A program made the position numbers and the translations under genes. Shown one piece after another: positions 1 to 64,000 of a stretch of DNA of 64,000 nt; positions within the stretch are counted from its first letter, which is position 1; the number at the start of each line of letters is the position of its first letter. The stretch covers positions 1 through 64,000 of the forward strand of contig NZ_PDWV01000005.1 in assembly GCF_010093385.1 (NCBI RefSeq). The letters run 5' to 3'. The DNA is from Pseudoxanthomonas mexicana. Its GTDB lineage: Bacteria > Pseudomonadota > Gammaproteobacteria > Xanthomonadales > Xanthomonadaceae. The notes below the pieces were generated by a model. That model did no database searches. It saw only the letters and a program-made list of their open reading frames with translations, and had not been told where the DNA came from.

Positions 1-777
1 TCCACCGATCTGGCGGCGCTCGAGCAGGTGGAACAGGAGATCGTCGCACGCGCGGCCTCGAGTTGGGCGCGCCGTGCGCAGCAGCGCGACGCGGTCATGC
101 AGCTGGAGAAGGACCGCAAGACGCGCGCGAGCCTGGTCGCCGACCTGGACGAGCGCTACCAGGACCGCGCGGCCAAGGAAAAGGCCCTGGGCCAGGACGC
201 CCGTTCGCTGGAACGCCTGCTCGCCAACCTGCGCGCCGCCGCCGCGCGTGCCGAAGCCGAACGCCGGGCCGCCGCGCGCCGCGCCGCCGCCGAAGCCGCC
301 GCGGCAAAGAAGCGCGAGAACGCCGCGGGTACCGGCCGGTCCACGCGCGACAGCGCGCCTGCGCGACCCGTCGTCGCATCGGCGCCGCCCTTGAAGGTGG
401 GCGGCCTGGGCTGGCCGGTCTCGGGCAGCCTGCTGGCGCGTTACGGCGGCCGCATGCCCGATGGCCGCACCAGCACCGGCGTGTTGATCGGCGCAGCGGC
501 GGGCACGCCGGTGACGGCGGTGGCGGACGGCCCCGTCGCCTTCTCCGAATGGATGACCGGCTACGGCCTGATCCAGATCCTGGACCACGGCAACGGCTAC
601 ATGAGCCTGTACGCGCACAACGACAGCCTGCTCAAGGACAGCGGCGACCGGGTCAAGCGTGGCGATGCGGTGGCCCGCGTCGGCACCTCGGGCGGACAGG
701 GCCAGGCGGCGCTGTACTTCGAACTGCGGCGCAATGGCCAACCCGTGGACCCGTCCTCGTGGCTGCAGCGGCGATGA
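1..777 (+). CDS. envC: EnvC-type murein hydrolase activator, 5' end outside window
   Basis: The frame is open from base 1, so the start and signal peptide lie upstream. The visible 258 residues are a long Ala/Arg/Glu-rich coiled coil followed by a C-terminal LytM (M23) domain of about 115 residues. The metal-binding His and Asp of active M23 peptidases are missing: the usual HxGxD position reads TSTGV, and the HxH position reads ALYFELR. This degenerate LytM domain, with YAHNDSLL and GTSGGQG motifs, is typical of EnvC, which does not cut peptidoglycan but activates N-acetylmuramyl-L-alanine amidases at the septum. The next gene is an S41 protease, a pairing common in gammaproteobacteria. A non-EnvC M23 paralogue is possible but less likely. 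Confidence 0.88.
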   Translation, partial: STDLAALEQVEQEIVARAASSWARRAQQRDAVMQLEKDRKTRASLVADLDERYQDRAAKEKALGQDARSLERLLANLRAAAARAEAERRAAARRAAAEAAAAKKRENAAGTGRSTRDSAPARPVVASAPPLKVGGLGWPVSGSLLARYGGRMPDGRTSTGVLIGAAAGTPVTAVADGPVAFSEWMTGYGLIQILDHGNGYMSLYAHNDSLLKDSGDRVKRGDAVARVGTSGGQGQAALYFELRRNGQPVDPSSWLQRR

Positions 778-893
778 ACGGTGCGGCGGTGCATAACCGG
801 GCTTGAACATCCGCGTCGCACGGCTTCACGCATAATCCGGGGGAGCTCCCGCACCGTGCGCGGAGTCCATCCAGGCCCCACCCGGAGTTCCGC

Positions 894-2234
894 ATGCTGC
901 AGCGTCTTCCCCTGGCCCTCCTGACTGTCGCGCTGCTCGCGGCCATGCCCGCGCGGGCGCAGCAGGCGCCGCAGGAATCGCCGCCGGTGGTGGCGCCCAG
1001 CGACGACCCCGATGCCGCCGAGAATGCGCCGTCGAAGGTGCCGCTGGAGGAGATCCGCCGCTACGTCGCCGTATTCAATGCGGTGAAGGAAGCGTACGTG
1101 GAGCCGGTGGAGGACAAGCAGCTGATGCAGTCCGCGATCCGTGGGCTGCTGCTGGACCTGGACCCGCACAGCACCTACTTCGACAAGGCGGATTCGGAGG
1201 CGTTCGACGAGCAGGCCAACGGTGCCTACGAAGGCATCGGCGTGGAACTGCAGCAGGAGCCGGACCGCAGCCTGCGCGTGGTCGCGCCTATCGACGACAC
1301 GCCCGCGGCCCGCGCCGGCATCCGGTCCGGCGACCTCATCACCGCCATCGACGGCAAGCCCATCAGTGCCGAAGACGGCATGGAGCCGCTGCGTGGCGCA
1401 CCCGGCAGCAAGATCGTGCTGACCATCGTGCGCGAGGGCACGCCCAAGCCGTTCGACGTCACCCTGGTGCGCGACACCATCCGCGTGACCAGCGTGCGCG
1501 GCCGCCTGCTGGAGCCGGGCTACGGCTACGTGCGCATCAGCGCGTTCCAGACCGACACCGCCGCCGATTTCCAGAAGCAGCTCGAGCGCCTGCAGGAAGG
1601 CGGTGCCCTGCGCGGGCTGGTGCTGGACCTGCGCAGCAACCCGGGTGGACTGCTGCTGGCCGCCGTGCAGGTGGCCGACGACCTGCTGGACAAGGGCACC
1701 ATCGTCAGCACACGGGGGCGCCTGCCGATCAGCGATTCCAAGTTCGATGCCACGCCGGGCGACCGCCTGAACGGTGCGCCGGTGGTGGTGCTGGTCGACG
1801 CCGGCTCGGCCAGCGCCTCGGAAGTGCTGGCCGGCGCGCTGCGCGACAACGGCCGGGCACGCGTGGTCGGCAGCCGCACCTTCGGCAAGGGCTCCGTGCA
1901 GACGGTGCTGCCGCTGGACAACGGCGACTCGGTCAAGCTCACCACTGCCCGTTACTACACGCCCAGCGGCAAGTCGATCCAGGCCAGCGGCATCGTCCCC
2001 GACGTGGTGGTCAAACCGGAAGACGGAACGCCCGATGCCATCGTCGGCCAGGACGGCCAGCTCTATGTCACCGAGGCCACCCTGCCCGGTCACCTGCGCG
2101 GCGATGAAGAAGGCCTGGCGGGCTACACGCCCGGCGATGTGCTGGACGGCGAAGCGCCGGTGAATGCCGCACTGGCGGAGCTGAAGAAACTCGCCGTCAC
2201 CGCGCGCGCCAGACCGACCGCCGTCCCGCGCTGA
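894..2234 (+). CDS. S41 family carboxy-terminal processing peptidase
   Basis: A 446-residue periplasmic serine protease of the CtpA/Tsp family, which trims or degrades envelope proteins from their C-termini. It has a signal peptide (cleavage near residue 22 after ARA), a PDZ domain at about residues 105-190, and an S41 catalytic domain at about 200-390. The catalytic Ser-Lys dyad is visible as S307 in GSASASE and K332 in FGKGSVQT, exactly 25 residues apart as in Tsp. The start is an ATG with GGAG a few bases upstream. It follows the EnvC gene by 116 bp. Family assignment is firm; the substrate is unknown. Confidence 0.93.
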   Translation: MLQRLPLALLTVALLAAMPARAQQAPQESPPVVAPSDDPDAAENAPSKVPLEEIRRYVAVFNAVKEAYVEPVEDKQLMQSAIRGLLLDLDPHSTYFDKADSEAFDEQANGAYEGIGVELQQEPDRSLRVVAPIDDTPAARAGIRSGDLITAIDGKPISAEDGMEPLRGAPGSKIVLTIVREGTPKPFDVTLVRDTIRVTSVRGRLLEPGYGYVRISAFQTDTAADFQKQLERLQEGGALRGLVLDLRSNPGGLLLAAVQVADDLLDKGTIVSTRGRLPISDSKFDATPGDRLNGAPVVVLVDAGSASASEVLAGALRDNGRARVVGSRTFGKGSVQTVLPLDNGDSVKLTTARYYTPSGKSIQASGIVPDVVVKPEDGTPDAIVGQDGQLYVTEATLPGHLRGDEEGLAGYTPGDVLDGEAPVNAALAELKKLAVTARARPTAVPR

Positions 2235-2244
2235 TTCCCGCGGC

Positions 2245-3510
2245 TCATGCCGGCGGGTCGCCCGTCGCCGGCAAGGCGGTCGCGGGACGGTCGCGCATGA
2301 TCCGGTTGAACAACGGCGTGGCCATCAGCGTGGTCAGGATCGCCATGATCACCAGGATGGTGAAGAGGCCGGGCTTGATGAGGCCCGCCTGCAGGCCGAT
2401 GTTGATGATGATCAGCTCCATCAGGCCGCGCGCGTTCATCAGCGCACCGATGGCTTTCGCGTCGCGCGGCGATTCGCCGGACAGCCGTGCCGCCGCCCAG
2501 CACGCGATCGCCTTTCCGCCGAACGAGGCCAGCAGGATGACGATCGCCGGCATCAGGATGGCGGGATCGAGCAGCACGGAGAGCTGGGTCTTCAAGCCGG
2601 AGTAGGTGAAGAACAGCGGCAGCAGGACCACCACGACCATGCCCTGCAGGCGCTCGCGCAGGCGTTCGGTCAGCGCGCCACGCGGCAGGCAGACACCGAG
2701 GATGAAGCCGCCGAACACCGCGTGGATGCCGATGGCGTCCATCGCCCACGCGCACAGGAAGAAGGCGGCCATCACCCACGCGAATACCGGTGTGGGCAGG
2801 GGGCCATCCGCCGGCACCTGTGCTGCCAGCGGCGCCAGAAGGCGTCGCCCTGCCAGCAGCATGAAGGCGGCGTAGGCGATGCCGCCGCCGATCGCCAGCC
2901 ATGCCTGTTCCCAACTGCCGCCGAAGCTGGCCAGCACGATCGCCAGGATGCACCAGGCGGCCGCGTCGTCCATCGCGCCGGCGGTGAGCGCCAGCGTGCC
3001 CAGTGGCGTTCCGGCCAGGCCGCGCTCCTGGATGATCCGCGCGAGCATCGGAAACGCGGTGATCGCGATGGCAGCACCGAGGAACAGGGCGACTTCGAGG
3101 AAGCGCGCGTTATCCGCGAACAATCCCGGCACGTGCTGCAACCACGGCGCCAGCGCGAAAGCGAGCAGGAAGGGCACCGCGATGCCGGCCCACGATACCG
3201 CCATCGCGCTGCGGTAGCGCGAGCGGATATGCGCCGCCTGGAATTCCGTGCCCACCAGGAACATGTACATGCCCACGCCCACCTGACCGCCCACGTAGAG
3301 CGTGTCGAGCGTGGCCTTGGGGAACAGGACCTCCTGCGCCTCGGGCAGTACCGCGCCCAACAGCGAGGGTCCCAGCATCACGCCGGCGATCATCTCGCCC
3401 ACCACCTGGGGCTGGCCCAGGCGCTGGGCGAGCTTTCCGACCAGGCGGCAGGCCACGATGATCAGGCCCGCCTGCAGGAAGAAGTAGACCGACAGCTGTG
3501 AGGTGGACAT
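2245..3510 (-). CDS. Cation:proton antiporter, CPA2 (KefB/NhaP-like) membrane domain
   Basis: A 421-residue polytopic inner membrane protein with about 12 hydrophobic segments, matching the Na+/H+ exchanger fold of the CPA2 family. The features seen are an N-terminal GQPQVVGEMIAGVMLGPS segment, AFPMLARIIQERGL, and a GAMDDAAAWCILA segment containing the buried acidic pair expected of CPA2 transporters. There is no C-terminal TrkA-N/RCK domain, so it is not a full-length Kef potassium channel. It ends 11 bp from the convergent S41 protease gene. Whether it moves K+, Na+ or another cation cannot be read from sequence. Confidence 0.85.
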   Translation of the reverse strand: MSTSQLSVYFFLQAGLIIVACRLVGKLAQRLGQPQVVGEMIAGVMLGPSLLGAVLPEAQEVLFPKATLDTLYVGGQVGVGMYMFLVGTEFQAAHIRSRYRSAMAVSWAGIAVPFLLAFALAPWLQHVPGLFADNARFLEVALFLGAAIAITAFPMLARIIQERGLAGTPLGTLALTAGAMDDAAAWCILAIVLASFGGSWEQAWLAIGGGIAYAAFMLLAGRRLLAPLAAQVPADGPLPTPVFAWVMAAFFLCAWAMDAIGIHAVFGGFILGVCLPRGALTERLRERLQGMVVVVLLPLFFTYSGLKTQLSVLLDPAILMPAIVILLASFGGKAIACWAAARLSGESPRDAKAIGALMNARGLMELIIINIGLQAGLIKPGLFTILVIMAILTTLMATPLFNRIMRDRPATALPATGDPPA

Positions 3511-3573
3511 CGGGCGCCCCGTGCGTGGAGCGCCATCATAGGGCCGGCGGGGCCGCCCCGTGCCTGCGTCGGG

Positions 3574-3894
3574 TCAGCGCGGCTTGGCCGGCATGGGGAA
3601 CGGCGTCACCACCTTCTCGCCGGTGGCGGCATCGCGGATCGCGGACTGGCCTTTCCGTTCCACTTCTTCCACCCGGATGATGCTCTGCATCGGCAGGTGC
3701 AGCACCTTGGTGTTGCCGAACTCATCGCGCAGGCGCTCTTCGGTGGGGTCCACCACCAGTCCTTCGTGCACATCGAACACCAGTTCGGCGACTTCCGTGA
3801 ACCCCCACAGGCCGCTGGCCGCGACCTTGCGCGCGTACACCTCGTAGACCTTAGTGTGGTTGTGGAAGGTGACCTTGTAGAGCGTGTTCTTCAT
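3574..3894 (-). CDS. DUF1820 family protein
   Basis: A 106-residue soluble protein of the conserved gammaproteobacterial DUF1820 family. It begins MKNTLYKVTFHNHTKVYEVYA and has a conserved centre (GLWGFTEVAELVFD) and the motif LRDEFGNTKVLHLPM. No signal peptide or membrane segment is present. The function is unknown; the all-beta look and the IIRVEEVERKG stretch resemble small regulatory or RNA-associated proteins, but that is only an impression. No Shine-Dalgarno sequence precedes the ATG; instead a TATAAT box ends six bases before it, suggesting a leaderless transcript. Confidence 0.8.
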   Translation of the reverse strand: MKNTLYKVTFHNHTKVYEVYARKVAASGLWGFTEVAELVFDVHEGLVVDPTEERLRDEFGNTKVLHLPMQSIIRVEEVERKGQSAIRDAATGEKVVTPFPMPAKPR

Positions 3895-3900
3895 GCAGGG

Positions 3901-3906
3901 ATTATA
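3901..3906 (-). promoter_or_regulatory. -10 element, candidate leaderless promoter of the DUF1820 gene
   Basis: Read on the minus strand this is a perfect TATAAT separated by six bases (ccctgc) from the ATG at 3894. A transcript from it would start at or within a base or two of the start codon. No clear TTGACA-like -35 is visible 16-18 bp upstream, and no ribosome binding site is present, both of which fit leaderless initiation. Confidence 0.45.
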
Positions 3907-3923
3907 GGAGCGAGCGAGGAGTA

Positions 3924-3972
3924 GTGAGGAGTGAGTGGAAACCGCAGCGGCCGTCGCGCTCCCCTCACTCCT
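3924..3972. repeat. Imperfect inverted repeat with GAGGAGTGAG core
   Basis: The stretch gtgaggagtgagt at 3924-3936 is followed by ctcactcct at 3964-3972, giving a short stem between two minus-strand genes. The same 13-base word recurs at 30125-30137, also in a gene-end hairpin, so this is a dispersed repeat that may act as a terminator. Confidence 0.4.
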
Positions 3973-3976
3973 GCCT

Positions 3977-4669
3977 TCAGTATCCCTGTCGCTTGCGCAT
4001 CCGGCGGGCGATGGCGGCGCGCACGAACAGCGCGAACACCACGCCGAACAGGAAGCCGGCGATGTGCGCCCACCAGGCCACCGCGCCGAAGGCCGGGCCG
4101 GTATAGGCGAACACCACCTGCAGCAGCGCCCAGATGCCGATCAGCAGCGAAGCCGGAGCCTTCACGAACTCCAGGAACAGTCCCAGGGGCAGCACGACGC
4201 CCAGCTTGGCCGTCGGGAACAGGGCCAGGTAGGCGCCGATGACGGCGGAAATGGCGCCGCTGGCGCCGATGATGACGCGGTCCGGCGTGCCGATGCTCAG
4301 CACCGCCGCGACATTGGCCACTGCGCCGCCCACCAGGAACAGCAGCAGGAACCGCCACGGCCCCATGGCCCGCTCCGCGGGCAGGCCGAAGATCAGCAGG
4401 AACACCAGGTTGCCCAGCAGGTGCGCCCAGTCCGCGTGCAGGAACAGCGCCGTGAACAGCCGCAGCACGGTGCCGCGCTGCAGCGAGGCCAGCCAGACTT
4501 CGGGCGCCACCATGCCGCCGGTCAGCGCGCCCCATTGGGTCAGCAGGTGGGCCTTGGCCGCTTCCTCCAGGGTCAACGCCCAGCAGAACGTCGCCGACAG
4601 CAGCACCAGCAGCGCCGGCGTGGCCCAGCGGACGGGGGGTTTCCGGCGGGAAGGCAGGGAAACGAACAT
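3977..4669 (-). CDS. Rhomboid family intramembrane serine protease
   Basis: A 230-residue six-helix inner membrane protease (from the ATG at 4669) that cuts transmembrane substrates within the bilayer. The catalytic dyad is present: S137 in IIGASGAIS and H202 in WWAHIAGFLFG. The upstream HADWAHLLGNLVFL motif contains the conserved H83 and N87 that support the oxyanion hole. A longer reading beginning at 4738 adds 23 hydrophilic residues and overlaps the divergent promoter region, so the shorter start is preferred. Substrates are unknown. Confidence 0.9.
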   Translation of the reverse strand: MFVSLPSRRKPPVRWATPALLVLLSATFCWALTLEEAAKAHLLTQWGALTGGMVAPEVWLASLQRGTVLRLFTALFLHADWAHLLGNLVFLLIFGLPAERAMGPWRFLLLFLVGGAVANVAAVLSIGTPDRVIIGASGAISAVIGAYLALFPTAKLGVVLPLGLFLEFVKAPASLLIGIWALLQVVFAYTGPAFGAVAWWAHIAGFLFGVVFALFVRAAIARRMRKRQGY

Positions 4670-4752
4670 GGCGCCGCACTGTACCGGGTCGCCGCCGCAC
4701 TGCCCATGGTGCGATGCGGCGAAACTGAATAGGGGCAATGACTTACAGCCGA

Positions 4753-4780
4753 TTGTTAGTGTTTGGTTAGCAGGTATACT
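4753..4780 (+). promoter_or_regulatory. Sigma-70 type promoter of the FadL-like gene
   Basis: TTGTTA at 4753-4758 and TATACT at 4775-4780 are separated by 16 bp. The region is locally AT-rich against the GC-rich background and lies about 115 bp upstream of the porin ATG, leaving a long 5' leader. Confidence 0.6.
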
Positions 4781-4895
4781 GCATACGGCGTCGTATGTCG
4801 GGAGGGGCTTCCGGCAGGCCGGAAAGGTGGATTACACACCGCGGCCGTGGACGACGCAGACGAACTTTTTACCCACGTCTCCGGAGAGATCACTG

Positions 4896-6332
4896 ATGGA
4901 ATTCACCAAGAACCTGGCCCGCGTTTCCGCGCTGGCCCTCGGCATTGCGGGCGTGCTGGCCTACGGCGACGTGCATGCCGCCGCCTTCCAGCTGAAGGAA
5001 AACAGCGCCAAAGGCCTGGGACGCGCCTTTGCTGGTTCGGGCAGCGCAGAGGGCGACGCGTCGGTCATCGCCGTCAACCCCGCCGCCATGCGCCAACTTG
5101 ATGGCCGGCAAGTGCAGGCCGATCTCAGCGTCATCAGCTTCAGTGCCGATTTCGACGGTGAAGGCCGCTATCTCAACGGTGCGGGTGCCCCCATTTCGGG
5201 TGGCAACGGTGGCGATGCTGGCAAGGTCGCGCCGGTTCCGGCCGCGTACTTCCACCTGCCGTTCGGCGAGAACGACAATCTGCACTTCGGTGTGTCGCTG
5301 ACTGCGCCCTTCGGTTTTGCTACCGATTACGACCGCAACTGGGTGGGCCGCTATAACGCCGTCAAGACCGAGCTTGAGGCCGTCGATCTTGGTCTGGCAC
5401 TGTCCTATGACGTAAATCCCTACGTGTCTTTTGGCGCGTCGGTGTTCGTCGAGCACCTGAAGATCGAACTGGGCAGCGCGGTCGACTTCGGTACCGTGAT
5501 CAACGTGGGTGCCCAGCAGTCAGCCGCCGCTGCGGTGCTGGCCCAGGGCGGCCCGCCGGCCCAAGCCGCCGCGGCGGCGGCGCAGGCGGCCCAGCAGGCG
5601 GCGGCGCTGGGCTTCAGTCCGGGCAGCGTCGATGGCTTCAGCACCATCAAAGGGTCGAACAACGAAGTCGGTTTCACTATCGGCACGCTGCTCAGCCCCA
5701 GCGACAACACCCACTTTGGCCTGAGCTACCGCTCCAAGGTCGAGCACAAGATCAACGACGGCGAAGCCATCTTCGATGTGCCGGACAACGCAGCCGCTTT
5801 CCTGGCGGCATCACGTCCGGGCTGGTTCGTGGATACCGATGGCCGCGCTACCGTGACCCTGCCGGCCACGCTGACCTTCAGCATCACGCACAAGGTGAAC
5901 GACAAGTGGACGGTGATGGCCGATCTGACCCGCACCGCTTGGGCCTCGGCCTTTGACAGCGTCGTGGTGGACTACGCCTCGAACCAGGCCGACACCGTGC
6001 TGGATTTCGGTTACGACGATAGTACGTTTGCCTCCATCGGTGCCGACTTCCACCTCAGCGACACGCTGACGCTGCGAGGCGGCCTGGCATACGATGAAAC
6101 CCCGACCTCCTACGCCCATCGTGAACTGCGCGTACCGGATGAAACCCGCAAGTGGCTGTCGCTGGGTCTGACCTGGACGCCGTCGGACAAGATCGAATAC
6201 AACGTGGGCTACACACATCTGTTCGTCAACGACGCGAACGTCAGCACGACGTCGAGCACCGGCAACCGCGTGATCGGCGCGTTCGATGTGGGTGGCGACA
6301 TCCTGGCTGCGTCGGTCAACTACAAGTTTTGA
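4896..6332 (+). CDS. OmpP1/FadL family outer membrane transporter
   Basis: A 478-residue outer membrane protein of the FadL family, which carries long-chain fatty acids or other hydrophobic molecules across the outer membrane. A signal peptide ends at about residue 27 (VHAAAFQL). The mature N-terminus, AFQLKENSAKGLGRAFAGSGSAEGDASVI, is the FadL hatch-domain signature (shown here only in its key parts: FQLKENSAKGLG and NPAAMRQL). An Ala/Gln-rich low-complexity insertion lies at about residues 208-235. The chain ends in YKF, a BAM-type C-terminal phenylalanine. The ATG at 4896 has GGAGAG about nine bases upstream. The ligand cannot be told. Confidence 0.92.
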   Translation: MEFTKNLARVSALALGIAGVLAYGDVHAAAFQLKENSAKGLGRAFAGSGSAEGDASVIAVNPAAMRQLDGRQVQADLSVISFSADFDGEGRYLNGAGAPISGGNGGDAGKVAPVPAAYFHLPFGENDNLHFGVSLTAPFGFATDYDRNWVGRYNAVKTELEAVDLGLALSYDVNPYVSFGASVFVEHLKIELGSAVDFGTVINVGAQQSAAAAVLAQGGPPAQAAAAAAQAAQQAAALGFSPGSVDGFSTIKGSNNEVGFTIGTLLSPSDNTHFGLSYRSKVEHKINDGEAIFDVPDNAAAFLAASRPGWFVDTDGRATVTLPATLTFSITHKVNDKWTVMADLTRTAWASAFDSVVVDYASNQADTVLDFGYDDSTFASIGADFHLSDTLTLRGGLAYDETPTSYAHRELRVPDETRKWLSLGLTWTPSDKIEYNVGYTHLFVNDANVSTTSSTGNRVIGAFDVGGDILAASVNYKF

Positions 6333-6362
6333 TAGCCACGCATGGTTTGACTACTGAAAAAT

Positions 6363-6382
6363 CCCGCTTCGGCGGGGTTTTT
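6363..6382. terminator. Bidirectional intrinsic terminator
   Basis: A cccgc-ttcg-gcggg hairpin at 6363-6376 is followed by five T on the plus strand and preceded by five A, so it can end both the FadL gene and the convergent SMP-30 gene. Confidence 0.8.
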
Positions 6383-6441
6383 CTTTGTGCGTCCGCGCCG
6401 GAAGCCGCCGCCGACGGGGCCGCTTGCCACAGGGCACCTGA

Positions 6442-7395
6442 TCAATACGGCAGGCCGGCAACGTCCAGCTCGATCGCCCACAGGCTCGCCGCGCCGGTGA
6501 GGAACAGCGTGCGCCGGTCGGCGCCACCGAAGGCGGCATTGGTGATGTTGGCATCCACGCCGATGGTGGCCAGCACCTCGCCCGCCGGCGAGAACACGCG
6601 CACGCGCCGTTCGCCGTGTTCGGTCACGTAGAGGTTGCCCAGGCAGTCCACCGCCAGGCCGTCGCCGCCCGAGATGCGGGCCAGGTCGCGACCGGCACCC
6701 GGGATACCATCGACCACCGGGTAGGCGCGCAGCACATCGCCGTCGGCCGTGCCTCCGGCCACATACAGCGTCCCGCCCTCCGGCGACAGCGCGATGCCAT
6801 TGGGATTGCGCAGCGTGTCGTCCACCACGGTGGTCGCGCCGTCGCGATGGCGGTACACGCGGGTCAGCGGCTGGCCGCCCGGCGCCGCCTTGCGCTGGTA
6901 GTCCGGATCGGTGAAGAACAGCGTGCCGTCGGCGGCCATCACCAGGTCGTTCGGCGAATTGAACGGCGCACCCTCGTACGTGGAAACGAGCGCCGTCCGC
7001 GTGCCGTCGTCCAGAGCGATGCGCGCCACCTGCTTGCGGTCGTGGGTGGCGGCGATGAGGTGGCCCTCGGTATCCAGCGCCAGACCATTGCTGCCGCTGT
7101 CCTCGACCACGGTCTCCCAGCGATCGGGCGGGGTGAAACGGCGGATGCGCGAAGGGAAGCGTCCGCTGTGCACGAAATCCGACAGGTAGAGCGCGCCGTC
7201 CTTCCACACGGCGCCTTCATAGAGGCGGTCCTGGTCGTCGTCGACGGTGGCTGCGGCGATGCGTGTCGCGGTCAGTTCGCCCGACGGTGCATGGCCGGGA
7301 TCGGTGGGGCACACCGAACGGTACGCGGATGCCTGGGCGAGGGGCGCGGCACCGCACAGGAGCAACGCAAGGGCAAGACGATGGCGCCGCGGCAC
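6442..7395 (-). CDS. SMP-30/gluconolactonase-like periplasmic beta-propeller protein
   Basis: A 317-residue protein with a signal peptide (cut near AQAS-AY) and a six-bladed beta-propeller of the SMP-30/gluconolaconase/LRE type. Propeller motifs seen are SNGLALDTEGHLI, FNSPNDLVMAADGTLFFTDPDY, NPNGIALSPEGGTLYVA and GDGLAVDCLGNLYVTEHG; the NPNG and D-containing motifs are the usual metal-site segments. The start is GTG at 7395, chosen because GAGGA lies five bases upstream and the signal peptide begins there; no ATG is suitable. A sugar lactonase role is possible but not shown. Confidence 0.82.
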   Translation of the reverse strand: MPRRHRLALALLLCGAAPLAQASAYRSVCPTDPGHAPSGELTATRIAAATVDDDQDRLYEGAVWKDGALYLSDFVHSGRFPSRIRRFTPPDRWETVVEDSGSNGLALDTEGHLIAATHDRKQVARIALDDGTRTALVSTYEGAPFNSPNDLVMAADGTLFFTDPDYQRKAAPGGQPLTRVYRHRDGATTVVDDTLRNPNGIALSPEGGTLYVAGGTADGDVLRAYPVVDGIPGAGRDLARISGGDGLAVDCLGNLYVTEHGERRVRVFSPAGEVLATIGVDANITNAAFGGADRRTLFLTGAASLWAIELDVAGLPY

Positions 7396-7409
7396 GGCGG
7401 TCCTCGGGT

Positions 7410-8294
7410 TCAGGCGGGGTGCCAGCGTACCTCGATCCGGTTGCGGCCCTTGTGCTTGGCGGCATACAGGGCTTCGTCGGCCAGGCGCACCAGGGTGTCG
7501 TAGGGCGCATGGCGGTCGGCGGTGAACGACATGCCCAGGCTCACGGTGACGCGGAAACCGGTGCCGATCGGCGCGAATTCCAGCGCCATCACCTGCTGGC
7601 GGATGCGCTCGGCCAGCGCATGTGCGGCATCGGCCTGGGTGTCGCGCAGCACCAGCATGAACTCCTCGCCGCCCAGCCGCGCGAACAGGTCGTCGCTGCG
7701 GATGCACCCGCGCACCACGTCCGAGAACCGCTGCAGCACCAGATCGCCGGCCTCGTGCCCATGGTCGTCGTTGACCGTCTTGAAGTGGTCCAGGTCCAGC
7801 GCGATGACCGCCAGCCCGTGCTCGGCCGCGCGCCACGCACCTTGCGACTGCAGCTCGTTGTCCAGGCCGCGGCGGTTCAGCGCGCCGGTCAGCGGGTCGA
7901 AGAGCGCGCCGCGCCGCAAGGGTTCGGCGGCACGGAAGCTGGCCAGCATCAGCATGCAGAAGTTGAGCAGGTACCAGATCGAGAGATCCAGGTTCACCCA
8001 GATCGGATTGGGCCCGTACGTTCCGGTCAATGCCGCCAGCAGGTCGCTGCCGTACAGCCACAGCGGCACCAGGCAGCCGCCGATCATCAGGCGCGCAGGG
8101 ACATGGTCGGGCGCCCGCCGAAGCACCAGCAGGTGGCCGATCATCACCACCAGCACGATCACTTCGGTGGCGCTCATCGCCGCGCCCTGCGCATCCACCG
8201 TGCCGCGCAGCACCCAGCCGCGCAGCACCCAGCCGACCAGCGAGAATTGCGATGCACACCGGCAGCAGCGCGCGTTCGCACCGCGAGAGCGCAC
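7410..8294 (-). CDS. GGDEF domain protein, probable diguanylate cyclase, disturbed 5' end
   Basis: The C-terminal 160 residues form a GGDEF domain with the active-site motif GGEEF at residues 208-212 and the D-x-x-x-F-K substrate loop (DLDHFKTVNDDHGH), so it should make cyclic di-GMP. No RxxD inhibitory site stands out before the active loop. The N-terminal part has at least three membrane segments. The beginning is uncertain: a 15-bp tandem duplication gives WVLRGWVLRG, and an upstream minus-strand frame from about 8304 (ALLPVCIAI) looks like the missing first helix in another frame. The gene abuts transposase debris, so the 5' end may be damaged. Confidence 0.8.
   Translation of the reverse strand: MRSRGANARCCRCASQFSLVGWVLRGWVLRGTVDAQGAAMSATEVIVLVVMIGHLLVLRRAPDHVPARLMIGGCLVPLWLYGSDLLAALTGTYGPNPIWVNLDLSIWYLLNFCMLMLASFRAAEPLRRGALFDPLTGALNRRGLDNELQSQGAWRAAEHGLAVIALDLDHFKTVNDDHGHEAGDLVLQRFSDVVRGCIRSDDLFARLGGEEFMLVLRDTQADAAHALAERIRQQVMALEFAPIGTGFRVTVSLGMSFTADRHAPYDTLVRLADEALYAAKHKGRNRIEVRWHPA
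8203..8232. repeat. 15-bp perfect tandem duplication inside the GGDEF gene
   Basis: The unit ccgcgcagcacccag occurs twice without a gap (8203-8217 and 8218-8232). In the minus-strand protein it duplicates the pentapeptide WVLRG without changing the frame. Confidence 0.85.
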
Positions 8295-8323
8295 GCTGCT
8301 GCACGAACTGGATGATCGACTAG

Positions 8324-8560
8324 GCCAGTCCCTCCAGGCCCGCCCTGATCCACTTCGCCAAATGTCTCAAGCCTTACTGGCGCGGCATCCTGAGCCGGGT
8401 ACGCTGGCCCCTGCATACCGGGCTGCTCGAGGGCATCAACAACAAGATCAGGGTCATCAAGCGCATCGCCTACGGCTTCCGCGATCACGCCTATTTCTTC
8501 CTCAAGATCCGGGCGTCCCTCCCCGGAGTTGGGAGATCAACCATTATTTATGCCAGATAG
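8324..8560 (+). pseudogene. C-terminal remnant of an ISL3-family transposase
   Basis: The plus-strand frame after the TAG at 8321 encodes about 78 residues, including WPLHTGLLEGINNKI, VIKRIAYGFRDHAYFFLKIRA and FAKCLKPYWRG. This is the conserved C-terminal end of ISL3-family DDE transposases, containing the final catalytic Glu region. The rest of the transposase is missing upstream, where the GGDEF gene begins, so it is a fragment. An IS5-family element lies immediately downstream. Confidence 0.7.
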
Positions 8561-8579
8561 TTGCGGGACGGGACACTAG

Positions 8580-8598
8580 GGAAGGTCTGAACAACACG
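8580..8598 (+). repeat. Left inverted repeat of the IS5-family element
   Basis: ggaaggtctgaacaacacg; it matches the complement of the right end except for g versus a at position 6. Confidence 0.9.
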
Positions 8599-8643
8599 CC
8601 ATCTGTCGGCGACAATACCGCCTCACCTCCGGGATGACTTCTG

Positions 8644-9624
8644 ATGCAGCTGACGTTCGGGGACGCCGAAGATCTTGGGCAACGCAAGCAGACGCGGCGG
8701 GAGGTGTTACTGGCGGAGATGGAGCAGGTAGTGCCGTGGAAGGCGCTGTTGTCGCTGATCGAGCCGCATTATCCGAAGCTGGGGCGTCCCGGCCGGCAGC
8801 CATACGCGTTGTCCACGATGCTGCGCATCCGCTTCCTGCAGCAGTGGTACGCGCTCAGCGACCCGGCGATGGAAGCGGCGTTGTACGACACGCCGGTGAT
8901 GCGCCGGTTTGCGGGGATCGGCGGGCTGGATGGTATTCCCGACGAGACCACGATCCTCAACTTCCTTCGCCTGCTGGAGATGCATGGCCTGGCGGCCAAG
9001 CTGCTGGCGAAGGTCAATGCGCACCTGCAGCGCGAGGGTATGAGCCTGCGCAGCGGCACGATCGTGGATGCCACGATCATCGCCGCGCCCAGATCGACCA
9101 AGAACCGGGATGGCGAGCGGGATCCTGCGATGCACCAGACGAAGAAGGCCAACCAGTGGCACTTCGGGATGAAGGCGCACATCGGTGTGGACGATGCGTC
9201 CGGGCTGGTGCATCACGTGGGATGCACGGCGGCGAACGTGGCCGACGTGACCCAGGTGCACAAGCTGCTGCACGGCAAGAAAGCCACGATCTGCGGCGAC
9301 AGCGGCTACACGGGCGCGGACAGGCGCGAGGAGTTGCAGCACATGGACGCCGGCTTCTGGATCGCGGAGAAACCATCGAAGCTGCGCGCGATGAAGAACA
9401 AGCGGGATCGTCGCCATGCCGCGCGCTGGGAGCACTGCAAGGCCAGCCTGCGGGCGAAGGTGGAGCACCCGATCCGGGTGATCAAGCGGCAGTTCGGCTA
9501 CGTCAAGGGGCGCTATCGCGGTCTTGCGAAGAACACAGCGCAAGTACAAACCCTGTTCGCCGTGTCGAATCTGTGGATGGCGCGCCGGCAATTGCTGCCG
9601 GCGACGGGATCAGTGCGCCTGTAA
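8644..9624 (+). CDS. IS5-family DDE transposase
   Basis: A 326-residue transposase that cuts and joins the ends of the surrounding element. The catalytic triad is intact: D142 in GTIVDATII, D219 in ICGDSGYTG and E274 in KVEHPIRVIKRQFG. The N-terminal region carries the IS5 DUF772 signature (PGRQPYALSTMLRIRFLQQW, seen at about residues 47-68). The ATG at 8644 is the first in frame. It is a single gene without a programmed frameshift, as expected for the IS5 group. Confidence 0.95.
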   Translation: MQLTFGDAEDLGQRKQTRREVLLAEMEQVVPWKALLSLIEPHYPKLGRPGRQPYALSTMLRIRFLQQWYALSDPAMEAALYDTPVMRRFAGIGGLDGIPDETTILNFLRLLEMHGLAAKLLAKVNAHLQREGMSLRSGTIVDATIIAAPRSTKNRDGERDPAMHQTKKANQWHFGMKAHIGVDDASGLVHHVGCTAANVADVTQVHKLLHGKKATICGDSGYTGADRREELQHMDAGFWIAEKPSKLRAMKNKRDRRHAARWEHCKASLRAKVEHPIRVIKRQFGYVKGRYRGLAKNTAQVQTLFAVSNLWMARRQLLPATGSVRL

Positions 9625-9719
9625 GGCGGGGAAACCCCCCAAGCAGCGCCGGAAACAGCGCGTAAACGCGGTGAACGAAGCTAAAAACTGCTCTGTGGCC
9701 CGGAATTGAAGATTCGGGG

Positions 9720-9738
9720 CGTGTTGTTCAGATCTTCC
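9720..9738 (-). repeat. Right inverted repeat of the IS5-family element
   Basis: Read on the minus strand this is ggaagatctgaacaacacg, 18 of 19 identical to the left end. Confidence 0.9.
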
Positions 9739-9742
9739 CTAG

Positions 9743-10033
9743 ATCATAGCGCGTATGGTTCAGGGTATGAGAGCGGGGTTTCTGCAGACTTTTTGCCACA
9801 TGAGGGCCTGCAAGTAATGCCGCGGCGATGATCAGGTAGCGCCAATCCGCCGCGATCACCGCGTGCCCTAGGAAAGGTCGTCGTGCGAGCCGCAACTATG
9901 ATCTCATGACCGCCAAAGAGGGCCGTTAGAACCCGGCTTGCATGTGGACGGTGTGTGCCTACAGACCAAACCAACAGCGTCAATGGTGCAGTGAAACGGC
10001 CCCTGATGTTGTGCCTTTCCAGCTACCTGCTAT
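9743..10033. other. Intergenic stretch without a recognisable gene
   Basis: The 291 bases between the IS5 element and the outer membrane protein gene have lower GC than the surroundings. They hold only short open frames without a recognisable protein. This may be leftover flank of the ISL3 element, but no ISL3 terminal repeat is visible. Confidence 0.5.
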
Positions 10034-10840
10034 TCAGAACGCCAGTGTCACGCCCGCGACCGGGCCCTTGAACCGCTGGTCCAGTCCCAGCACGCTATCG
10101 CTGCCTGCCGTGCTTACATCCAGCTTGAACCAGTCGTAGCCAGCGAACAGGCCGAAGTTCCTAGTGAAGCGGTATTCCACCACAGCATTGGCGCGGCTGA
10201 TGTCGCCGTCGTAGTCGCCGAAATCGCCCCAGCCTGCGTCCATGTACTGTGCCTGCAGGTTGACCAGCCACTTCTCGCCCGGGGTGAAGGTGACGCGTGC
10301 GCCCACGACGGGTGCGAAACCGTCTTCGCTGGCGCGACCGTCATAGACGTTCTCGCCGGCTTCGGCGCGAAGGCCGCCTTCCAACTTGGCCCATTGTGCG
10401 CCGATCTGCAGGCCTACGCTGACCGCATCCGACTGCATGATCGAGAAGTCGTACAACAGGCTGGCGAGTTCGAAGTTGGCTTCCGCGCGCGCGAAACCGC
10501 CGGCCGGAATGGTCACGTCGTCGTAGGACAGGTCTTCGCCGAGAGTCACTTCGCGATCCTTGTCATACTTGAAGTAATCGAAGATCAAGCGGTTGCGGTC
10601 GCTGAAGCGGAATACGCCGTCGACACGCGGTACGACCTCGCTGCCGAGGTCGAAGTCCTGCGAGAACTGCAGGTCTTCGCCCTGGAAAACGGTACTGGCA
10701 TAGAATTCACTTGGGGTATCCGCGTCCATCGCACCCAGTCGAAGGGTGAAGCGATCATCGTTGTCTGCGGCATGGGCAAAGGGGGCGGCGAGGACCGACG
10801 CAAGTGCGCCGGCAAGTGTCAGCGGGGCCACATATTTCAT
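10034..10840 (-). CDS. Outer membrane beta-barrel protein of unknown ligand
   Basis: A 268-residue protein with a clear signal peptide (cut after AHA-AD at about residue 24). An alternating hydrophobic pattern rich in Asp, Tyr and Phe continues to a C-terminal phenylalanine (GVTLAF), typical of an 8- to 12-strand outer membrane barrel. Motifs such as NRLIFDYFKYDKD, NLQAQYMDAGWGDFGDYDGD and RFTRNFGLFAGYDWF resemble xanthomonad OmpA/OmpW-like barrels without a peptidoglycan-binding tail. AAGGAG lies 11 bases before the ATG. It is flanked by transposon debris on both sides. Confidence 0.75.
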   Translation of the reverse strand: MKYVAPLTLAGALASVLAAPFAHAADNDDRFTLRLGAMDADTPSEFYASTVFQGEDLQFSQDFDLGSEVVPRVDGVFRFSDRNRLIFDYFKYDKDREVTLGEDLSYDDVTIPAGGFARAEANFELASLLYDFSIMQSDAVSVGLQIGAQWAKLEGGLRAEAGENVYDGRASEDGFAPVVGARVTFTPGEKWLVNLQAQYMDAGWGDFGDYDGDISRANAVVEYRFTRNFGLFAGYDWFKLDVSTAGSDSVLGLDQRFKGPVAGVTLAF

Positions 10841-10982
10841 ATCGAGGTTGTCTCCTTGTGGGGGGGCGGAGTCTTTCGCCCGCGGTCATACTTGCTGGAT
10901 GGGGCGTCAAGGAAGTGTGAATAGTGCGACGGTTGGACTTGCTGCGCACTGATGCGATGATATCGCCACCCTGCGGTCGATC

Positions 10983-11117
10983 ATGACGCTAGGTATTCGC
11001 CGGAACGACGCCCCGGCCTTCAAATCCAAAGTGGCCTTGGCCGCGAACAAGGACGAGCACGAGTTGGCCGAGCGCTTCGACATCGATCCGAGGCAGATTG
11101 CTTCATGGGAAGATCAG
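10983..11117 (+). pseudogene. Remnant of IS3-family orfA (transposase helix-turn-helix)
   Basis: About 45 residues starting at the ATG at 10983 match the beginning of IS3-family OrfA: RRNDAPAFKSKVALAA, then AERFDIDPRQIASWEDQ, corresponding to the usual AELAEQFDVHPNQITEWKRQ. After this the similarity stops and the frame runs into the 5' region of the lipase gene. No orfB is present, so only the first third of orfA survives. Confidence 0.72.
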
Positions 11118-11188
11118 CGGCGACCGTGCGCGGCTCCCGCAGGCGATCCGCCACAGCGCCCCCGGCATCGCGCCACGGAAGCCCCCGA

Positions 11189-13168
11189 ATGAGCACCAGT
11201 GCAGCCACCACCCGAACCGGATCGCGGCGCTGGCGTGCGCTGCCGGCCTTGCTGCTGGCCTGCGTCCTGCTGACCGGCGGCTGCGCGATGGTCGAGGTCA
11301 AGTCGCTGGGGCCGGGTGAGTACATCGCGATGAAGCGCGGCGACATCCTGACCACGGGCAGGCTCAGCGCCGCCACCCAGGATACCGTGCGGGTTGCCGG
11401 GCTCGACGGCAAGGGGCCGTGCGCCACGCCAGCACAGGCCTGCCTGGAGGCGCTTGCCGGCACCGAGGGCATCGACCCCGAGCGCCGCCTGGCTGCCTTG
11501 ACCGAACTGCGGTTGCAGCAGGTGATGGAGATCGCCTCCCGGGAAGGCGAGCCGATGTCCGACCTGCAACTGGATGCCTGGCTGGAGGTCGGCCGGCACG
11601 CCTATGCCTATCTGTTCTTCAGCGGACGCGCGCCCGGCGAACGCGCCTTCGAGGATCGCCAGACCCAGGTCCGCGACTACTACAACTACGCCATCCAGCA
11701 GGCGACGATCGGGCTGTTTCAGCGCCGGGACGAACACGCCGACCCGTCCGGCATCGGCTACACGACGCACGCGGCCGGCTGGACCATCCGCATCGACCTG
11801 TCCCGCGTGCGCCTGCCAGAAGGCCTGACCATGCCCCATGAGGTGGTCCCGGCCGCGTCGCTGGCCTTTACCGGGCTGCGCAGCACATACCGCCGCGACG
11901 GTTTCGGCGCCGAGGTGGTGGCTGTCATGGAGGACGACCCGGCGACGGCCGTCACGGAAGCTCCGCCGCCGGGAACAGAGCGTAGCCCGCGCAGGAAGGC
12001 CTACAGCGAGATGACGTCGCCTGCGCTGACCGTGCTGATCCGCTACGTCGGCGACGATCTCGACCAGGTCCTCGACACGCGCGAGATCGTGCTCAGCGCG
12101 TACGACCCTTACCGCGACGCGGCCACCGAACTGCACGGACAGAAGATGCCGCTGGCCGCCAACTACACCGCCGGGTACGGCCTGTGGCTGGCGCGCTCCG
12201 ACTTCGCCACACAATCCCTGCACACCGTGCTTGGGCGGGAACAGGGTATCGACCGGCCGCACCTGTACCTGATGCAGCCGTATGACCCGCAGCGCCGCAT
12301 CATCCTGATGGTGCACGGACTGGCGAGCAGCCCGGAGGCTTGGGTGAACGTCGCCAACGAGATCCTCGGCGACGAGACCCTACGCCAGAACTTCCAAGTC
12401 TGGCAGGTCTACTACCCGACCAACCTGCCGATCGCCTACAACCAGTCCGCTATCCGCCGGATCATGACCGAAACGCTGCAACACTTCGATCCGGACGGCA
12501 GCGATACGGCCTCGCGCGGCATCGTGCTGATCGGACACAGCATGGGTGGCGTGCTGTCGCGGTTGCTGGTGTCCTCATCGGGGGACCGCCTGTGGAACTG
12601 GCTGCTGGAACACCGCGACCTCGACGACGGCCGCCTGGCGCGGATCCGCGGCCGGCTGGAGCCGATGCTGCGATTCGAGCCCTTCCCCGGCGTCGAACGC
12701 GCGATCTTCATCGCGGCCCCCCACCGCGGCACGAAGGTGGCCGGCAACCTGCTGGGGCGCTGGATCTCACGGCTGGTGCGGCTGCCGCTCACCGTGCTCG
12801 CAGGTTTCGAGGACGTCCTCCACACGCTGGCCGACAGCGACGACGACCGCCCCGCCGCCCCGCCAAACAGCATCGACAACCTCAGCGAAACCGATCCCTT
12901 CATCCAGGTCGCAGCTGACCTGCCCATCTCGCCGCGGGTGCGTTACCACTCGATCATCGCCCAGAATAATCCGGATACCCCGCTGCCGGCCTCCGACGAC
13001 GGGCTGGTGCCCTATCGCAGCGCGCACCTGCCCGGCGCGGCGTCGGAGAAAGTGATCGTATCCGGGCACAGCGTGCAGGAAGCCCCCGAAGCCATCCTCG
13101 AGATCCGGCGCATCCTGCACGAAGACCTCGATCAGCGCGGCCGGCTACCTCGCAAAGTGGCTCAGTGA
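11189..13168 (+). CDS. Large lipoprotein with C-terminal alpha/beta-hydrolase (lipase-like) domain
   Basis: A 659-residue predicted lipoprotein; the lipobox LLTGGC places the acylated cysteine at residue 32 from the ATG at 11189. The first ~370 residues match no family I recognise. The C-terminal half is an alpha/beta-hydrolase: the oxyanion strand MVHGLASSPEAW, nucleophile S451 in GHSMGG, acid D603 or D604 in SDDGLVPY, and H627 in VSGHSVQ. It should be a lipase or esterase anchored in the envelope. Similar xanthomonad proteins are annotated only as alpha/beta hydrolases. The gene sits between an IS3 remnant and a decayed gene, suggesting horizontally acquired surroundings. Confidence 0.8.
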   Translation: MSTSAATTRTGSRRWRALPALLLACVLLTGGCAMVEVKSLGPGEYIAMKRGDILTTGRLSAATQDTVRVAGLDGKGPCATPAQACLEALAGTEGIDPERRLAALTELRLQQVMEIASREGEPMSDLQLDAWLEVGRHAYAYLFFSGRAPGERAFEDRQTQVRDYYNYAIQQATIGLFQRRDEHADPSGIGYTTHAAGWTIRIDLSRVRLPEGLTMPHEVVPAASLAFTGLRSTYRRDGFGAEVVAVMEDDPATAVTEAPPPGTERSPRRKAYSEMTSPALTVLIRYVGDDLDQVLDTREIVLSAYDPYRDAATELHGQKMPLAANYTAGYGLWLARSDFATQSLHTVLGREQGIDRPHLYLMQPYDPQRRIILMVHGLASSPEAWVNVANEILGDETLRQNFQVWQVYYPTNLPIAYNQSAIRRIMTETLQHFDPDGSDTASRGIVLIGHSMGGVLSRLLVSSSGDRLWNWLLEHRDLDDGRLARIRGRLEPMLRFEPFPGVERAIFIAAPHRGTKVAGNLLGRWISRLVRLPLTVLAGFEDVLHTLADSDDDRPAAPPNSIDNLSETDPFIQVAADLPISPRVRYHSIIAQNNPDTPLPASDDGLVPYRSAHLPGAASEKVIVSGHSVQEAPEAILEIRRILHEDLDQRGRLPRKVAQ

Positions 13169-13562
13169 CAGGGAAGCTGCAATATGCGGCTGAATTCAGG
13201 TTGTGGGGTTGATTTCGCAAGAACTGCGAACTGGCGGTCTTGATGTCCTCGATCAGGGGGCGCCCGGCCCTTCCTTCCTCGCGCAGCAGTTCGGAGCGCG
13301 CGCGCTGATACGGCGCCACTCACTCGCGCCAGAACGAGTCCTTTCTGCGGCCATCGCCGTCGAGCGACAGAGCGAGCATGCACTGGATGTCGCGCATCAG
13401 CGGGTTGGTCGCGAGACTGTAGGAATCGTTGGCAAAATCCCAGCGAGGCGTATTGGCAATGGGCCACGCGCGCGGCCTATCAGTTCTGCGGGTGCGGGCA
13501 ACTGCGGTAGAAACTTGCTGACAATGGTTTCGGAGGGATGTTCCTTGCTCTCGAAGTGGCAA
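13169..13562 (-). pseudogene. Decayed reverse-strand gene fragment of unknown family
   Basis: On the minus strand a coding-like frame reads through PRAWPIANTPRWDF, NDSYSLATNPLMRDIQCML, LSLDGDG and KDSFWRE, stops at TGA (13320-13322), then continues in the same frame as VAPYQRARSELLREEGR and LIEDIKTASSQFLRN. Third codon positions stay mostly G/C on both sides of the stop, as for a real gene. A TGG to TGA change would give the single stop. The upstream part may also be frameshifted, because another frame (MFKATICCHFESKEH) looks coding near 13580. I do not recognise the family. Confidence 0.4.
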
Positions 13563-13623
13563 CAGATGGTGGCTTTGAACACCTTGCAGGATGTCGAGGG
13601 GATGCTTCTGCGCTTGGACTATC

Positions 13624-13651
13624 CAAAGAAAAGCCCCGCCGGAGCGGGGCT
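13624..13651 (-). terminator. Intrinsic terminator after putA
   Basis: A perfect 8-bp stem, agccccgc (13632-13639) and gcggggct (13644-13651), with a 4-base loop. On the minus strand it is followed by TTTTCTTT. It lies 33 bp beyond the putA stop codon. Confidence 0.85.
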
Positions 13652-13683
13652 CGAAGATCGCCGAAGGGCGTATCGCGTGCGGC

Positions 13684-16600
13684 TCAGTCGCCCAGCGTCA
13701 GCAGCGATGCATTGCCGCCAGCGGCCGTGGTGTTGACGGTGACGGTCTTCTCGGTGGCGAAGCGCGGCAGGTAGTGCGGGCCGCCGGCCTTGGGGCCGGT
13801 GCCGGACAGGCCCTGGCCGCCGAACGGCTGCACGCCGACCACGGCGCCGATCTGGTTGCGGTTGACGTAGACGTTGCCCACCTTCACCCGCGCCGCGATG
13901 CGGTCGATGGTCTCGTCGATGCGCGAGTGCACGCCCAGGGTCAGGCCGTAGCCGGTGGCGTTGATCTGGTCAATCACCGCATCCAGCTGGTCGGCCTTCC
14001 AGCGCACCACGTGCAGGGCCGGTCCGAAGATCTCCTTGTGCAACTGGTCCAGCGACGTCAGTTCCCATGCGCGCGGCGCGAAGAACGTCCCGTGCGCGGT
14101 GTCCTCGCCGGCATTGGCCTGCTTGATCAGGCGCGCTTCCTTGGCCATGCGCGCGGCGTGGTCGTCGAGGATCTTCAGCGCATCGGCATCGATCACCGGG
14201 CCGACGTCGGTCGACAGCATGCCCGGATCGCCGATCTTCAGTTCGTCCATGGCACCGGCCAGCATGGTCATCACCTTGTCGGCGATGTCGTCCTGCACGA
14301 ACAGCACGCGCGCGGCCGAGCAGCGCTGGCCCGCGGAGGTGAAGGCCGAGCCCATCGCGTCCTTGACCAGCTGTTCCGGCAGCGCGGAGGAGTCGGCGAT
14401 GAAGGCGTTCTGGCCGCCGGTTTCGGCGATCAGCGTGGCGATCGGGCCGCTCTCGCGGCCGGCGAGCGCACGGTTGATCGCGCGCGCGGTCTCGGTGGAG
14501 CCGGTAAACGCCACGCCGGCCACGCGCGGGTCGTTGGTCAGCGCGGCGCCGACGGTGGCGCCGTCGCCCGGCAGGAACTGCAGCACCGCCTCGGGAATTC
14601 CGGCCTCGTGCAGCAGCTTTATCGCGGCATAGCCGATCAGGTTGGTCTGTTCGGCCGGCTTGGCGATCACGCTGTTGCCGGCGGCGAGCGCGGCGCTGAC
14701 CTGGCCCAGGAAGATCGCCAGCGGGAAGTTCCACGGGCTGATGCAGACGAACACGCCGCGGCCCTGCAGCTGCAGCTGGTTGGACTCGCCGGTCGGGCCG
14801 GGCAGCTGTTCCGATGCACCGAACTGCGCGCGCGCTTGGGCGGCGTAAAAGCGCAGGAAGTCCACCGCTTCGCGCACTTCGGCCACGCTGTCGGGGATGG
14901 TCTTGCCGGCTTCCTTCACGCACAGGGCGATGTAGTCGGCCATCCGCTGTTCCAGCAGGTGCGCGGCATGCTCGAGGATCGCCGCGCGGCTGGCGGCGGG
15001 CGTGCGGTCCCACGCCGGCTGCGCGGCCACCGCGTTCGCCAGCGCCTTCTCGACGGTGCCGCTGTCGGCCGGCTGCCACTCGCCGACGGTCTGGCGGCGG
15101 TCGGCGGGATTGGTCACCGGCAACGGCGTGCTGGATAAGACGGCACCCGGCACCAGCGGCGCGGCGCGCCATGGCTTGACGGCGGCGTTGACGCGCTCGG
15201 CCAGCGCGCGCAGGTCGTTGTCGTTGGCGAGGTTGGCGCCCATGGAGTTGTCCCTGTCTGAATTCTGGATGGGAGCCGGCTGGCTCCGGAAAAGGTCGAC
15301 CGGCAGCGGGATGCGCGGATGCGGAATGGCGTCGAATGCCGACACCGTCTGCACCGGGTCGCGCACCAGGTCCTCGATGGCGACGTTCTCGTCGGTGATG
15401 CGGTTGACGAAGCTGCTGTTGGCGCCGTTCTCGAGCAGGCGGCGCACCAGGTATGGCAGCAGGTCCTCGTGCGAACCGACCGGCGCATAGACGCGGCACG
15501 GGATGTCCAGTCGATGCTTCGGCACCACTTCGGCATACAGGTCGTCGCCCATGCCGTGCAGCTTCTGGTGCTCGTATGGCCGGCCCTGCGCGATGGAGCG
15601 GATCGCCGCGATCGTCTGTGCGTTGTGGGTGGCGAACATCGGGTACAGCGCATCGCCCTGGTCGAGCATGCGGCGTGCGTTGGCCAGGTACGACACGTCG
15701 GTGTTCGGCTTGCGCGTGAACACCGGGTAGCCCGGGTGGCCGTCGATCTGCGCGCGCTTGATCTCGGCGTCCCAGTACGCGCCCTTCACCAGGCGCACCG
15801 GCATGCGGCGGCCGACGCGGCGGGCCAGGTCGGCCAGGAAGTCGATCACATACGGCGTGCGCTTCTGGTAGGCCTGCACGGCCAGGCCGTAGCCTTCCCA
15901 GCCGTCGAGCGACGGGTCGGAGAAGGTGGCCTCGATCAGGTCCAGCGACAGCTCAAGCCGGTCGGCTTCCTCGGCATCGATGGTGAAGCCGATCCCGTAC
16001 GACTTGGCCAGCTGCGCCAGCTCCAGGATGGCAGGGGCCAGTTCCTTCATCACGCGGGCGCGCTTGGCGTGCTCGTAGCGCGGGTGCAGCGCGGACAGCT
16101 TGATCGAGATGCTGGGGGCGGCGAACACATCCGCGAACGGCCCCGTGCGGCCGATCGCATGGATCGCCTGGCGGTAGGCCTCCAGATAGCGGGTGGCGTC
16201 CTTCGTGGTCAGCGCGCCCTCGCCCAGCATGTCGAAGGAGTAACGGTAGTCGGCGTTCCCGCCCTTGCGGCTGCGCGCCAACGCCTCGTCGATGGTCCGG
16301 CCCATGACGAACTGGTGACCCATGATGCGCATGGCCTGGCGCACGGCCAGCCGGATCACCGGTTCACCCACGCGGCCGACCAGGCGCTTGAACGCGCCGG
16401 GCACGTCGGCGCGGGTCAGGTCGTTCAGGTTGACCAGCTTGCCGGTCAGCATCAGGCCCCAGGTGGAGGCGTTCACCAGCACCGAGTCGCTCTGCCCGAG
16501 GTGCTTTTCCCAATCCGCATCGCCCAGCTTGTCGCGGATCAGCTTGTCGGCCGTGTCCTGGTCGGGGATGCGCAGCAGGGCCTCGGCCACGCACATCAGC

Positions 16601-16917
16601 AGCACGCCCTCCTCGCTGCCCAGGTCGTACTGGCGCATGAAGGCCTCGATGGCGCCCTGGTCCTGGGCGCGGGCGCGGACCCGCTTCACCAGGTCCACGG
16701 CCAGTTTCTGGGCCTGGGCCTGCTCGGTGCCGGGCAGGCGGGCCTGTTCCAGCAGTTCGCGCACGTGTTCGGTCTCGTCGCGCAGCCAGGCGGCCGTGAT
16801 GGCGGCGCGGAGCGGCGACGGCGGTGCGGGGAGTTCGGGGGCGATGATGCCGTCCGCGGGCGGGGCGGCGGGCGACGGCGAGGGAGAGGGGCTCGACAGG
16901 ACGGCGGGGCAGTCCAA
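13684..16917 (-). CDS. putA: Bifunctional proline dehydrogenase / glutamate semialdehyde dehydrogenase
   Basis: A 1077-residue enzyme that oxidises proline to glutamate in two steps, passing electrons to the quinone pool through FAD and then reducing NAD+. The proline dehydrogenase barrel covers about residues 100-480 (GFTIDAEEADRLELS, RLVKGAYWDAEIKRAQ). The aldehyde dehydrogenase domain covers about 560-1060, with E832 (AETGGQ) and catalytic C866 (GQRCSAA). The N-terminal ribbon-helix-helix DNA-binding domain of E. coli PutA is absent, so it is probably not a self-repressor. The start is awkward: this frame offers only TTG at 16917, while an ATG at 16928 is in another frame, so a 5' base error is possible. 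Confidence 0.95.
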   Translation of the reverse strand: MDCPAVLSSPSPSPSPAAPPADGIIAPELPAPPSPLRAAITAAWLRDETEHVRELLEQARLPGTEQAQAQKLAVDLVKRVRARAQDQGAIEAFMRQYDLGSEEGVLLMCVAEALLRIPDQDTADKLIRDKLGDADWEKHLGQSDSVLVNASTWGLMLTGKLVNLNDLTRADVPGAFKRLVGRVGEPVIRLAVRQAMRIMGHQFVMGRTIDEALARSRKGGNADYRYSFDMLGEGALTTKDATRYLEAYRQAIHAIGRTGPFADVFAAPSISIKLSALHPRYEHAKRARVMKELAPAILELAQLAKSYGIGFTIDAEEADRLELSLDLIEATFSDPSLDGWEGYGLAVQAYQKRTPYVIDFLADLARRVGRRMPVRLVKGAYWDAEIKRAQIDGHPGYPVFTRKPNTDVSYLANARRMLDQGDALYPMFATHNAQTIAAIRSIAQGRPYEHQKLHGMGDDLYAEVVPKHRLDIPCRVYAPVGSHEDLLPYLVRRLLENGANSSFVNRITDENVAIEDLVRDPVQTVSAFDAIPHPRIPLPVDLFRSQPAPIQNSDRDNSMGANLANDNDLRALAERVNAAVKPWRAAPLVPGAVLSSTPLPVTNPADRRQTVGEWQPADSGTVEKALANAVAAQPAWDRTPAASRAAILEHAAHLLEQRMADYIALCVKEAGKTIPDSVAEVREAVDFLRFYAAQARAQFGASEQLPGPTGESNQLQLQGRGVFVCISPWNFPLAIFLGQVSAALAAGNSVIAKPAEQTNLIGYAAIKLLHEAGIPEAVLQFLPGDGATVGAALTNDPRVAGVAFTGSTETARAINRALAGRESGPIATLIAETGGQNAFIADSSALPEQLVKDAMGSAFTSAGQRCSAARVLFVQDDIADKVMTMLAGAMDELKIGDPGMLSTDVGPVIDADALKILDDHAARMAKEARLIKQANAGEDTAHGTFFAPRAWELTSLDQLHKEIFGPALHVVRWKADQLDAVIDQINATGYGLTLGVHSRIDETIDRIAARVKVGNVYVNRNQIGAVVGVQPFGGQGLSGTGPKAGGPHYLPRFATEKTVTVNTTAAGGNASLLTLGD

Positions 16918-17161
16918 AGGCAGTCCATTAGTTTAGGGCCGCAAGGTCGGCCCGGATATGCCCGTCGCCCGCCCTCTGTCGGGGGGCCCAGGCGCGCTTG
17001 TCCGTGCGGTGATGACCGTCGCGGAATGCCTCCGGAACGCCATGCCAGCGCGGGCACGACGGGCCGGCGCGCCTTGTCCAGGATCAATGCAACTTGCCGC
17101 AAAGTGTGGCCGGGGCTACCATTTGGCGGTTTTCCGCAGCCCGGATCGTGTGGCGGACGAC

Positions 17162-17638
17162 ATGATCGAAGTGGTGCCGTCAACGTGGGACGGACACGGT
17201 GCGCGGCTCAGGCTGCGGCCACCGAGGGCGCTTTCGCGCCGCCAGTTCATCCTGTTGTTCGCCGTGCTGTCGGGCGCGATGTGGATCGTCGCCATGCTGG
17301 GCTGGTGGGGAGGCAACGCCTTCGCGCCGGCTTTCGCATTGCTCCATTCGGCCATCCTCGCCCTGGCGCTGCGCGCGCTGTGGCGCGGCGGCGAACAGGG
17401 CGAGGAGATCCGCATCGGTCCCGAGGCGGTGGGGGTGACCACCTCCCGGTCCGGGGCGGTGTTCCGGGCGCACCCCTACTGGGTGCGGCTGTGCATCGAG
17501 CGGGGAGGCGAACGGGTTTCGCTGGCTTCCAGCGGCAGGCAGGTCCAGGTGGGCGATTTCCTGGGTCCGGCCGAACGCCGGGAGTTGGCGGACACGCTGC
17601 AGGATCTACTGGCGGCCGCGAGCGGCCGCAACCGATGA
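17162..17638 (+). CDS. DUF2244 domain membrane protein of the cytochrome oxidase locus
   Basis: A 158-residue protein with two adjacent membrane helices (about residues 30-75) and a cytoplasmic tail rich in beta strands ending near LADTLQDLLAAA. This is the DUF2244 integral membrane family, often found just before cytochrome c oxidase subunit II in proteobacteria. It lies 18 bp upstream of ctaC and is probably the first gene of that operon. An assembly role is inferred from position only. The start at 17162 gives the normal family length; upstream in-frame sequence looks non-coding. Confidence 0.8.
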   Translation: MIEVVPSTWDGHGARLRLRPPRALSRRQFILLFAVLSGAMWIVAMLGWWGGNAFAPAFALLHSAILALALRALWRGGEQGEEIRIGPEAVGVTTSRSGAVFRAHPYWVRLCIERGGERVSLASSGRQVQVGDFLGPAERRELADTLQDLLAAASGRNR

Positions 17639-17656
17639 CGCATTGGGGTCTAGGCA

Positions 17657-18583
17657 ATGACGCAAGTGAATGGGATGTGGAAGCGGTTGGTGACGGCGTG
17701 CATGCTGCTGGCGATGCCGGCGCTGGCATGGGCGCAGTCAGCGGACCCGAAGCCGTGGCAGCTGAACATGGGCAAGGGCGTCACCGCCTCGTCCCAGCAC
17801 GCCTACGACGCGCACATGGTGGCGCTGATCGTCTGCATCGTGATCGGCCTGATCGTGTTCGGCGCGATGGGCTATGCGATGTTCAAGTTCCGCAAGTCCA
17901 AGGGCGCGGTCGCGGCGCAGTTCAGCCACAACACCACCGCCGAGATCATCTGGACCGTCATCCCGGTGCTGATCCTGGTGGTAATGGCCTGGCCGGCCAC
18001 CGCCAAGCTGATCGCCATGTACGACACCCGCGACGCCGAGATGACCGTGAAGGTCACCGGCTACCAGTGGATGTGGAAGTACGACTACCTGGGTGAGGAC
18101 GTGTCCTTCACCAGCCGCCTGGACCGCGAATCCGACCGCATCCGCCAGAGCGGCGAGCAGCCCGACTACGCCAAGAACCCGCACTACCTGCTGGATGTCG
18201 ACAATCCGCTGGTGCTGCCCACCAACACCAAGATCCGCTTCGTCATCACCGCCGACGACGTGATCCATGCATGGTGGGTGCCGGCGCTGGGCTGGAAGCA
18301 GGACGCCATCCCGGGCATCGTCAACGAGGCCTGGACCGACATCAAGGAGCCGGGCATCTACCGTGGCCAGTGCGCCGAGCTGTGCGGCAAGGACCATGGT
18401 TTCATGCCGATCGTCGTGAAGGCCGTGCCGAAGGCCGAGTTCGAGCAGTGGTTGGCCTCGAAGAAGCCCGCCCCGGCCGCCGAACCCGCACCGGCCGCGC
18501 CGGAAGCCGCGCCGGCCGACGCCGCGCCGGCCACCGACGCCGCCCCCATCGCCGAGACCCCCGCGCCGTCGGCGCAGGGCTGA
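17657..18583 (+). CDS. ctaC: Cytochrome c oxidase subunit II
   Basis: A 308-residue subunit that accepts electrons from cytochrome c at the CuA centre. There is a signal peptide (cut near AWA-QS) and two membrane helices at about residues 50-75 and 95-115. The periplasmic cupredoxin domain keeps all CuA ligands: H204 (VIHAWW), C239, E241, C243, H247 and M250 in GQCAELCGKDHGFMPI. The last ~45 residues are an Ala/Pro-rich tail without haem-binding CxxCH, so this is an aa3-type subunit rather than caa3. It is followed by ctaD after 35 bp. Confidence 0.97.
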   Translation: MTQVNGMWKRLVTACMLLAMPALAWAQSADPKPWQLNMGKGVTASSQHAYDAHMVALIVCIVIGLIVFGAMGYAMFKFRKSKGAVAAQFSHNTTAEIIWTVIPVLILVVMAWPATAKLIAMYDTRDAEMTVKVTGYQWMWKYDYLGEDVSFTSRLDRESDRIRQSGEQPDYAKNPHYLLDVDNPLVLPTNTKIRFVITADDVIHAWWVPALGWKQDAIPGIVNEAWTDIKEPGIYRGQCAELCGKDHGFMPIVVKAVPKAEFEQWLASKKPAPAAEPAPAAPEAAPADAAPATDAAPIAETPAPSAQG

Positions 18584-18618
18584 TCGACCGCACGCATCAG
18601 CTGCAAGAGAGCAAGCAC

Positions 18619-20232
18619 ATGGCCAACTCCGCCGTCGACCATCACGACGATCACCACGGTCACCAGCAGGGCTTCATCGAGCGGTGGTTCTTCTCCACGA
18701 ACCACAAGGACATCGGTACCCTCTACCTGATCTTCAGCTTCATCATGTTCATCATCGGCGCCGGCATGTCGGTGGTGATCCGTGCCGAACTGATGGTCCC
18801 GGGCCTGCAGTGGGTCACGCCCGAATTCTTCAACCAGATGACCACCGTGCACGCGCTGGTCATGATCTTCGGCGGCGTGATGCCGGCCTTCGTGGGCCTG
18901 GCCAACTGGATGATCCCGCTGCAGGTCGGCGCGCCGGACATGGCGCTGCCGCGCATGAACAACTGGTCCTTCTGGATCATGCCGTTCGCCTTCAGCCTGC
19001 TGCTGATGTCGCTGTTCCTGCCGGGCGGCGCGCCCGCGGGCGGCTGGACGCTGTACCCGCCGCTGTCGCTGCAGGGCGGCTACAACGTGGCCTTCACCAT
19101 CTTCGCCATCCACATGATGGGCATCAGCTCGATCATGGGCGCGATCAACATCATCGCCACGGTGCTGAACATGCGCGCGCCGGGCATCGACCTGCTGAAG
19201 ATGCCGATCTTCTGCTGGACCTGGCTGATCACCGCGTTCCTGCTGATCGCGGTGATGCCGGTGCTGGCGGGCGCGGTGACCATGCTGCTGACCGACAAGT
19301 TCTTCGGCACCAGCTTCTTCAACGCGGCCGGCGGCGGCGACCCGGTGATGTACCAGCACATCTTCTGGTTCTTCGGTCACCCCGAGGTCTACATCATGAT
19401 CCTGCCGGCGTTCGGCGTGGTGTCGGAAATCATCCCGACCTTCAGCCGCAAGCCGCTGTTCGGCTACCAGGCCATGGTGTACGCGACCGCCTCGATCGCC
19501 TTCCTGTCGTTCATCGTGTGGGCGCACCACATGTTCACGGTGGGCATGCCGCTGGGCGGCGAGATCTACTTCATGTTCGCGACCATGCTGATCGCCATCC
19601 CGACCGGCGTGAAGGTGTTCAACTGGGTCAGCACGATGTGGCGCGGCTCGCTGAGCTTCGAAACCCCGATGCTGTGGGCGGTGGGCTTCGTCATCCTGTT
19701 CACCATCGGCGGCTTCTCCGGCCTGATGCTGGCCATCGTGCCGGCGGACTTCCAGTACCACGACACCTACTTCGTGGTGGCGCACTTCCACTACGTGCTG
19801 GTGACCGGCGCGCTGTTCTCCATCATCGCCGCCACCTACTACTGGTGGCCGAAGTGGACCGGCCGCATGTACAACGAGTTCTGGGGCAAGTTCCATTTCT
19901 GGTGGACGATCGTGTTCGTCAACCTGCTGTTCTTCCCGCAGCACTTCCTGGGCCTGGCCGGCATGCCGCGCCGCATCCCGGACTACAACCCGGTGTTCGC
20001 GGACTGGAACCTGGTCAGCTCGATCGGCGCGTTCGGCATGTTCGTCACGCCGTTCATGATGGCTGCGATCCTGTGGTCCTCGCTGCGCAGCGGCAAGAAG
20101 GCCGACGCCCGCGCGTGGGAAAACGCCAAGGGCCTGGAGTGGACCGTGCCGTCGCCGGCGCCGCACCACACCTTCACCACGCCGCCGGTCATCAAGGACG
20201 GCGACCTGGCGCACGGCGACGTGACGCACTGA
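18619..20232 (+). CDS. ctaD: Cytochrome c oxidase subunit I
   Basis: A 537-residue, 12-helix catalytic subunit holding haem a and the haem a3-CuB centre, where oxygen is reduced and protons are pumped. Metal ligands are all present: H78 (TVHALVMIF) and H391 for haem a, H389 for haem a3 (AHFHYVLV), and H254, H303 and H304 for CuB, with Y258 (GHPEVY) for the His-Tyr crosslink. The N-terminus has an unusual His/Asp-rich run (residues 7-15) seen in related oxidases. The ATG at 18619 has AGAGAG upstream. Confidence 0.98.
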   Translation: MANSAVDHHDDHHGHQQGFIERWFFSTNHKDIGTLYLIFSFIMFIIGAGMSVVIRAELMVPGLQWVTPEFFNQMTTVHALVMIFGGVMPAFVGLANWMIPLQVGAPDMALPRMNNWSFWIMPFAFSLLLMSLFLPGGAPAGGWTLYPPLSLQGGYNVAFTIFAIHMMGISSIMGAINIIATVLNMRAPGIDLLKMPIFCWTWLITAFLLIAVMPVLAGAVTMLLTDKFFGTSFFNAAGGGDPVMYQHIFWFFGHPEVYIMILPAFGVVSEIIPTFSRKPLFGYQAMVYATASIAFLSFIVWAHHMFTVGMPLGGEIYFMFATMLIAIPTGVKVFNWVSTMWRGSLSFETPMLWAVGFVILFTIGGFSGLMLAIVPADFQYHDTYFVVAHFHYVLVTGALFSIIAATYYWWPKWTGRMYNEFWGKFHFWWTIVFVNLLFFPQHFLGLAGMPRRIPDYNPVFADWNLVSSIGAFGMFVTPFMMAAILWSSLRSGKKADARAWENAKGLEWTVPSPAPHHTFTTPPVIKDGDLAHGDVTH

Positions 20233-20251
20233 TACGGTCGACCCTCGCGCC

Positions 20252-20386
20252 ATGAACGCCCCCGTCCTGACCCCCGAGGAAGTCGCGCGCCGCCGCAAGG
20301 CGGTGCTGCGGACCGCGTGGGTGATCGGCGGCATCGCCTTCGCCATCTTCGTGGCGTTCATCGGCCGCGCGGTGCTGGGCGCATGA
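20252..20386 (+). CDS. 44-residue single-helix membrane protein between ctaD and ctaG
   Basis: A small open frame [20 protein letters not shown] followed by one hydrophobic helix (about residues 21-43) and a stop that overlaps the ctaG start codon by 4 bp (ATGA). Its placement, overlap and the positive-inside helix support a real gene. Small proteins of this kind between subunit I and CtaG are sometimes annotated as cytochrome oxidase small assembly proteins. The role here is inferred from context only. Confidence 0.75.
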
Positions 20387-20961
20387 GCGCGTCCCCGTCC
20401 AACTCGGCCGGGCTGTTCAAGCTGGTGGGCGTGGCCGTGGCCGTGTTCGTGCTGACGTTCTCGCTGGTGCCGCTCTACCGCATCGCCTGCGAGAAGGTGT
20501 TCGGCATCCGCCTGGAGCAGGGCCCCGGCCAAGCCGCGGCCGTCGCTGCCGCCAAGGCCAAGCGCATCGTCACCGTGCAGTTCGACGGCGGCGTGAACTC
20601 CAAGCTGCCCTGGGCCTTCCATCCCGAGCAGCTGACCATGCAGGTGGTGCCCGGCGAGTTGTACGAGGCCAAGTATTTCGCCCGCAACGACAGCGAGCGC
20701 CCGATCGTGGGCAGCGCGGTGCCGTCGGTGGCGCCGGCGCGCGCGTCGGGCTATTTCACCAAGACCGAGTGTTTCTGCTTCACCGCCCAGACCCTGCAGG
20801 CCGGCGAAAGCCGCGACATGCCGGTCCGCTTCATCGTGGATCCGGACCTGCCGGCGGAGGTGAAGACGATCACCCTGTCGTATACCTTCTTCAAGAACGA
20901 TGCACTGACCGCGCAGATCGGCAGGGGCCATGCATCGCCCTCGCCGCTCGCGGCACCCTGA
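20383..20961 (+). CDS. ctaG: Cytochrome c oxidase assembly protein CtaG/Cox11
   Basis: A 192-residue copper chaperone that delivers copper to the CuB site of subunit I. It has one N-terminal membrane anchor (residues 13-33) and a periplasmic immunoglobulin-like domain. The conserved copper-binding pair is in [10 protein letters not shown], and FNPxxx-type motifs ([18 protein letters not shown]) match Cox11. The start at 20383 overlaps the upstream small gene by four bases, indicating translational coupling. Confidence 0.95.
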
Positions 20962-20988
20962 TCACGCTCAGCAACCGGAAGCCACGCC

Positions 20989-21867
20989 ATGGGACAAACC
21001 CATTCGCCAGACGCCAACATCTACTTCGTGCCGCACAGCTCCAAGTGGCCGTTCGTGGGTTCCATCGCCATGTTCGTCACCATGGTCGGCGTGGCCAGCT
21101 GGCTGAACGACATCTCGTGGGGCATGTGGACCTTCTACGCCGGCGTGCTGATGCTGTGCGCCACGTTGTTCATGTGGTTCGGCGACGTCATCCGCGAGTC
21201 GGTGGGCGGCAACTACAACCGCCAGGTGGACGTGTCCTTCCGCATGGGCATGGTGTGGTTCATCTTCTCGGAAGTGATGTTCTTCGCCGCCTTCTTCGGC
21301 GCCCTGTTCTACGCGCGCACGCTGGCGCTGCCGTGGCTGGGCGGCGAGGGCGACGGCGTGATGACCAACAGCCTGCTGTGGGAAGGTTTCAGCGCCGCGT
21401 GGCCGAGCGCCGGCCCGGGCCAGGTGGGCGGTCAGTTCCAGACCATCCCCGCATGGGGCCTGCCGCTGCTCAACACGCTGATCCTGCTGACCTCGGGCGT
21501 GACCATCACCATCGCGCACCACGCGCTGAAGGCCGGCAACCGTAGTCAGCTGCTGATCTGGCTGGGCGCCACCGTGCTGCTGGGCTGCACGTTCCTGTTC
21601 TTCCAGGCCGAGGAATACATCCACGCCTACAAGGAACTGAACCTGACCCTGGGCTCGGGCATCTACGGTTCCACCTTCTTCATGCTGACCGGCTTCCACG
21701 GCCTGCACGTGACCCTCGGCACGATCATGCTGGCGATCATCTGGTTCCGTTGCGCCAAGGGCCACTTCAGCAAGGACAACCACTTCGGCTTCGAGGCCGT
21801 GGCGTGGTACTGGCACTTCGTGGACGTGGTGTGGCTGGGCCTGTTCCTGTTCGTTTACGTGCTGTAA
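20989..21867 (+). CDS. ctaE: Cytochrome c oxidase subunit III
   Basis: A 292-residue, seven-helix core subunit that stabilises subunit I and supports proton uptake. The family signatures are present: YFVPHSSKWPFVGS at the N-terminus, WFIFSEVMFFAAFFGALFY, QAEEYIHAYKELNLTLGSGIYGSTFF in part, FHGLHVTLGTIML and EAVAWYWHFVDVVWLGLF near the end. It lies 27 bp after ctaG. The gene ends just before a strong bidirectional hairpin, which closes the oxidase operon. Confidence 0.97.
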   Translation: MGQTHSPDANIYFVPHSSKWPFVGSIAMFVTMVGVASWLNDISWGMWTFYAGVLMLCATLFMWFGDVIRESVGGNYNRQVDVSFRMGMVWFIFSEVMFFAAFFGALFYARTLALPWLGGEGDGVMTNSLLWEGFSAAWPSAGPGQVGGQFQTIPAWGLPLLNTLILLTSGVTITIAHHALKAGNRSQLLIWLGATVLLGCTFLFFQAEEYIHAYKELNLTLGSGIYGSTFFMLTGFHGLHVTLGTIMLAIIWFRCAKGHFSKDNHFGFEAVAWYWHFVDVVWLGLFLFVYVL

Positions 21868-21915
21868 GAGGCGGGACCAGGGATACGGGAGTCGCAGCGC
21901 GCATCCCGAGTGCAC

Positions 21916-21947
21916 AAAGAGCGACGGTCGCCCGTCGCTCTTTGCTT
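21916..21947. terminator. Bidirectional intrinsic terminator after ctaE
   Basis: A perfect 12-bp stem, aaagagcgacgg (21916-21927) and ccgtcgctcttt (21932-21943), with a 4-base loop and T-rich flank. It separates ctaE from the convergent DUF2909 gene. Confidence 0.9.
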
Positions 21948-21987
21948 TTGCGAATCCCGGATCTCTGCGGCCGGATCCCGGCCGGCG

Positions 21988-22209
21988 TCAGCCGGGATTG
22001 ACGCCGTGCGGCTGGATCCAGCCCATCTTGATGGCAAGCACCACCAGCAGGATCAGGCCGACGGACAGGGCGATGCGCCGGGTCAGGGCGTTGACGGTGC
22101 GCTTGCTCTCGCTCTTGTCGACCAGCATGTAGTAAAGGCCGGCACCCAGGTTCCACACGATGAGAATGAGGAAGGCGATGATCAGCAGGGTTTTCAGCGA
22201 ATCGTTCAT
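21988..22209 (-). CDS. DUF2909 twin transmembrane protein
   Basis: A 73-residue protein with two membrane helices (about residues 7-29 and 46-64) separated by a short charged loop (DKSESKR). It matches the small twin-transmembrane DUF2909 family that recurs next to ctaE and SURF1 in gammaproteobacteria, normally on the opposite strand as here. Function unknown; a link to oxidase assembly is inferred from the conserved neighbourhood. Confidence 0.8.
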   Translation of the reverse strand: MNDSLKTLLIIAFLILIVWNLGAGLYYMLVDKSESKRTVNALTRRIALSVGLILLVVLAIKMGWIQPHGVNPG

Positions 22210-22298
22210 GGCGTCCTTGGCGGGGCGCGGGCAATGAGGCAGGCATTATCGCTTCCCCGGCGTGAGCCCGGGGTGGGTGCGACATTCGGACGCAGTCC

Positions 22299-23033
22299 AT
22301 GAGCCGGCGCATGCCGCTGCCGATCGGCTGGACACTGGCCGTGCTGGCCATGTCGCTGTTCGGCAGCCTGGGTGCCTGGCAGTGGGGTCGGGCCGAACAG
22401 AAGGAGGCCATGCTGGCCGACACCGCGCGCGTGCTGGCCGAGCGCCAGCCGCAGGCGATGGCGCTGGCCGCGGATGCGTCGCGGTGGCAGGCTTACGATT
22501 GGGTGGTGGGCGAGGGCGAGTTCCTGCCCGGCCCGGCCATCCTGCTGGACAACCAGACGCGCGACCGCCAGCCGGGCGTGCGCGCCTACCGCGTGTTCCT
22601 GCCCTCGGGCGGCGGCGAGCCGCTGCTGGTGGAACTGGGTTGGCTGCCCGTGCCGGGCGACCGCACGATGCCGGCCGTGGCCCCGCTGCGGGGCCCGCAG
22701 CGCATCGCCGGCCTGCTGGTGCCGCCACCGTCGGAAGGCATCGCCCGGGCTTCGCCCACGGTGTTGGCGGACGGCAGCCTGCTGGTGATCGCCCTGCAGC
22801 GGGAGGCGCTGGCGCAGGCGCTGTCCCTGCCGGCGCTGGCGCCGCGCGTGCTGAAGCTGGACCCCGACCTGCCGCTGGGCTACGCCCGCGATCTCGACAT
22901 CCTGCCGAACACGCTGCCGCCGGAACGCCACATGGGCTACGCGGTGCAGTGGTTCGGCCTGGCCGCTGCGGTGTTCATCACGGCGCTGGTCCTGACCTGG
23001 CGCAGCCGGCGAGCCGGTAGACAGGGCCGGTAG
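22299..23033 (+). CDS. SURF1 family cytochrome oxidase biogenesis protein
   Basis: A 244-residue protein with an N-terminal helix (about residues 8-28) and a C-terminal helix (about 210-232) flanking a periplasmic domain, the standard SURF1/Shy1 layout. The conserved segments LGAWQWGRAEQKEAML, LLDNQTRDRQPGVRAYRVF, VELGWLP and HMGYAVQWFGLA are present. SURF1 helps haem a insertion into subunit I. It opens the second half of the oxidase locus. Confidence 0.92.
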   Translation: MSRRMPLPIGWTLAVLAMSLFGSLGAWQWGRAEQKEAMLADTARVLAERQPQAMALAADASRWQAYDWVVGEGEFLPGPAILLDNQTRDRQPGVRAYRVFLPSGGGEPLLVELGWLPVPGDRTMPAVAPLRGPQRIAGLLVPPPSEGIARASPTVLADGSLLVIALQREALAQALSLPALAPRVLKLDPDLPLGYARDLDILPNTLPPERHMGYAVQWFGLAAAVFITALVLTWRSRRAGRQGR

Positions 23034-23153
23034 ACATCTTCGACCCGCCATGCCCGCATGCTCGGGGGACGCGATCGGCATGCAGTGAGCCTGCCGGCCC
23101 CCGGTATCCACGGCAGGCCGGGCTGTCGTGACGGGTCGATCATCGCGAAGCGC

Positions 23154-23178
23154 GTGGTTCGACAGGCTCACCACGAAC
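23154..23178. repeat. Dispersed palindromic repeat unit
   Basis: gtggttcgacaggctcaccac with trailing gaac; the ends pair as gtggt/accac. This word, in either orientation, is a common intergenic repeat in many proteobacterial genomes. It lies in the 250-bp gap between SURF1 and the SCO-like gene. Confidence 0.6.
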
Positions 23179-23277
23179 GGCCATCGAGCGGCCTTGTACG
23201 ACATCCAGCGGGCTTGGCCTGCGGGACCGTGTTGTCCGGCGTCGGCATAGGGGCAATGAGCGCCCGGGCATGAGAAA

Positions 23278-23859
23278 ATGCCGCCCATGGACCCCAAACC
23301 ATTCGATCCCGCCCAGCGGCGTCGCGGGCGGTGGATGCTCGTCGGCCTGTTCGCCCTGTTCTTCGGCACCGTGTCCGGGGCCGGCATCTTGCGTTTCTCC
23401 GGCTGGCAGCCTGCGGGGCACAAGAACCATGGCCAGCTGCTGCAGCCGCCCGCGGATGCACGCGATCTGGCCCCCGCACTCGTCGATGGCGGCACGTACG
23501 CATGGAACCCCGCCGAGCGCCGCTGGCGCATTGTGGCCGCACCCGCACCCGGCTGCGCGGACGCGTGCCTGACCTTGGCGCGGGACCTGGACAAGGTCTG
23601 GCAGCTGTTCGGCCATAACGCCGACGAAGTCGACATCCTGTGGATCGGCGACTACCCGGCGCAGGCGCCGCGCCACGCGGCACTGCGCCAGGTCCGTGCC
23701 GACGATCCCCTGCGCGCGCGCCTGCCGCAGGTGGACGACGCTACCGGCACGCCGGTGTACGTGATCGATCCCCACGGCTTCGTCATCCTGCGCTACGCCC
23801 CGGGCTTCGACCCTGGTCACCTGCGTACCGACGTCGCCAAGCTGATCAAGCTCATCTGA
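23278..23859 (+). CDS. SCO-like membrane-anchored thioredoxin-fold protein
   Basis: A 193-residue protein with one N-terminal membrane helix (about residues 18-40) and a periplasmic domain. That domain has a CxxxC pair (GCADACLTLARDL) where SCO1/SenC proteins bind copper, and a C-terminal VIDPHGFVILRYAPGFDP segment resembling the D-x-x-G-x-x-x-x-Y strand of thioredoxin-fold proteins, here with a histidine. Overall similarity to classical SCO1 is low by eye. Position between SURF1 and ctaA suggests a copper or redox role in oxidase assembly. An ATG nine bases further in (23287) is an equally possible start. Confidence 0.7.
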   Translation: MPPMDPKPFDPAQRRRGRWMLVGLFALFFGTVSGAGILRFSGWQPAGHKNHGQLLQPPADARDLAPALVDGGTYAWNPAERRWRIVAAPAPGCADACLTLARDLDKVWQLFGHNADEVDILWIGDYPAQAPRHAALRQVRADDPLRARLPQVDDATGTPVYVIDPHGFVILRYAPGFDPGHLRTDVAKLIKLI

Positions 23860-23881
23860 GCTCCCGAACGAACCGCAGACC

Positions 23882-25030
23882 ATGATGAATGCTGTTGCGC
23901 GCCCCGTGATCTACCGACATTTCCACCGCATCGCCTGGCTGGCGGTCGCGCTGACGCTGTGCGTCGTCGTGTTCGGCGCCTTCGTGCGCCTGTCCGATGC
24001 CGGCCTGAGCTGCCCGGACTGGCCGACCTGTTACGGCCGCGCCGCATGGCCGAAGGCCGTCGACGAAGCGGCTTCGCACGTGGCCAGCGAGATCCGTCCG
24101 TTCGAGACCCACAAGGCATGGCGCGAACAGGTGCATCGCCACATCGCCGCGTCGCTGGGCGTGCTGGTGCTGGTGCTGGCCCTGCTGGCCGCGCGTCGTC
24201 GCCGCTGGGGCATCGCGCAGATCCTGGCGGCCGCCGGGCTGGTCGGTGCCGCCATCCCGCTGTACATGCACGGCGAGCACGTCGCCGCGTCGGCGCTGGC
24301 GATCCTCGGGGAAGCCATCCTGCTGTTCGCAGCCCTGCGCTGGTCGAACATCGATCTGGCGCGCGCCGCCGCCCTGACGCTGGCGGTGATCATCTTCCAG
24401 GCGCTGCTCGGCATGTGGACGGTGACGTGGCTGTTGAAGCCCATCGTGGTGATGGGTCACCTGCTGGGTGGCCTGACCACCTTCTCCCTGCTGGTGTGGA
24501 TGGCATGGCGCGCGACTGATCGGCCCATCACGCTGGCCGACGCCCGGGTGCTGCGGCGCTGGCTGGCCGGCGGCCTGGTGCTGCTCGGCATCCAGATCGC
24601 GCTGGGCGGCTGGGTCAGCGCCAACTACGCGGCGTTGGCCTGCGGCCTGGATTTCCCCAAGTGCGTGGGCCAGTGGCTGCCGCCGGCGGACTTCCGCGAA
24701 GGCTTCGTGCTGTGGCGGGGCATCGGCGTGGACTATGAGGGCGGCGTGCTGGACGGCGCATCGCGCATCGCCATCCAGCTGACCCATCGCGCCATGGCGG
24801 TGGTCGTGGCGCTGTACGTGCTGGCCCTGGCGCTGCGCCTGTTCCGCACGCCCGGCATGCGCGGCTGGGCGCTGACGCTGATCGTGCTGATCGCCGCGCA
24901 GGTCACCCTGGGCATCCTCAACGTCAGGCTCAACCTGCCGCTGCCGGTCGCCGTGGCGCACAACGCCGGCGCCGTGCTGCTGCTGTTCACGATGGTCTCG
25001 CTGCTCGCACGCCTGCGCAGGCCCGACTGA
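23882..25030 (+). CDS. ctaA: Haem A synthase (COX15/CtaA)
   Basis: A 382-residue, eight-helix membrane enzyme that oxidises the C8 methyl of haem O to give haem A. The COX15 hallmarks are present: the first loop with [19 protein letters not shown], a matching Cys pair in [12 protein letters not shown], and the histidines for haem binding in [34 protein letters not shown] and [10 protein letters not shown]. Its stop codon overlaps the ctaB start by one base (TGATG), so the two are translated together. A second ATG lies one codon downstream. Confidence 0.95.
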
Positions 25031-25968
25031 TGGCGTCCACGTTCCGCCAGTACTGGGACCTCACCAAGCCGCGCGTGGTGGCGCTGATCGTGTTCACCGC
25101 GCTGGTGGGCATGTGCCTTGCCATCGAGGGTCTGCCCGATGGGGACCAACTGCTGCGCGGCGCGCTGGGCTTCCTCGGCATCTGGCTGGCCGCCTCCAGC
25201 GCCGCCGCCATCAACCAGCTGCTGGATGCGCGCATCGACGCGAAGATGGCGCGCACCTCGTGGCGTCCGTTGGTGCAGGGCCAGGTGAAGCCGTGGCAGG
25301 CGCTGGCGTTCGCGCTGGTGCTGGCCGCACTGTCGATGGCGATCCTGGTGCTGTGGGTCAACACGATCACCGCCATCCTGACCTTCGCGTCGCTGATCGG
25401 TTACGCGGTGGTGTACACGGTGTTCCTGAAGCGCGCGACGCCGCAGAACATCGTCATCGGCGGTATCGCCGGCGCGGCGCCGCCGCTGCTGGGCTGGGCC
25501 ACGATGACCGGCATGCAGGGCGAGTGGGACTGGCCGCACGCGCTGCTGCTGGTGCTGATCATCTTCGTGTGGACGCCGCCGCATTTCTGGGCCCTGGCGA
25601 TCTTCCGTCGTGAAGACTATGCGCGCGCGCTGGTGCCGATGTTGCCGGTGACGCACGGTGTGACCTACACGCGCTGGCAGATCCTGTTCTACACCGTGCT
25701 GCTGGTGGAGGTGACCGTGCTGCCGGTGGTATTCGGCATGAGCGGCTTCTTCTACCTGGGCGGCGCGCTGGTGCTGGGCTCGGTGTTCCTGTGGTACGCG
25801 TGGCGCCTGCTGACCCCGCCGGACGAGTTCTTCGCCATGCGCGTGTTCAACTACTCCATCGTCTACCTGATGGCGCTGTTCGCCTTCCTGCTGGTCGACC
25901 ACTGGGCGATGCCGCTGCTGCGTCCGGCCGCCTCGGTGGGCGGCATCGCGTTCGTGCCGGCGGGGTGA
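25030..25968 (+). CDS. ctaB: Protohaem IX farnesyltransferase (haem O synthase)
   Basis: A 312-residue UbiA-superfamily prenyltransferase that converts haem B to haem O, the substrate for CtaA. Two prenyl-diphosphate/metal-binding segments are visible: [19 protein letters not shown] and a later DY-containing loop ([15 protein letters not shown]). The motifs [18 protein letters not shown] and [18 protein letters not shown] are typical. It has about nine membrane helices and is coupled to ctaA. Confidence 0.96.
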
Positions 25969-25975
25969 TGCTGCT

Positions 25976-26114
25976 GTAGGAGCGACGTGAGTCGCGACCG
26001 CTCCTGGTCGGCGCTTCTTCTGCTTGGCTCGTGCGATGCCGTTGCCGCACTTCCGCACGAACGAACTTGAAGCGTGGCTTCGTTCGTGCGGTCGCAACTC
26101 ACGTCGCGCCTACA
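25976..26114. repeat. Nested inverted-repeat element (REP/MITE-like)
   Basis: The outer arms are tgtaggagcgacgtgagtcg (from 25976) and the near-complement gcgacg-containing arm ending in cctaca at 26114. Inside lies a second hairpin, gcacgaacgaa and ttcgttcgtgc around 26056-26090. Such gtaggagcgacgtgagtcgcgac elements are abundant in xanthomonads and pseudomonads. It fills the gap between convergent ctaB and the phosphatase gene and may end transcription from both sides. Confidence 0.7.
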
Positions 26115-26120
26115 CACCCC

Positions 26121-26612
26121 TCAGCGTTCGGGCTTCGCCAACCGTTCCATCACCACCGGCTCCAGCGACTTCAGTCCGGCCGCACGGCCCAGGGTGAGCG
26201 CCGCTTCCGGCGATGCGCCATCGACCTGGACGGCCGCCAGCGCCAGCAGCGCACCGACGCGGTTGCCCGAGGCGCAATGCAGCAGCACTTCGCCGTCGCG
26301 CTCTTTCAGCAGGGCATGCAGGGCCGCGGCGTTCGCCGGCGTGATGTCGTCCTTGCCGGCGATCGGCAGGGCGATGTAGTCCATGCCGAGGCGACGCACC
26401 TCGGCCGCCTGGTCGTAGCCGCGATCTTCCTGGGGAGCGCGCAGGTCGATCACCGTGCGTACGCCCTCGGCTTGCAGGCGCGCAAGATCGTCGCGCGAGG
26501 GCTGGCCACCGGTATGCAGCCCGGGTCGGGGCTGGACGAAATCGTGGGCGGTGGCGGCGAAGGACGCTGCGCACAGCAGCGCGGAGAGCAGCAGGGAAGC
26601 GGTGCGTTTCAT
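26121..26612 (-). CDS. Exported protein tyrosine phosphatase-like protein
   Basis: A 163-residue protein with a signal peptide (cut near ATA-HDF) and a small dual-specificity-type phosphatase domain. The P-loop HCASGNRVG carries C113 and R119 (C-x5-R), and an upstream VRTVIDLRAPQEDRG segment resembles the beta-lactamase hydrolase-like phosphatase family. The start at 26612 has GAGGA seven bases upstream and lies only 11 bp after dnaG, so both are probably transcribed together. Substrate unknown; a periplasmic location is inferred. Confidence 0.78.
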   Translation of the reverse strand: MKRTASLLLSALLCAASFAATAHDFVQPRPGLHTGGQPSRDDLARLQAEGVRTVIDLRAPQEDRGYDQAAEVRRLGMDYIALPIAGKDDITPANAAALHALLKERDGEVLLHCASGNRVGALLALAAVQVDGASPEAALTLGRAAGLKSLEPVVMERLAKPER

Positions 26613-26622
26613 CACGGAGTCC

Positions 26623-28353
26623 TCAATGGCGGCCGATGCGGGCCTGCAGCAGCGTGCGCAGTTCGTACTTGTCGGCTTCGTCCAGCCCGATATTGCGTTG
26701 CTTGGCCTGCAGTTCGTCAAGACGCTGCTGCAGCATCTGCTTCTCCAGCTGAACCGCGGCATCCAGGACCTCCTGCCGCCAGCCGTCCTCGTCGCCGGGC
26801 AGGCCCTGCATCGCCAGCTTCTGCAGCGCGGCGGCCTCGTCGCGTTCGGCGAAATGTTCCAGCAGCGCACCGGTGGTGATGTCGGGGCGCGCATGGACCA
26901 GGGCCAGCAGCTCCAGCAGCAGCTCCATGCCCGGCAATCGAAGGCCCGAGAAACCATGCGTCGATTCGATCGCCAGGGCCAGCGCGGGCTTGTGCAGCAG
27001 TCGCACGATGATGTGGCGGACCAGGCTGGGCTTCTGGCCCGGCTTGGCAGCGGATGCGCGCCGTGCCGGTGCCGGCGCGGGTGACGGCGTCGCGGTGCCC
27101 GCACCCACGCCCGTCACCACCGTCAGCTGCTGGCGCATCAGGTCGCCGAAGGCGCCATCGGGAATCTGTGCCAACAAGGGGCGTGCGCGCTCCGCAAGAC
27201 GCGCCTTGCCGTCCAGCGTGGACAGCCTGATGTCCTTGCCCAGTTCCTGGAAGAAGAACTCCGACAGCGGCATCGCCTGCTGCAGGCGCGCGTCGAAGCC
27301 CGCCGCGCCTTCCTGTCGCACGATGGTGTCGGGATCCTCGCCATCGGGCAGGAACAGGAAGAAGGCCTGCCGCCCATCTTTCATGCGCGGCAGTACCGAT
27401 TCCAGTGCGCGCCACGCCGCGCGCTGGCCCGCGGCGTCGCCGTCGAAGCAGAAATACACGTCGGGCGCGTTGCGGAACAGCAGTTCGGCGTGTTCCGGCG
27501 TGGTCGCCGTGCCCAGCGTGGCGACGGCCTCCTTCACGCCGAACTGGAACAGCGAGACCACGTCCATGTAGCCCTCGACCACCACCAGCCGCGCGATCTT
27601 CTGGTTGGCCTGCTTCACCTGCCACAGGCCGTACAACTCGCGCCCCTTGTGGAACAGCGCGGTCTCCGGCGAATTGAGGTACTTGGGGCCATCATCCTTC
27701 TGCAGCACGCGGCCGCCGAAGGCGATCACGCGTCCGCGCCGGTCATGGATGGGAAACATCACCCGGTCACGGAACTTGTCGTAGACGTGGCCGCGGTCGT
27801 TCTTCGAGAACAGGCCGGCGCGGTCGAGCAGCTTCATCCGCCGCTCGTCGGTGCCCAGCGCGTCCTTCAGTGCGGAATAGCCATCGGGCGCGTAGCCGAT
27901 CATGAACTGCGTGCGGATCGCCGCATCCACGCCGCGGCCATCGAGGTAGGCCTTGGCCTTCTCGCTGCCCTCCAGGTTGCGCTGGAAGAAGCGCGCAGCG
28001 GCTTCCAGGGCGTTGAACAGGTCGCGGGTATCGTTGTTTTCGTTGCGCTGCTGCGTCTCGCGCGGCACTTCCATGCCGTTGCGGCGGGCCAGTTCTTCCA
28101 CCGCATCGAGGAATTCGAGGCGGTCGTAGTTCATCAGGAACGATAGCGCGGTGCCGTGCGCGCCGCAGCCGAAGCAGTGGTAGAACTGCTTGGTCGGCGA
28201 CACCGTGAACGAGGGCGAGCGCTCGTCGTGGAACGGGCAGCAGGCCGAGTATTCCTTGCCCTGCCGCTTCAGCGGCACGCGCGCGCCCACCACCTCGACG
28301 ATATCCGTCCGGGCGAGCAGTTCGTCGATGAAGGCGTCGGGGATGCGGGCCAT
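26623..28353 (-). CDS. dnaG: DNA primase
   Basis: A 576-residue enzyme that makes RNA primers at replication forks. The N-terminal zinc-binding domain has ligands C39, H42, C60 and C63 (CPFH and HCFGCG). The RNA polymerase/TOPRIM core follows, with E in VVVEGYMDV and the DGD motif in YFCFDGDAAGQRA. A Pro/Ala linker at about 430-445 leads to the C-terminal helicase-binding domain ending near LRTLLQARIG. An in-frame ATG three codons upstream (28362) is an alternative start. The rpsU-yqeY-dnaG order of the macromolecular synthesis region is kept, but with other genes between. Confidence 0.97.
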   Translation of the reverse strand: MARIPDAFIDELLARTDIVEVVGARVPLKRQGKEYSACCPFHDERSPSFTVSPTKQFYHCFGCGAHGTALSFLMNYDRLEFLDAVEELARRNGMEVPRETQQRNENNDTRDLFNALEAAARFFQRNLEGSEKAKAYLDGRGVDAAIRTQFMIGYAPDGYSALKDALGTDERRMKLLDRAGLFSKNDRGHVYDKFRDRVMFPIHDRRGRVIAFGGRVLQKDDGPKYLNSPETALFHKGRELYGLWQVKQANQKIARLVVVEGYMDVVSLFQFGVKEAVATLGTATTPEHAELLFRNAPDVYFCFDGDAAGQRAAWRALESVLPRMKDGRQAFFLFLPDGEDPDTIVRQEGAAGFDARLQQAMPLSEFFFQELGKDIRLSTLDGKARLAERARPLLAQIPDGAFGDLMRQQLTVVTGVGAGTATPSPAPAPARRASAAKPGQKPSLVRHIIVRLLHKPALALAIESTHGFSGLRLPGMELLLELLALVHARPDITTGALLEHFAERDEAAALQKLAMQGLPGDEDGWRQEVLDAAVQLEKQMLQQRLDELQAKQRNIGLDEADKYELRTLLQARIGRH

Positions 28354-28400
28354 GGGCCACATAGGATGCCATGCCCGGCCGGGCCGCCGGGGTCGCGCGC

Positions 28401-28406
28401 TACCAT
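28401..28406 (+). promoter_or_regulatory. Candidate -10 element for leaderless dld transcript
   Basis: TACCAT ends six bases before the dld ATG at 28413, the same spacing as the TATAAT in front of the DUF1820 gene. No ribosome binding site or -35 match is visible. Only weak evidence. Confidence 0.3.
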
Positions 28407-28412
28407 GCGGTC

Positions 28413-30113
28413 ATGCCTGCGACGATGCCCTCCGATGAAGCCCTGTTGGTCCAGCTGCGCGAGGCCGTGGGCGCGGCGCACGTCCTGACGGGTACGCGGG
28501 CGACGCGCCGCTACCGCAAGGGCTACCGTTTCGGCGACGGCCCGGTGCTGGCCGTGGTCCGCCCCGGCACGCTGCTGGCCTTGTGGCGCGTGCTGGAGGC
28601 CACGGTGCAGGCCGGGCGCATCGTGCTGATGCAGGCGGCGAACACCGGGCTCACCGGGGGTTCCACGCCGGATGGCGACGACTACGACCGCGGCATCGTA
28701 CTGGTCAGCACCCAGCGGCTGGCCGGCGTGCAGGTGATCGAAGACGGCCGCCAGGTGGTCTGCCTGCCGGGCGCGACGCTGGACGTGCTGGAAAAGACGC
28801 TCGCACCGCTGGGACGCGAACCGCATTCCGTCATCGGCTCCTCCTGCATCGGCGCTTCCGTCCTCGGCGGCGTGTGCAACAACTCGGGGGGCGCACTGGT
28901 GCGGCGTGGCCCGGCCTACACCGAGCTGGCGCTGTACGCGCAGGTGGACGACGACGGCGTGCTGCGGCTGGTCAATCATCTCGGCATCGCCCTGGGCGAC
29001 ACGCCGGAGGAGATCCTGACGCGGCTGCAGGCGGGCGACTACACGGCCACGGACATCGCCCGCGATGCCGACCGCGCGGCCTCCGACCGCGGCTACGCGG
29101 CCCACGTACGCCAGGTCGATGCGCCGACGCCGGCGCGCTACAACGCCGATCCGTCGCGCCTGCACGAGGCGTCGGGATGCGCGGGGCGACTGGCCGTGTT
29201 CGCGGTACGGCTGGATACGTTCGAGAAGGACGAAGCCGCCGTGTTCTACATCGGCAGCAACGATCCGGACGACCTGACGGCCGTACGACGCCACCTGCTG
29301 ACCGCCTTCGAGCGGCTGCCGATCTCCGGCGAATACCTGCATCGCGACGCCTTCGATATCGGCGACCGCTACGGCAAGGACACCTTCCTGTTGATCGACC
29401 GCTTCGGCACCGACCGGGTGCCGGCGGCATTCGCCCTGAAGAGCCGCATCGACGGCTGGTGCGAGCGGTGGGGCCTGCGCGGCCTGACCGACCGCGTGCT
29501 GCAGGCGGTGTCCGGGTGGTTGCCCGACCACCTGCCGCCACGTCTGCGTGATTTCCGCGTGCGCTACGAACACCACCTGCTGCTCAAGGTGTCGGCACAG
29601 GACGCAGGTGCCACGCGCGATTTCCTCGACCGCTTCTTCGCCGGCCGCGAAGGGGCATTCTTCGCCTGCGATGCCGACGAGGGCCGCAAGGCGTTCCTGC
29701 ACCGGTTCGCCGTCGCCGGCGCCGCCGTGCGGTATCGTGAAGTGCATCGCGACACCGTGGAGGACATCGTCGCGCTGGATGTCGCCCTGCGCCGCGACGA
29801 CCGCGACTGGGTGGAGACGCTGCCCCCCGCGCTGGCGGACACCATGGTCGCGCGTCTCTATTACGGGCCCTTCTTCTGCCACGTCTTCCACCAGGACTAC
29901 ATCGTGCGCCGGGGAACGGATCCGCTTGCGGTGGAGCAGGCGCTCTGGAAGCTGCTGGATGCGCGTGGCGCCGAGTATCCGGCCGAACACAATGTGGGCC
30001 ACCTCTACCACGCCAAGCCGCAGCTGGCCGCGTTCTACCGCGGGCTGGATCCCACCAACACGTTCAATCCCGGCATCGGCAAGACCAGCAAGCGGACTGA
30101 TTGGAAGGAGTGA
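28413..30113 (+). CDS. dld: Quinone-dependent D-lactate dehydrogenase
   Basis: A 566-residue FAD enzyme of the inner membrane face that oxidises D-lactate to pyruvate and reduces quinone. It closely follows E. coli Dld in length and sequence: TGTRATRRYRKGYRFG, MQAANTGLTGGSTP, the FAD-binding GREPHSVIGSSCIGASVLGG, SGCAGRLAVFAVRLDTF and a C-terminal EHNVGHLYHAKP and NPGIGKTSKR. The ATG at 28413 aligns with the family start; 14 further residues upstream look non-coding. It diverges from dnaG. Confidence 0.95.
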   Translation: MPATMPSDEALLVQLREAVGAAHVLTGTRATRRYRKGYRFGDGPVLAVVRPGTLLALWRVLEATVQAGRIVLMQAANTGLTGGSTPDGDDYDRGIVLVSTQRLAGVQVIEDGRQVVCLPGATLDVLEKTLAPLGREPHSVIGSSCIGASVLGGVCNNSGGALVRRGPAYTELALYAQVDDDGVLRLVNHLGIALGDTPEEILTRLQAGDYTATDIARDADRAASDRGYAAHVRQVDAPTPARYNADPSRLHEASGCAGRLAVFAVRLDTFEKDEAAVFYIGSNDPDDLTAVRRHLLTAFERLPISGEYLHRDAFDIGDRYGKDTFLLIDRFGTDRVPAAFALKSRIDGWCERWGLRGLTDRVLQAVSGWLPDHLPPRLRDFRVRYEHHLLLKVSAQDAGATRDFLDRFFAGREGAFFACDADEGRKAFLHRFAVAGAAVRYREVHRDTVEDIVALDVALRRDDRDWVETLPPALADTMVARLYYGPFFCHVFHQDYIVRRGTDPLAVEQALWKLLDARGAEYPAEHNVGHLYHAKPQLAAFYRGLDPTNTFNPGIGKTSKRTDWKE

Positions 30114-30122
30114 GTGGAGAGG

Positions 30123-30163
30123 AGTGAGGAGTGAGTAAAAGCTGCTTTCTCGCACTCCTCACT
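30123..30163. terminator. Hairpin at the convergent ends of dld and yihY
   Basis: agtgaggagtg (30123-30133) pairs perfectly with cactcctcact (30153-30163) across a 19-base loop. The right arm contains the yihY stop codon. The left arm includes the gtgaggagtgagt word also found at 3924, so this is both a dispersed repeat and a plausible terminator. No long T-run follows. Confidence 0.5.
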
Positions 30164-31040
30164 CATCCCGACTCACTTCTCGAACTCTGCGCTCGTCGAT
30201 CACCGCCGTGATCAGCGCCCCGGCGAAGAACACCACGCTGGCGTAATAGATCCACACCAGCATCAGCACCAGCGCGCCCATCGATCCGTACGCGCTGCCG
30301 GGTGCCGCTTCGGCCAGGTAGAGGCCGATCAGGTAGCGCCCGCCTGCGAACAGCAGCGCCGTGATGACGCCGCCCAGGAACGCCTGCTTCCACGCCACGC
30401 GCCGGTCCGGCAGGTAGTGGTAGAAGAAGGCGAAGGCGAGCGCGTACAGCATCAGGGTACTGGTGTAGCCCAGCACGGGCAGCAGCGACGGCAGCCGTGC
30501 GAAGGCCACCTGCAGCGCCGTGGTGGCGATCATCGACACGATCAACAGGAAGCCGATGGCCAATACCACGCCCAGCGAGAACACCCGCTTCTTCAGCCAC
30601 GCCACCAGGCCATTCAGACGCTGCGCGTCGGTGCGGAAGATCAGATTCAGCGCACCCTGCAACTGGGCGAAGACCACGGTCGCGCCGACCAGTAGCAGCG
30701 CGGTGCTCCACAGCCCCGCCAGCGAGCCCAGGTCGGGACGGGCGTCGGCGTTGCGGATCACGGTGGTGGCCACGGCGGCGGCATCGGAGCCGGCAAGCTG
30801 GCCAATCTGGTCCAGCAGCGACTGCTGTGCGGGCGGGTACAGCGAGGCCGTCAGCCACAGCAGCAGGATCAGCAGCGGCGCCAGCGACAGCAGCGCATAG
30901 AACGACAGCGATGCGGCCTGCGTCATCAGGTCGGTCTCGATGAAGCGGCGCATCAATGCCGCGGGCAGGCTGCGCTCGGCGCGCGCCCCCAGCCGCTGCA
31001 GGTGTTGCCGGATGGCGGGAAGGCGGACAGGCGTGTGCAT
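30159..31040 (-). CDS. YihY/virulence factor BrkB family membrane protein
   Basis: A 293-residue inner membrane protein with about six helices. The family hallmarks are the N-terminal FIETDLMTQAASLSFYALLSLAPLLILLLW stretch (key part TQAASLSFYALLSLAP) and the C-terminal ALVLMLVWIYYASVVFFAGALITAV (key part WIYYASVVFFAG). The old label RNase BN is wrong for this family; its function is unknown, with export or membrane-integrity roles proposed. The chain ends in a short basic tail. Confidence 0.88.
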   Translation of the reverse strand: MHTPVRLPAIRQHLQRLGARAERSLPAALMRRFIETDLMTQAASLSFYALLSLAPLLILLLWLTASLYPPAQQSLLDQIGQLAGSDAAAVATTVIRNADARPDLGSLAGLWSTALLLVGATVVFAQLQGALNLIFRTDAQRLNGLVAWLKKRVFSLGVVLAIGFLLIVSMIATTALQVAFARLPSLLPVLGYTSTLMLYALAFAFFYHYLPDRRVAWKQAFLGGVITALLFAGGRYLIGLYLAEAAPGSAYGSMGALVLMLVWIYYASVVFFAGALITAVIDERRVREVSRDE

Positions 31041-31098
31041 GGGCCGAGGGTGGCCCGCCGCGTGTCAGCGCTTCGTTAGCGCGGCGTCGTCGGGACGT

Positions 31099-31593
31099 TC
31101 ACGTGGACGCGTCGGCCAGCGCGCGCAGTGCCTCGCCGCTGACGCGCTGCACGGTCCATTCGTCCATGCCGGTGGCACCCAGGCGGCGATAGAAATCGAT
31201 CGCGGGCGTGTTCCAGTCCAGCACCGACCATTCGAAGCGGCCGCATCCGCGTTCCACCGCCAGGCGCGCCAGATGCACCATCAGCCGCTTGCCCAGCCCC
31301 AGGCCGCGATAGCGGGGATAGACGAAGAGGTCTTCCAGATACAGCCCCGGCTGTCCGAGGAAGGTCGAGAAACTGTGGAAGAACAGGGCGAAACCGGCCG
31401 GCGTGCCGTCGGCCTCGGCGATGACGACTTCGGCCGCAGGCCGCTCCCCGAACAGGTGCTGTTCCAGCAGGGCGGGCGTGGCAACGGCCTCGTGGGCGAG
31501 TTTTTCGTACTCGGCCAGGCCGCGGATGAAATCGAGGATCTGCGGGATGTCGGCGCGGGTGGCCGGGCGCAGGGTGATGGTGGGGGTCTCCAT
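31099..31593 (-). CDS. GNAT family N-acetyltransferase
   Basis: A 164-residue acetyl-CoA-dependent acetyltransferase. Seen are the N-terminal beta-alpha unit ITLRPATRADIPQILDFIRGLAEYE, the LEDLFVYPRYRGLGLGKRLM acetyl-CoA loop (R/Q-x-x-G-x-G), and WSVLDWNTPAIDFYRRLGA near the end. This arrangement is closest to the diamine (spermidine/spermine) acetyltransferase-like subgroup, but the acceptor cannot be stated. It lies 42 bp downstream of yqeY on the same strand. Confidence 0.85.
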   Translation of the reverse strand: METPTITLRPATRADIPQILDFIRGLAEYEKLAHEAVATPALLEQHLFGERPAAEVVIAEADGTPAGFALFFHSFSTFLGQPGLYLEDLFVYPRYRGLGLGKRLMVHLARLAVERGCGRFEWSVLDWNTPAIDFYRRLGATGMDEWTVQRVSGEALRALADAST

Positions 31594-31635
31594 GGCGTCA
31601 GGATGCCATGGAGACGTCCCCCGAGCGGCTTGGGC

Positions 31636-32082
31636 TCAGCCCGCCAGCTTCTTCTTGATCAGCGCGGACACCAGGCCCATGTCGGCCTGGCCGGCCAGGC
31701 GCGGCTTCAGCACGCCCATCAGCTTGCCCATGTCGGCCGGGCCGGACGCGCCGGTCTCGCCGATGGCGGCCTCGATGGCGGCCAGGATCCCGGCCTCGCC
31801 CAGCTTGGCTGGCAGGTAGGCGTCGATCCCCGCGATCTCGGCGCGCTCGACGGCGGCCAGGTCCTCGCGGTGGGCGGCTTCGTACTGGCTGACCGAATCC
31901 TTGCGCTGCTTGACCATCTTCTCCAGCACGGCCAGCACGGCGGCATCGTCCAGTTCCACGCGCTCGTCGACTTCCTTCTGCTTGATGGCGGCGTTGATCA
32001 GGCGGATGACGCCCAGGCGATCCTTCTCGCCGGCCTTCATCGCGGCCTTCATGTCATCGGTGAGCTGCTGTTTCAGGGACAT
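31636..32082 (-). CDS. GatB/YqeY domain protein
   Basis: A 148-residue cytoplasmic protein of the YqeY family, related to the tail domain of the GatB amidotransferase subunit. It has the usual start [20 protein letters not shown], the [16 protein letters not shown] segment, and the C-terminal [21 protein letters not shown] motif. GGAG lies seven bases before the ATG. It always follows rpsU in this group of bacteria. In this sequence the rpsU frame has no stop and runs into this gene in frame, so a 253-residue fusion is formally encoded. Confidence 0.9.
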
Positions 32083-32129
32083 GGGTGACTCCTGCGGAGG
32101 GTGGGGCGGCGCCCGCGGGCGCCAAAAAC

Positions 32130-32163
32130 ACAAAAAGCCGGCGACGCTTGCGCGTGCCGGCTT
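32130..32163 (-). terminator. Intrinsic terminator after rpsU, translated in this sequence
   Basis: On the minus strand an aagccggc/gccggctt stem with an inner acgc/gcgt extension is followed by a T-rich tract (TTTTTGTGTTTTTGG). It normally ends rpsU transcription or attenuates yqeY. Here it lies inside the open frame because rpsU lacks its stop. Confidence 0.8.
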
Positions 32164-32184
32164 CTCGCGAAGCGACGCGGCCCA

Positions 32185-32397
32185 GTACAGGCGCTGGCGC
32201 TTGGTGACGGCGCGCGAGCTGCGGCGCAGCTGGCGCTTCACCGCGGCGGCGGCCTTGCGCTTGCGCTCCTGGGTCGGCTTCTCGTAGAACTCGCGCTTGC
32301 GGGTTTCGGCCAGGACGCCGGCCTTTTCGCAGGTGCGCTTGAAGCGACGCAGCGCAAACTCAAACGGCTCGTTTTCGCGGACTTTGACGCTGGGCAT
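32185..32397 (-). CDS. rpsU: Small ribosomal subunit protein bS21, without its stop codon
   Basis: The 71 codons from 32397 encode a complete S21: [20 protein letters not shown] at the start, [15 protein letters not shown] in the middle and the canonical end RQRLY. S21 helps the 30S subunit bind mRNA during initiation. The codon after the final Tyr (32182-32184) is TGG instead of a stop, and the frame remains open for 34 more codons through the terminator hairpin and then into yqeY, ending at 31636. One base (TGA or TAG to TGG) would explain it. The end given here is the family end, not a stop codon. A strong promoter precedes it. Confidence 0.88.
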
Positions 32398-32445
32398 ACG
32401 TAATCTCGGTGAAGTAAAGGCCCGGGCAGACCGGGTGAGCCGCGT

Positions 32446-32473
32446 ATTATAGCGGCTGACTCCGGCGCTGCAA
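32446..32473 (-). promoter_or_regulatory. Sigma-70 promoter of rpsU
   Basis: On the minus strand TTGCAG (32473-32468) and a perfect TATAAT (32451-32446) are separated by 16 bp, about 50 bases upstream of the rpsU ATG. It is the best consensus promoter in the window, fitting a ribosomal protein gene. Confidence 0.8.
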
Positions 32474-32519
32474 CCCACCCCGGCTTGTCCCTGTCCCCCA
32501 GGAGCCCCAGATCCCCGTC

Positions 32520-33557
32520 ATGAAAGTCCTCGGCATCGAAACCAGCTGCGACGAAACCGGCGTGGCCGTCTACGACACCGGCCGGTCCGGCGCGGCCGGC
32601 CTGCGGGCCCACGCGGTGTACAGCCAGATCGCCCTGCACGCCGAATACGGCGGTGTGGTGCCGGAACTGGCCAGCCGCGACCACGTGCGCAAGCTGCTGC
32701 CGCTGATCCGGCAGACCCTGGCCGAGGCCGGCCTGGAAACCCGGGACCTGGACGGCGTGGCCTACACGGCCGGTCCGGGCCTAGTCGGCGCCCTGCTGGT
32801 CGGGGCCGGCGTGGCCCGGTCGCTGGCCTGGGCGCTGGACGTGCCCGCCGTGGCCGTCCATCACATGGAAGGCCACCTGCTGGCCCCGCTGATGGAGGAC
32901 GATCCGCCGGAAGCACCGTTCGTGGCGCTGCTGGTCTCCGGTGGACACACCCAGTTGGTGGCCGTGGATGCGATCGGCCGCTACCGCCTGCTGGGCGAGA
33001 CGCTGGACGACGCCGCCGGCGAAGCGTTCGACAAGACCGCCAAGATGATGGGCCTGCCGTACCCCGGTGGTCCGCAGCTGGCTGCGCTGGCCGAACAGGG
33101 GACGCCGGGCCGGTTCAGGTTCGCCCGGCCGATGACCGACCGCCCCGGGCTGGACTTCAGCTTCTCCGGCCTGAAGACGCAGGTGCTGCTGGCGTGGCGC
33201 GACAGCGACCAGTCGGAACAGACCAAGGCCGACATCGCGCGCGGCTTCGAAGATGCGGTGGTCGACACGCTGGCGATCAAGTGCGAACGCGCGCTGGACG
33301 AAGCCGGCAGCGACGTCATCGTCATCGCCGGGGGCGTGGGCGCCAACAAGCGCCTGCGCGCGAAACTGCAGGACATGGCGCTCAGGCGCGGCGGCCGCGC
33401 CTGCTTCCCGCGTCCGTCGCTGTGCACCGACAACGGCGCGATGATCGCGTTCGCCGGCGCACTGAGGCTGGAGGCGGGCCAGCACGAGACGGCCGAAGTG
33501 AAGGTCACGCCGCGCTGGGACATGGCCACGCTGGCGACCGTGGCCGCAGCGGGCTGA
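32520..33557 (+). CDS. tsaD: tRNA N6-adenosine threonylcarbamoyltransferase
   Basis: A 345-residue Kae1/Qri7-family enzyme that transfers threonylcarbamoyl to A37 of tRNAs reading ANN codons, working with TsaB and TsaE. It begins with the ASKHA signature [19 protein letters not shown]. The metal ligands are H115 and H119 in [12 protein letters not shown], and the later [16 protein letters not shown] and GVGANKRLR motifs are present, as is the C-terminal CTDNGAMIA. It diverges from rpsU, as in many gammaproteobacteria. Confidence 0.97.
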
Positions 33558-33689
33558 GGGGAACGGGCGCGGCGAATTCCGTTCAGGTTCAAGGCGGTGC
33601 GGCTAGGCTTTCCCGCTCCGCCAACCGGTGCGCCCGCCTGCGCAATGCAGATGCCAGTGCGCGCATGAACCACCTCAAGGGGTAACGGA

Positions 33690-34951
33690 ATGACCGAGCA
33701 GCTGGATGCCCTGCGCGCAAGCCTTGCGCCGTATTCATGGGCGTATACCGTCGTCGTCGCCTGCGCACTGGTACTGCTGGCGTGGCTGGCCAACTGGATC
33801 ACCAAGCGCGTGCTGCTGCGCGGCCTGCGCCGGCTGCTGGCCACGCTGCCGCTGGGCCAGGGCGACCACCAGGTCCGCCTGCGGGGGATCCCGCGCCTGG
33901 CCAACGTGGTGCCCGCGGTGGTGCTGGCCGCCGGCGTCGCCTTCGTGCCGGACCTCCCGGCGCTGCTGGTGACGGTCGTCCGCAACGTCTGCTTCGCCTT
34001 CATCATCCTCACGGTCGCGCTGGCCGTCGCGGCGGCGCTGGACCTGGCCAACGAGGTCTACCAGCGGCGGCCCGATGCAGCCGACAAGCCGATCAAGGGC
34101 TACCTGCAGCTGCTGAAGATCGTCGTGTTCGTGGTCACGGCGGTGCTGATGGTCGCGGCGCTGATCGACCGCTCGCCGGTGATTCTGCTGTCGGGCCTGG
34201 GCGCGATGATGGCGGTGCTGATCCTGGTGTTCCAAGACACGCTGCTGTCGCTGGTGGCCAGCGTGACGCTCAGTTCCAACGACATGGTGCGGGTGGGCGA
34301 CTGGATCGAGATGCCCAGCCAGAACGCCGACGGCGACGTCATCGACATCGCCCTGCACACGGTGAAGGTGCAGAACTGGGACAAGACCATCACCACCATC
34401 CCCACCAAGAAGCTGATCAGCGACTCGTTCAAGAACTGGCGCGGCATGAGCGAGTCCGGCGGGCGCCGGATCAAGCGCGCGTTGCACCTGGACCAGAACA
34501 GTGTGCGTTTCCTGGACGAAGACGGGCAGACGCGGCTGCGCCGCTTCCGCCTGCTGGCCGACTACCTGCAGCGCAAGGATTGCGAACTGGACGCCTGGAA
34601 CGCACGCCTGGCCGAGCAGGGACGCGAGCGCGTCAACCAGCGCCGCATCACCAACCTCGGCACCTTCCGTGCCTACGTCGAGGCCTACCTGCGCGCGCAT
34701 CCGACATCCACGACGGCATGACGCTGCTGGTGCGCCAGTTGCCGCCGGGCCCGACCGGCCTGCCGCTGGAGGTCTACTGCTTCACCCGCACCGTGGCATG
34801 GGGGCCGTACGAGGGCATCCAGTCGGACATCTTCGACCATCTGCTGGCGATCCTGCCGGAGTTCGGGCTGCTGGTGTTCCAGCAGCCGGGTGGGGCCGAC
34901 GTGCGCCGGCTGCACGGTGTGCCAGGTGCGGCCGTGGCGGCCATGGGCTGA
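33690..34951 (+). pseudogene. YbdG-type mechanosensitive channel gene with a 3' frameshift
   Basis: The first frame (33690-34721, 343 residues) holds membrane helices and the MscS core ([31 protein letters not shown] in part, then [22 protein letters not shown]). It ends abruptly at HPTSTTA. The expected continuation lies one frame over from 34703: [27 protein letters not shown] and [25 protein letters not shown], ending at 34951, which is the normal YbdG-like C-terminus. One C missing at 34701-34702 (cat-cc-gac instead of cat-ccc-gac) explains it. Channels of this type protect against osmotic downshock. Either a sequence error or a recent mutation. Confidence 0.85.
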
Positions 34952-35004
34952 GCGCGCCCATCGATTGCGCGTACCATTCCCGCACCCGGATCCAGAGCCC
35001 CCCC

Positions 35005-35364
35005 ATGGACATCGTTTTCATCGAAGACCTGCGCATCGAGACCGTCATCGGCATCTACGACTGGGAGCGCGGCATCCGCCAGACCGTGGCGCTGGACGTG
35101 GAGATGGCGTTCGACAACCGCGTGCCGGCGGCGAGCGACGACATCGCGCACACGCTGGACTACAAGGCCGTGTCCAAGCGGCTGATCTCCTTCGTGGAGG
35201 GGGCGAACTTCGGCCTGGTCGAGACACTGGCGGAGCGGTGCGCAGCGATCATCCGCGACGAATTCGGCGTGGCCTGGGTGCGGTTGAAGCTCAGCAAGCC
35301 CGGCGCGGTCACCGGCGCCCGCAACGTGGGCGTGCTGATCGAACGCGGCGAACGTCCGGCCTGA
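35005..35364 (+). CDS. folB: Dihydroneopterin aldolase
   Basis: A 119-residue folate-pathway enzyme that splits dihydroneopterin to 6-hydroxymethyl-dihydropterin. It carries MDIVFIEDLRIETVIGIYDWER at the N-terminus (pterin-binding region), DYKAVSKRL, LVETLAERCAAII with the conserved Glu, and the catalytic Lys region LKLSKPGAVTGARNVGV. The start at 35005 gives the normal length. folK follows after 4 bp, so they form an operon for consecutive steps. Confidence 0.95.
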   Translation: MDIVFIEDLRIETVIGIYDWERGIRQTVALDVEMAFDNRVPAASDDIAHTLDYKAVSKRLISFVEGANFGLVETLAERCAAIIRDEFGVAWVRLKLSKPGAVTGARNVGVLIERGERPA

Positions 35365-35368
35365 CGCC

Positions 35369-35854
35369 ATGGGAATGGCCTATCTCAGCCTGGGCAGCAA
35401 CGTCGAGCCCGAACGCCACCTGCGCGCCGCCGTCGCCGCCCTGCGCGCGCGGTTCGGCGAGGTGCTGCTGTCGCCGGTCTACCGCACGCGGTCGGTCGGT
35501 TTCGACGGCACCGACTTCCTCAATGCCGCCGCCGTGATCGACAGCGACCTCGACCCCTTCGCGCTCAACGACTGGCTGCATGCGCTGGAAGATGCGCATG
35601 GCCGGGATCGCAGCGGGCCGCGCTTCTCCGACCGCACGCTCGACATCGACATCGTGCTTTATGACGACCTGGTGCTGCAGGGGCCGGGCAACCTGCGGCT
35701 GCCCCGCGATGAGTTGAAGCACGCGTTCGTGCTGCTGCCGCTGGTGGACATCGCGCCGGAGGCGGTCGAGCCGCGCAGTGGACGCACGCTGGCGGCGCTG
35801 TGGCGCGAACATTCTGACCACGCCACGCCTCCCCAAGCGGTGCCATTCCCGTAG
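35369..35854 (+). CDS. folK: 2-amino-4-hydroxy-6-hydroxymethyldihydropteridine pyrophosphokinase
   Basis: A 161-residue HPPK enzyme that transfers pyrophosphate from ATP to 6-hydroxymethyl-dihydropterin, the step after FolB. Motifs present are YLSLGSNVEPERHLR, SPVYRTRSVGFDGTDFLNAA and the HPPK signature RDRSGPRFSDRTLDIDIVLYDD with its magnesium-binding Asp pair. The stop codon lies inside the first arm of an inverted repeat. A second ATG two codons in is possible as start. Confidence 0.95.
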   Translation: MGMAYLSLGSNVEPERHLRAAVAALRARFGEVLLSPVYRTRSVGFDGTDFLNAAAVIDSDLDPFALNDWLHALEDAHGRDRSGPRFSDRTLDIDIVLYDDLVLQGPGNLRLPRDELKHAFVLLPLVDIAPEAVEPRSGRTLAALWREHSDHATPPQAVPFP

Positions 35855-35954
35855 CGTGCGCCGCGCGCACGACCTTCGGGACCCGAATCATCGCGCCGCT
35901 CCACCCACCGCATGACCGGGCTACGCTGCGGTCGTGCGCATGGCGCACGCTACG
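35850..35954. repeat. 25-bp inverted repeat pair downstream of folK
   Basis: The arm cgtagcgtgcgcc-gcg-cgcacgacc (35850-35874) recurs inverted at 35930-35954 with only the central three bases differing. The arms flank 55 bp between two convergent genes. This is a typical REP-doublet/MITE arrangement, and gcgtgcg-type repeats are common in xanthomonads. Confidence 0.75.
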
Positions 35955-35965
35955 GCGTGCGTGCG

Positions 35966-36706
35966 CTACGTGATGTGCCGGCCGCCGTCGACGTGGATCA
36001 CCTGGCCGGTGACGTAGCCGGCGGTGTCGCCGAGCAGCCAGGCGACGGTGCCGGCGATGTCGCCGGGATCGCCGATGCGGCCCAGCGGTGTCTGCGCCAG
36101 CAGTCGGTCCTGCACGTGTGGATCGATCCCGCCATCCGGCCACAGGATGGCGCCGGGCGACACCGCGTTCACCCGCACCTCCGGCGCCAGCGATGCCGCC
36201 AGCCCGCGCGAGACCGCCAGCAGCGCGGCCTTGGAGGCGGCGTACACCGCCAGGTCCGCACGCGGTTTCTCGGCATAGATGTCGGCGATGTTGACGATGG
36301 CGCCGCGTGCGGCCCGCAGGTGCGGCGCTGCCGCCTGCGCCAGGAAGAATGGCGCGCGCGCGTTGACCGCGAACAGTTCCTCCCATTGCGCCGGGGTGGC
36401 GCCGCCCACGGGCGTGGGATAGAACGCCGATGCGTTGTTGACCAGGGCGTCCAGACGGCCGAAATGGCCCACGGTTCTCGCCACCAGTTCGGGCAGGCGG
36501 TCGAAGACCGCCAGGTCGGCCTGCAGCATCAGCGTGCTGCCCTGGCGCCCGGCTTCCAGTTCGTCGACCAGACCGTGCATGTCGGCGGCCGAGTCCCGGT
36601 AGTGCAGCGCCACGTCGTAGCCGTCGGCATGCAGCCGGCGGGCGATCGCGGCGCCGATGCGACGGGCGGCGCCGGTGATGAGGACGACACGACGCGATGT
36701 GGGCAT
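35966..36706 (-). CDS. Pteridine reductase-like short-chain dehydrogenase
   Basis: A 246-residue NADPH-dependent SDR enzyme. The cofactor motif TGAARRIGAAIA has the arginine-rich form typical of pteridine reductases (PTR1/FolM), followed by NNASAFYPTPVG and the catalytic Y-x-x-x-K in YAASKAALLA. The family reduces dihydromonapterin or biopterin; its place next to folB and folK supports a pterin role. The ATG at 36706 begins directly before the Rossmann fold. Confidence 0.85.
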   Translation of the reverse strand: MPTSRRVVLITGAARRIGAAIARRLHADGYDVALHYRDSAADMHGLVDELEAGRQGSTLMLQADLAVFDRLPELVARTVGHFGRLDALVNNASAFYPTPVGGATPAQWEELFAVNARAPFFLAQAAAPHLRAARGAIVNIADIYAEKPRADLAVYAASKAALLAVSRGLAASLAPEVRVNAVSPGAILWPDGGIDPHVQDRLLAQTPLGRIGDPGDIAGTVAWLLGDTAGYVTGQVIHVDGGRHIT

Positions 36707-36888
36707 GGCAGGCTCCGGAACAGGAGTCCGCATTCTCCCTGCTTTGCACCGGAATGGCGCAAGACCGCACCGAAAAATGTGAGTCGATCTTCGCGTCGAA
36801 GGGATGCTTGACGACGCGAGCATCCAGCGGGCATGTTGCGACGCATCACCCCGTGCCGGATGCGCCGGCCGGGACAGCAGGAAGGCGA

Positions 36889-38346
36889 ATGGACTGGGCG
36901 AAGTACCGCACCACGACCTTTGACGAACTGATCCAGGCCGATGGACGGCCGCGACCGGCCGCACGCCGCTTGGTCGAATACCTGGAGGGACTGTCCGGCC
37001 GTGAACTCGCCGAACGCCAGCTCGCCGCCGACGTGGTGGCGCGCGTGCAGGGCATCACCTTCACCGTGTACTCCGACGGCCGCAACGTCGACCGCACGCT
37101 GCCGTTCGACCTGATCCCGCGCATCATCCCGCTCAGCGAATGGCAGCGCACCGAAGCCGGCCTGAAGCAGCGCATGCGCGCGCTGAACCTGTTCATCGGC
37201 GACATCTACGGCAGGCAGCAGATCGTCAAGGACAAGGTGTTCCCGGCGATGCTGCTGAAGGATTCGGTGAACTTCCGCGCGCAGTGCGTCGGCATCACGC
37301 CGCCCTTGGGCGTGTGGGCGCACATCTGCGGCTCGGACCTGGTGCGCGACGGCGACGGCACGCTGTACGCGCTGGAAGACAACCTGCGCATCCCCAGCGG
37401 CGTCAGCTACATGCTGGAAAACCGCATGGTGGCCAAGCGCGTGTTCCCGGAACTGTTCGAGACCAGCTCGATCCTGCCGGTGGACGAATACCCCAGCCAG
37501 CTGTACGACACCCTGGCCGCGCTCTCGCCGCGCCCGGGCGACACGCCGGTCATCGCGCTGCTGACGCCGGGCGTGTTCAACAGCGCCTACTTCGAGCACG
37601 CCTACCTGGCGCAGGCCATGGGCATCGAACTGGTCGAAGGCAGCGACCTGTTCGTCGCCGACGACGACTGCACCTACATGCGCACGGTGTACGGGCCGAA
37701 GCGCGTGGACGTGGTCTACCGCCGGGTGGACGACCTGTTCATCGATCCGGAGGTGTTCCATCCGGATTCCGTGCTGGGCGTGCCCGGCCTGATTCGCAGC
37801 TGGCGTGCCGGCAGGGTCGCGCTGGCCAACGCGCCGGGCGCCGGCGTGGCCGACGACAAGGTGGTCTTCGCCTACGTGCCGAAGATGATCAAGTACTACC
37901 TGGACGAGGATCCCATCCTGCCCAACGTGCCGAGCTACCTGTGCCACAACGCCAAGGAGCGCAGGTACGTGCTGGAGAACATCGAGAAGCTGGTGGTGAA
38001 GCCGGCCAACGAATCCGGTGGCTACGGCATGCTGATCGGCCCGCGCTCGACCAGGCGACAGCGCGAGAAATTCAAGGCATTGATCGAAGCCAACCCACGC
38101 AACTACATGGCGCAGCCCACGCTGGCGCTGTCCACTGCGCCCATCGTCACCAAGCAGGGCCCGTCGCCGCGCCACATCGACCTGCGCCCGTTCGTGCTGT
38201 CGCGCCAGGACACCTATGTCACCACCGGCGGGCTGACGCGCGTGGCGATGGTGAAGGGTTCGCTGGTGGTCAATTCCTCGCAGGGCGGTGGCGCCAAGGA
38301 CACCTGGGTGGTGGACCTGGCAGACGACGACGGGGAGAACGCCTGA
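36889..38346 (+). CDS. Circularly permuted ATP-grasp protein of the Anbu/alpha-E cluster
   Basis: A 485-residue cytoplasmic protein of the circularly permuted ATP-grasp type 2 family (formerly DUF404/DUF407). Seen are RTLPFDLIPRIIPLSEW, the conserved CVGITPPLGVWAHICGSDLVRDGDG segment in parts, ALEDNLRIPSGVSYMLENR, and the C-terminal VKPANESGGYGMLIGP phosphate-binding loop. These enzymes are predicted to form amide bonds on peptides, though no substrate is proven. GGAAGG precedes the ATG. It is coupled to the alpha-E gene by a TGATG overlap. Confidence 0.9.
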   Translation: MDWAKYRTTTFDELIQADGRPRPAARRLVEYLEGLSGRELAERQLAADVVARVQGITFTVYSDGRNVDRTLPFDLIPRIIPLSEWQRTEAGLKQRMRALNLFIGDIYGRQQIVKDKVFPAMLLKDSVNFRAQCVGITPPLGVWAHICGSDLVRDGDGTLYALEDNLRIPSGVSYMLENRMVAKRVFPELFETSSILPVDEYPSQLYDTLAALSPRPGDTPVIALLTPGVFNSAYFEHAYLAQAMGIELVEGSDLFVADDDCTYMRTVYGPKRVDVVYRRVDDLFIDPEVFHPDSVLGVPGLIRSWRAGRVALANAPGAGVADDKVVFAYVPKMIKYYLDEDPILPNVPSYLCHNAKERRYVLENIEKLVVKPANESGGYGMLIGPRSTRRQREKFKALIEANPRNYMAQPTLALSTAPIVTKQGPSPRHIDLRPFVLSRQDTYVTTGGLTRVAMVKGSLVVNSSQGGGAKDTWVVDLADDDGENA

Positions 38347-39287
38347 TGCTGTCGCGGGTGGCCGACAACCTGTACTGGTTCAGCCGCTACGTGCGGCGTG
38401 CAGAGAACACCGCGCGCCTGGTGGGCGTGGGCAGCCAGCTGCAGCTGGACATGCCCCGTTCGGTGCGGTTCGCGTGGCGGCCGATGATCGACACGGTGGG
38501 CGCGGGCGACTGCTTTGAGCAGTGCTACCCGGATGCCGGCGACGCCGCAGGCGACGTGGACGTGATCCGCTTCCTGCTGCTGGACGAACGCAATCCCTCA
38601 TCGCTGCGCACGTCCGTGGATTCCGCCCGGGAAATCCTGCGCGGCATCCGCGACACGCTGCCACAGGACGTCTGGGAAGCGATCAACGACCTGCACCTTT
38701 ACATCGGCGCGCAGGGCGAGCGCAGTCTGGGCCGGCGCTACCGCATGGAGTTCCTGCAGCGCATCGTCGACGGCTGCCTGAAGGTCTCCGGCCTGCTCAG
38801 CGCGAACGTCAGCCGCGACATCGGGTACCAGTTCCTGCGCCTGGGCACGGCGCTGGAGCAGGCCGACATGACCACGCGCATCATCGATGCCGGCGCCTCC
38901 GGCCTGGTCACCCCGCGCCACGAAGAGGATCGCGAAGCGTTCCAGAACATGCAGTGGATGAGCGTGCTGCGTTCGCTGGCCGCGTACCAGATGTTCCGTC
39001 GCCACGTGCGCCAGCGCGTCACCGCGGAACTGGCCCTGCGGTTCCTGCTGCAGAACAACGAGTTTCCGCGCAGCGTGCACTTCTGCCTGACGCGCGCGCA
39101 GAGCGTGCTGCCCACCATGCCGCCCCGCCCTGGCGTGGACCGCCATCTCAACCGGGTGATCGGGATGACCCGCAACGCCGATCCGGCCGTGCTCGCGGAG
39201 CGGAACCCCGCCGCGTTCATGGACGAGATCCAGACGCACCTGGGCGCGCTGCACGATGCCATCGCCGCGGGCTACTTCCACGGGTGA
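38346..39287 (+). CDS. Alpha-E domain protein
   Basis: A 313-residue all-helical cytoplasmic protein of the alpha-E family (formerly DUF403). It starts with MLSRVADNLYWFSRYVRRAENTARL (family signature in the first 25 residues) and ends with DEIQTHLGALHDAIAAGYF. Alpha-E proteins nearly always accompany the ATP-grasp protein above, often with a transglutaminase and the Anbu peptidase, and are thought to be a partner or substrate-binding unit. Its start overlaps the upstream stop by one base. Confidence 0.92.
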   Translation: MLSRVADNLYWFSRYVRRAENTARLVGVGSQLQLDMPRSVRFAWRPMIDTVGAGDCFEQCYPDAGDAAGDVDVIRFLLLDERNPSSLRTSVDSAREILRGIRDTLPQDVWEAINDLHLYIGAQGERSLGRRYRMEFLQRIVDGCLKVSGLLSANVSRDIGYQFLRLGTALEQADMTTRIIDAGASGLVTPRHEEDREAFQNMQWMSVLRSLAAYQMFRRHVRQRVTAELALRFLLQNNEFPRSVHFCLTRAQSVLPTMPPRPGVDRHLNRVIGMTRNADPAVLAERNPAAFMDEIQTHLGALHDAIAAGYFHG

Positions 39288-39293
39288 ACCCGA

Positions 39294-39482
39294 TCAGTCG
39301 CGGGCACGCCACGCAGCGGCCGACACGGCCGCGAGCTTGCTGGCGATCAACGTGCCGGCCACGCCCGCCGCGATACGCCATGCCGGCGGCACCCACCATG
39401 CCAGGCAGAGGGCAGTAAGCCCCAGTCCCACGCAGAACACGAGCAGCGCGACCACCCAGGGCTTCAGGCCGCCGGCAGCCAT
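39294..39482 (-). CDS. Small two-helix membrane protein next to the Anbu gene
   Basis: A 62-residue protein with two hydrophobic helices (about residues 9-30 and 34-50) and a basic end (AAWRARD). It starts 6 bp after the Anbu stop codon on the same strand and ends 6 bp from the convergent alpha-E gene, so it fits as the second gene of an Anbu transcript. I do not recognise a family. Coding status rests on position and the helix pattern. Confidence 0.55.
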   Translation of the reverse strand: MAAGGLKPWVVALLVFCVGLGLTALCLAWWVPPAWRIAAGVAGTLIASKLAAVSAAAWRARD

Positions 39483-39488
39483 CGGTCG

Positions 39489-40322
39489 TTACTGCTGCTG
39501 GCCCTGGGCGTCGCCCGGATCCTGTCGCGAAGGAATCCGGCGGGGCGGCATGGCCGGCAGTGGCCCCGGCCCGTCTTCGCGTTCCTGCGGCGGTTCCCAC
39601 GGGAAACGCGGCAGGCTGTGCACGGCGGCTTCCAGCTTGCGCGACCAGGTGTCGTGGATCTCGGCGTACAGCGGGGTGTCCGCTTCCAGCCGCATCTTCT
39701 GGCTGATCTTCAGGTCGCCGCTGCGCAGCAGCGCCATGTCCACCGGCATGCCGACCGACAGGTTGGAGCGGATGGTGGAATCCAGCGACACCAGTGCGCA
39801 GCGCGCCGCATCCTCCAGCGATGTTTCCGGGCGGATGATGCGGTCCAGGATCGGCTTGCCGTACTTGGACTCGCCGATCTGCAGGTACGGCGTTTCCGGC
39901 GAGGTGGCGATGCAGTTGCCGAGCGGATAGACCATGTACAGGCCGGGACGCTCGCCCGCGATCTGGCCGCCCAGGATCAGCGTGGACTGCACGTTGACGC
40001 CGCTCTGCTGCGCCTCGTCTTTCATCTTCACCTGGCTGGCGACCAGGGTGTCGCCGACGTACTCCGCCACTTCGTACAGGTGCGAGAATGTGCGCAGGCT
40101 CCGCGTCGCATCCGGATCGTCGGCATCGCGCTGCAGCCGCGAGATGGTCAGCTGCGTGGTGGCCAGGTTGCCGGCCGACATGATGACGAACACGCGGTCG
40201 CCGGGCCATTCGAATACGTGCATCTTGCGGTACACGCGCACATCGTCGAAGGAGGCGCTGGTGCGGGTGTCCGCGGCGAAGACCAGGCCTTCGTTGACTT
40301 CGATGCCGACGCAATAGGTCAT
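39489..40322 (-). CDS. Anbu, proteasome-type peptidase
   Basis: A 277-residue homologue of the proteasome beta subunit (ancestral beta subunit, Anbu). The ATG at 40322 gives Met-Thr-Tyr-Cys-Val-Gly, so removal of Met exposes the Thr nucleophile. Asp in FAADTRTSASFDDVR and Lys in VYRKMHVF sit at the positions of proteasomal D17 and K33 (here 17 and 32 after Met removal). The C-terminal 35 residues are a Pro-rich tail not in the core. Anbu forms open helical rings rather than a closed barrel; its targets are unknown. It converges with the ATP-grasp/alpha-E pair. Confidence 0.92.
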   Translation of the reverse strand: MTYCVGIEVNEGLVFAADTRTSASFDDVRVYRKMHVFEWPGDRVFVIMSAGNLATTQLTISRLQRDADDPDATRSLRTFSHLYEVAEYVGDTLVASQVKMKDEAQQSGVNVQSTLILGGQIAGERPGLYMVYPLGNCIATSPETPYLQIGESKYGKPILDRIIRPETSLEDAARCALVSLDSTIRSNLSVGMPVDMALLRSGDLKISQKMRLEADTPLYAEIHDTWSRKLEAAVHSLPRFPWEPPQEREDGPGPLPAMPPRRIPSRQDPGDAQGQQQ

Positions 40323-40442
40323 GGCGTGTCCGTTGCTGCTGTGCACCACGATTCTATGCGCGACCCCCGGGGTTGGCTAGGGCCGCCATTCCAGTGTCAG
40401 ACGGCCCGTACAATGACCGGGTTTCCCGCTGTCCGGTGCACC

Positions 40443-41627
40443 ATGCAGGCCGATCTGCCCCTCCCCGACGACGACGCGCGTGCGCACAGCGAACGCCTCG
40501 CGGCCTTCATCCGCAACGAGATCGCCGCCGAGGGCGGCAGCATTCCGTTCTCGCGCTTCATGGAGTGCAGCCTCTACGCGCCCGGGCTGGGCTACTACAG
40601 CGCGGGCAGCACCAAGTTCGGCGAAGCGGGTGATTTCACCACCGCGCCGGAGCTGGGGCCGCTGTTCGCCAGCTGCGTGGCGCAGGCGGTGGCGCCGGTG
40701 CTGCAGCAGCTGGGCCCGGAAGCCGGGTTCGTCGAGATCGGCGGCGGCAGCGGTGCATTCGCCGAGATCATGCTCAAGCGGCTGCTGGAACTGGATGCGC
40801 TACCCACGCGCTACGCCATCCTCGAGCCCAGCGCCGATCTGCGCGAACGCCAGCGCGAACGGTTGGGGCGCCGGCTCATCCCGCCCGTGTTCGAACTGGT
40901 CGAGTGGCTGGATGCGCCACCGGACGAGACCTGGAATGGGGTGCTGTTCGCCAACGAAGTGATCGATGCGCTACCCACCCCGCGCTTCACGCTGCGTGAC
41001 GGTGAAGTGTTCGAGGAAGGCGTCGCGCTGGACGGGGAGGGTCGTTTCGTCCGCACCGACCGTCCGGCCGACGCGCTGCTGTCGGCCGCAGTCCGCCATG
41101 TCGAACGCTACCTGGATGCGCCGTTCCCCGATGGCTACCGGTCCGAGCTGCTGCCGCAGCTGCCTTACTGGATCCAGGCGGTGATGGGCGGCCTGGACAA
41201 GGGCGTGATGCTGTTCGCCGACTACGGTTACCCGCGGCGCGAGTTCTACCAGGCCGACCGCGACGACGGCACGCTGCGCGCGTACTACCGGCATCGCGTC
41301 CACAACGATGCCTACTTGTGGCCGGGCCTGCAGGACATCACCGCATCGGTCGATTTCACCGCGTTGGCCGAGGCTGGTACGAATGCCGGCTTCGACCTCG
41401 CCGGCTACACCACGCAGGCGAACTTCCTGCTGGGCAACGGTCTGCAGGAGCGGCTGGACGAAGCGCAGGCGCGTGCGGACGAGGCCACCCTGTTGCGCCT
41501 GCGCAACGAAGCCAAGCGGCTGACGCTGCCCAGCGAGATGGGTGAGCGCTTCCAGCTGATGGGCTTCTCGCGCGATGTCGAGTTCGGCGCGGCCTTCCTG
41601 TTCAACGACCTGAGCTGGCGCCTGTGA
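40443..41627 (+). CDS. MidA/NDUFAF7-type SAM-dependent methyltransferase
   Basis: A 394-residue class I methyltransferase of the DUF185 family, whose mitochondrial member NDUFAF7 methylates an arginine of complex I. Conserved motifs are IPFSRFMECSLYAPGLGYYS, GDFTTAPELGPLF, the SAM loop FVEIGGGSGAFAEIM and LFANEVIDALP. The bacterial target is unproven. It has its own start after a 120-bp gap from the divergent Anbu gene and is coupled to the VanZ gene. Confidence 0.9.
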   Translation: MQADLPLPDDDARAHSERLAAFIRNEIAAEGGSIPFSRFMECSLYAPGLGYYSAGSTKFGEAGDFTTAPELGPLFASCVAQAVAPVLQQLGPEAGFVEIGGGSGAFAEIMLKRLLELDALPTRYAILEPSADLRERQRERLGRRLIPPVFELVEWLDAPPDETWNGVLFANEVIDALPTPRFTLRDGEVFEEGVALDGEGRFVRTDRPADALLSAAVRHVERYLDAPFPDGYRSELLPQLPYWIQAVMGGLDKGVMLFADYGYPRREFYQADRDDGTLRAYYRHRVHNDAYLWPGLQDITASVDFTALAEAGTNAGFDLAGYTTQANFLLGNGLQERLDEAQARADEATLLRLRNEAKRLTLPSEMGERFQLMGFSRDVEFGAAFLFNDLSWRL

Positions 41628-41638
41628 GCGGTGTTTTC

Positions 41639-42037
41639 ATGTTGAAGCCGTTCCATCGCCCGCGCCTGTGGTGGGGCCTGTGGCTGCTGGCTGTGACGGG
41701 CGTCGTCGTCCTGTCGCTGGTCAACCTGAGCGGCCTGCCGCCGGTGCCCGAAGGGGGCGACAAGGTGGAGCACTTCCTCGCCTACGCGCTGTTGTCGGCG
41801 TCGGCGATGCAGCTGTTCGCGACGCGACGCGGCTGCGTGGTCGTGGCAGCACTGCTGATCGCGTTGGGCGTCGGTCTGGAGTTCGCCCAGGGCGCGCTGA
41901 CCGCCACGCGCATGGCCGATCCGCGCGACGCCTTGGCCAATACGCTCGGCGTGCTGGCCGGCCTGTCCACGTTGTTCACGCCCTTGCGCGACATGCTGCT
42001 GGCCTTCGATACCCGGCTTCGACCGCGACGCGCGTAG
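41639..42037 (+). CDS. VanZ family membrane protein
   Basis: A 132-residue protein with about four membrane helices. It carries VanZ-family motifs: DKVEHFLAYALLS (the conserved D-K-x-x-H) and GLEFAQGALTATRMADPRDALANTLG. A GTG at 41624 overlapping the upstream stop codon (GTGA) is an alternative start that adds five residues. VanZ gives low teicoplanin resistance in enterococci; in proteobacteria the role is unknown. It ends before a strong terminator. Confidence 0.85.
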   Translation: MLKPFHRPRLWWGLWLLAVTGVVVLSLVNLSGLPPVPEGGDKVEHFLAYALLSASAMQLFATRRGCVVVAALLIALGVGLEFAQGALTATRMADPRDALANTLGVLAGLSTLFTPLRDMLLAFDTRLRPRRA

Positions 42038-42047
42038 CAGGAACAGA

Positions 42048-42076
42048 AGAAAAGCCGGGCATTGCCCGGCTTTTCT
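42048..42076. terminator. Bidirectional intrinsic terminator
   Basis: A perfect 13-bp stem, agaaaagccgggc (42048-42060) and gcccggcttttct (42064-42076), with a 3-base loop and built-in A/T runs. It serves the VanZ gene and the convergent hexosaminidase gene. Confidence 0.92.
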
Positions 42077-42092
42077 TCGACGGCAGTATGCC

Positions 42093-44428
42093 TCAGCGCG
42101 GCTGCAGCGTGATGCGGTCCAGCACCCACATCTGCGGCCGGGTGTCGCCGGTGAAGCGCACGCACAGGTCCTGCCTGCCGGCGGTGCCGGCGGGCAGCGG
42201 TGCGTCTAGGTCCAGGAATCCGTCCGCGCCCGGTGCCGCCGGCAGCGGCACGCTGGCCAGCGTGTGGCCCTTGCAGCCGCCTCCCAGGATTTCCAGCTCG
42301 CCCAGCGGCGACTTGGCCGGTTCGAACGTGCGGTGCGGCTCGTCGTGCGCCAGCTGGAAGTAGTACGGGATGCGTCCCGCACGCACCTTGATCGACGCGA
42401 TGCCGTCCAGGTCGGCCTGGTTCCACTGCCAGCAGGGGTAGAAGATCGTGGCATTGAAGATCGCGCGTTCGCTCTCGGCCGGGCCGTCGTCTTCCAGACG
42501 CAGCAACAGGCGGCCCGCATCGGGGCACACGGCCATCGCCTCGTCGGTGCGCGTGAGCAGTGCGGCGGGCGTCAGCTCGAACGTGGCGGCGGGCGCCAGG
42601 CGCGGCCCTCGGCGAAGGCCGCCGCACGCACGGTGACCGGCAGCTTCAGGTCGAGCGGCGATGCGAACGCCTTGGAAGTCGATGTCGGTTCACTGCCGTC
42701 GGTGGTGTAGTGCACCGGATAGCCGAGCGGATTCGACAGCGTGACCTTCACGGTGCCCGCCTTGCGGTCGTCCTCGGTCGCGATCATCGCTTCGAACGGC
42801 GTCTTCGCGTAGCCCAGGCCGATGGCGTCGTAGCGCTTCAGCTGCGTGGGCAGGCGGCGGGTGAAGTCGGCGAAGTCCTTCTTTGCCGCGGGCGTCCAGC
42901 CGGTTTCGGCGACCGCCGCCAGGCGCGGGAAGGCGTTGTGCTGCAGGCGCGCGAACGTGCGCGTGTGCTCGGTCCACAGGTTGGCCTGCAGGCCGAGGAT
43001 GTGGTGGCGCTGGCTTTCCTCCAGCTCCGGCGGCACCGGCTCGAACGCGTAGACGTCCTGCAACGTGATCAGCGCGGGGCGACCCGGCGGCTCGTTCGGC
43101 GACGCCGTCTGCAGGTAGTCGAGGTAGGTCTTGTTCGACGGCGACATCACCACGTCATGGCCCTGGCGCGCGGCCTTCAGACCGCCTTCGATGCCGCGCC
43201 ACGACATGACCGTGGCTTCCGGCGGCAGCTTGGCTTCGAGGATCTCGTCCCAGCCGATCAGGCGCTTGCCGTGTCCGGCGAGATACTTCTCCAGCCGCTC
43301 GACCAGATACCCCTGCAGATCCATTTCGGTCTTCGCGCCGACCTGGCGCATGCGGGCCTGCTCGCGTGCCGACGCTTCCCACTGGTCCTTCACCGCTTCG
43401 TCGCCGCCGATGTGCACGTAAGTGCCCGGGAACAACTGCACCACTTCGCCCAGCACGTTCTCCAGGAACGTGATCGTCGGTTCTTCCACGTTGACCAGGT
43501 TGGGGAACACGCCCCACTCGCTCGACGGCACCAGCGGCGTGTCGATGGAGCCGAGCTCCGGATACGCAGCGATCGCCGCCGTCGCGTGGCCCGGCACATT
43601 GATCTCGGGCACGACGGTGATGTGGCGTTCGGCGGCGTACTTCACCACGTCGCGGATCTGGTCCTGCGTGTAGAAACCGCAATAAGGGCGCGGCTCACCG
43701 GTTTTCGGGTCCTTGCCGCCATCGCCGGCGGGAATGCGGCAGCCGCCGATTTCGGTGAGCTTCGGGTACTGCTTGATCTCAATGCGCCAGCCCTGGTCGT
43801 CGGTCAGGTGCCAGTGCAGGGTGTTGAGCTTGTGCAGGGCCATCGCGTCGATGATCTTCTTCACCTCGTCGACGGTCTGGAAATGGCGCGCGGGGTCCAG
43901 CATGAAGCCGCGCCAGGCGAAGCGCGGTGCGTCTTCGATATGGAGCGCCGGCAGCGTGACGCCGCCCTTGTCGCCCTGGGTGGCGAGCTGCCACAGCGTC
44001 ACCGCACCGTAGAACAGACCGCGCTCGTCGCGTGCCTTCACCGTGACGCCATCGGGCGTGATGTCCAGCGTGTAGGCCTCCGGCGAGGCCGCAGCCGCAT
44101 CGCCCGTTTCCAGTACGAAGCGGATGACGTTCTTGGCATCGGCGTCCGTGATCGCCAGTGCAGGCCCGCCCGCCGACGTAAGGTAGGCGGCGAACTGGCC
44201 GGCGACGCGCGTCGCCGCGGCGCCGGTGGCGGACACGCGGGTGTCGGCATTGATGACGAACGATCCTTCGCCCGCCTGCAGCGTGGCGGGCGCGGGAATC
44301 AGAGCCGGCGTGATGGGCGCCGAAGCGGTCGCGGCGCCGGCATCGCTGCCCGTCCTGGCACAGCCGGCCAGGACCAGCAGGGTGATGGCCATGCCGGCCA
44401 GGGCGCGACGGACGAAGGGTCGTTTCAT
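42093..44428 (-). pseudogene. GH20 beta-N-acetylhexosaminidase lipoprotein with a 3' frameshift
   Basis: From the ATG at 44428 (GAGGA five bases upstream) the protein has a lipobox (LLVLAGC), a GH20b domain, and the GH20 barrel with the catalytic pair D343-E344 in HIGGDEAVKDQWE and the GWDEILE and MSWRGIEGG motifs. It removes terminal GlcNAc from chitin oligomers. The frame ends at 42572 as GRAWRPPPRSS, but the natural C-terminus continues one frame over as LAPAATFELTPAALLTRTDEAM and on to 42093 (WVLDRITLQPR). One missing base near 42595-42602 explains it. The catalytic domain is complete, so the truncated product might still work. Confidence 0.87.
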
Positions 44429-44462
44429 CGGAATCCTCGTGGGCGAACGAGCGGAGAGTGCC

Positions 44463-44496
44463 AAAAAAAAGCGGGCCCGGACAAATCCAGGCCCGC
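44463..44496 (-). terminator. Intrinsic terminator of the TonB receptor gene
   Basis: On the minus strand GCGGGCCTGG and CCGGGCCCGC form a 10-bp stem (one G-T pair) with a 6-base loop, followed by eight T. It separates the receptor gene from the downstream hexosaminidase gene, so the two are probably transcribed separately. Confidence 0.9.
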
Positions 44497-44530
44497 AGAG
44501 GGAGAGCGTTCCCTTACATCGGTGATGCGA

Positions 44531-47263
44531 TCAGAACTTGAAGCGGAAGTTCAGGTAGTACTGGCGGCCGTTGCTGTAGAACGCATGCGGCAGATAGCCC
44601 GGCACCGCGTCGTTCTCCGTGTAGTACTTGAGCTTCGGATTGTTGAGGTTCAGGCCGTCCAGGCTGATCGTCAGCCAGTCGGTGGCCTTGAAGCCCAGCG
44701 AGGCGGACACGGTATCGAAGTCGTCCTGGTAGAAGTTGTCGGCGCGACTCACGCCGGCATAGAACGAGCTGCGGTAGCTGTAGTTGATACGGGCGTTGAA
44801 GCGGTCGTTCTCGTACCAGGCCGACAGGTTGTAGGTGTTCTCGGACGTGCCGTTGAGCGGCTTGCCGCCATCGGCTTCGCCATCCACATAGGTGTAGTTG
44901 GCGTTGATGCCGAAGTTCTCGCCGATCGGCTGCTCGTAGGTCAGTTCCACGCCGCGCGCCTTGCCGTTCGAGTTGACCGGGATCGACACCAGATAGTCGC
45001 TGTAGACGTCGGTACCCGCCGCCTGGCTGGCCTGCTGGTCCTTGTACTGGACGATGACGTTGCCGAAATCGACGTAGCCATCCATGTCCATCGAGAACAC
45101 GCTGGCGGCCAGCAGGGCGCGTGGCGCGAAGTACCACTCGATCGAAGCGTCGAAGTTGGTCGAGACCAGCGGGTCGAGGTTCGGGTTGCCGCCGCTGCCT
45201 TCGTGGGTCAGGTCGTTCAACGTCAGCGAGCCGGCCAGCGCCGAGAAGTCCGGGCGGGTCATGGTCTTGCTGCCCGACACGCGCGCCACCAGGGTATCGG
45301 TCAGCTCGAACTTGAAGTTCACGCTGGGCAGCAGTTCGTTGTAGTCGTTGTTGACCACGACTGGCAGGTAGTCGCCGAAGGCCGAGCCGGTGATCGCGCC
45401 CGGGATGCCGGAGTTGACCGCCAGTGCCTGGTTGTAGTGAACGTCCGTCTCGGTCTGCACGTAGCGCAGACCGGCATTGCCGCTCCAGCGGTCGCCGCGG
45501 AAGTTCAGCTGGGCGTACACGGCATTGATGTCCTCCTCCACCCCGTAAACGTCGGAGAAATAGAAGCGCTCGGGGTTGTTGCGGTTGGCGAAGCGGGCGT
45601 TCAGCTCCGCCAGCTGTGCAGGCGTGTAGTACCAGATGCCTGAGGGCACGTTGCCGCCGACGCCGAAATCGCTCGGGTAGGCGCCGCCGGCCGCCGGATA
45701 GGCGTTGATGTCGGTCCAGTTGCTGGCCCAGTTCGGACCCTGTGCGAGCGAGAAGTCGTTGCTGCGCTCGTGCGTGGCGAAGCGGTAGCCGAAGTCCAGC
45801 GAGGACAGCACGTCGGACTGGAAGAAGAACTGGCCGTCGGCCGAAGCCCAGTCTTCCTTGTCCAGCACGTCGATGCCCTGTGCGCCGAAGATCCAGCCGT
45901 TCTGCGGGAGGTGGTTCGCGGCCGTGTTGGTGCCGCCCAATGACCAGTCGATGGGGTTGCCGACGCCGTTCATGCTCCAGCTCGCGCCGGCGTTGCCGGC
46001 GATGCCGGTTTCCAGCACGTCCTGGGTGGGGCTGCTGCCGTTGCCCTTGGTGGAACCCAGCTGGAAGACGAACTTCAGCGCGTCACTGGCATTCCACTCG
46101 GCATCCAGTGCGATGTACTTGGAGGTGGACTCGGCGCCCGGGCGGGAGATCATGTCGTACACGCCGTAGGGCGTGACGGCCGTGCTGGTGGTGTCCGGTG
46201 CGTAGGTGGCGCTGGTCAGCACGCCGTTCTCGATGGTGTAGCTGCTGGGGGCGCGCGCGTTGATGAACTGGCTGGCCCACATCATGTAGTTGCGGTTGTA
46301 GTTGTCCGCCTTCAGGCGCGAGTAGAACGCGTTGACGTTCAGGGTCAGGTCGTCGGTGACCTTGGCTTCGATGTTCGCCACACCACCCTGGCGCTTGCGC
46401 ACCTGCTCGAACAGCGCAGCGCCGATCAGGTTGGGGGACAGCACGCCCACCAGGTCGGGATTGCTGGTCGCGACGGGAGTACGGGTGACGCCGTCCGCTT
46501 CGAACTCCGCGATCGTGCCGTAGCCGCCCACCACTTCCTGGCCGTCGCGGCGCAGGCTGCGTTGTTCATTGAAAACCTGTACCAAGAAGCCAGCGGTGCC
46601 TTCATCGTTGCGCCAGTTCAGCAGCGCATCGAGCTGGGGCTTGGTGTCGCCCGGCAGGTCGGAGTGGACCGCGCCGATGGAGCCCTGGATCGTCAGCGGC
46701 TCGGCGAACTGCAGCGGCCGGCGGGTGATGATGTTGACCGAACCGGCGGTGCCGCCCTCGACGAGCTTCGCTTCGGAGGTCTTGTGGACGACGACGCGGT
46801 CGACGATCTCGGACGGATACAGCGAGTAGCTCACGCTGCGGCCGACGTTGCCGACCTGGCTGAGCACGAACCAGTCGCCGGTGCCGATGGTGTGGCCGTT
46901 GACGAGGGTCTGGGTGAGGCTGGGATTCGTGCCGCGCAGGCTGACACGGTCGGCTTCGTCGAAGCCGCCTTCACTGGCGCTCGAGGACGCGATGTTGACG
47001 CCGGGCAGCTGGCGCAGGGTGTCGGCCACATTCTTGGCCGGCAGCTTGCCGATGTCCTCGGCGGTGACGACTTCGACGTGCGTGGCGGCATCGCGCTTGG
47101 CGTCGAGTGCTTTCTCGATGCTGCCACGGATGCCGGTGACCACCACGGTGTCGAGGTCGGTCGCCTGGGTGCCGGTCGGCTGGGCGTCCTGCGCGTGTGC
47201 CTGCACCGCCACACCCAGACAGGTCACGATGGCGGCGGAAAGGATGGATCTGCGGTACGTCAT
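44531..47263 (-). CDS. TonB-dependent receptor of the GlcNAc/chitin locus
   Basis: A 910-residue outer membrane transporter. A signal peptide (cut near AHA-QD) is followed by a TonB-box region (DLDTVVVTG), a plug domain (EDIGKLPAKNVADTLRQLPG, SLRGTNPSLTQTLVNG) and a 22-strand barrel ending in RFKF. The long oligosaccharide-type family (TIGR01782-like) is typical of xanthomonad CUT loci. The start at 47263 has GGGAGAG seven bases upstream. Linkage to hexosaminidase, kinase and nag genes points to uptake of GlcNAc or chitooligosaccharides. Confidence 0.93.
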   Translation of the reverse strand: MTYRRSILSAAIVTCLGVAVQAHAQDAQPTGTQATDLDTVVVTGIRGSIEKALDAKRDAATHVEVVTAEDIGKLPAKNVADTLRQLPGVNIASSSASEGGFDEADRVSLRGTNPSLTQTLVNGHTIGTGDWFVLSQVGNVGRSVSYSLYPSEIVDRVVVHKTSEAKLVEGGTAGSVNIITRRPLQFAEPLTIQGSIGAVHSDLPGDTKPQLDALLNWRNDEGTAGFLVQVFNEQRSLRRDGQEVVGGYGTIAEFEADGVTRTPVATSNPDLVGVLSPNLIGAALFEQVRKRQGGVANIEAKVTDDLTLNVNAFYSRLKADNYNRNYMMWASQFINARAPSSYTIENGVLTSATYAPDTTSTAVTPYGVYDMISRPGAESTSKYIALDAEWNASDALKFVFQLGSTKGNGSSPTQDVLETGIAGNAGASWSMNGVGNPIDWSLGGTNTAANHLPQNGWIFGAQGIDVLDKEDWASADGQFFFQSDVLSSLDFGYRFATHERSNDFSLAQGPNWASNWTDINAYPAAGGAYPSDFGVGGNVPSGIWYYTPAQLAELNARFANRNNPERFYFSDVYGVEEDINAVYAQLNFRGDRWSGNAGLRYVQTETDVHYNQALAVNSGIPGAITGSAFGDYLPVVVNNDYNELLPSVNFKFELTDTLVARVSGSKTMTRPDFSALAGSLTLNDLTHEGSGGNPNLDPLVSTNFDASIEWYFAPRALLAASVFSMDMDGYVDFGNVIVQYKDQQASQAAGTDVYSDYLVSIPVNSNGKARGVELTYEQPIGENFGINANYTYVDGEADGGKPLNGTSENTYNLSAWYENDRFNARINYSYRSSFYAGVSRADNFYQDDFDTVSASLGFKATDWLTISLDGLNLNNPKLKYYTENDAVPGYLPHAFYSNGRQYYLNFRFKF

Positions 47264-47376
47264 GATGTCTCTCCCATCATTCATTGTTTGAGTTTCGGCA
47301 GGTCTTGCTCGCGCTTGCTCCGCCGTGCTGAAGCCGTTACTGCAATCGACGCCACGCCTGTCCCGGCGCTTGCTCT

Positions 47377-48417
47377 TCAATCTTCCTGCTGTTGCTCCAG
47401 GTACCACTTGGCGGCACCCACCACCCCGAGCTGCCCGTGCTCCACCAGCTTCACGGGAATGCGTTCCAGCGCCTCGCGCATCGTTCCCTTGTTGAGGAAG
47501 CGCGCCACGAAGCTGCTGTTGATCAGGAAATCGCGGATCCTGGGCAGGATCCCGCCGGCGAGGTACACGCCACCCTGCACGCCGTAGAGCAGGGCCATGT
47601 CGCCGACCACGCTGCCGAGCAGGCCGCAGAACACGTCCAGGCTTTCGCGCGCCAGGGCGTCCTCGCCCGACAGCGCAGCGGCCGTGACCTGGCCCGGATG
47701 CGTGTAGCCCGAAGGCGCTGCGCCACGGACGGCGCACAACGCGGCATGCAGGTTCAGCAGGCCGGGGCCGGACAGCGCGTGTTCGACCGGCACGTGCGTG
47801 CGCGTCTTCAACATTTCGGCGAGCAGTGCCATTTCCAGTGCATTGCCCGCCGTCAGCGCGGCCTGGCCGGCCTCGGTGGCCAGTACCACCGCGCGTGCGC
47901 CGACGGGGATCCACACCGCTGCGCCCAGGCCGGTGCCCGGACCCAGGATCAGCGTCGGGCCGCGCGCCGGTGCGATGGCGGGGCCGGTCAGCTGCAGCAC
48001 CTGGCTGGCATCCACCTGCGCGGCGGCATGCGCCACGGCTTCGAAATCGTTGACCAGGCGGACGTCGTCGAAGCCGAGCCGCGTGCGCAGGTCGGCCAGC
48101 GACAGGCGCCACGGCAGGTTGTTGGTGATGACGGTGCCGTCTTCCAGCGCATACCCGGCGCTGGCGATCACGCCGCGCGTCACCCGTCCGTGGTCGAGGC
48201 TCAGGTGGGCGAGGAAGTCCTGGACGATGTCGCCCAGGCCGGCGTGCTCGGCACAGGCGTACTTGCGGTACTCCAGCACGTGGACCGGCGTGCCGGCGTC
48301 GCCGCTGCCGCGCACCAGACCGATGCGGACGTGGGTGCCACCGACGTCCGCCGCGATGAAGGCGTCGTGCGCCCCGCGGCTGGTCTCTGTCGGCAATGGA
48401 TTGGCAATGGCGACCAC
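47377..48417 (-). CDS. Glucokinase-family sugar kinase, probable GlcNAc kinase
   Basis: A 346-residue Glk-family kinase (PF02685). Motifs are the phosphate loop FIAADVGGTHVRIGLV, NNLPWRLS, VNDFEAVAHA and LILGPGTGLGAAVW, plus VYLAGGILPR near the end. In xanthomonads such kinases in nag clusters are named NagK and give GlcNAc-6-phosphate, the NagA substrate. The start is GTG at 48417, preceded by GGGAG; a longer reading has no ribosome site. A palindromic operator lies about 65 bp upstream. It is 113 bp upstream of the TonB receptor gene on the same strand. Confidence 0.85.
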   Translation of the reverse strand: MVAIANPLPTETSRGAHDAFIAADVGGTHVRIGLVRGSGDAGTPVHVLEYRKYACAEHAGLGDIVQDFLAHLSLDHGRVTRGVIASAGYALEDGTVITNNLPWRLSLADLRTRLGFDDVRLVNDFEAVAHAAAQVDASQVLQLTGPAIAPARGPTLILGPGTGLGAAVWIPVGARAVVLATEAGQAALTAGNALEMALLAEMLKTRTHVPVEHALSGPGLLNLHAALCAVRGAAPSGYTHPGQVTAAALSGEDALARESLDVFCGLLGSVVGDMALLYGVQGGVYLAGGILPRIRDFLINSSFVARFLNKGTMREALERIPVKLVEHGQLGVVGAAKWYLEQQQED

Positions 48418-48481
48418 ACGTCTCCCTACATGTCCGCGGCCGGGACCCCTCATCCCGATGGGGCCGGAGTGTGGAAAGTGT

Positions 48482-48497
48482 TTGACAACGTTGTCAA
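48482..48497. promoter_or_regulatory. Perfect 16-bp LacI-type operator upstream of the sugar kinase
   Basis: ttgacaacgttgtcaa is a perfect palindrome with the central C-G step typical of LacI-family operators. Its minus-strand half gives TTGACA, a consensus -35 box facing the kinase gene, so repressor binding would block that promoter. The LacI-family gene 770 bp away, in the same locus, is the obvious ligand-responsive regulator. Confidence 0.75.
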
Positions 48498-49263
48498 GAC
48501 TCTGTCATGAAATAGGCGTTCGAGCGGCCAAGTGATGTCGAAGAATGACAACAATTGCCGTATTCATCATTCGATTGCGCGCAGGAATGGGTTCAATGCA
48601 GTCTTCCCGAAGACGAGAAGGGGTGAGTCCGATGGACTTCATGCTGCAGTGCATGACGCTGCTGCACTCACATCAGTCAGCCCGAAGGGGGCCTGACCCT
48701 CGCCTTTTCTCGATCCGTTCGCGCGGCCATGACAACGTTATTCCCGCTGCTGGCCGCGGACCTGGCGGGCGCGCCGGAACCGGGGATTGCATGGCCGCCG
48801 GTAACGGTTACGTCCCGCTCCGCTCGTTCGCCCTCGTCGGTACGGCGTGCTCCATCAGCGCCTTCCTCAAGCCGATGGAATCCTGCCTTACCCGCTTCTT
48901 CCCGACGCAGCCGGCGGCGCTGTCCAGACGCAGCGGCGTAAGCAAGGGACTGGCCCTCAGCCCGGTCGCGATGACAGGGGCGGCGGCGATGCTCGCCGGG
49001 TCCTTCCTCCCATGGGGGTATCCCGGTGCGCCGCCGGGCCGTGCGTGCGTCATCGGCGGTGGTCTGGCGCTGCTGCAGCCCGCGGCGCGCCCGGGCGCGG
49101 GCACGACGGGCCTGATCGATGTCGCCGCACGACACGGCGTACCGACGGGCATCCGCAACAAGCGGACCGCCATCTTTCGCAGCGCGGCGGCAGGGCATCG
49201 GGCGGGTCGTCTGCGGCCGGCGACGGCCGTGCCGGAACGCGGCATCATGGCGGACTCGCCTCC
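48498..49263. other. Long divergent intergenic region between kinase and regulator genes
   Basis: About 770 bp without a convincing gene. Open frames exist on both strands but have non-coding residue composition. Regulatory-looking words are an operator half-site at 48545-48552 (atgacaac), a second at 48729-48744 and the palindrome gtaacggttac at 48801-48811. The length is unusual for this compact genome. Confidence 0.55.
48729..48744. promoter_or_regulatory. Degenerate second operator (atgacaacgtt half-site)
   Basis: atgacaacgttattcc shares ten consecutive bases with the perfect operator at 48482 but the right half is lost. A distant auxiliary operator for DNA looping by a LacI-type tetramer is possible. 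Confidence 0.35.
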
Positions 49264-50346
49264 ATGACGGAAACGCCCATGCGCCGACCCACCATCAAGG
49301 ACGTCGCCGAACGCGCGAAGGTCTCGCTGAAGACCGTGTCCCGGGTCATCAACAACGAACCGTCGGTGCTGCAGGGCACGCGCGCGCGCGTGCTGCACGC
49401 CATCGCCGAACTGGACTACGAACCGGACCAGTCCGCGCGCAACCTGCGCAGCGGCACGCCGTTCGTGATCGGACTGGTGTACGACAACCCCAACCCGTAC
49501 CACATCATCGGCGTGCAGAACGGCGTGCTGGCGGCGTGCAAGGAAACCGGCTTCGGCCTGCAGATCCATCCGGTGGATTCCACCTCGCCGTTGCTGGCGG
49601 AGGAGCTGGTGGAATTCGTGCAGCGTTCCCGCTTGGCCGGCCTGGTGCTGACCGCGCCGATGTCCGAGCGCGCCGACCTGGTGAATGCGCTGGCCGCGCG
49701 CGGGGTGAAGCTGGTGCGCATCATCGCGGCGACGGAAGATCCGGAAGACGGCCTGCCCTGTGTGTATGTCGACGACCGCGATGCGGCCTACGAGATCACC
49801 GAGCACCTGATCCAGCTCGGCCACCAGCGCATCGGCTTCCTGTGGGGCGGACTGGCGCACCGGTCGAGCACCGAACGCTATGCCGGTTACGAGAAAGCGC
49901 TGAAGGACTACGGCATCACGCTCGACAAGCATCTCGTCGTGCCGGGCGACTACACGTTCGACGACGGTTTCCGTGGCGCGCGCCGATTGCTGGCGCTGCG
50001 TGAACCGCCCACCGCGATCTTCGGCTCCAACGACGAGATCGCGGCCGGCGTGCTGGCGGCGGCCAAGTCCGCCGGCATGAACGTGCCCTACGACCTGTCC
50101 ATCGCCGGCTTCGAGGACAGTCCGTTCTCCAAACAGTCGTGGCCGCCGCTGACCACCGCCAAGCAGGCCACGCAGGACATCGCCAAGCAGGCCGCGCGCC
50201 TGCTGATCGCCGGCCTGCGCCAGGACGCGTACGACGCCCATCCCACCGCCGTGCACAACCAGGGCTTCGTGCCGCAACTGGTGGTGCGCGGTTCCACTGC
50301 GCCGGTCCGTCCGCGCGCGGACCGACCCGAACCCCCGACACCATGA
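49264..50346 (+). CDS. nagR: LacI family transcriptional regulator of the nag genes
   Basis: A 360-residue repressor with an N-terminal helix-turn-helix (PTIKDVAERAKVSLKTVSR, about residues 9-27), the hinge YEPDQSARNLRSG, and a periplasmic-binding-protein-type sensor domain (FVIGLVYDNPNPYHI, LIQLGHQRIGFLWG, IFGSNDEIAAGV). It probably senses GlcNAc-6-phosphate or a related product, as NagR does in Xanthomonas; this is inferred from context. The stop overlaps the next start codon by four bases (ATGA), so it is the first gene of the nag operon and may control itself. Confidence 0.88.
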   Translation: MTETPMRRPTIKDVAERAKVSLKTVSRVINNEPSVLQGTRARVLHAIAELDYEPDQSARNLRSGTPFVIGLVYDNPNPYHIIGVQNGVLAACKETGFGLQIHPVDSTSPLLAEELVEFVQRSRLAGLVLTAPMSERADLVNALAARGVKLVRIIAATEDPEDGLPCVYVDDRDAAYEITEHLIQLGHQRIGFLWGGLAHRSSTERYAGYEKALKDYGITLDKHLVVPGDYTFDDGFRGARRLLALREPPTAIFGSNDEIAAGVLAAAKSAGMNVPYDLSIAGFEDSPFSKQSWPPLTTAKQATQDIAKQAARLLIAGLRQDAYDAHPTAVHNQGFVPQLVVRGSTAPVRPRADRPEPPTP

Positions 50347-51380
50347 CCGACACCCCGTTGCCCGCGCCCTCCGACACCCTGATGCACCAGGAGGCGGCCC
50401 AGACCGCCGACATCGTCGCCGACCAGTACGCGCGCAACGCCGCCACGGTGAAGGCGCTGGCCGACGACCTGCGGCGCAACCCGCCGCCGTTCGTGGTGAC
50501 CTGCGCGCGCGGAAGCTCGGATCACGCAGCGACGTATGCGAAATACCTGTTCGAGACGCAGCTCGGCGTGGTCACCGCCTCGGCATCGCCGTCGGTGGTC
50601 TCGGTATACGAAGCGAAGCAGCGGTTGGCGGACGCGCTGTACGTGGTGATCTCGCAGTCGGGCAAGAGTCCGGACCTGCTGCGCAATGCGACGCAGGCGA
50701 AGGAGGCCGGTGCGCGCGTGGTGGCGCTGGTGAACGTGGAAGACTCACCGCTGGCGCTGCTGGCCGACACCGTGCTGCCCTTGCGCGCGGGTCCCGAGCG
50801 CAGCGTGGCGGCGACCAAGAGCTATCTCGGTTCGCTCGCGGCGATCCTGCAGCTGGCCGCCCACTGGAAGAACGAAGCGCCGTTGCATGCCGCCACCGAG
50901 GCGTTGCCCGATGCGCTGCGGCGGGCCTGGCAGGCGGACTGGTCGCCGCTGACCCATGGGCTGGTCGGCGCGCACAACCTGTTCGTGCTGGGGCGCGGCC
51001 TGGGCTTGGCTGCCGCGCAGGAAGCGGCGCTGAAGTTCAAGGAAACCTGCGGCCTGCATGCCGAGGCCTACAGCTCGGCGGAAGTGAAGCACGGGCCGAT
51101 GGCGCTGGTCGGTCCGGGCTTCCCGGTGCTGTGCTTCGCTCAGCCGGACGAAACCGAGGCTGGCACGCTGGCGCTGGCGCAGGAATTCCGCGGTCGGGGC
51201 GCACAGGTGTGGGTCGCATCGCGCCAGGGCGATCTGCCGCTGGCCGAAGCCCCGCATCCGGCCTGCGCGCCGCTGCTGACCATCCAGAGCTTCTATCGCG
51301 CGATCAATGCGCTGGCGTTGCGGCGCGGCCACAATCCCGACGTGCCGCCGCATCTCAACAAGGTCACCGAAACGGTATGA
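50343..51380 (+). CDS. nagB-II: SIS-domain glucosamine-6-phosphate deaminase (NagB-II)
   Basis: A 345-residue protein with two SIS (sugar isomerase) domains and no glutamine amidotransferase domain, the layout of NagB-II, which converts glucosamine-6-phosphate to fructose-6-phosphate and ammonia. Motifs are TCARGSSDHAATYAKYL, VISQSGKSPDLL and the C-terminal-domain CGLHAEAYSSAEVKHGPMALV. It is not the classical NagB fold. Overlaps with nagR upstream and nagA downstream (ATGA each) show tight coupling. Confidence 0.9.
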   Translation: MTDTPLPAPSDTLMHQEAAQTADIVADQYARNAATVKALADDLRRNPPPFVVTCARGSSDHAATYAKYLFETQLGVVTASASPSVVSVYEAKQRLADALYVVISQSGKSPDLLRNATQAKEAGARVVALVNVEDSPLALLADTVLPLRAGPERSVAATKSYLGSLAAILQLAAHWKNEAPLHAATEALPDALRRAWQADWSPLTHGLVGAHNLFVLGRGLGLAAAQEAALKFKETCGLHAEAYSSAEVKHGPMALVGPGFPVLCFAQPDETEAGTLALAQEFRGRGAQVWVASRQGDLPLAEAPHPACAPLLTIQSFYRAINALALRRGHNPDVPPHLNKVTETV

Positions 51381-52522
51381 ATGCCATGCGCACCGCCACC
51401 GCCCTGTGCAATGCCCGCGTGCTGACGCCGGACGGATTCGTCGAAGGCCTGGCGGTGCTGATGCAGGACGGCCGCATCGCCGATCTGGTCGCGGACGATG
51501 CGATCCCGTCAGAGGCGGTACGGCACGATCTTCACGGCGCGACGTTGCTGCCCGGCTTCATCGATGCGCAGGTCAACGGCGGCGGTGGCGCGCTGTTCAA
51601 CAACGACACGAGCGTGGAGGCGATCCGCACGATCGCGCAGGCACACCGGCGCTTCGGCACCACCGGTGTGCTGCCGACGCTGATCAGCGATGACGCCGAG
51701 GTGATGGCGCGGGCGATCGCGGCGACGCGCGAGGCCATCGCGCGGGGCGTGCCGGGCGTGCTCGGCATCCATCTGGAAGGCCCCTACATCGCACCTGCAC
51801 GCAAGGGCACGCACGACGCGGCCAAGTTCCGCGTGCCCGGCGCGGACGAGATCGCGATGGCGACCTCGCTCGACAACGGGGTGACCCTGCTGACGCTGGC
51901 CCCCGAGCAGGTGCCGGCCGACATGATCCGCACGATGGTCGCGCGCGGCGCCATCGTGTTCGCCGGCCATACCGCGGGCACCTACGAACAGATCCGTGCG
52001 GGCATCGAGGCCGGGGTGTCCGGGTTCACCCATCTCTACAACGCGATGTCGCCGCTGCAGGGGCGCGAGCCCGGCGCGGTGGGTGCGGCGCTGGAAGACG
52101 ACGGTTGCTGGTGCGGCGTAATCGTCGATGGCGTGCACGTGCACCCGGCCAGCCTGCGGGTGGCGCTGTCGGCCAAGCCGCGCGGCAAGGTGTTCCTGGT
52201 GACCGATGCGATGCCGATGGTCGGCGCGGACGATCCGTCGTTCGATCTCTATGGCGAAACCATCACGGCCGTCGGTGGCGTGGTGCGGAATGCGGCCGGT
52301 GCGTTGGCGGGGTCGGCGCTGGACATGGCGAGCGCCGTGCGCAACTGCGTACGGCGGCTGGATCTGCCGCTGGAGGAAGCGGCGCGCATGGCGTCCACCT
52401 ATCCCGCCGATCTGCTTGGCCTCGGGGCCACGCACGGCCGCATCGCGCCCGGCTATCGGGCCGACCTGGTCGCGCTGGACGACGACCTGCAGGTCGTCGG
52501 TACCTGGATCGGCGGCGCATGA
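51377..52522 (+). CDS. nagA: N-acetylglucosamine-6-phosphate deacetylase
   Basis: A 381-residue metal-dependent amidohydrolase that removes acetate from GlcNAc-6-phosphate. Metal-site and catalytic motifs are GFIDAQVNGGGG, the Glu in GIHLEGPYIAP, His in FAGHTAGT and THLYNAMSPL, and the catalytic D277 in LVTDAMPMVG. The first ATG (51377) overlaps the nagB-II stop; a second ATG three codons in is possible. It produces the substrate for NagB-II. Confidence 0.95.
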   Translation: MNAMRTATALCNARVLTPDGFVEGLAVLMQDGRIADLVADDAIPSEAVRHDLHGATLLPGFIDAQVNGGGGALFNNDTSVEAIRTIAQAHRRFGTTGVLPTLISDDAEVMARAIAATREAIARGVPGVLGIHLEGPYIAPARKGTHDAAKFRVPGADEIAMATSLDNGVTLLTLAPEQVPADMIRTMVARGAIVFAGHTAGTYEQIRAGIEAGVSGFTHLYNAMSPLQGREPGAVGAALEDDGCWCGVIVDGVHVHPASLRVALSAKPRGKVFLVTDAMPMVGADDPSFDLYGETITAVGGVVRNAAGALAGSALDMASAVRNCVRRLDLPLEEAARMASTYPADLLGLGATHGRIAPGYRADLVALDDDLQVVGTWIGGA

Positions 52523-52532
52523 TCCCGCGCGC

Positions 52533-53603
52533 ATGAGCGCCGCGCCGGTCCGGTTCGCGTCCGTCGACGCGCTGCGCGGCCTGACGGTGGCGGCGATGCT
52601 GCTGGTCAACACGCCCGGCGACTGGTCGCACGTGTATGCGCCCCTGCTGCATGCGGAATGGCACGGCGTCACGCCGACCGACCTGGTGTTCCCGTTCTTC
52701 CTCTTCATCGTCGGCGTGTCGGTTTCGCTGGGCATCGTGCCGCGTGCCGAGGCAGGCGTGGCGCGCGACGTGCTGGTGCGCTCGCTGCTGTGGCGCGCGG
52801 CGAAGATCGTCGCGCTCGGCCTGGCGCTGCACCTGCTGGCGTACCTGATGCTGGACCGTGCGCACGTCCGTCCCTGGGGCGTGCTGCAGCGGATCGGCGT
52901 GTGCTTCGCCATCGTGGGGCTGGTGGCGCTGTATGCGAAACCGCGCACGCAGTGGGCGCTGATCGGCGTGATCCTGCTGGGCTACTGGGCGCTGCTCGCG
53001 CCGTTCGGCTACGCCCCCTACACGAATCTGCCCGCGCGGGTGGATACGGCCCTGTTCGCCCCGTGGCTTTACCAGTGGGATGCCACGCTTGCGCGCGGCC
53101 AGGACCCCGAGGGGCTGCTGAGCACGTGGCCTGCCATCGCCACCACGCTGATCGGCGTTCGCGCCGGCGCCTGGTTGCGGGGCGGTGCGCTTCGCATGCT
53201 GGTGCCGGCCGGCATGGCGGCCGTGGCCATCGGCCTGGCGTGGAGCAGCGTGTTTCCGTTGAACAAGTCGCTGTGGACCTCGTCGGTTGCGCTGTTCACC
53301 GCCGGCTGCGCGTTGCTCGCGCTGGCGCTCGCCCATGTGGCGGTGGACCGGCAGGGATGGCCGGCCGCGGGGCGACGCTTCGGTGCCAACGCCATCGCCG
53401 CGTACGTCGGTGCGGCCGTGATGACGTACGTACTGCTCGGACTCGGGTGGATGGAGCCGCTGTACCGGGCCGGATTCGCCGACTGGATGACGCCGCGCTT
53501 CGGCCCGTACGTGCCGTCGTTGGCGTTCGCGCTGTCGTTCGTCGGCGTGTGGTGGTGGGTGGTGTGGGCGATGGACCGGCGGGGCTGGTACCTGAAGGTC
53601 TGA
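52533..53603 (+). CDS. nagX: NagX-type membrane protein (acyltransferase/HGSNAT-like)
   Basis: A 356-residue inner membrane protein with about ten helices. It matches the DUF5009/DUF1624 family related to eukaryotic heparan-alpha-glucosaminide N-acetyltransferase: [56 protein letters not shown] and [16 protein letters not shown]. NagX occurs in GlcNAc clusters of Xanthomonas and Shewanella; a transacetylase or transport role has been suggested but not proven. It lies 10 bp after nagA. Confidence 0.87.
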
Positions 53604-53676
53604 AGGCCCGGCGACCGTCACGCTTTTCTTCGCCGACCCGGCGTACAACGACGGTCACCGTCGCCGGAGCGTCCGC

Positions 53677-54953
53677 ATGAAGAGGCCGTTGCTGCTTGCC
53701 TGTCTGGTGTGCCTGGCGTCCTGCCAGCGCGCGACGGTCGACGAGAACGGTGCGCGGGTCGTGCTGGCGTCCAGCCCCCAGCGCGTCGCCACAACCGCGG
53801 GAATTCCCGCCTCGCAGGGGACGCTGCCCCAGGCAACGGCCACGCTTGCCCCGGTATCCGGCGCAGGGCGCACTGCGGGCGGCATGTCGCCACCCCGCGT
53901 CGTGCCCGACCCCCCGTTCACCAGCACGCCCGTCGCCACGTTCAATGAGCCCTGGGCGATGACGTTCCTGCCCGACGGCCGCCTGCTGGTCACCGAAAAG
54001 CGCGGCACCCTGCGCCTGGCCCATGTCGCCACCGGCCAGGTAGGCCAGGTCACCGGTGTGCCGGCCGTCGCCTACGGGGGCCAGGGTGGTCTCGGCGACG
54101 TGCTGCTGCATCCGCGCTTCGCCGACAACCGCCTGGTCTACCTGAGCTATGCCGAAGCGGGCAGCGGCAGCACGCGCGGCGCCGCGGTGGCGCGCGCCAC
54201 GCTGACGCTGGATGCGAGCGGAAACGGCGGCAGCCTGTCCAACCTGCAGGTGATCTGGCGGCAGCTGCCCAAGGTCAACGGGGAAAGCCACTACGGCCAC
54301 CGGCTGGCATTCGGTGCGGACGGCAAGTTGTGGATCACCTCCAGCGACCGCCAGGCGATGACGCCGGCGCAGGACCTGCAATCCGCGCTCGGCAAGCTGA
54401 TCCGCCTCAACGACGACGGCAGCGTGCCGCCGGACAATCCGTTCGCCGCGCAGGGCGGCATCGCGGCGCAGGTGTGGACGCTGGGTCACCGCAACCTGCT
54501 GGGCATCGCGTTCGACAATGCGGGACGGCTGTGGACGCACGAGATGGGGCCGGCCGGCGGCGACGAACTGAACCTCATCGAGCGCGGCAGCAACTACGGC
54601 TGGCCGGTGGTCTCCAACGGCGACCACTACGACGGCACGCCGATCCCCGACCATGCCACGCGGCCGGAGTTCAATGCGCCCGAAGCCTGGTGGACGCCGG
54701 TGATCGCGCCGGCGGGCTTCGTCATCTACTCGGGTAACCTCTTCCCGTGGTACCGGGTCAAGGGCTTCATCGGCGGTCTGGCATCGCAGGCGCTGATCGA
54801 GATCGAATTCAACGGCACGCAGGCGCGCGAGGTGCGGCGCTACCCGATGGGACGGCGCATCCGCGACGCGAGCAGGGGCCCGACGGCGCGCTGTGGCTGC
54901 TGGAGGACGGCGGCGGCGGACGATTGTTGAAATTGACGCCCAACCGCAGCTGA
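53677..54953 (+). pseudogene. Soluble aldose sugar dehydrogenase (PQQ) lipoprotein with a 3' frameshift
   Basis: A lipoprotein (lipobox LVCLASC) with a six-bladed PQQ-dependent sugar dehydrogenase domain of the YliI/Asd type: [63 protein letters not shown] and [22 protein letters not shown] in parts. It oxidises aldoses in the periplasm. The first frame ends at 54930 with [14 protein letters not shown], but the expected end [21 protein letters not shown] runs one frame over to 54953. One base appears missing near 54866-54871. The catalytic domain is nearly whole. Confidence 0.85.
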
Positions 54954-55292
54954 TCAGCGCGCGGTTCCTGCCTCGCGCTGCTGGCGCGAGTGGCGGATGT
55001 CCAGGTACAGGCTGTAGGCGGCGGTGAACGCCGGCAGCAGGTTCTGCAGCACGCCCACCGCGTCCTGCTTGGACGAGAACAGGAAGTAGCTCAGCGCCAT
55101 CAGGCTGCCCGCCAGGCTCATGTACCAGAACAGGCGGGGGATCACCGGACGGCGCGCGCGCCGCGAAGCGACGAACTGCACCAGCCAGCGGCCGCCGAAC
55201 ATCGCCGCGCCGGTCAGGCCGATCAGCTTCCACGGCGTCATGTGCAGGCCGGTCCAGCCCAGCCAGACGATTTCCTGGTTCATCACGCTCAT
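54954..55292 (-). CDS. Lipid-A-disaccharide synthase N-terminal (LABN) domain membrane protein
   Basis: A 112-residue protein with about three membrane helices. It matches the stand-alone LABN domain, seen at the N-terminus of some LpxB proteins: WKLIGLTGAAMFGGRWLVQF, RPVIPRLFWYMSLAGSLMALSYF and NLLPAFTAAYSLYLDIR. It always accompanies a GT2 enzyme and membrane glycosyltransferases, and probably helps flip or anchor a lipid-linked sugar. The start overlaps the GT2 stop codon by four bases. Confidence 0.88.
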   Translation of the reverse strand: MSVMNQEIVWLGWTGLHMTPWKLIGLTGAAMFGGRWLVQFVASRRARRPVIPRLFWYMSLAGSLMALSYFLFSSKQDAVGVLQNLLPAFTAAYSLYLDIRHSRQQREAGTAR

Positions 55293-56023
55293 GGCTTGCG
55301 CCCTGTGCCGATCTCGCTGACGGGGGTGACGTGGCTGCGCTGGATCAGCCAGGACACACCCATCAGGTCCCGGATGCCGACCAGCGCACGGCCCAGGTTG
55401 GTGTACTTGGATTGGCCCGAACCGCGCGGCCGGTGCGATACCGGCACGCTGACCGTCTTCCAGCCCGCGCGCTGCATCAGTGCCGGCAGGTAGCGGTGCA
55501 TGTGGTCGAAGTAGGGCAGGTCGAGGAAGGCGGCGCGCTCGAACAGCTTGATGCCGCAGCCCGTGTCCGGCGTGTCGTCGCGCAGCAGGCGCTGGCGGAT
55601 CCGGTTGGCCCAGCGCGAGGCCCAGCGCTTGCTGGCGGGGTCCTTGCGGTCGACGCGCCAGCCGGCGAACAGCTTGGTCTGCGCATCGGCCTGCTCGCGC
55701 GCGGCCAGCAACTTGGGGATGTCGGCGGGGTCGTTCTGGCCGTCGCCGTCCAGGGTGGCGATCCAGGGCGACAGGGCATGCTTCACGCCGGTGCGGATGG
55801 CCGTGCTCTGCCCGCTGCGGCGCTGGTGCACCAGCACGCGCAGTTCCGGCACTTCCGCCTTCAATGCGGTCAGCACGTCGCGGGTATCGTCCTGGGACTG
55901 GTCGTCGACGCAGACGATGTCGAACGGGATGCGCCCCCGCAGGTGCTGCACCACCTCTTGCACCAGCGGGCCGATGTTGCCGCGCTCGTTGAACACCGGG
56001 ATCACGATGGAAAGGGCCGTCAT
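55289..56023 (-). CDS. Glycosyltransferase family 2 (dolichyl-phosphate mannosyltransferase-like)
   Basis: A 244-residue cytoplasmic GT-A enzyme. Motifs are SIVIPVFNERGNIGPLVQEV, CVDDQSQDDTRDVL, ATLDGDGQNDPADIPKL (the DxD-type site) and YLPALMQRAGWKTVSVPVSHRPR. There are no C-terminal helices. It probably charges a lipid carrier (undecaprenyl phosphate) with a sugar, which a GT39 enzyme then moves to lipid A or another target. GAGG lies six bases before the ATG at 56023. It is coupled to the LABN gene. Confidence 0.88.
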   Translation of the reverse strand: MTALSIVIPVFNERGNIGPLVQEVVQHLRGRIPFDIVCVDDQSQDDTRDVLTALKAEVPELRVLVHQRRSGQSTAIRTGVKHALSPWIATLDGDGQNDPADIPKLLAAREQADAQTKLFAGWRVDRKDPASKRWASRWANRIRQRLLRDDTPDTGCGIKLFERAAFLDLPYFDHMHRYLPALMQRAGWKTVSVPVSHRPRGSGQSKYTNLGRALVGIRDLMGVSWLIQRSHVTPVSEIGTGRKP

Positions 56024-56047
56024 GGCAGACCTCACGGGAACAGCCGA

Positions 56048-57664
56048 TTATTGTCCGGCCCGGCAGGTCAGGAAAATGTCGTGGTCCGGCTGGTACAGCG
56101 AGGTCCGAACGTCGGTCAGGCCCAGCAGCGTATGGAACAGGTCGTCGTGGCTGTGGGGGGCGGTGGCCACCCGCCGCAGGCAGGCCGCGTCCAGCCGGGT
56201 GGAGGCGCGCCAGCCGTCCGAGAACCAGGCCACCATCGGCACCTCCAGCTGCTCGCGGGGTGCGATCGAGTAGGGCATGCCGTGCAGGTACAGGCCCTTT
56301 TCGCCCAGCGACTCCCCGTGATCCGACACATACAGCAGCGCCGTGTCGTAGCCGGGCAGGGTGGCCAGTGTATCGATGGCCGTGGCCAGCACGTGGTCCG
56401 TGTAGCCCAGGGCATTGTCGTAGGCGTTGACGATCTGCTCCCGGCTGCAGCGCCCCAGGTCCGAGGATTCGCAGACCGGGGTGAACCGCTGGAATGCGGG
56501 AGGATAGCGTTCGAAATAGGTGGGGCCATGATTGCCCAGCATGTGCAGGACGATCACCTGGTCGCCCTTATGGCGGCGCGCGGCATCGGCCAACCCCTCC
56601 AGCAGGATGCCGTCATGGCAGCGCACGCCGTTGCACAACGCGGCGTCCTGGCGCGCGCGCATGTCCTCCACCTGCAGTCCCGAGCACACGCCCTTGCAGC
56701 CGGACTGGTTGTCGCGCCACAGCGTGGCCACGCCCGCGCGCTGCAGGACGTGCAGCACCGACTGGTGGCCGCGGATGGCCTTCTCGTCGTACTGCGCGCG
56801 CCCGTACGGCGAGAACATGCACGGCAGCGAAACCTCCGTGCTGCTGCCGCAGGCGGTGACGCGGGGGAAGTTCAGCACCCCGCGCCGTGCGAGCTCCGGG
56901 GTGGTCTGCCTCGCATAGCCGTTGAGGCCCCAGTTCGCGGCGCGGGCCGTTTCGCCCACCACCAGCACCAGCAGGCGCGGCCGGCGCATGGTGGCCGCCG
57001 GCGACTGCACGGCATCCTCGCCGATCGGCAGTTGCGTGCGCGCGCGGCCGGGCGGTTCTTCGCTGACCACCTTCGCCAGCGATACCAGCACGTTGGCCGG
57101 CGTCACCAGGTAGCGCACTTCGCGCTGGTTGCGCAGGAACGCGGTCAGGGGCTGGGTCACCGGCAGCACGCCCAGCACGGCGGTGCCGACCATGCCCGCC
57201 AGCAGGGCGACGCGCAGGGCCAGCGTGCGCTTCCACGTGCGTTCGCGCAGCCGCACGCGCCAGATCACCGCCAGTGCGGGCAGCGTGGCGAGAAGCGGCA
57301 GCAGTGCGTCGACGCCGGCCAGTTCGCTGGCCTCGCGCCAGTCGGTGTGCAGCACGTTGCGCACCATGTCGGCATCGATGTAGATGCCGTAGGCCGCCAT
57401 GTAGTGGCCGGCCAGCGCGGACGTCACCACCAGCAGCGACAACACCAGGCGGGCGGTACGCCGCCACACCCGCAGCGTCAGCCACACGCCATTGGCTGCG
57501 GTGACCAGCAGGAACAGCGACAGCGCCCATTGCCACTGCGTCAGCGGTTGTGGTGCGGCCGCCCGCCAGAACACGCCATTGGCGAACAGGCTGAAATACA
57601 GGCACGCGCCGACGATCAGCGTCTCGGTGCCGATCCACGGACGCGCCAGGAGCAGGGCACGCAT
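56048..57664 (-). CDS. Lipid A phosphoethanolamine transferase (EptA/MCR-like)
   Basis: A 538-residue inner membrane enzyme with five N-terminal helices (about residues 12-190) and a periplasmic sulfatase-fold domain. The nucleophile is T239 in VVGETARAANWGLNGYARQT, and zinc-site segments include CGSSTEVSLPCMF, HMLGNHGPTYFERYP and YVSDHGESLGEKGLYLHGMPY. It transfers phosphoethanolamine to lipid A phosphates, lowering binding of polymyxins. It overlaps the upstream PAP2 gene by 49 bp with the start at 57664. Confidence 0.92.
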   Translation of the reverse strand: MRALLLARPWIGTETLIVGACLYFSLFANGVFWRAAAPQPLTQWQWALSLFLLVTAANGVWLTLRVWRRTARLVLSLLVVTSALAGHYMAAYGIYIDADMVRNVLHTDWREASELAGVDALLPLLATLPALAVIWRVRLRERTWKRTLALRVALLAGMVGTAVLGVLPVTQPLTAFLRNQREVRYLVTPANVLVSLAKVVSEEPPGRARTQLPIGEDAVQSPAATMRRPRLLVLVVGETARAANWGLNGYARQTTPELARRGVLNFPRVTACGSSTEVSLPCMFSPYGRAQYDEKAIRGHQSVLHVLQRAGVATLWRDNQSGCKGVCSGLQVEDMRARQDAALCNGVRCHDGILLEGLADAARRHKGDQVIVLHMLGNHGPTYFERYPPAFQRFTPVCESSDLGRCSREQIVNAYDNALGYTDHVLATAIDTLATLPGYDTALLYVSDHGESLGEKGLYLHGMPYSIAPREQLEVPMVAWFSDGWRASTRLDAACLRRVATAPHSHDDLFHTLLGLTDVRTSLYQPDHDIFLTCRAGQ

Positions 57665-58431
57665 GCGCTGCCACGCGCGGGCGAACGGCGAGTCGTGCAG
57701 GGGGGTGGTGCTCCTGCGCGCGACTCCGTCGGCACGGATTCGCTGCGGCCGAAGCAGGCCTCGACCGCGCATGCCACGCTCCAGCAGACCGCCAGGCTGG
57801 CGACGTCATGCGAGAGGAAGTGCGCGCCGCGCAGCTGTTGCGCCAGCCCGAATACCGTGCCGGCGAGCAGGCCGATGCCGAGGCCCGCATAGCGCCAGCG
57901 CGGCGCCACACGCAGGAAGAAGAAATACAGCGCCACCCACGCGAAGCCGCCCGCGGCATGCGCGGCGGGAAAGCACGCGGCCGGTCCCAGTATGGCGGGG
58001 CGTGTTTCGAACAGGTCGATGAAGGGTCGCTGCCCGCCCAGTCCGGCCAGATCCCACGGGCAGTCCATGTGGGTCAGCGCCTTCAGCGCGGCCACGCAGG
58101 CGATGGACGCGAAGACGGCCAGCAGCAGGCGCGCCGCCGGCCGCGTCCACGCTGCGGTCGGCGAGCGCCAGCGCCACAGGGTGGCCACCAGCAGGCCGGT
58201 CCAAGCGACTTGGCTCAGCAGGCGACCGCCCCGATGCAGCACGCCCTCCAGCAGCACGCTCCGCTTCAGCGCCCACGTGCCGCCCTCCCATTGGAACAGC
58301 CAGCGCGCCCAGTGCAGGTCGAGCTGTCGCGCGGCCGCCCACGCGAGCAGCAACAAGGGCAGTGAAGCGAGCAGCAGTCGCGGCGTTGCGCGGCGCGGAA
58401 GAAGCAGGGCGTACGAAGGGGAAATCGACAT
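57616..58431 (-). CDS. PAP2 family phosphatase upstream of the PEtN transferase
   Basis: A 271-residue membrane phosphatase with about six helices. The tripartite PAP2 signature is present in modified form: LKALTHMDCPWDL, CFPAAHAAGGFAWVALYF, and LRGAHFLSHDVAS with the catalytic His-Asp. Members next to EptA are thought to remove a phosphate from lipid A or undecaprenyl pyrophosphate. The C-terminal ~40 residues (after CFGRSES) are Pro/Arg-rich and lie partly over the next gene, so the true end may be shorter or a base may be miscalled. No clear ribosome site was found for the ATG at 58431. Confidence 0.82.
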   Translation of the reverse strand: MSISPSYALLLPRRATPRLLLASLPLLLLAWAAARQLDLHWARWLFQWEGGTWALKRSVLLEGVLHRGGRLLSQVAWTGLLVATLWRWRSPTAAWTRPAARLLLAVFASIACVAALKALTHMDCPWDLAGLGGQRPFIDLFETRPAILGPAACFPAAHAAGGFAWVALYFFFLRVAPRWRYAGLGIGLLAGTVFGLAQQLRGAHFLSHDVASLAVCWSVACAVEACFGRSESVPTESRAGAPPPCTTRRSPARGSACVPCSWRVRGSAPRR

Positions 58432-58512
58432 GCAACACAAGCGCAGGAACAAGGTCCGCGCATGCTGGTGGTCGCGATGTCGTAACGCGGTCGGACAGTC
58501 GTCGGAAGTCCG

Positions 58513-58544
58513 TTAAAACGCGCGCGAATGATTCTCGCGCGCGT
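58513..58544 (-). terminator. Intrinsic terminator after the GT39 gene
   Basis: On the minus strand acgcgcgcga and tcgcgcgcgt form a perfect 10-bp stem with a 7-base loop followed by TTTTAA. It lies 18 bp beyond the GT39 stop. Confidence 0.8.
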
Positions 58545-58561
58545 GTGCCGTTGCTGCGGAT

Positions 58562-60280
58562 TCAGTCTTCGCTGACATCGGCCGACCAGTCGGCCGGCAC
58601 ATCGCAGCCTTCCCGCCATGCGTCGCCGGGCGCGAGGATCCATGCGCGCCGGTTGGAAGCGCCGATGTCGACGACCTTCGCCGGATCGAGGCAGGGCCCG
58701 ATGGCTTCCTTGCGCAGGAACAGCCAGCGACGCTCCGGCGCTTCCAGCAACCAGGCATGCGCGTGCTGCCACTGGTCCACCCACGGCTGCTTGAAGCCGA
58801 AGTCGGTGACGGGGCGGTCCGCCTGCAGCAGGTGCTGTTCGCGCCAGCCCAGCATGGCCAGCTCCGCGTCCGGCCCGATCCGCTGTCCCACGCGCTGCAT
58901 CAGCGCCTGGGCGGAGCTGTCGGGGCTCAGCGCCGGCATGAAGCCCATGCCGTAGGCCGTCCACAGGGCGGCGGTGACGGCCACCAGGGCCACCCCCACG
59001 CGGTGGCGGGAGGCACGCGCTATGGCGAACATCGCCACCGCCGCGACCATCGCGAAACCCACCAGCCACCGGCCCAGTTGGGCGACGGTGTCCATGTCCA
59101 TGCCGCGGCCCTCGACCAGCGATTGCAGGCGTTCAGGTGGCGCCGCCAGCAGCCACGCGCCCAATGCGCCGGCCACCACCACCAGCACCGCCATGTAGGC
59201 CCACAGCGTCGCGCGCACTGCGCGTCGGCGCAGCAGCCCGGGCAACAACGGCGCCGCGGCCACCGCCAGCGCCGGCAGCATCGGGAAGATGTAGACCTCG
59301 CGCTTGCCGGGGCTGGCGCTGAAGAACACCAGCACCAGCAGCGCCCAGCCCAGCAGCAGCGCATGGCGTGCGTCCACGCGCTTCACTCGCCGCCACCAGG
59401 CGGGCAGCAGCCAGGGCGCCAGCAGCACGCCTGGCAACCAGAGCGTCAGCATCGTCTGCAGGTAATACCAGGCCGGCTTCACGTGGTGCCAGGCGTTGGC
59501 ATAGCGGGTGCCGGTCTGCTTGAACAGCATCTCGCGGGCGTAGGCGTGCAGGGCGGGATCGGCCGAGGTCAGTGCGACCGACAGCATGGGCACCAGCCAC
59601 ACACCCGCGCCCGCGATGAAGCCCGCCAGGCCTGCCAGCGCATGCAGGCCGCGATGCGGGGGCAGCGCCTGCCGCGATTTCAGCCGCACCCACAGCCAGG
59701 GGATGAAGACCAGCAGCGGCAGGAAGCCCACGCCCTTGGTCACCGTGCCCAGGCCCGCGGCGAAGGTCCCCAGGGCGAGCAGCCAGGGGCTCGGCTTCTC
59801 CAGCAGGTAGCGCAGCAGCGCCCACAGCGACAGCGTGGTCATGCCCACCAGCACCATGTCGATCTGGGCGCGCTTGGCCTGCAGCGCGAACTGCAGGCAC
59901 ACGAACAGGCCGAACACCGCGTACGGCACGGCATGGCGCCCCCACAGCCGGCGCGCCATGTCGCCGCTCAGCCACAGGGTCAGCAGGGCCGCCAGCAGCG
60001 ACGGCAGCAGGAAGGCGACCTGCCAGTCGCGGACCAGCAGGTAGCTGGCGGCCTGCAGCCACATGAAGACGGGCGGCTTCTCGGCATACAGCTCGATGCC
60101 CCGGTGCGGGAACAGCCACTGCCCGGTCTCCACCATGGTGCGTGCCGCCAGCACGAAGCGGGGTTCGTCGGCCGGCATCGGCTCGCGCATGCCCAGCCCG
60201 GCCAGCAGCGCCCAGGCCATCAGCAGGAGCAGCAGCGGGGTCTGCCAGCGGGGGGCGTTGCGGAGGTGCATCGGGGTCAT
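58562..60280 (-). CDS. Glycosyltransferase family 39 (ArnT-like) membrane enzyme
   Basis: A 572-residue inner membrane glycosyltransferase with about 11-12 helices and a periplasmic C-terminal part. The catalytic first loop has the acidic residues in REPMPADEPRFVLAARTM, followed by GIELYAEKPPVFMWLQAASY, typical of ArnT/PMT enzymes using polyprenyl-phosphate sugars. It may add a sugar to lipid A together with the GT2/LABN pair. Starts at 60280 and 60271 are both possible; neither has a strong ribosome site. Confidence 0.88.
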   Translation of the reverse strand: MTPMHLRNAPRWQTPLLLLLMAWALLAGLGMREPMPADEPRFVLAARTMVETGQWLFPHRGIELYAEKPPVFMWLQAASYLLVRDWQVAFLLPSLLAALLTLWLSGDMARRLWGRHAVPYAVFGLFVCLQFALQAKRAQIDMVLVGMTTLSLWALLRYLLEKPSPWLLALGTFAAGLGTVTKGVGFLPLLVFIPWLWVRLKSRQALPPHRGLHALAGLAGFIAGAGVWLVPMLSVALTSADPALHAYAREMLFKQTGTRYANAWHHVKPAWYYLQTMLTLWLPGVLLAPWLLPAWWRRVKRVDARHALLLGWALLVLVFFSASPGKREVYIFPMLPALAVAAAPLLPGLLRRRAVRATLWAYMAVLVVVAGALGAWLLAAPPERLQSLVEGRGMDMDTVAQLGRWLVGFAMVAAVAMFAIARASRHRVGVALVAVTAALWTAYGMGFMPALSPDSSAQALMQRVGQRIGPDAELAMLGWREQHLLQADRPVTDFGFKQPWVDQWQHAHAWLLEAPERRWLFLRKEAIGPCLDPAKVVDIGASNRRAWILAPGDAWREGCDVPADWSADVSED

Positions 60281-60416
60281 CGGCGTTCGCGGTGGCCTGC
60301 AGCGGAACGCATCATGGTGGATCATGGCGCGTAAGAGAACCGTCGGAACTCCGACGGCGCTTCGACATCCGGCCTGCGAGACTGCGGGTCCCCTACGCGC
60401 AGCTGGGTATCCGCCG

Positions 60417-61109
60417 ATGCGGTTGCTGGTCATCGAAGACAACCGGAGTCTGGTGGCGAACCTCTTCGATTATTTCGAGGCGCGCGGACACACCCTGGAT
60501 GCCGCCCCGGATGGCCTCACCGGGCTGCACCTCGCCAGCACCCAGGTCTACGACGCGATCGTCCTGGACTGGATGCTGCCGCGGCTGGAGGGGCCCGAGG
60601 TCCTGCGCCGCCTGCGCGAGGACCACGGCTCGGACGTGCCGGTGATCATGCTGACCGCGCGCGACGAGCTGCCCGACAAGATCGCCGGCTTTCGTGCCGG
60701 CGCGGACGACTACCTGACCAAGCCTTTCGCGCTGCCGGAACTGGAAGTGCGGCTGGAGGCACTGATGGCGCGTGTGCATGGCCGCCAGCGCCGCAAGGTG
60801 CTGGAGGTGCACGACCTGAAGCTCGACCTCGCCACGCTGGAAGCCACGCGCGCCGGCCAGCCGCTGCATCTGTACCCGGCGTGCCGCAAGCTGCTGGAAA
60901 CGCTGATGCAGGCCAGTCCTGCCGCGGTCACCCGCCAACAGCTGGAACACGCGCTGTGGGGCGACCATCCGCCCGATGGCGACATGCTGCGCTCGCATAT
61001 CTACGAACTGCGCCGCAGCGTGGACGGGCCGTTTCCGGTGAAGCTGATCCAGACGCTGCCGCGGACCGGCTACCGGCTGGCCGTGCTGCACGCATCGGGG
61101 GACGCGTGA
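60417..61109 (+). CDS. OmpR/PhoB-family response regulator
   Basis: A 230-residue DNA-binding response regulator. The receiver domain has the acidic pocket E7-D8, phospho-acceptor D51 (VLDWMLPR), T (MLTARDE) and K (YLTKPFALPELE). The winged-helix domain follows with LEHALWGDHPPDGDMLRSHIYELRR and a TLPRTGYRLA end. Its stop overlaps the kinase GTG start (GTGA). The divergent GT39 gene is a likely target because only about 135 bp separate the two starts. Confidence 0.93.
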   Translation: MRLLVIEDNRSLVANLFDYFEARGHTLDAAPDGLTGLHLASTQVYDAIVLDWMLPRLEGPEVLRRLREDHGSDVPVIMLTARDELPDKIAGFRAGADDYLTKPFALPELEVRLEALMARVHGRQRRKVLEVHDLKLDLATLEATRAGQPLHLYPACRKLLETLMQASPAAVTRQQLEHALWGDHPPDGDMLRSHIYELRRSVDGPFPVKLIQTLPRTGYRLAVLHASGDA

Positions 61110-62374
61110 GGGTCCGGCGCAGCCTGCGCGCGCACATCCTGATGTGGCTGGGCGGCTATGCCCTGCTGCTGACGGCGGCGGTGATGCTGCATGGCTTCCT
61201 GGTCAACGAGATCGCCGAGCGGCTGGTCTGGGATTCGCTGCTGAAGACCGAGCTCGAGCACCACCTGCAGCGCCGCGCCGACGATCCACGCTACCGCTGG
61301 AGCGACACCGACGACCTGCAGCTGTACGCCTCCACCGATGCGCGCCCGTTGCCGCCCGAAGTCGTTAGCCTGCCGGAGGGCATCCATGACGAGCTGATGC
61401 TCGGCGATCGCGAGGTACTGGTGCTGGTGCGTACCGTCGATGGCGTGAAGTACACCCTGGTGCTGGACATCACCGAGCTCGAATCGCAGGAAGACACGCT
61501 GACGCTCATCGTGCTCGGACTGGCCATCACCCTGGTGGTGGTGATGGGTGCGCTGGTGGCCTGGGGCCTGCGTCGATCGCTGCGTCCGTTGACCGGGCTT
61601 GCGGCGGACATCGGCACACTGTCGCCGGACAGGACCGGGCAGCGCATCACGGTGCCCGAGAAAGCGACCACCGAGCTGGTGGTGATCGCCGGCGCGTTGA
61701 ACGACTACCTGCGTCGGCATGAAGCCTTCGTCGAGCGCGAGCGCATCTTCATCGACACCACCAGCCATGAGCTGCGTACGCCGGTGGCCATCATCGCCGG
61801 CGCCAGCGAACTGGCGCTGGAGCAACCGGTCCTGCCGGCGCCGGCGCGCCAGCAGGTCCAGCGCATCCATCGCACCGCACGCGACGTCGAGCGCCTGATC
61901 GCACTGTTGCTGACGCTGGCGAAGGATCCCGCGCGCCTGTCGCGCAGCAGCGACGTGGTGATGCTGCACGAACTGCTTCCCGACATCATCGACGACCACC
62001 GCCACCTGCTGGCTGGCAAGGATCTGCAGGTGATCGTCGACGACCTGCAGCCCTGCAGCGTGTCCGCTCCGCTCCACATCGTCCAGGCCGCGATCGGCAA
62101 CCTGCTGCGCAACGCGATCGAGAACAGCGACCGCGGCCAGATCCACGTGCGGCTGGATGCCGACGCCACCGTCACCCTGCAGGACCCCGGCCATGGCATG
62201 ACGCCGGAGGACATCAGTCGGCTGTACGCACAGATGGCCCGCGGCGGCGGCCGCGAGGGCGGCGGCATCGGCCTGGATCTGCTGGCCCGCCTGTGCGAAC
62301 ACCTGGGCTGGACCCTGTCCATCCAGTCCGCGCCGGGGCGCGGCACGATCAGCCGGTTGCGCCTGTCGCGTTGA
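61106..62374 (+). CDS. Two-component sensor histidine kinase
   Basis: A 422-residue inner membrane kinase. It has two membrane helices (about residues 9-30 and 134-155) flanking a ~100-residue periplasmic sensor, then a HAMP-like linker, the phospho-acceptor H221 in DTTSHELRTPVAII, and an ATPase domain with N-box NLLRNAIENS, G1 DPGHGMTPED and G2 GGGIGLDL. The GTG start at 61106 overlaps the regulator stop and has GGGGGA upstream. The signal is unknown; the location suggests cationic peptides or cell-envelope stress. Confidence 0.92.
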   Translation: MRVRRSLRAHILMWLGGYALLLTAAVMLHGFLVNEIAERLVWDSLLKTELEHHLQRRADDPRYRWSDTDDLQLYASTDARPLPPEVVSLPEGIHDELMLGDREVLVLVRTVDGVKYTLVLDITELESQEDTLTLIVLGLAITLVVVMGALVAWGLRRSLRPLTGLAADIGTLSPDRTGQRITVPEKATTELVVIAGALNDYLRRHEAFVERERIFIDTTSHELRTPVAIIAGASELALEQPVLPAPARQQVQRIHRTARDVERLIALLLTLAKDPARLSRSSDVVMLHELLPDIIDDHRHLLAGKDLQVIVDDLQPCSVSAPLHIVQAAIGNLLRNAIENSDRGQIHVRLDADATVTLQDPGHGMTPEDISRLYAQMARGGGREGGGIGLDLLARLCEHLGWTLSIQSAPGRGTISRLRLSR

Positions 62375-62435
62375 CGCGGACTTTCGTCCGGATGGCGCTA
62401 GCATGGCCCGTCGCCACCGAGTCGAGCGCATCGCC

Positions 62436-63080
62436 ATGAAGCTGCCGCTGTCGTGTCCTGCCTTCATCCTGCTGGCGGCCTGCACGCCGGCGCCGCCTCC
62501 ACCGCCCGCCGTGCCGGCTGCGCCGCCGCCGGCAACGTCACCGAAGGTGCCATCGGCCGCTTCGCCCACTGCGCCCGCGCTGGCACCGCCCTCCTTCGAT
62601 TGCGCCAGGGCGGGCAGCGCCGCCGAGAAGCTGGTCTGCGGCGATGCCGAACTGGCGGCGCTGGATCGTCAGCTGGCCGCGCGTTACGCCCAATTCACGG
62701 ACGCAGACCCGGCCTTGCAGCGCGGGTGGGTGAAGGAACGCGATGCGTGCTGGAAGGCGGACGACCTGCGCCTGTGCGTGCTGGAGGCGTACCGGACCCG
62801 GCTGGTGGAACTGGCGATCGGCGCGCCCGGGCGGGTGGTTCCCACGACCGTGGAGTACCGCTGCAGCGACAACCGCAAGCCTTTCACCATGGTGTACTAC
62901 AACGACATCGATCCGCAGGCGGCGGTGATGACCTGGGGCAACGACCAGGCGATCGTGTTTCCGCAGCCGGCGGCCAGTGGCGCGAAGTACGGCCGCGTCG
63001 GCATCGAATACTGGGAGCACCAGGGGGAAGCGACCGTCGACTTCTTCGGCAACAAGCTCAGCTGCAAGCCCGTCCCGTAA
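62436..63080 (+). CDS. Lipoprotein fusing LprI-like and MliC-like lysozyme inhibitor domains
   Basis: A 214-residue predicted lipoprotein (lipobox LLAAC, Cys at residue 16 or so) with a Pro/Ala linker (about 17-55). The first domain (about 55-130) is DUF1311/LprI-like: FDCARAGSAAEKLVCGDAELAALD and RDACWKADDLRLCVLEAYRTRL with four conserved cysteines. The second (about 140-214) is MliC-like: VEYRCSDNRKPFTMVYYN and FFGNKLSCKP. Both domain families inhibit host or phage c-type lysozymes in other bacteria. The start at 62436 is chosen for the lipoprotein signal. Confidence 0.82.
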   Translation: MKLPLSCPAFILLAACTPAPPPPPAVPAAPPPATSPKVPSAASPTAPALAPPSFDCARAGSAAEKLVCGDAELAALDRQLAARYAQFTDADPALQRGWVKERDACWKADDLRLCVLEAYRTRLVELAIGAPGRVVPTTVEYRCSDNRKPFTMVYYNDIDPQAAVMTWGNDQAIVFPQPAASGAKYGRVGIEYWEHQGEATVDFFGNKLSCKPVP

Positions 63081-63092
63081 CGCCACGCCGTT

Positions 63093-63752
63093 TCAGCGCA
63101 CGCGGCGATAACGTACCTCGTTGTGGCGATCGCCCACCTGGGTGGTCACCAGGCCGTCGCGCGTCTGGTCGACGTCGAACACGGTGTTGCCCACGTTGAG
63201 GCGACCCTCGTTGATCCAGCCGTCGACGGTCTGGTCGCGCGTCCGCGCAGTGGCGCGGCCATCGGCATCGATGGTCAGGGTGACGTCGCGGTCATAGACC
63301 GCGTTGTAGCCCTCGAACCTGCCGACCATCCAGGACGGCACGTACGAGGAATGTCGCGCCCCCTGGTAGCGGTCGTCATCGTAGCGGTCGTCATGCTTGT
63401 TCGCGTTGTGCGCAATGGCGCCCAGGATGGCGGCGCCGATCAATACGCCTGCGGCGACCTTGGCGTCGTGGTCGTCGTGGTGTCCCGACGAACCGGTATG
63501 CACGCGGAACGTCGCACGGCAGCCGTCGTCCACCCAGATCTCGCGGCGGCTGTAGTCCCAGGTGCGGCCCTGCGTGCAGGACGCGCCGGACAGTGGCCGG
63601 TCGGGCGTGACGTAGCCGGCGGTCGCGATCGGACAACGCTGGGAGCGGTCGTTGCGGCTCTCGCAGGTGACGTAGTCGTCGGCGCGGGCGTCGGCACTCC
63701 ACAGGCCGGTACCGACGAGACAGACGGACAGCAGGATGCGCATGCGTTCCAT
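63093..63752 (-). CDS. DUF3011 domain exported protein
   Basis: A 219-residue protein with a signal peptide (cut near ARA-DD). The N-terminal domain has the DUF3011 cysteine pattern: YVTCESRNDRSQRCPI and CTQGRTWDYSRREIWVDDGCRATF. A His/Asp-rich stretch and a glycine-zipper-like helix (KVAAGVLIGAAILGAIAHN) follow, then a beta-rich C-terminal part. Function unknown; DUF3011 is common in Lysobacteraceae envelopes. GAAGGA lies six bases before the ATG at 63752. Confidence 0.8.
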   Translation of the reverse strand: MERMRILLSVCLVGTGLWSADARADDYVTCESRNDRSQRCPIATAGYVTPDRPLSGASCTQGRTWDYSRREIWVDDGCRATFRVHTGSSGHHDDHDAKVAAGVLIGAAILGAIAHNANKHDDRYDDDRYQGARHSSYVPSWMVGRFEGYNAVYDRDVTLTIDADGRATARTRDQTVDGWINEGRLNVGNTVFDVDQTRDGLVTTQVGDRHNEVRYRRVR

Positions 63753-63851
63753 GACGGGTCCTTCGCAGGGTGGCAGGGTGCGGCCTCCCCGGCCGCGTCG
63801 CCACCATACCTTCGGCGCGCGCTGAATGTGAGCCGAAATCGCGACCGTCCG

Positions 63852-64000
63852 TCAGCTGTCCGCTCGCCGTCGCTCCCGGACGGCGGCCACCCGGGCGGCC
63901 TGCAGCGCCTCACCGATCTGCACCCCCGTCATGCCTTCCCGCACCACATCGCGTGCGCTGACCTGCAGCGCGGCGCGGTGCAGGTCGACCAGGGCGCGCC
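63852..64000 (-). CDS. cca: C-terminus of probable CCA-adding enzyme, 5' part outside window
   Basis: The last 48 codons of a minus-strand gene reading LVDLHRAALQVSARDVVREG, then MTGVQIGEALQAARVAAVRERR and a stop. The G-x-x-I-G-x-A-L-x-x-A-R-x-x-A-V pattern is the usual tail of gammaproteobacterial tRNA nucleotidyltransferases, which add and repair the CCA end of tRNA. Too little is visible for certainty, but no other family fits better. Confidence 0.65.
   Translation of the reverse strand, partial: RALVDLHRAALQVSARDVVREGMTGVQIGEALQAARVAAVRERRRADS

Follow-up and report, generated by a model that had tools for sequence, protein, structure and literature searches.

A sense codon in place of the rpsU stop in a Pseudoxanthomonas mexicana draft assembly, very probably a base error

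The question raised by this locus is whether ribosomal protein S21 of a Pseudoxanthomonas mexicana strain is really translated onward into the neighbouring gene, yqeY, or whether the assembled sequence is at fault. The window, that is, the whole 64,000-nucleotide stretch of contig NZ_PDWV01000005.1 that was analysed, carries on its minus strand an uninterrupted frame of 253 residues, running from the ATG at 32397-32395 to the TGA at 31638-31636. The first 71 codons (32185-32397) are rpsU, assigned to bS21 by a PF01165 match (E 1.1e-22; 79.9 bits against a curated cut-off of 27), ending at Tyr71 (32187-32185) and followed at codon 72 (32184-32182) by TGG. A linker of 34 codons (32083-32184, minus strand), which from 32181 up to the yqeY start is the same as in G021, the nearest relative, then leads to yqeY (31636-32082, minus strand), whose own ATG at 32082-32080 is residue 106 of the open chain and stands in the same frame as rpsU; the 148-residue product matches PF09424 (E 1.8e-52; 177.7 bits against a curated cut-off of 27) and also solved YqeY chains. 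Translation of the frame bears out what the first-pass annotation had described, namely an S21 ending at residue 71 and then TGG, with exact coordinates, and 34 in-frame codons passing through a hairpin to the yqeY ATG to make one 253-residue chain. Most of the full-length gammaproteobacterial S21 relatives in the PDB list have 70-71 residues, and the assembled frame, with no stop after Tyr71, does not end near that length. One solved S21 in that list, PDB chain 7qg8_v, has 88 residues, with a match that extends no further than residue 62; it may have a real longer C-terminus, or the length may be a detail of the deposition. As for the hairpin, a 69-nt stretch of the linker folds at -42 kcal/mol (z -3.89), and a T-rich stretch then follows; this structure, at about 32129-32169 on the minus strand and starting 12 bases past codon 72, is probably the rpsU terminator and is absent from the output of a simple consensus terminator scan.

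The assembly, a draft of 3.97 Mb in 115 contigs, is scored as 100% complete and 0.06% contaminated and contains a tmRNA gene. S21 has a single match in the genome, and a second copy that might spare the cell is thereby ruled out. When the genus was searched with the fused chain, 37 of 38 genomes matched, this one included, and the match of each of the 36 relatives had TGA within its aligned stretch. The first-pass annotation had proposed reading the codon after Tyr71 in related rpsU-yqeY loci; it is TGA in all 29 genus loci read, which are the best-matching loci of the 37 relatives searched. In 8 of these 29 loci, a sample that may be enriched in such cases, yqeY also lies in frame. An open frame past codon 72 is therefore ordinary, and codon 72 itself is the sole anomaly of the locus.

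Across the family, 281 of 395 genomes have the S21 C-terminus followed by TRR, the ends being TGA or TAA among the matches listed, while a slightly wider pattern with TGG found one genome of the 395, the present one, in a test that bears on about 281 genomes, since 114 of the 395 miss the S21 C-terminal TRR pattern. A TGG pattern for S21 ending in KRQRLY, with CTG for Leu, gave 23 hits across one genome per species (84,980 species, a set from which this genome and very near ones may be excluded), with S21 upstream in none. The locus had no match in the viral contigs scanned; in a plasmid collection, 62 records matched, of which the listed ones were chromosome-sized, and this search was left out of the evidence. 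A stop loss common to relatives is ruled out, as no relative examined shares TGG. Likewise, an open frame common to relatives, as an established S21-YqeY fusion would have, was not found, with TGA in 29 of 29 loci and TGG in this genome alone. By these sequence comparisons, TGG at codon 72 is private to one draft assembly.

The changes around the stop are unusual in their own right. G021 shares 91-95% DNA identity with the window over aligned pieces, and within 32418-31873 (546 bp) the two sequences differ at two positions only, 32210, which gives D63A, and 32182, which removes the stop. The D63A change lies 28 bases upstream of the stop change, so that both fall in the last rpsU codons; all 29 genus loci read keep Asp63, and S21 otherwise varies among these relatives at residue 57 alone, in three of them. 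In YqeY, the residues H71, G85, G98 and G108 (base changes at 31872, 31829, 31790 and 31760) were unseen in the 29 relatives. Taken together, rpsU and yqeY carry 6 nonsynonymous and 2 synonymous changes specific to this genome, whereas the remaining window genes counted, with the gene at 7404-8652 left out, have 276 and 567 (one-sided p 0.019). The derived bases were also tested for copying of a neighbouring base, and no effect was seen.

As a control for base errors, 35 genes (8308 codons) of the ribosomal and RNA polymerase region were compared between this genome, G021 and two further relatives, G007 and G012. Single-base changes were counted at codons identical in the other three genomes, with replacements scoring -1 or lower in BLOSUM62 taken as radical; fusA, only 0.886 identical to G021, was dropped before the counts here and in the window. 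In this genome there are 20 private replacements, of which 12 are radical, and 239 synonymous changes; the corresponding numbers are 9, 0 and 216 for G021, 25, 2 and 275 for G007, and 20, 2 and 291 for G012. The radical excess is significant against each of the three (p 0.0006, 0.005 and 0.005, respectively). Six control open reading frames had been trimmed of upstream extensions to the usual gene lengths, after changes were seen in non-coding extensions, and the radical counts for this genome, G021, G007 and G012 went from 15, 0, 2 and 7 untrimmed to 12, 0, 2 and 2 trimmed. Base errors would be expected to leave an excess of private radical changes in the highly conserved genes of an assembly, and such an excess was found here (12 versus 0, 2 and 2). 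Changes of the type A>C/T>G make up 8 of the control replacements here, compared with 0 in G021, 1 in G007 and 5 in G012. Of these 8, 6 stand in a GGT/ACC context, compared with 1338 of 11844 A/T sites (11%; p 5e-5), a result not fully independent of looking, since the context was first tried on the window genes and then on the control. Among these changes are V51G in S5 and T37P in L17; the four solved relatives compared for each protein have Val and Thr at these sites, respectively. The control sites also include V137G in L2 and T1181P in RpoC.

Loss of mutT gives a mutator type with A:T to C:G changes, and a mutator of this kind might conceivably lie behind the control changes; the changes to Gly in S5 and to Pro in L17, at positions that are widely kept, argue against such variation in a living strain. 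Two control-region genes show divergence of another kind. The fusA gene (contig C29 of the assembly, G000, about 46.5-48.7 kb, as placed from G021 spacing) has 109 nonsynonymous changes specific to this genome and is far more diverged from G021 than its neighbours at 0.886 identity, and was perhaps replaced through recombination. In rpsN, encoding S14 (L083, G000 C29:38177-38482), a block of changes around residues 34-46 relative to G021 and G007 has the look of genuine divergence, not of single miscalls.

The context of the rpsU base was compared with published miscall contexts. PMC3622629 gives GGT, GGC and inverted repeats as Illumina miscall contexts, and also states that GGC and GGT, as short motifs by themselves, predict error positions unreliably. 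The rpsU base that is changed comes, on the plus strand, directly after GGC and beside an inverted repeat, the hairpin. In the window genes, 4 of 13 changes in this genome had the GGT context, compared with 3 of 11 in G021, 0 of 17 in G007 and 0 of 26 in G012, so that this genome is not clearly above G021.

Over the window genes counted, there is no substitution excess: this genome has 97 private replacements (41 radical) and 470 synonymous changes, and G021 has 117 (43 radical) and 389, with two genes (alignment starts 33469 and 55733) dropped from the count. Three window genes are shifted out of frame by one-base deletions found in this genome alone, the base being present in G021, G007 and G012. 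The deletions are at about 34.7 kb in a plus-strand gene from 33690, at about 42.6 kb in a minus-strand gene within 42087-44470, and at about 54.9 kb (54870) in a plus-strand gene within 53605-54959. The resulting premature stops fall at residue 343 versus 420, 630 versus 790 and 439 versus 447, respectively, of the G021 frames. These came from a survey that covered six of the seven genes whose alignments had gaps changing the frame, the gene with alignment start 19286 being left out. In the other three, the gap is in the first 90 alignment columns of the chosen reading frame and so may precede the true start; one of these early gaps reflects a base present in G021 alone. Each of the three frameshifts could be an error of the assembly or genuine damage to the gene; some may be real, but as a set they agree with an assembly that contains base errors. 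The window also holds, at about 8343-13625, a stretch of about 5 kb without a long G021 match at the same place, which is a strain-specific insertion or replacement.

Considering these observations, TGG is very probably a base error in the draft assembly, and the rpsU stop would then be intact in the living strain. This reading is favoured because relatives keep the stop and because other conserved genes of the same assembly carry implausible changes, and the three window frameshifts raise our confidence in it slightly. We infer that the codon-72 base is one of the assembly's errors, starting from what was observed directly: the privacy of TGG, the D63A change, and the control and frameshift signals. 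Several observations stand against a base error. The window is without an overall substitution excess; the stop change is A>G, unlike the commonest type in the control; G012 also has 5 A>C/T>G changes in 20 control replacements; and some control-region differences (fusA, rpsN) look like true sequence replacement. The single A to G substitution or miscall that the first-pass annotation had offered as its simplest alternative is nevertheless the reading that this comparative evidence favours. Its leading proposal, an S21 that either gains 34 residues or is fused to YqeY, is not supported, since no relative shares TGG, D63A lies 28 bases away, and the assembly also has context-specific radical changes and private frameshifts elsewhere. 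If an error, the locus would have the ordinary layout of the genus, a 71-residue S21 ending at TGA, a hairpin terminator 12 bases on, and yqeY translated from its own start. It would also be a case in which a genome scored as 100% complete and 0.06% contaminated can still hold base errors that resemble striking biology, and in which ribosomal-protein genes prove a useful control for them.

A real and very recent stop loss in this strain is unlikely. In that case, with no stop 12 bases before the hairpin, ribosomes would enter the hairpin; termination might be weakened, with read-through transcripts yielding the 253-residue S21-YqeY in addition to YqeY from its own start, or transcripts would end at the hairpin without a stop and need tmRNA. 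The sequence does hold an open frame, the tmRNA gene is present, and the window as a whole has no substitution excess, all of which would agree with a real loss. A C-terminal extension also appears tolerable: in Francisella, PMC9578407 reports that C-terminally VSV-G-tagged bS21-2 restored what is lost in the absence of bS21-2, a sixfold rise of the yqeY transcript included. PMC11445130 describes a Halalkalibacterium halodurans mutant with an early stop in rpsU, and also a yqeY deletion in that species. Given these two sets of results, a tolerated S21 extension is not absurd, only unsupported. What speaks against a real loss is that it is private to one draft genome, affects the only S21 copy, adjoins D63A, and occurs in an assembly whose control genes bear an error signature and whose window genes include private frameshifts. 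The fuller version of this reading, in which all S21 would be extended or fused to YqeY beside the 3' end of 16S rRNA, tmRNA would clear the non-stop products, and D63A and the private YqeY changes would be adjustments, is rather improbable. Among literature titles, none was found on natural S21 stop loss or S21-YqeY fusion, which is not proof of absence. If true, the strain would offer a natural test of what cargo the S21 C-terminus can bear close to the anti-Shine-Dalgarno end of 16S rRNA, and of how a cell lives when the mRNA for one of its ribosomal proteins has no stop.

It is highly improbable that TGA is leaky across the group, yielding some S21-YqeY, and that this genome merely swapped a leaky stop for a sense codon: 8 of 29 relatives do have yqeY in frame with TGA alone between, but the linker length modulo three is 0, 1 and 2 in 8, 14 and 7 loci, as by chance, with 4, 6 and 7 distinct lengths in the respective classes, and G007 shares the hairpin with this genome but has a remaining spacer of different length and sequence. 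Clade-wide TGA readthrough is ruled out by this chance-like distribution of linker frames over the 29 loci read, in which no sign of conserved readthrough was found.

Compared with known systems, a real stop loss would resemble the arfA mRNA of Escherichia coli, which PMC10107115 describes as lacking a stop and being repressed by trans-translation. The likeness, drawn by analogy, would be a hairpin that lies within an open frame and ahead of its first stop, leaving a shortened transcript with none; the hairpin here is terminator-like by its fold and unlisted by the consensus scan. The present arrangement differs from arfA in that it is not conserved in relatives, signs of regulation are absent, and S21 is no rescue factor. 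The context-specific miscalls described in PMC3622629, for which strand bias in the reads is the usual test, offer a second comparison, since the control genes of this assembly have a GGT/ACC excess and the rpsU change follows GGC; those contexts are Illumina's, which may not be the platform of this assembly. A third comparison is with the ordinary rpsU-terminator-yqeY order of the genus itself, which this locus matches in gene order, hairpin and yqeY start, with a spacer equal to that of G021, and from which it differs by TGG for TGA at codon 72, plus D63A.
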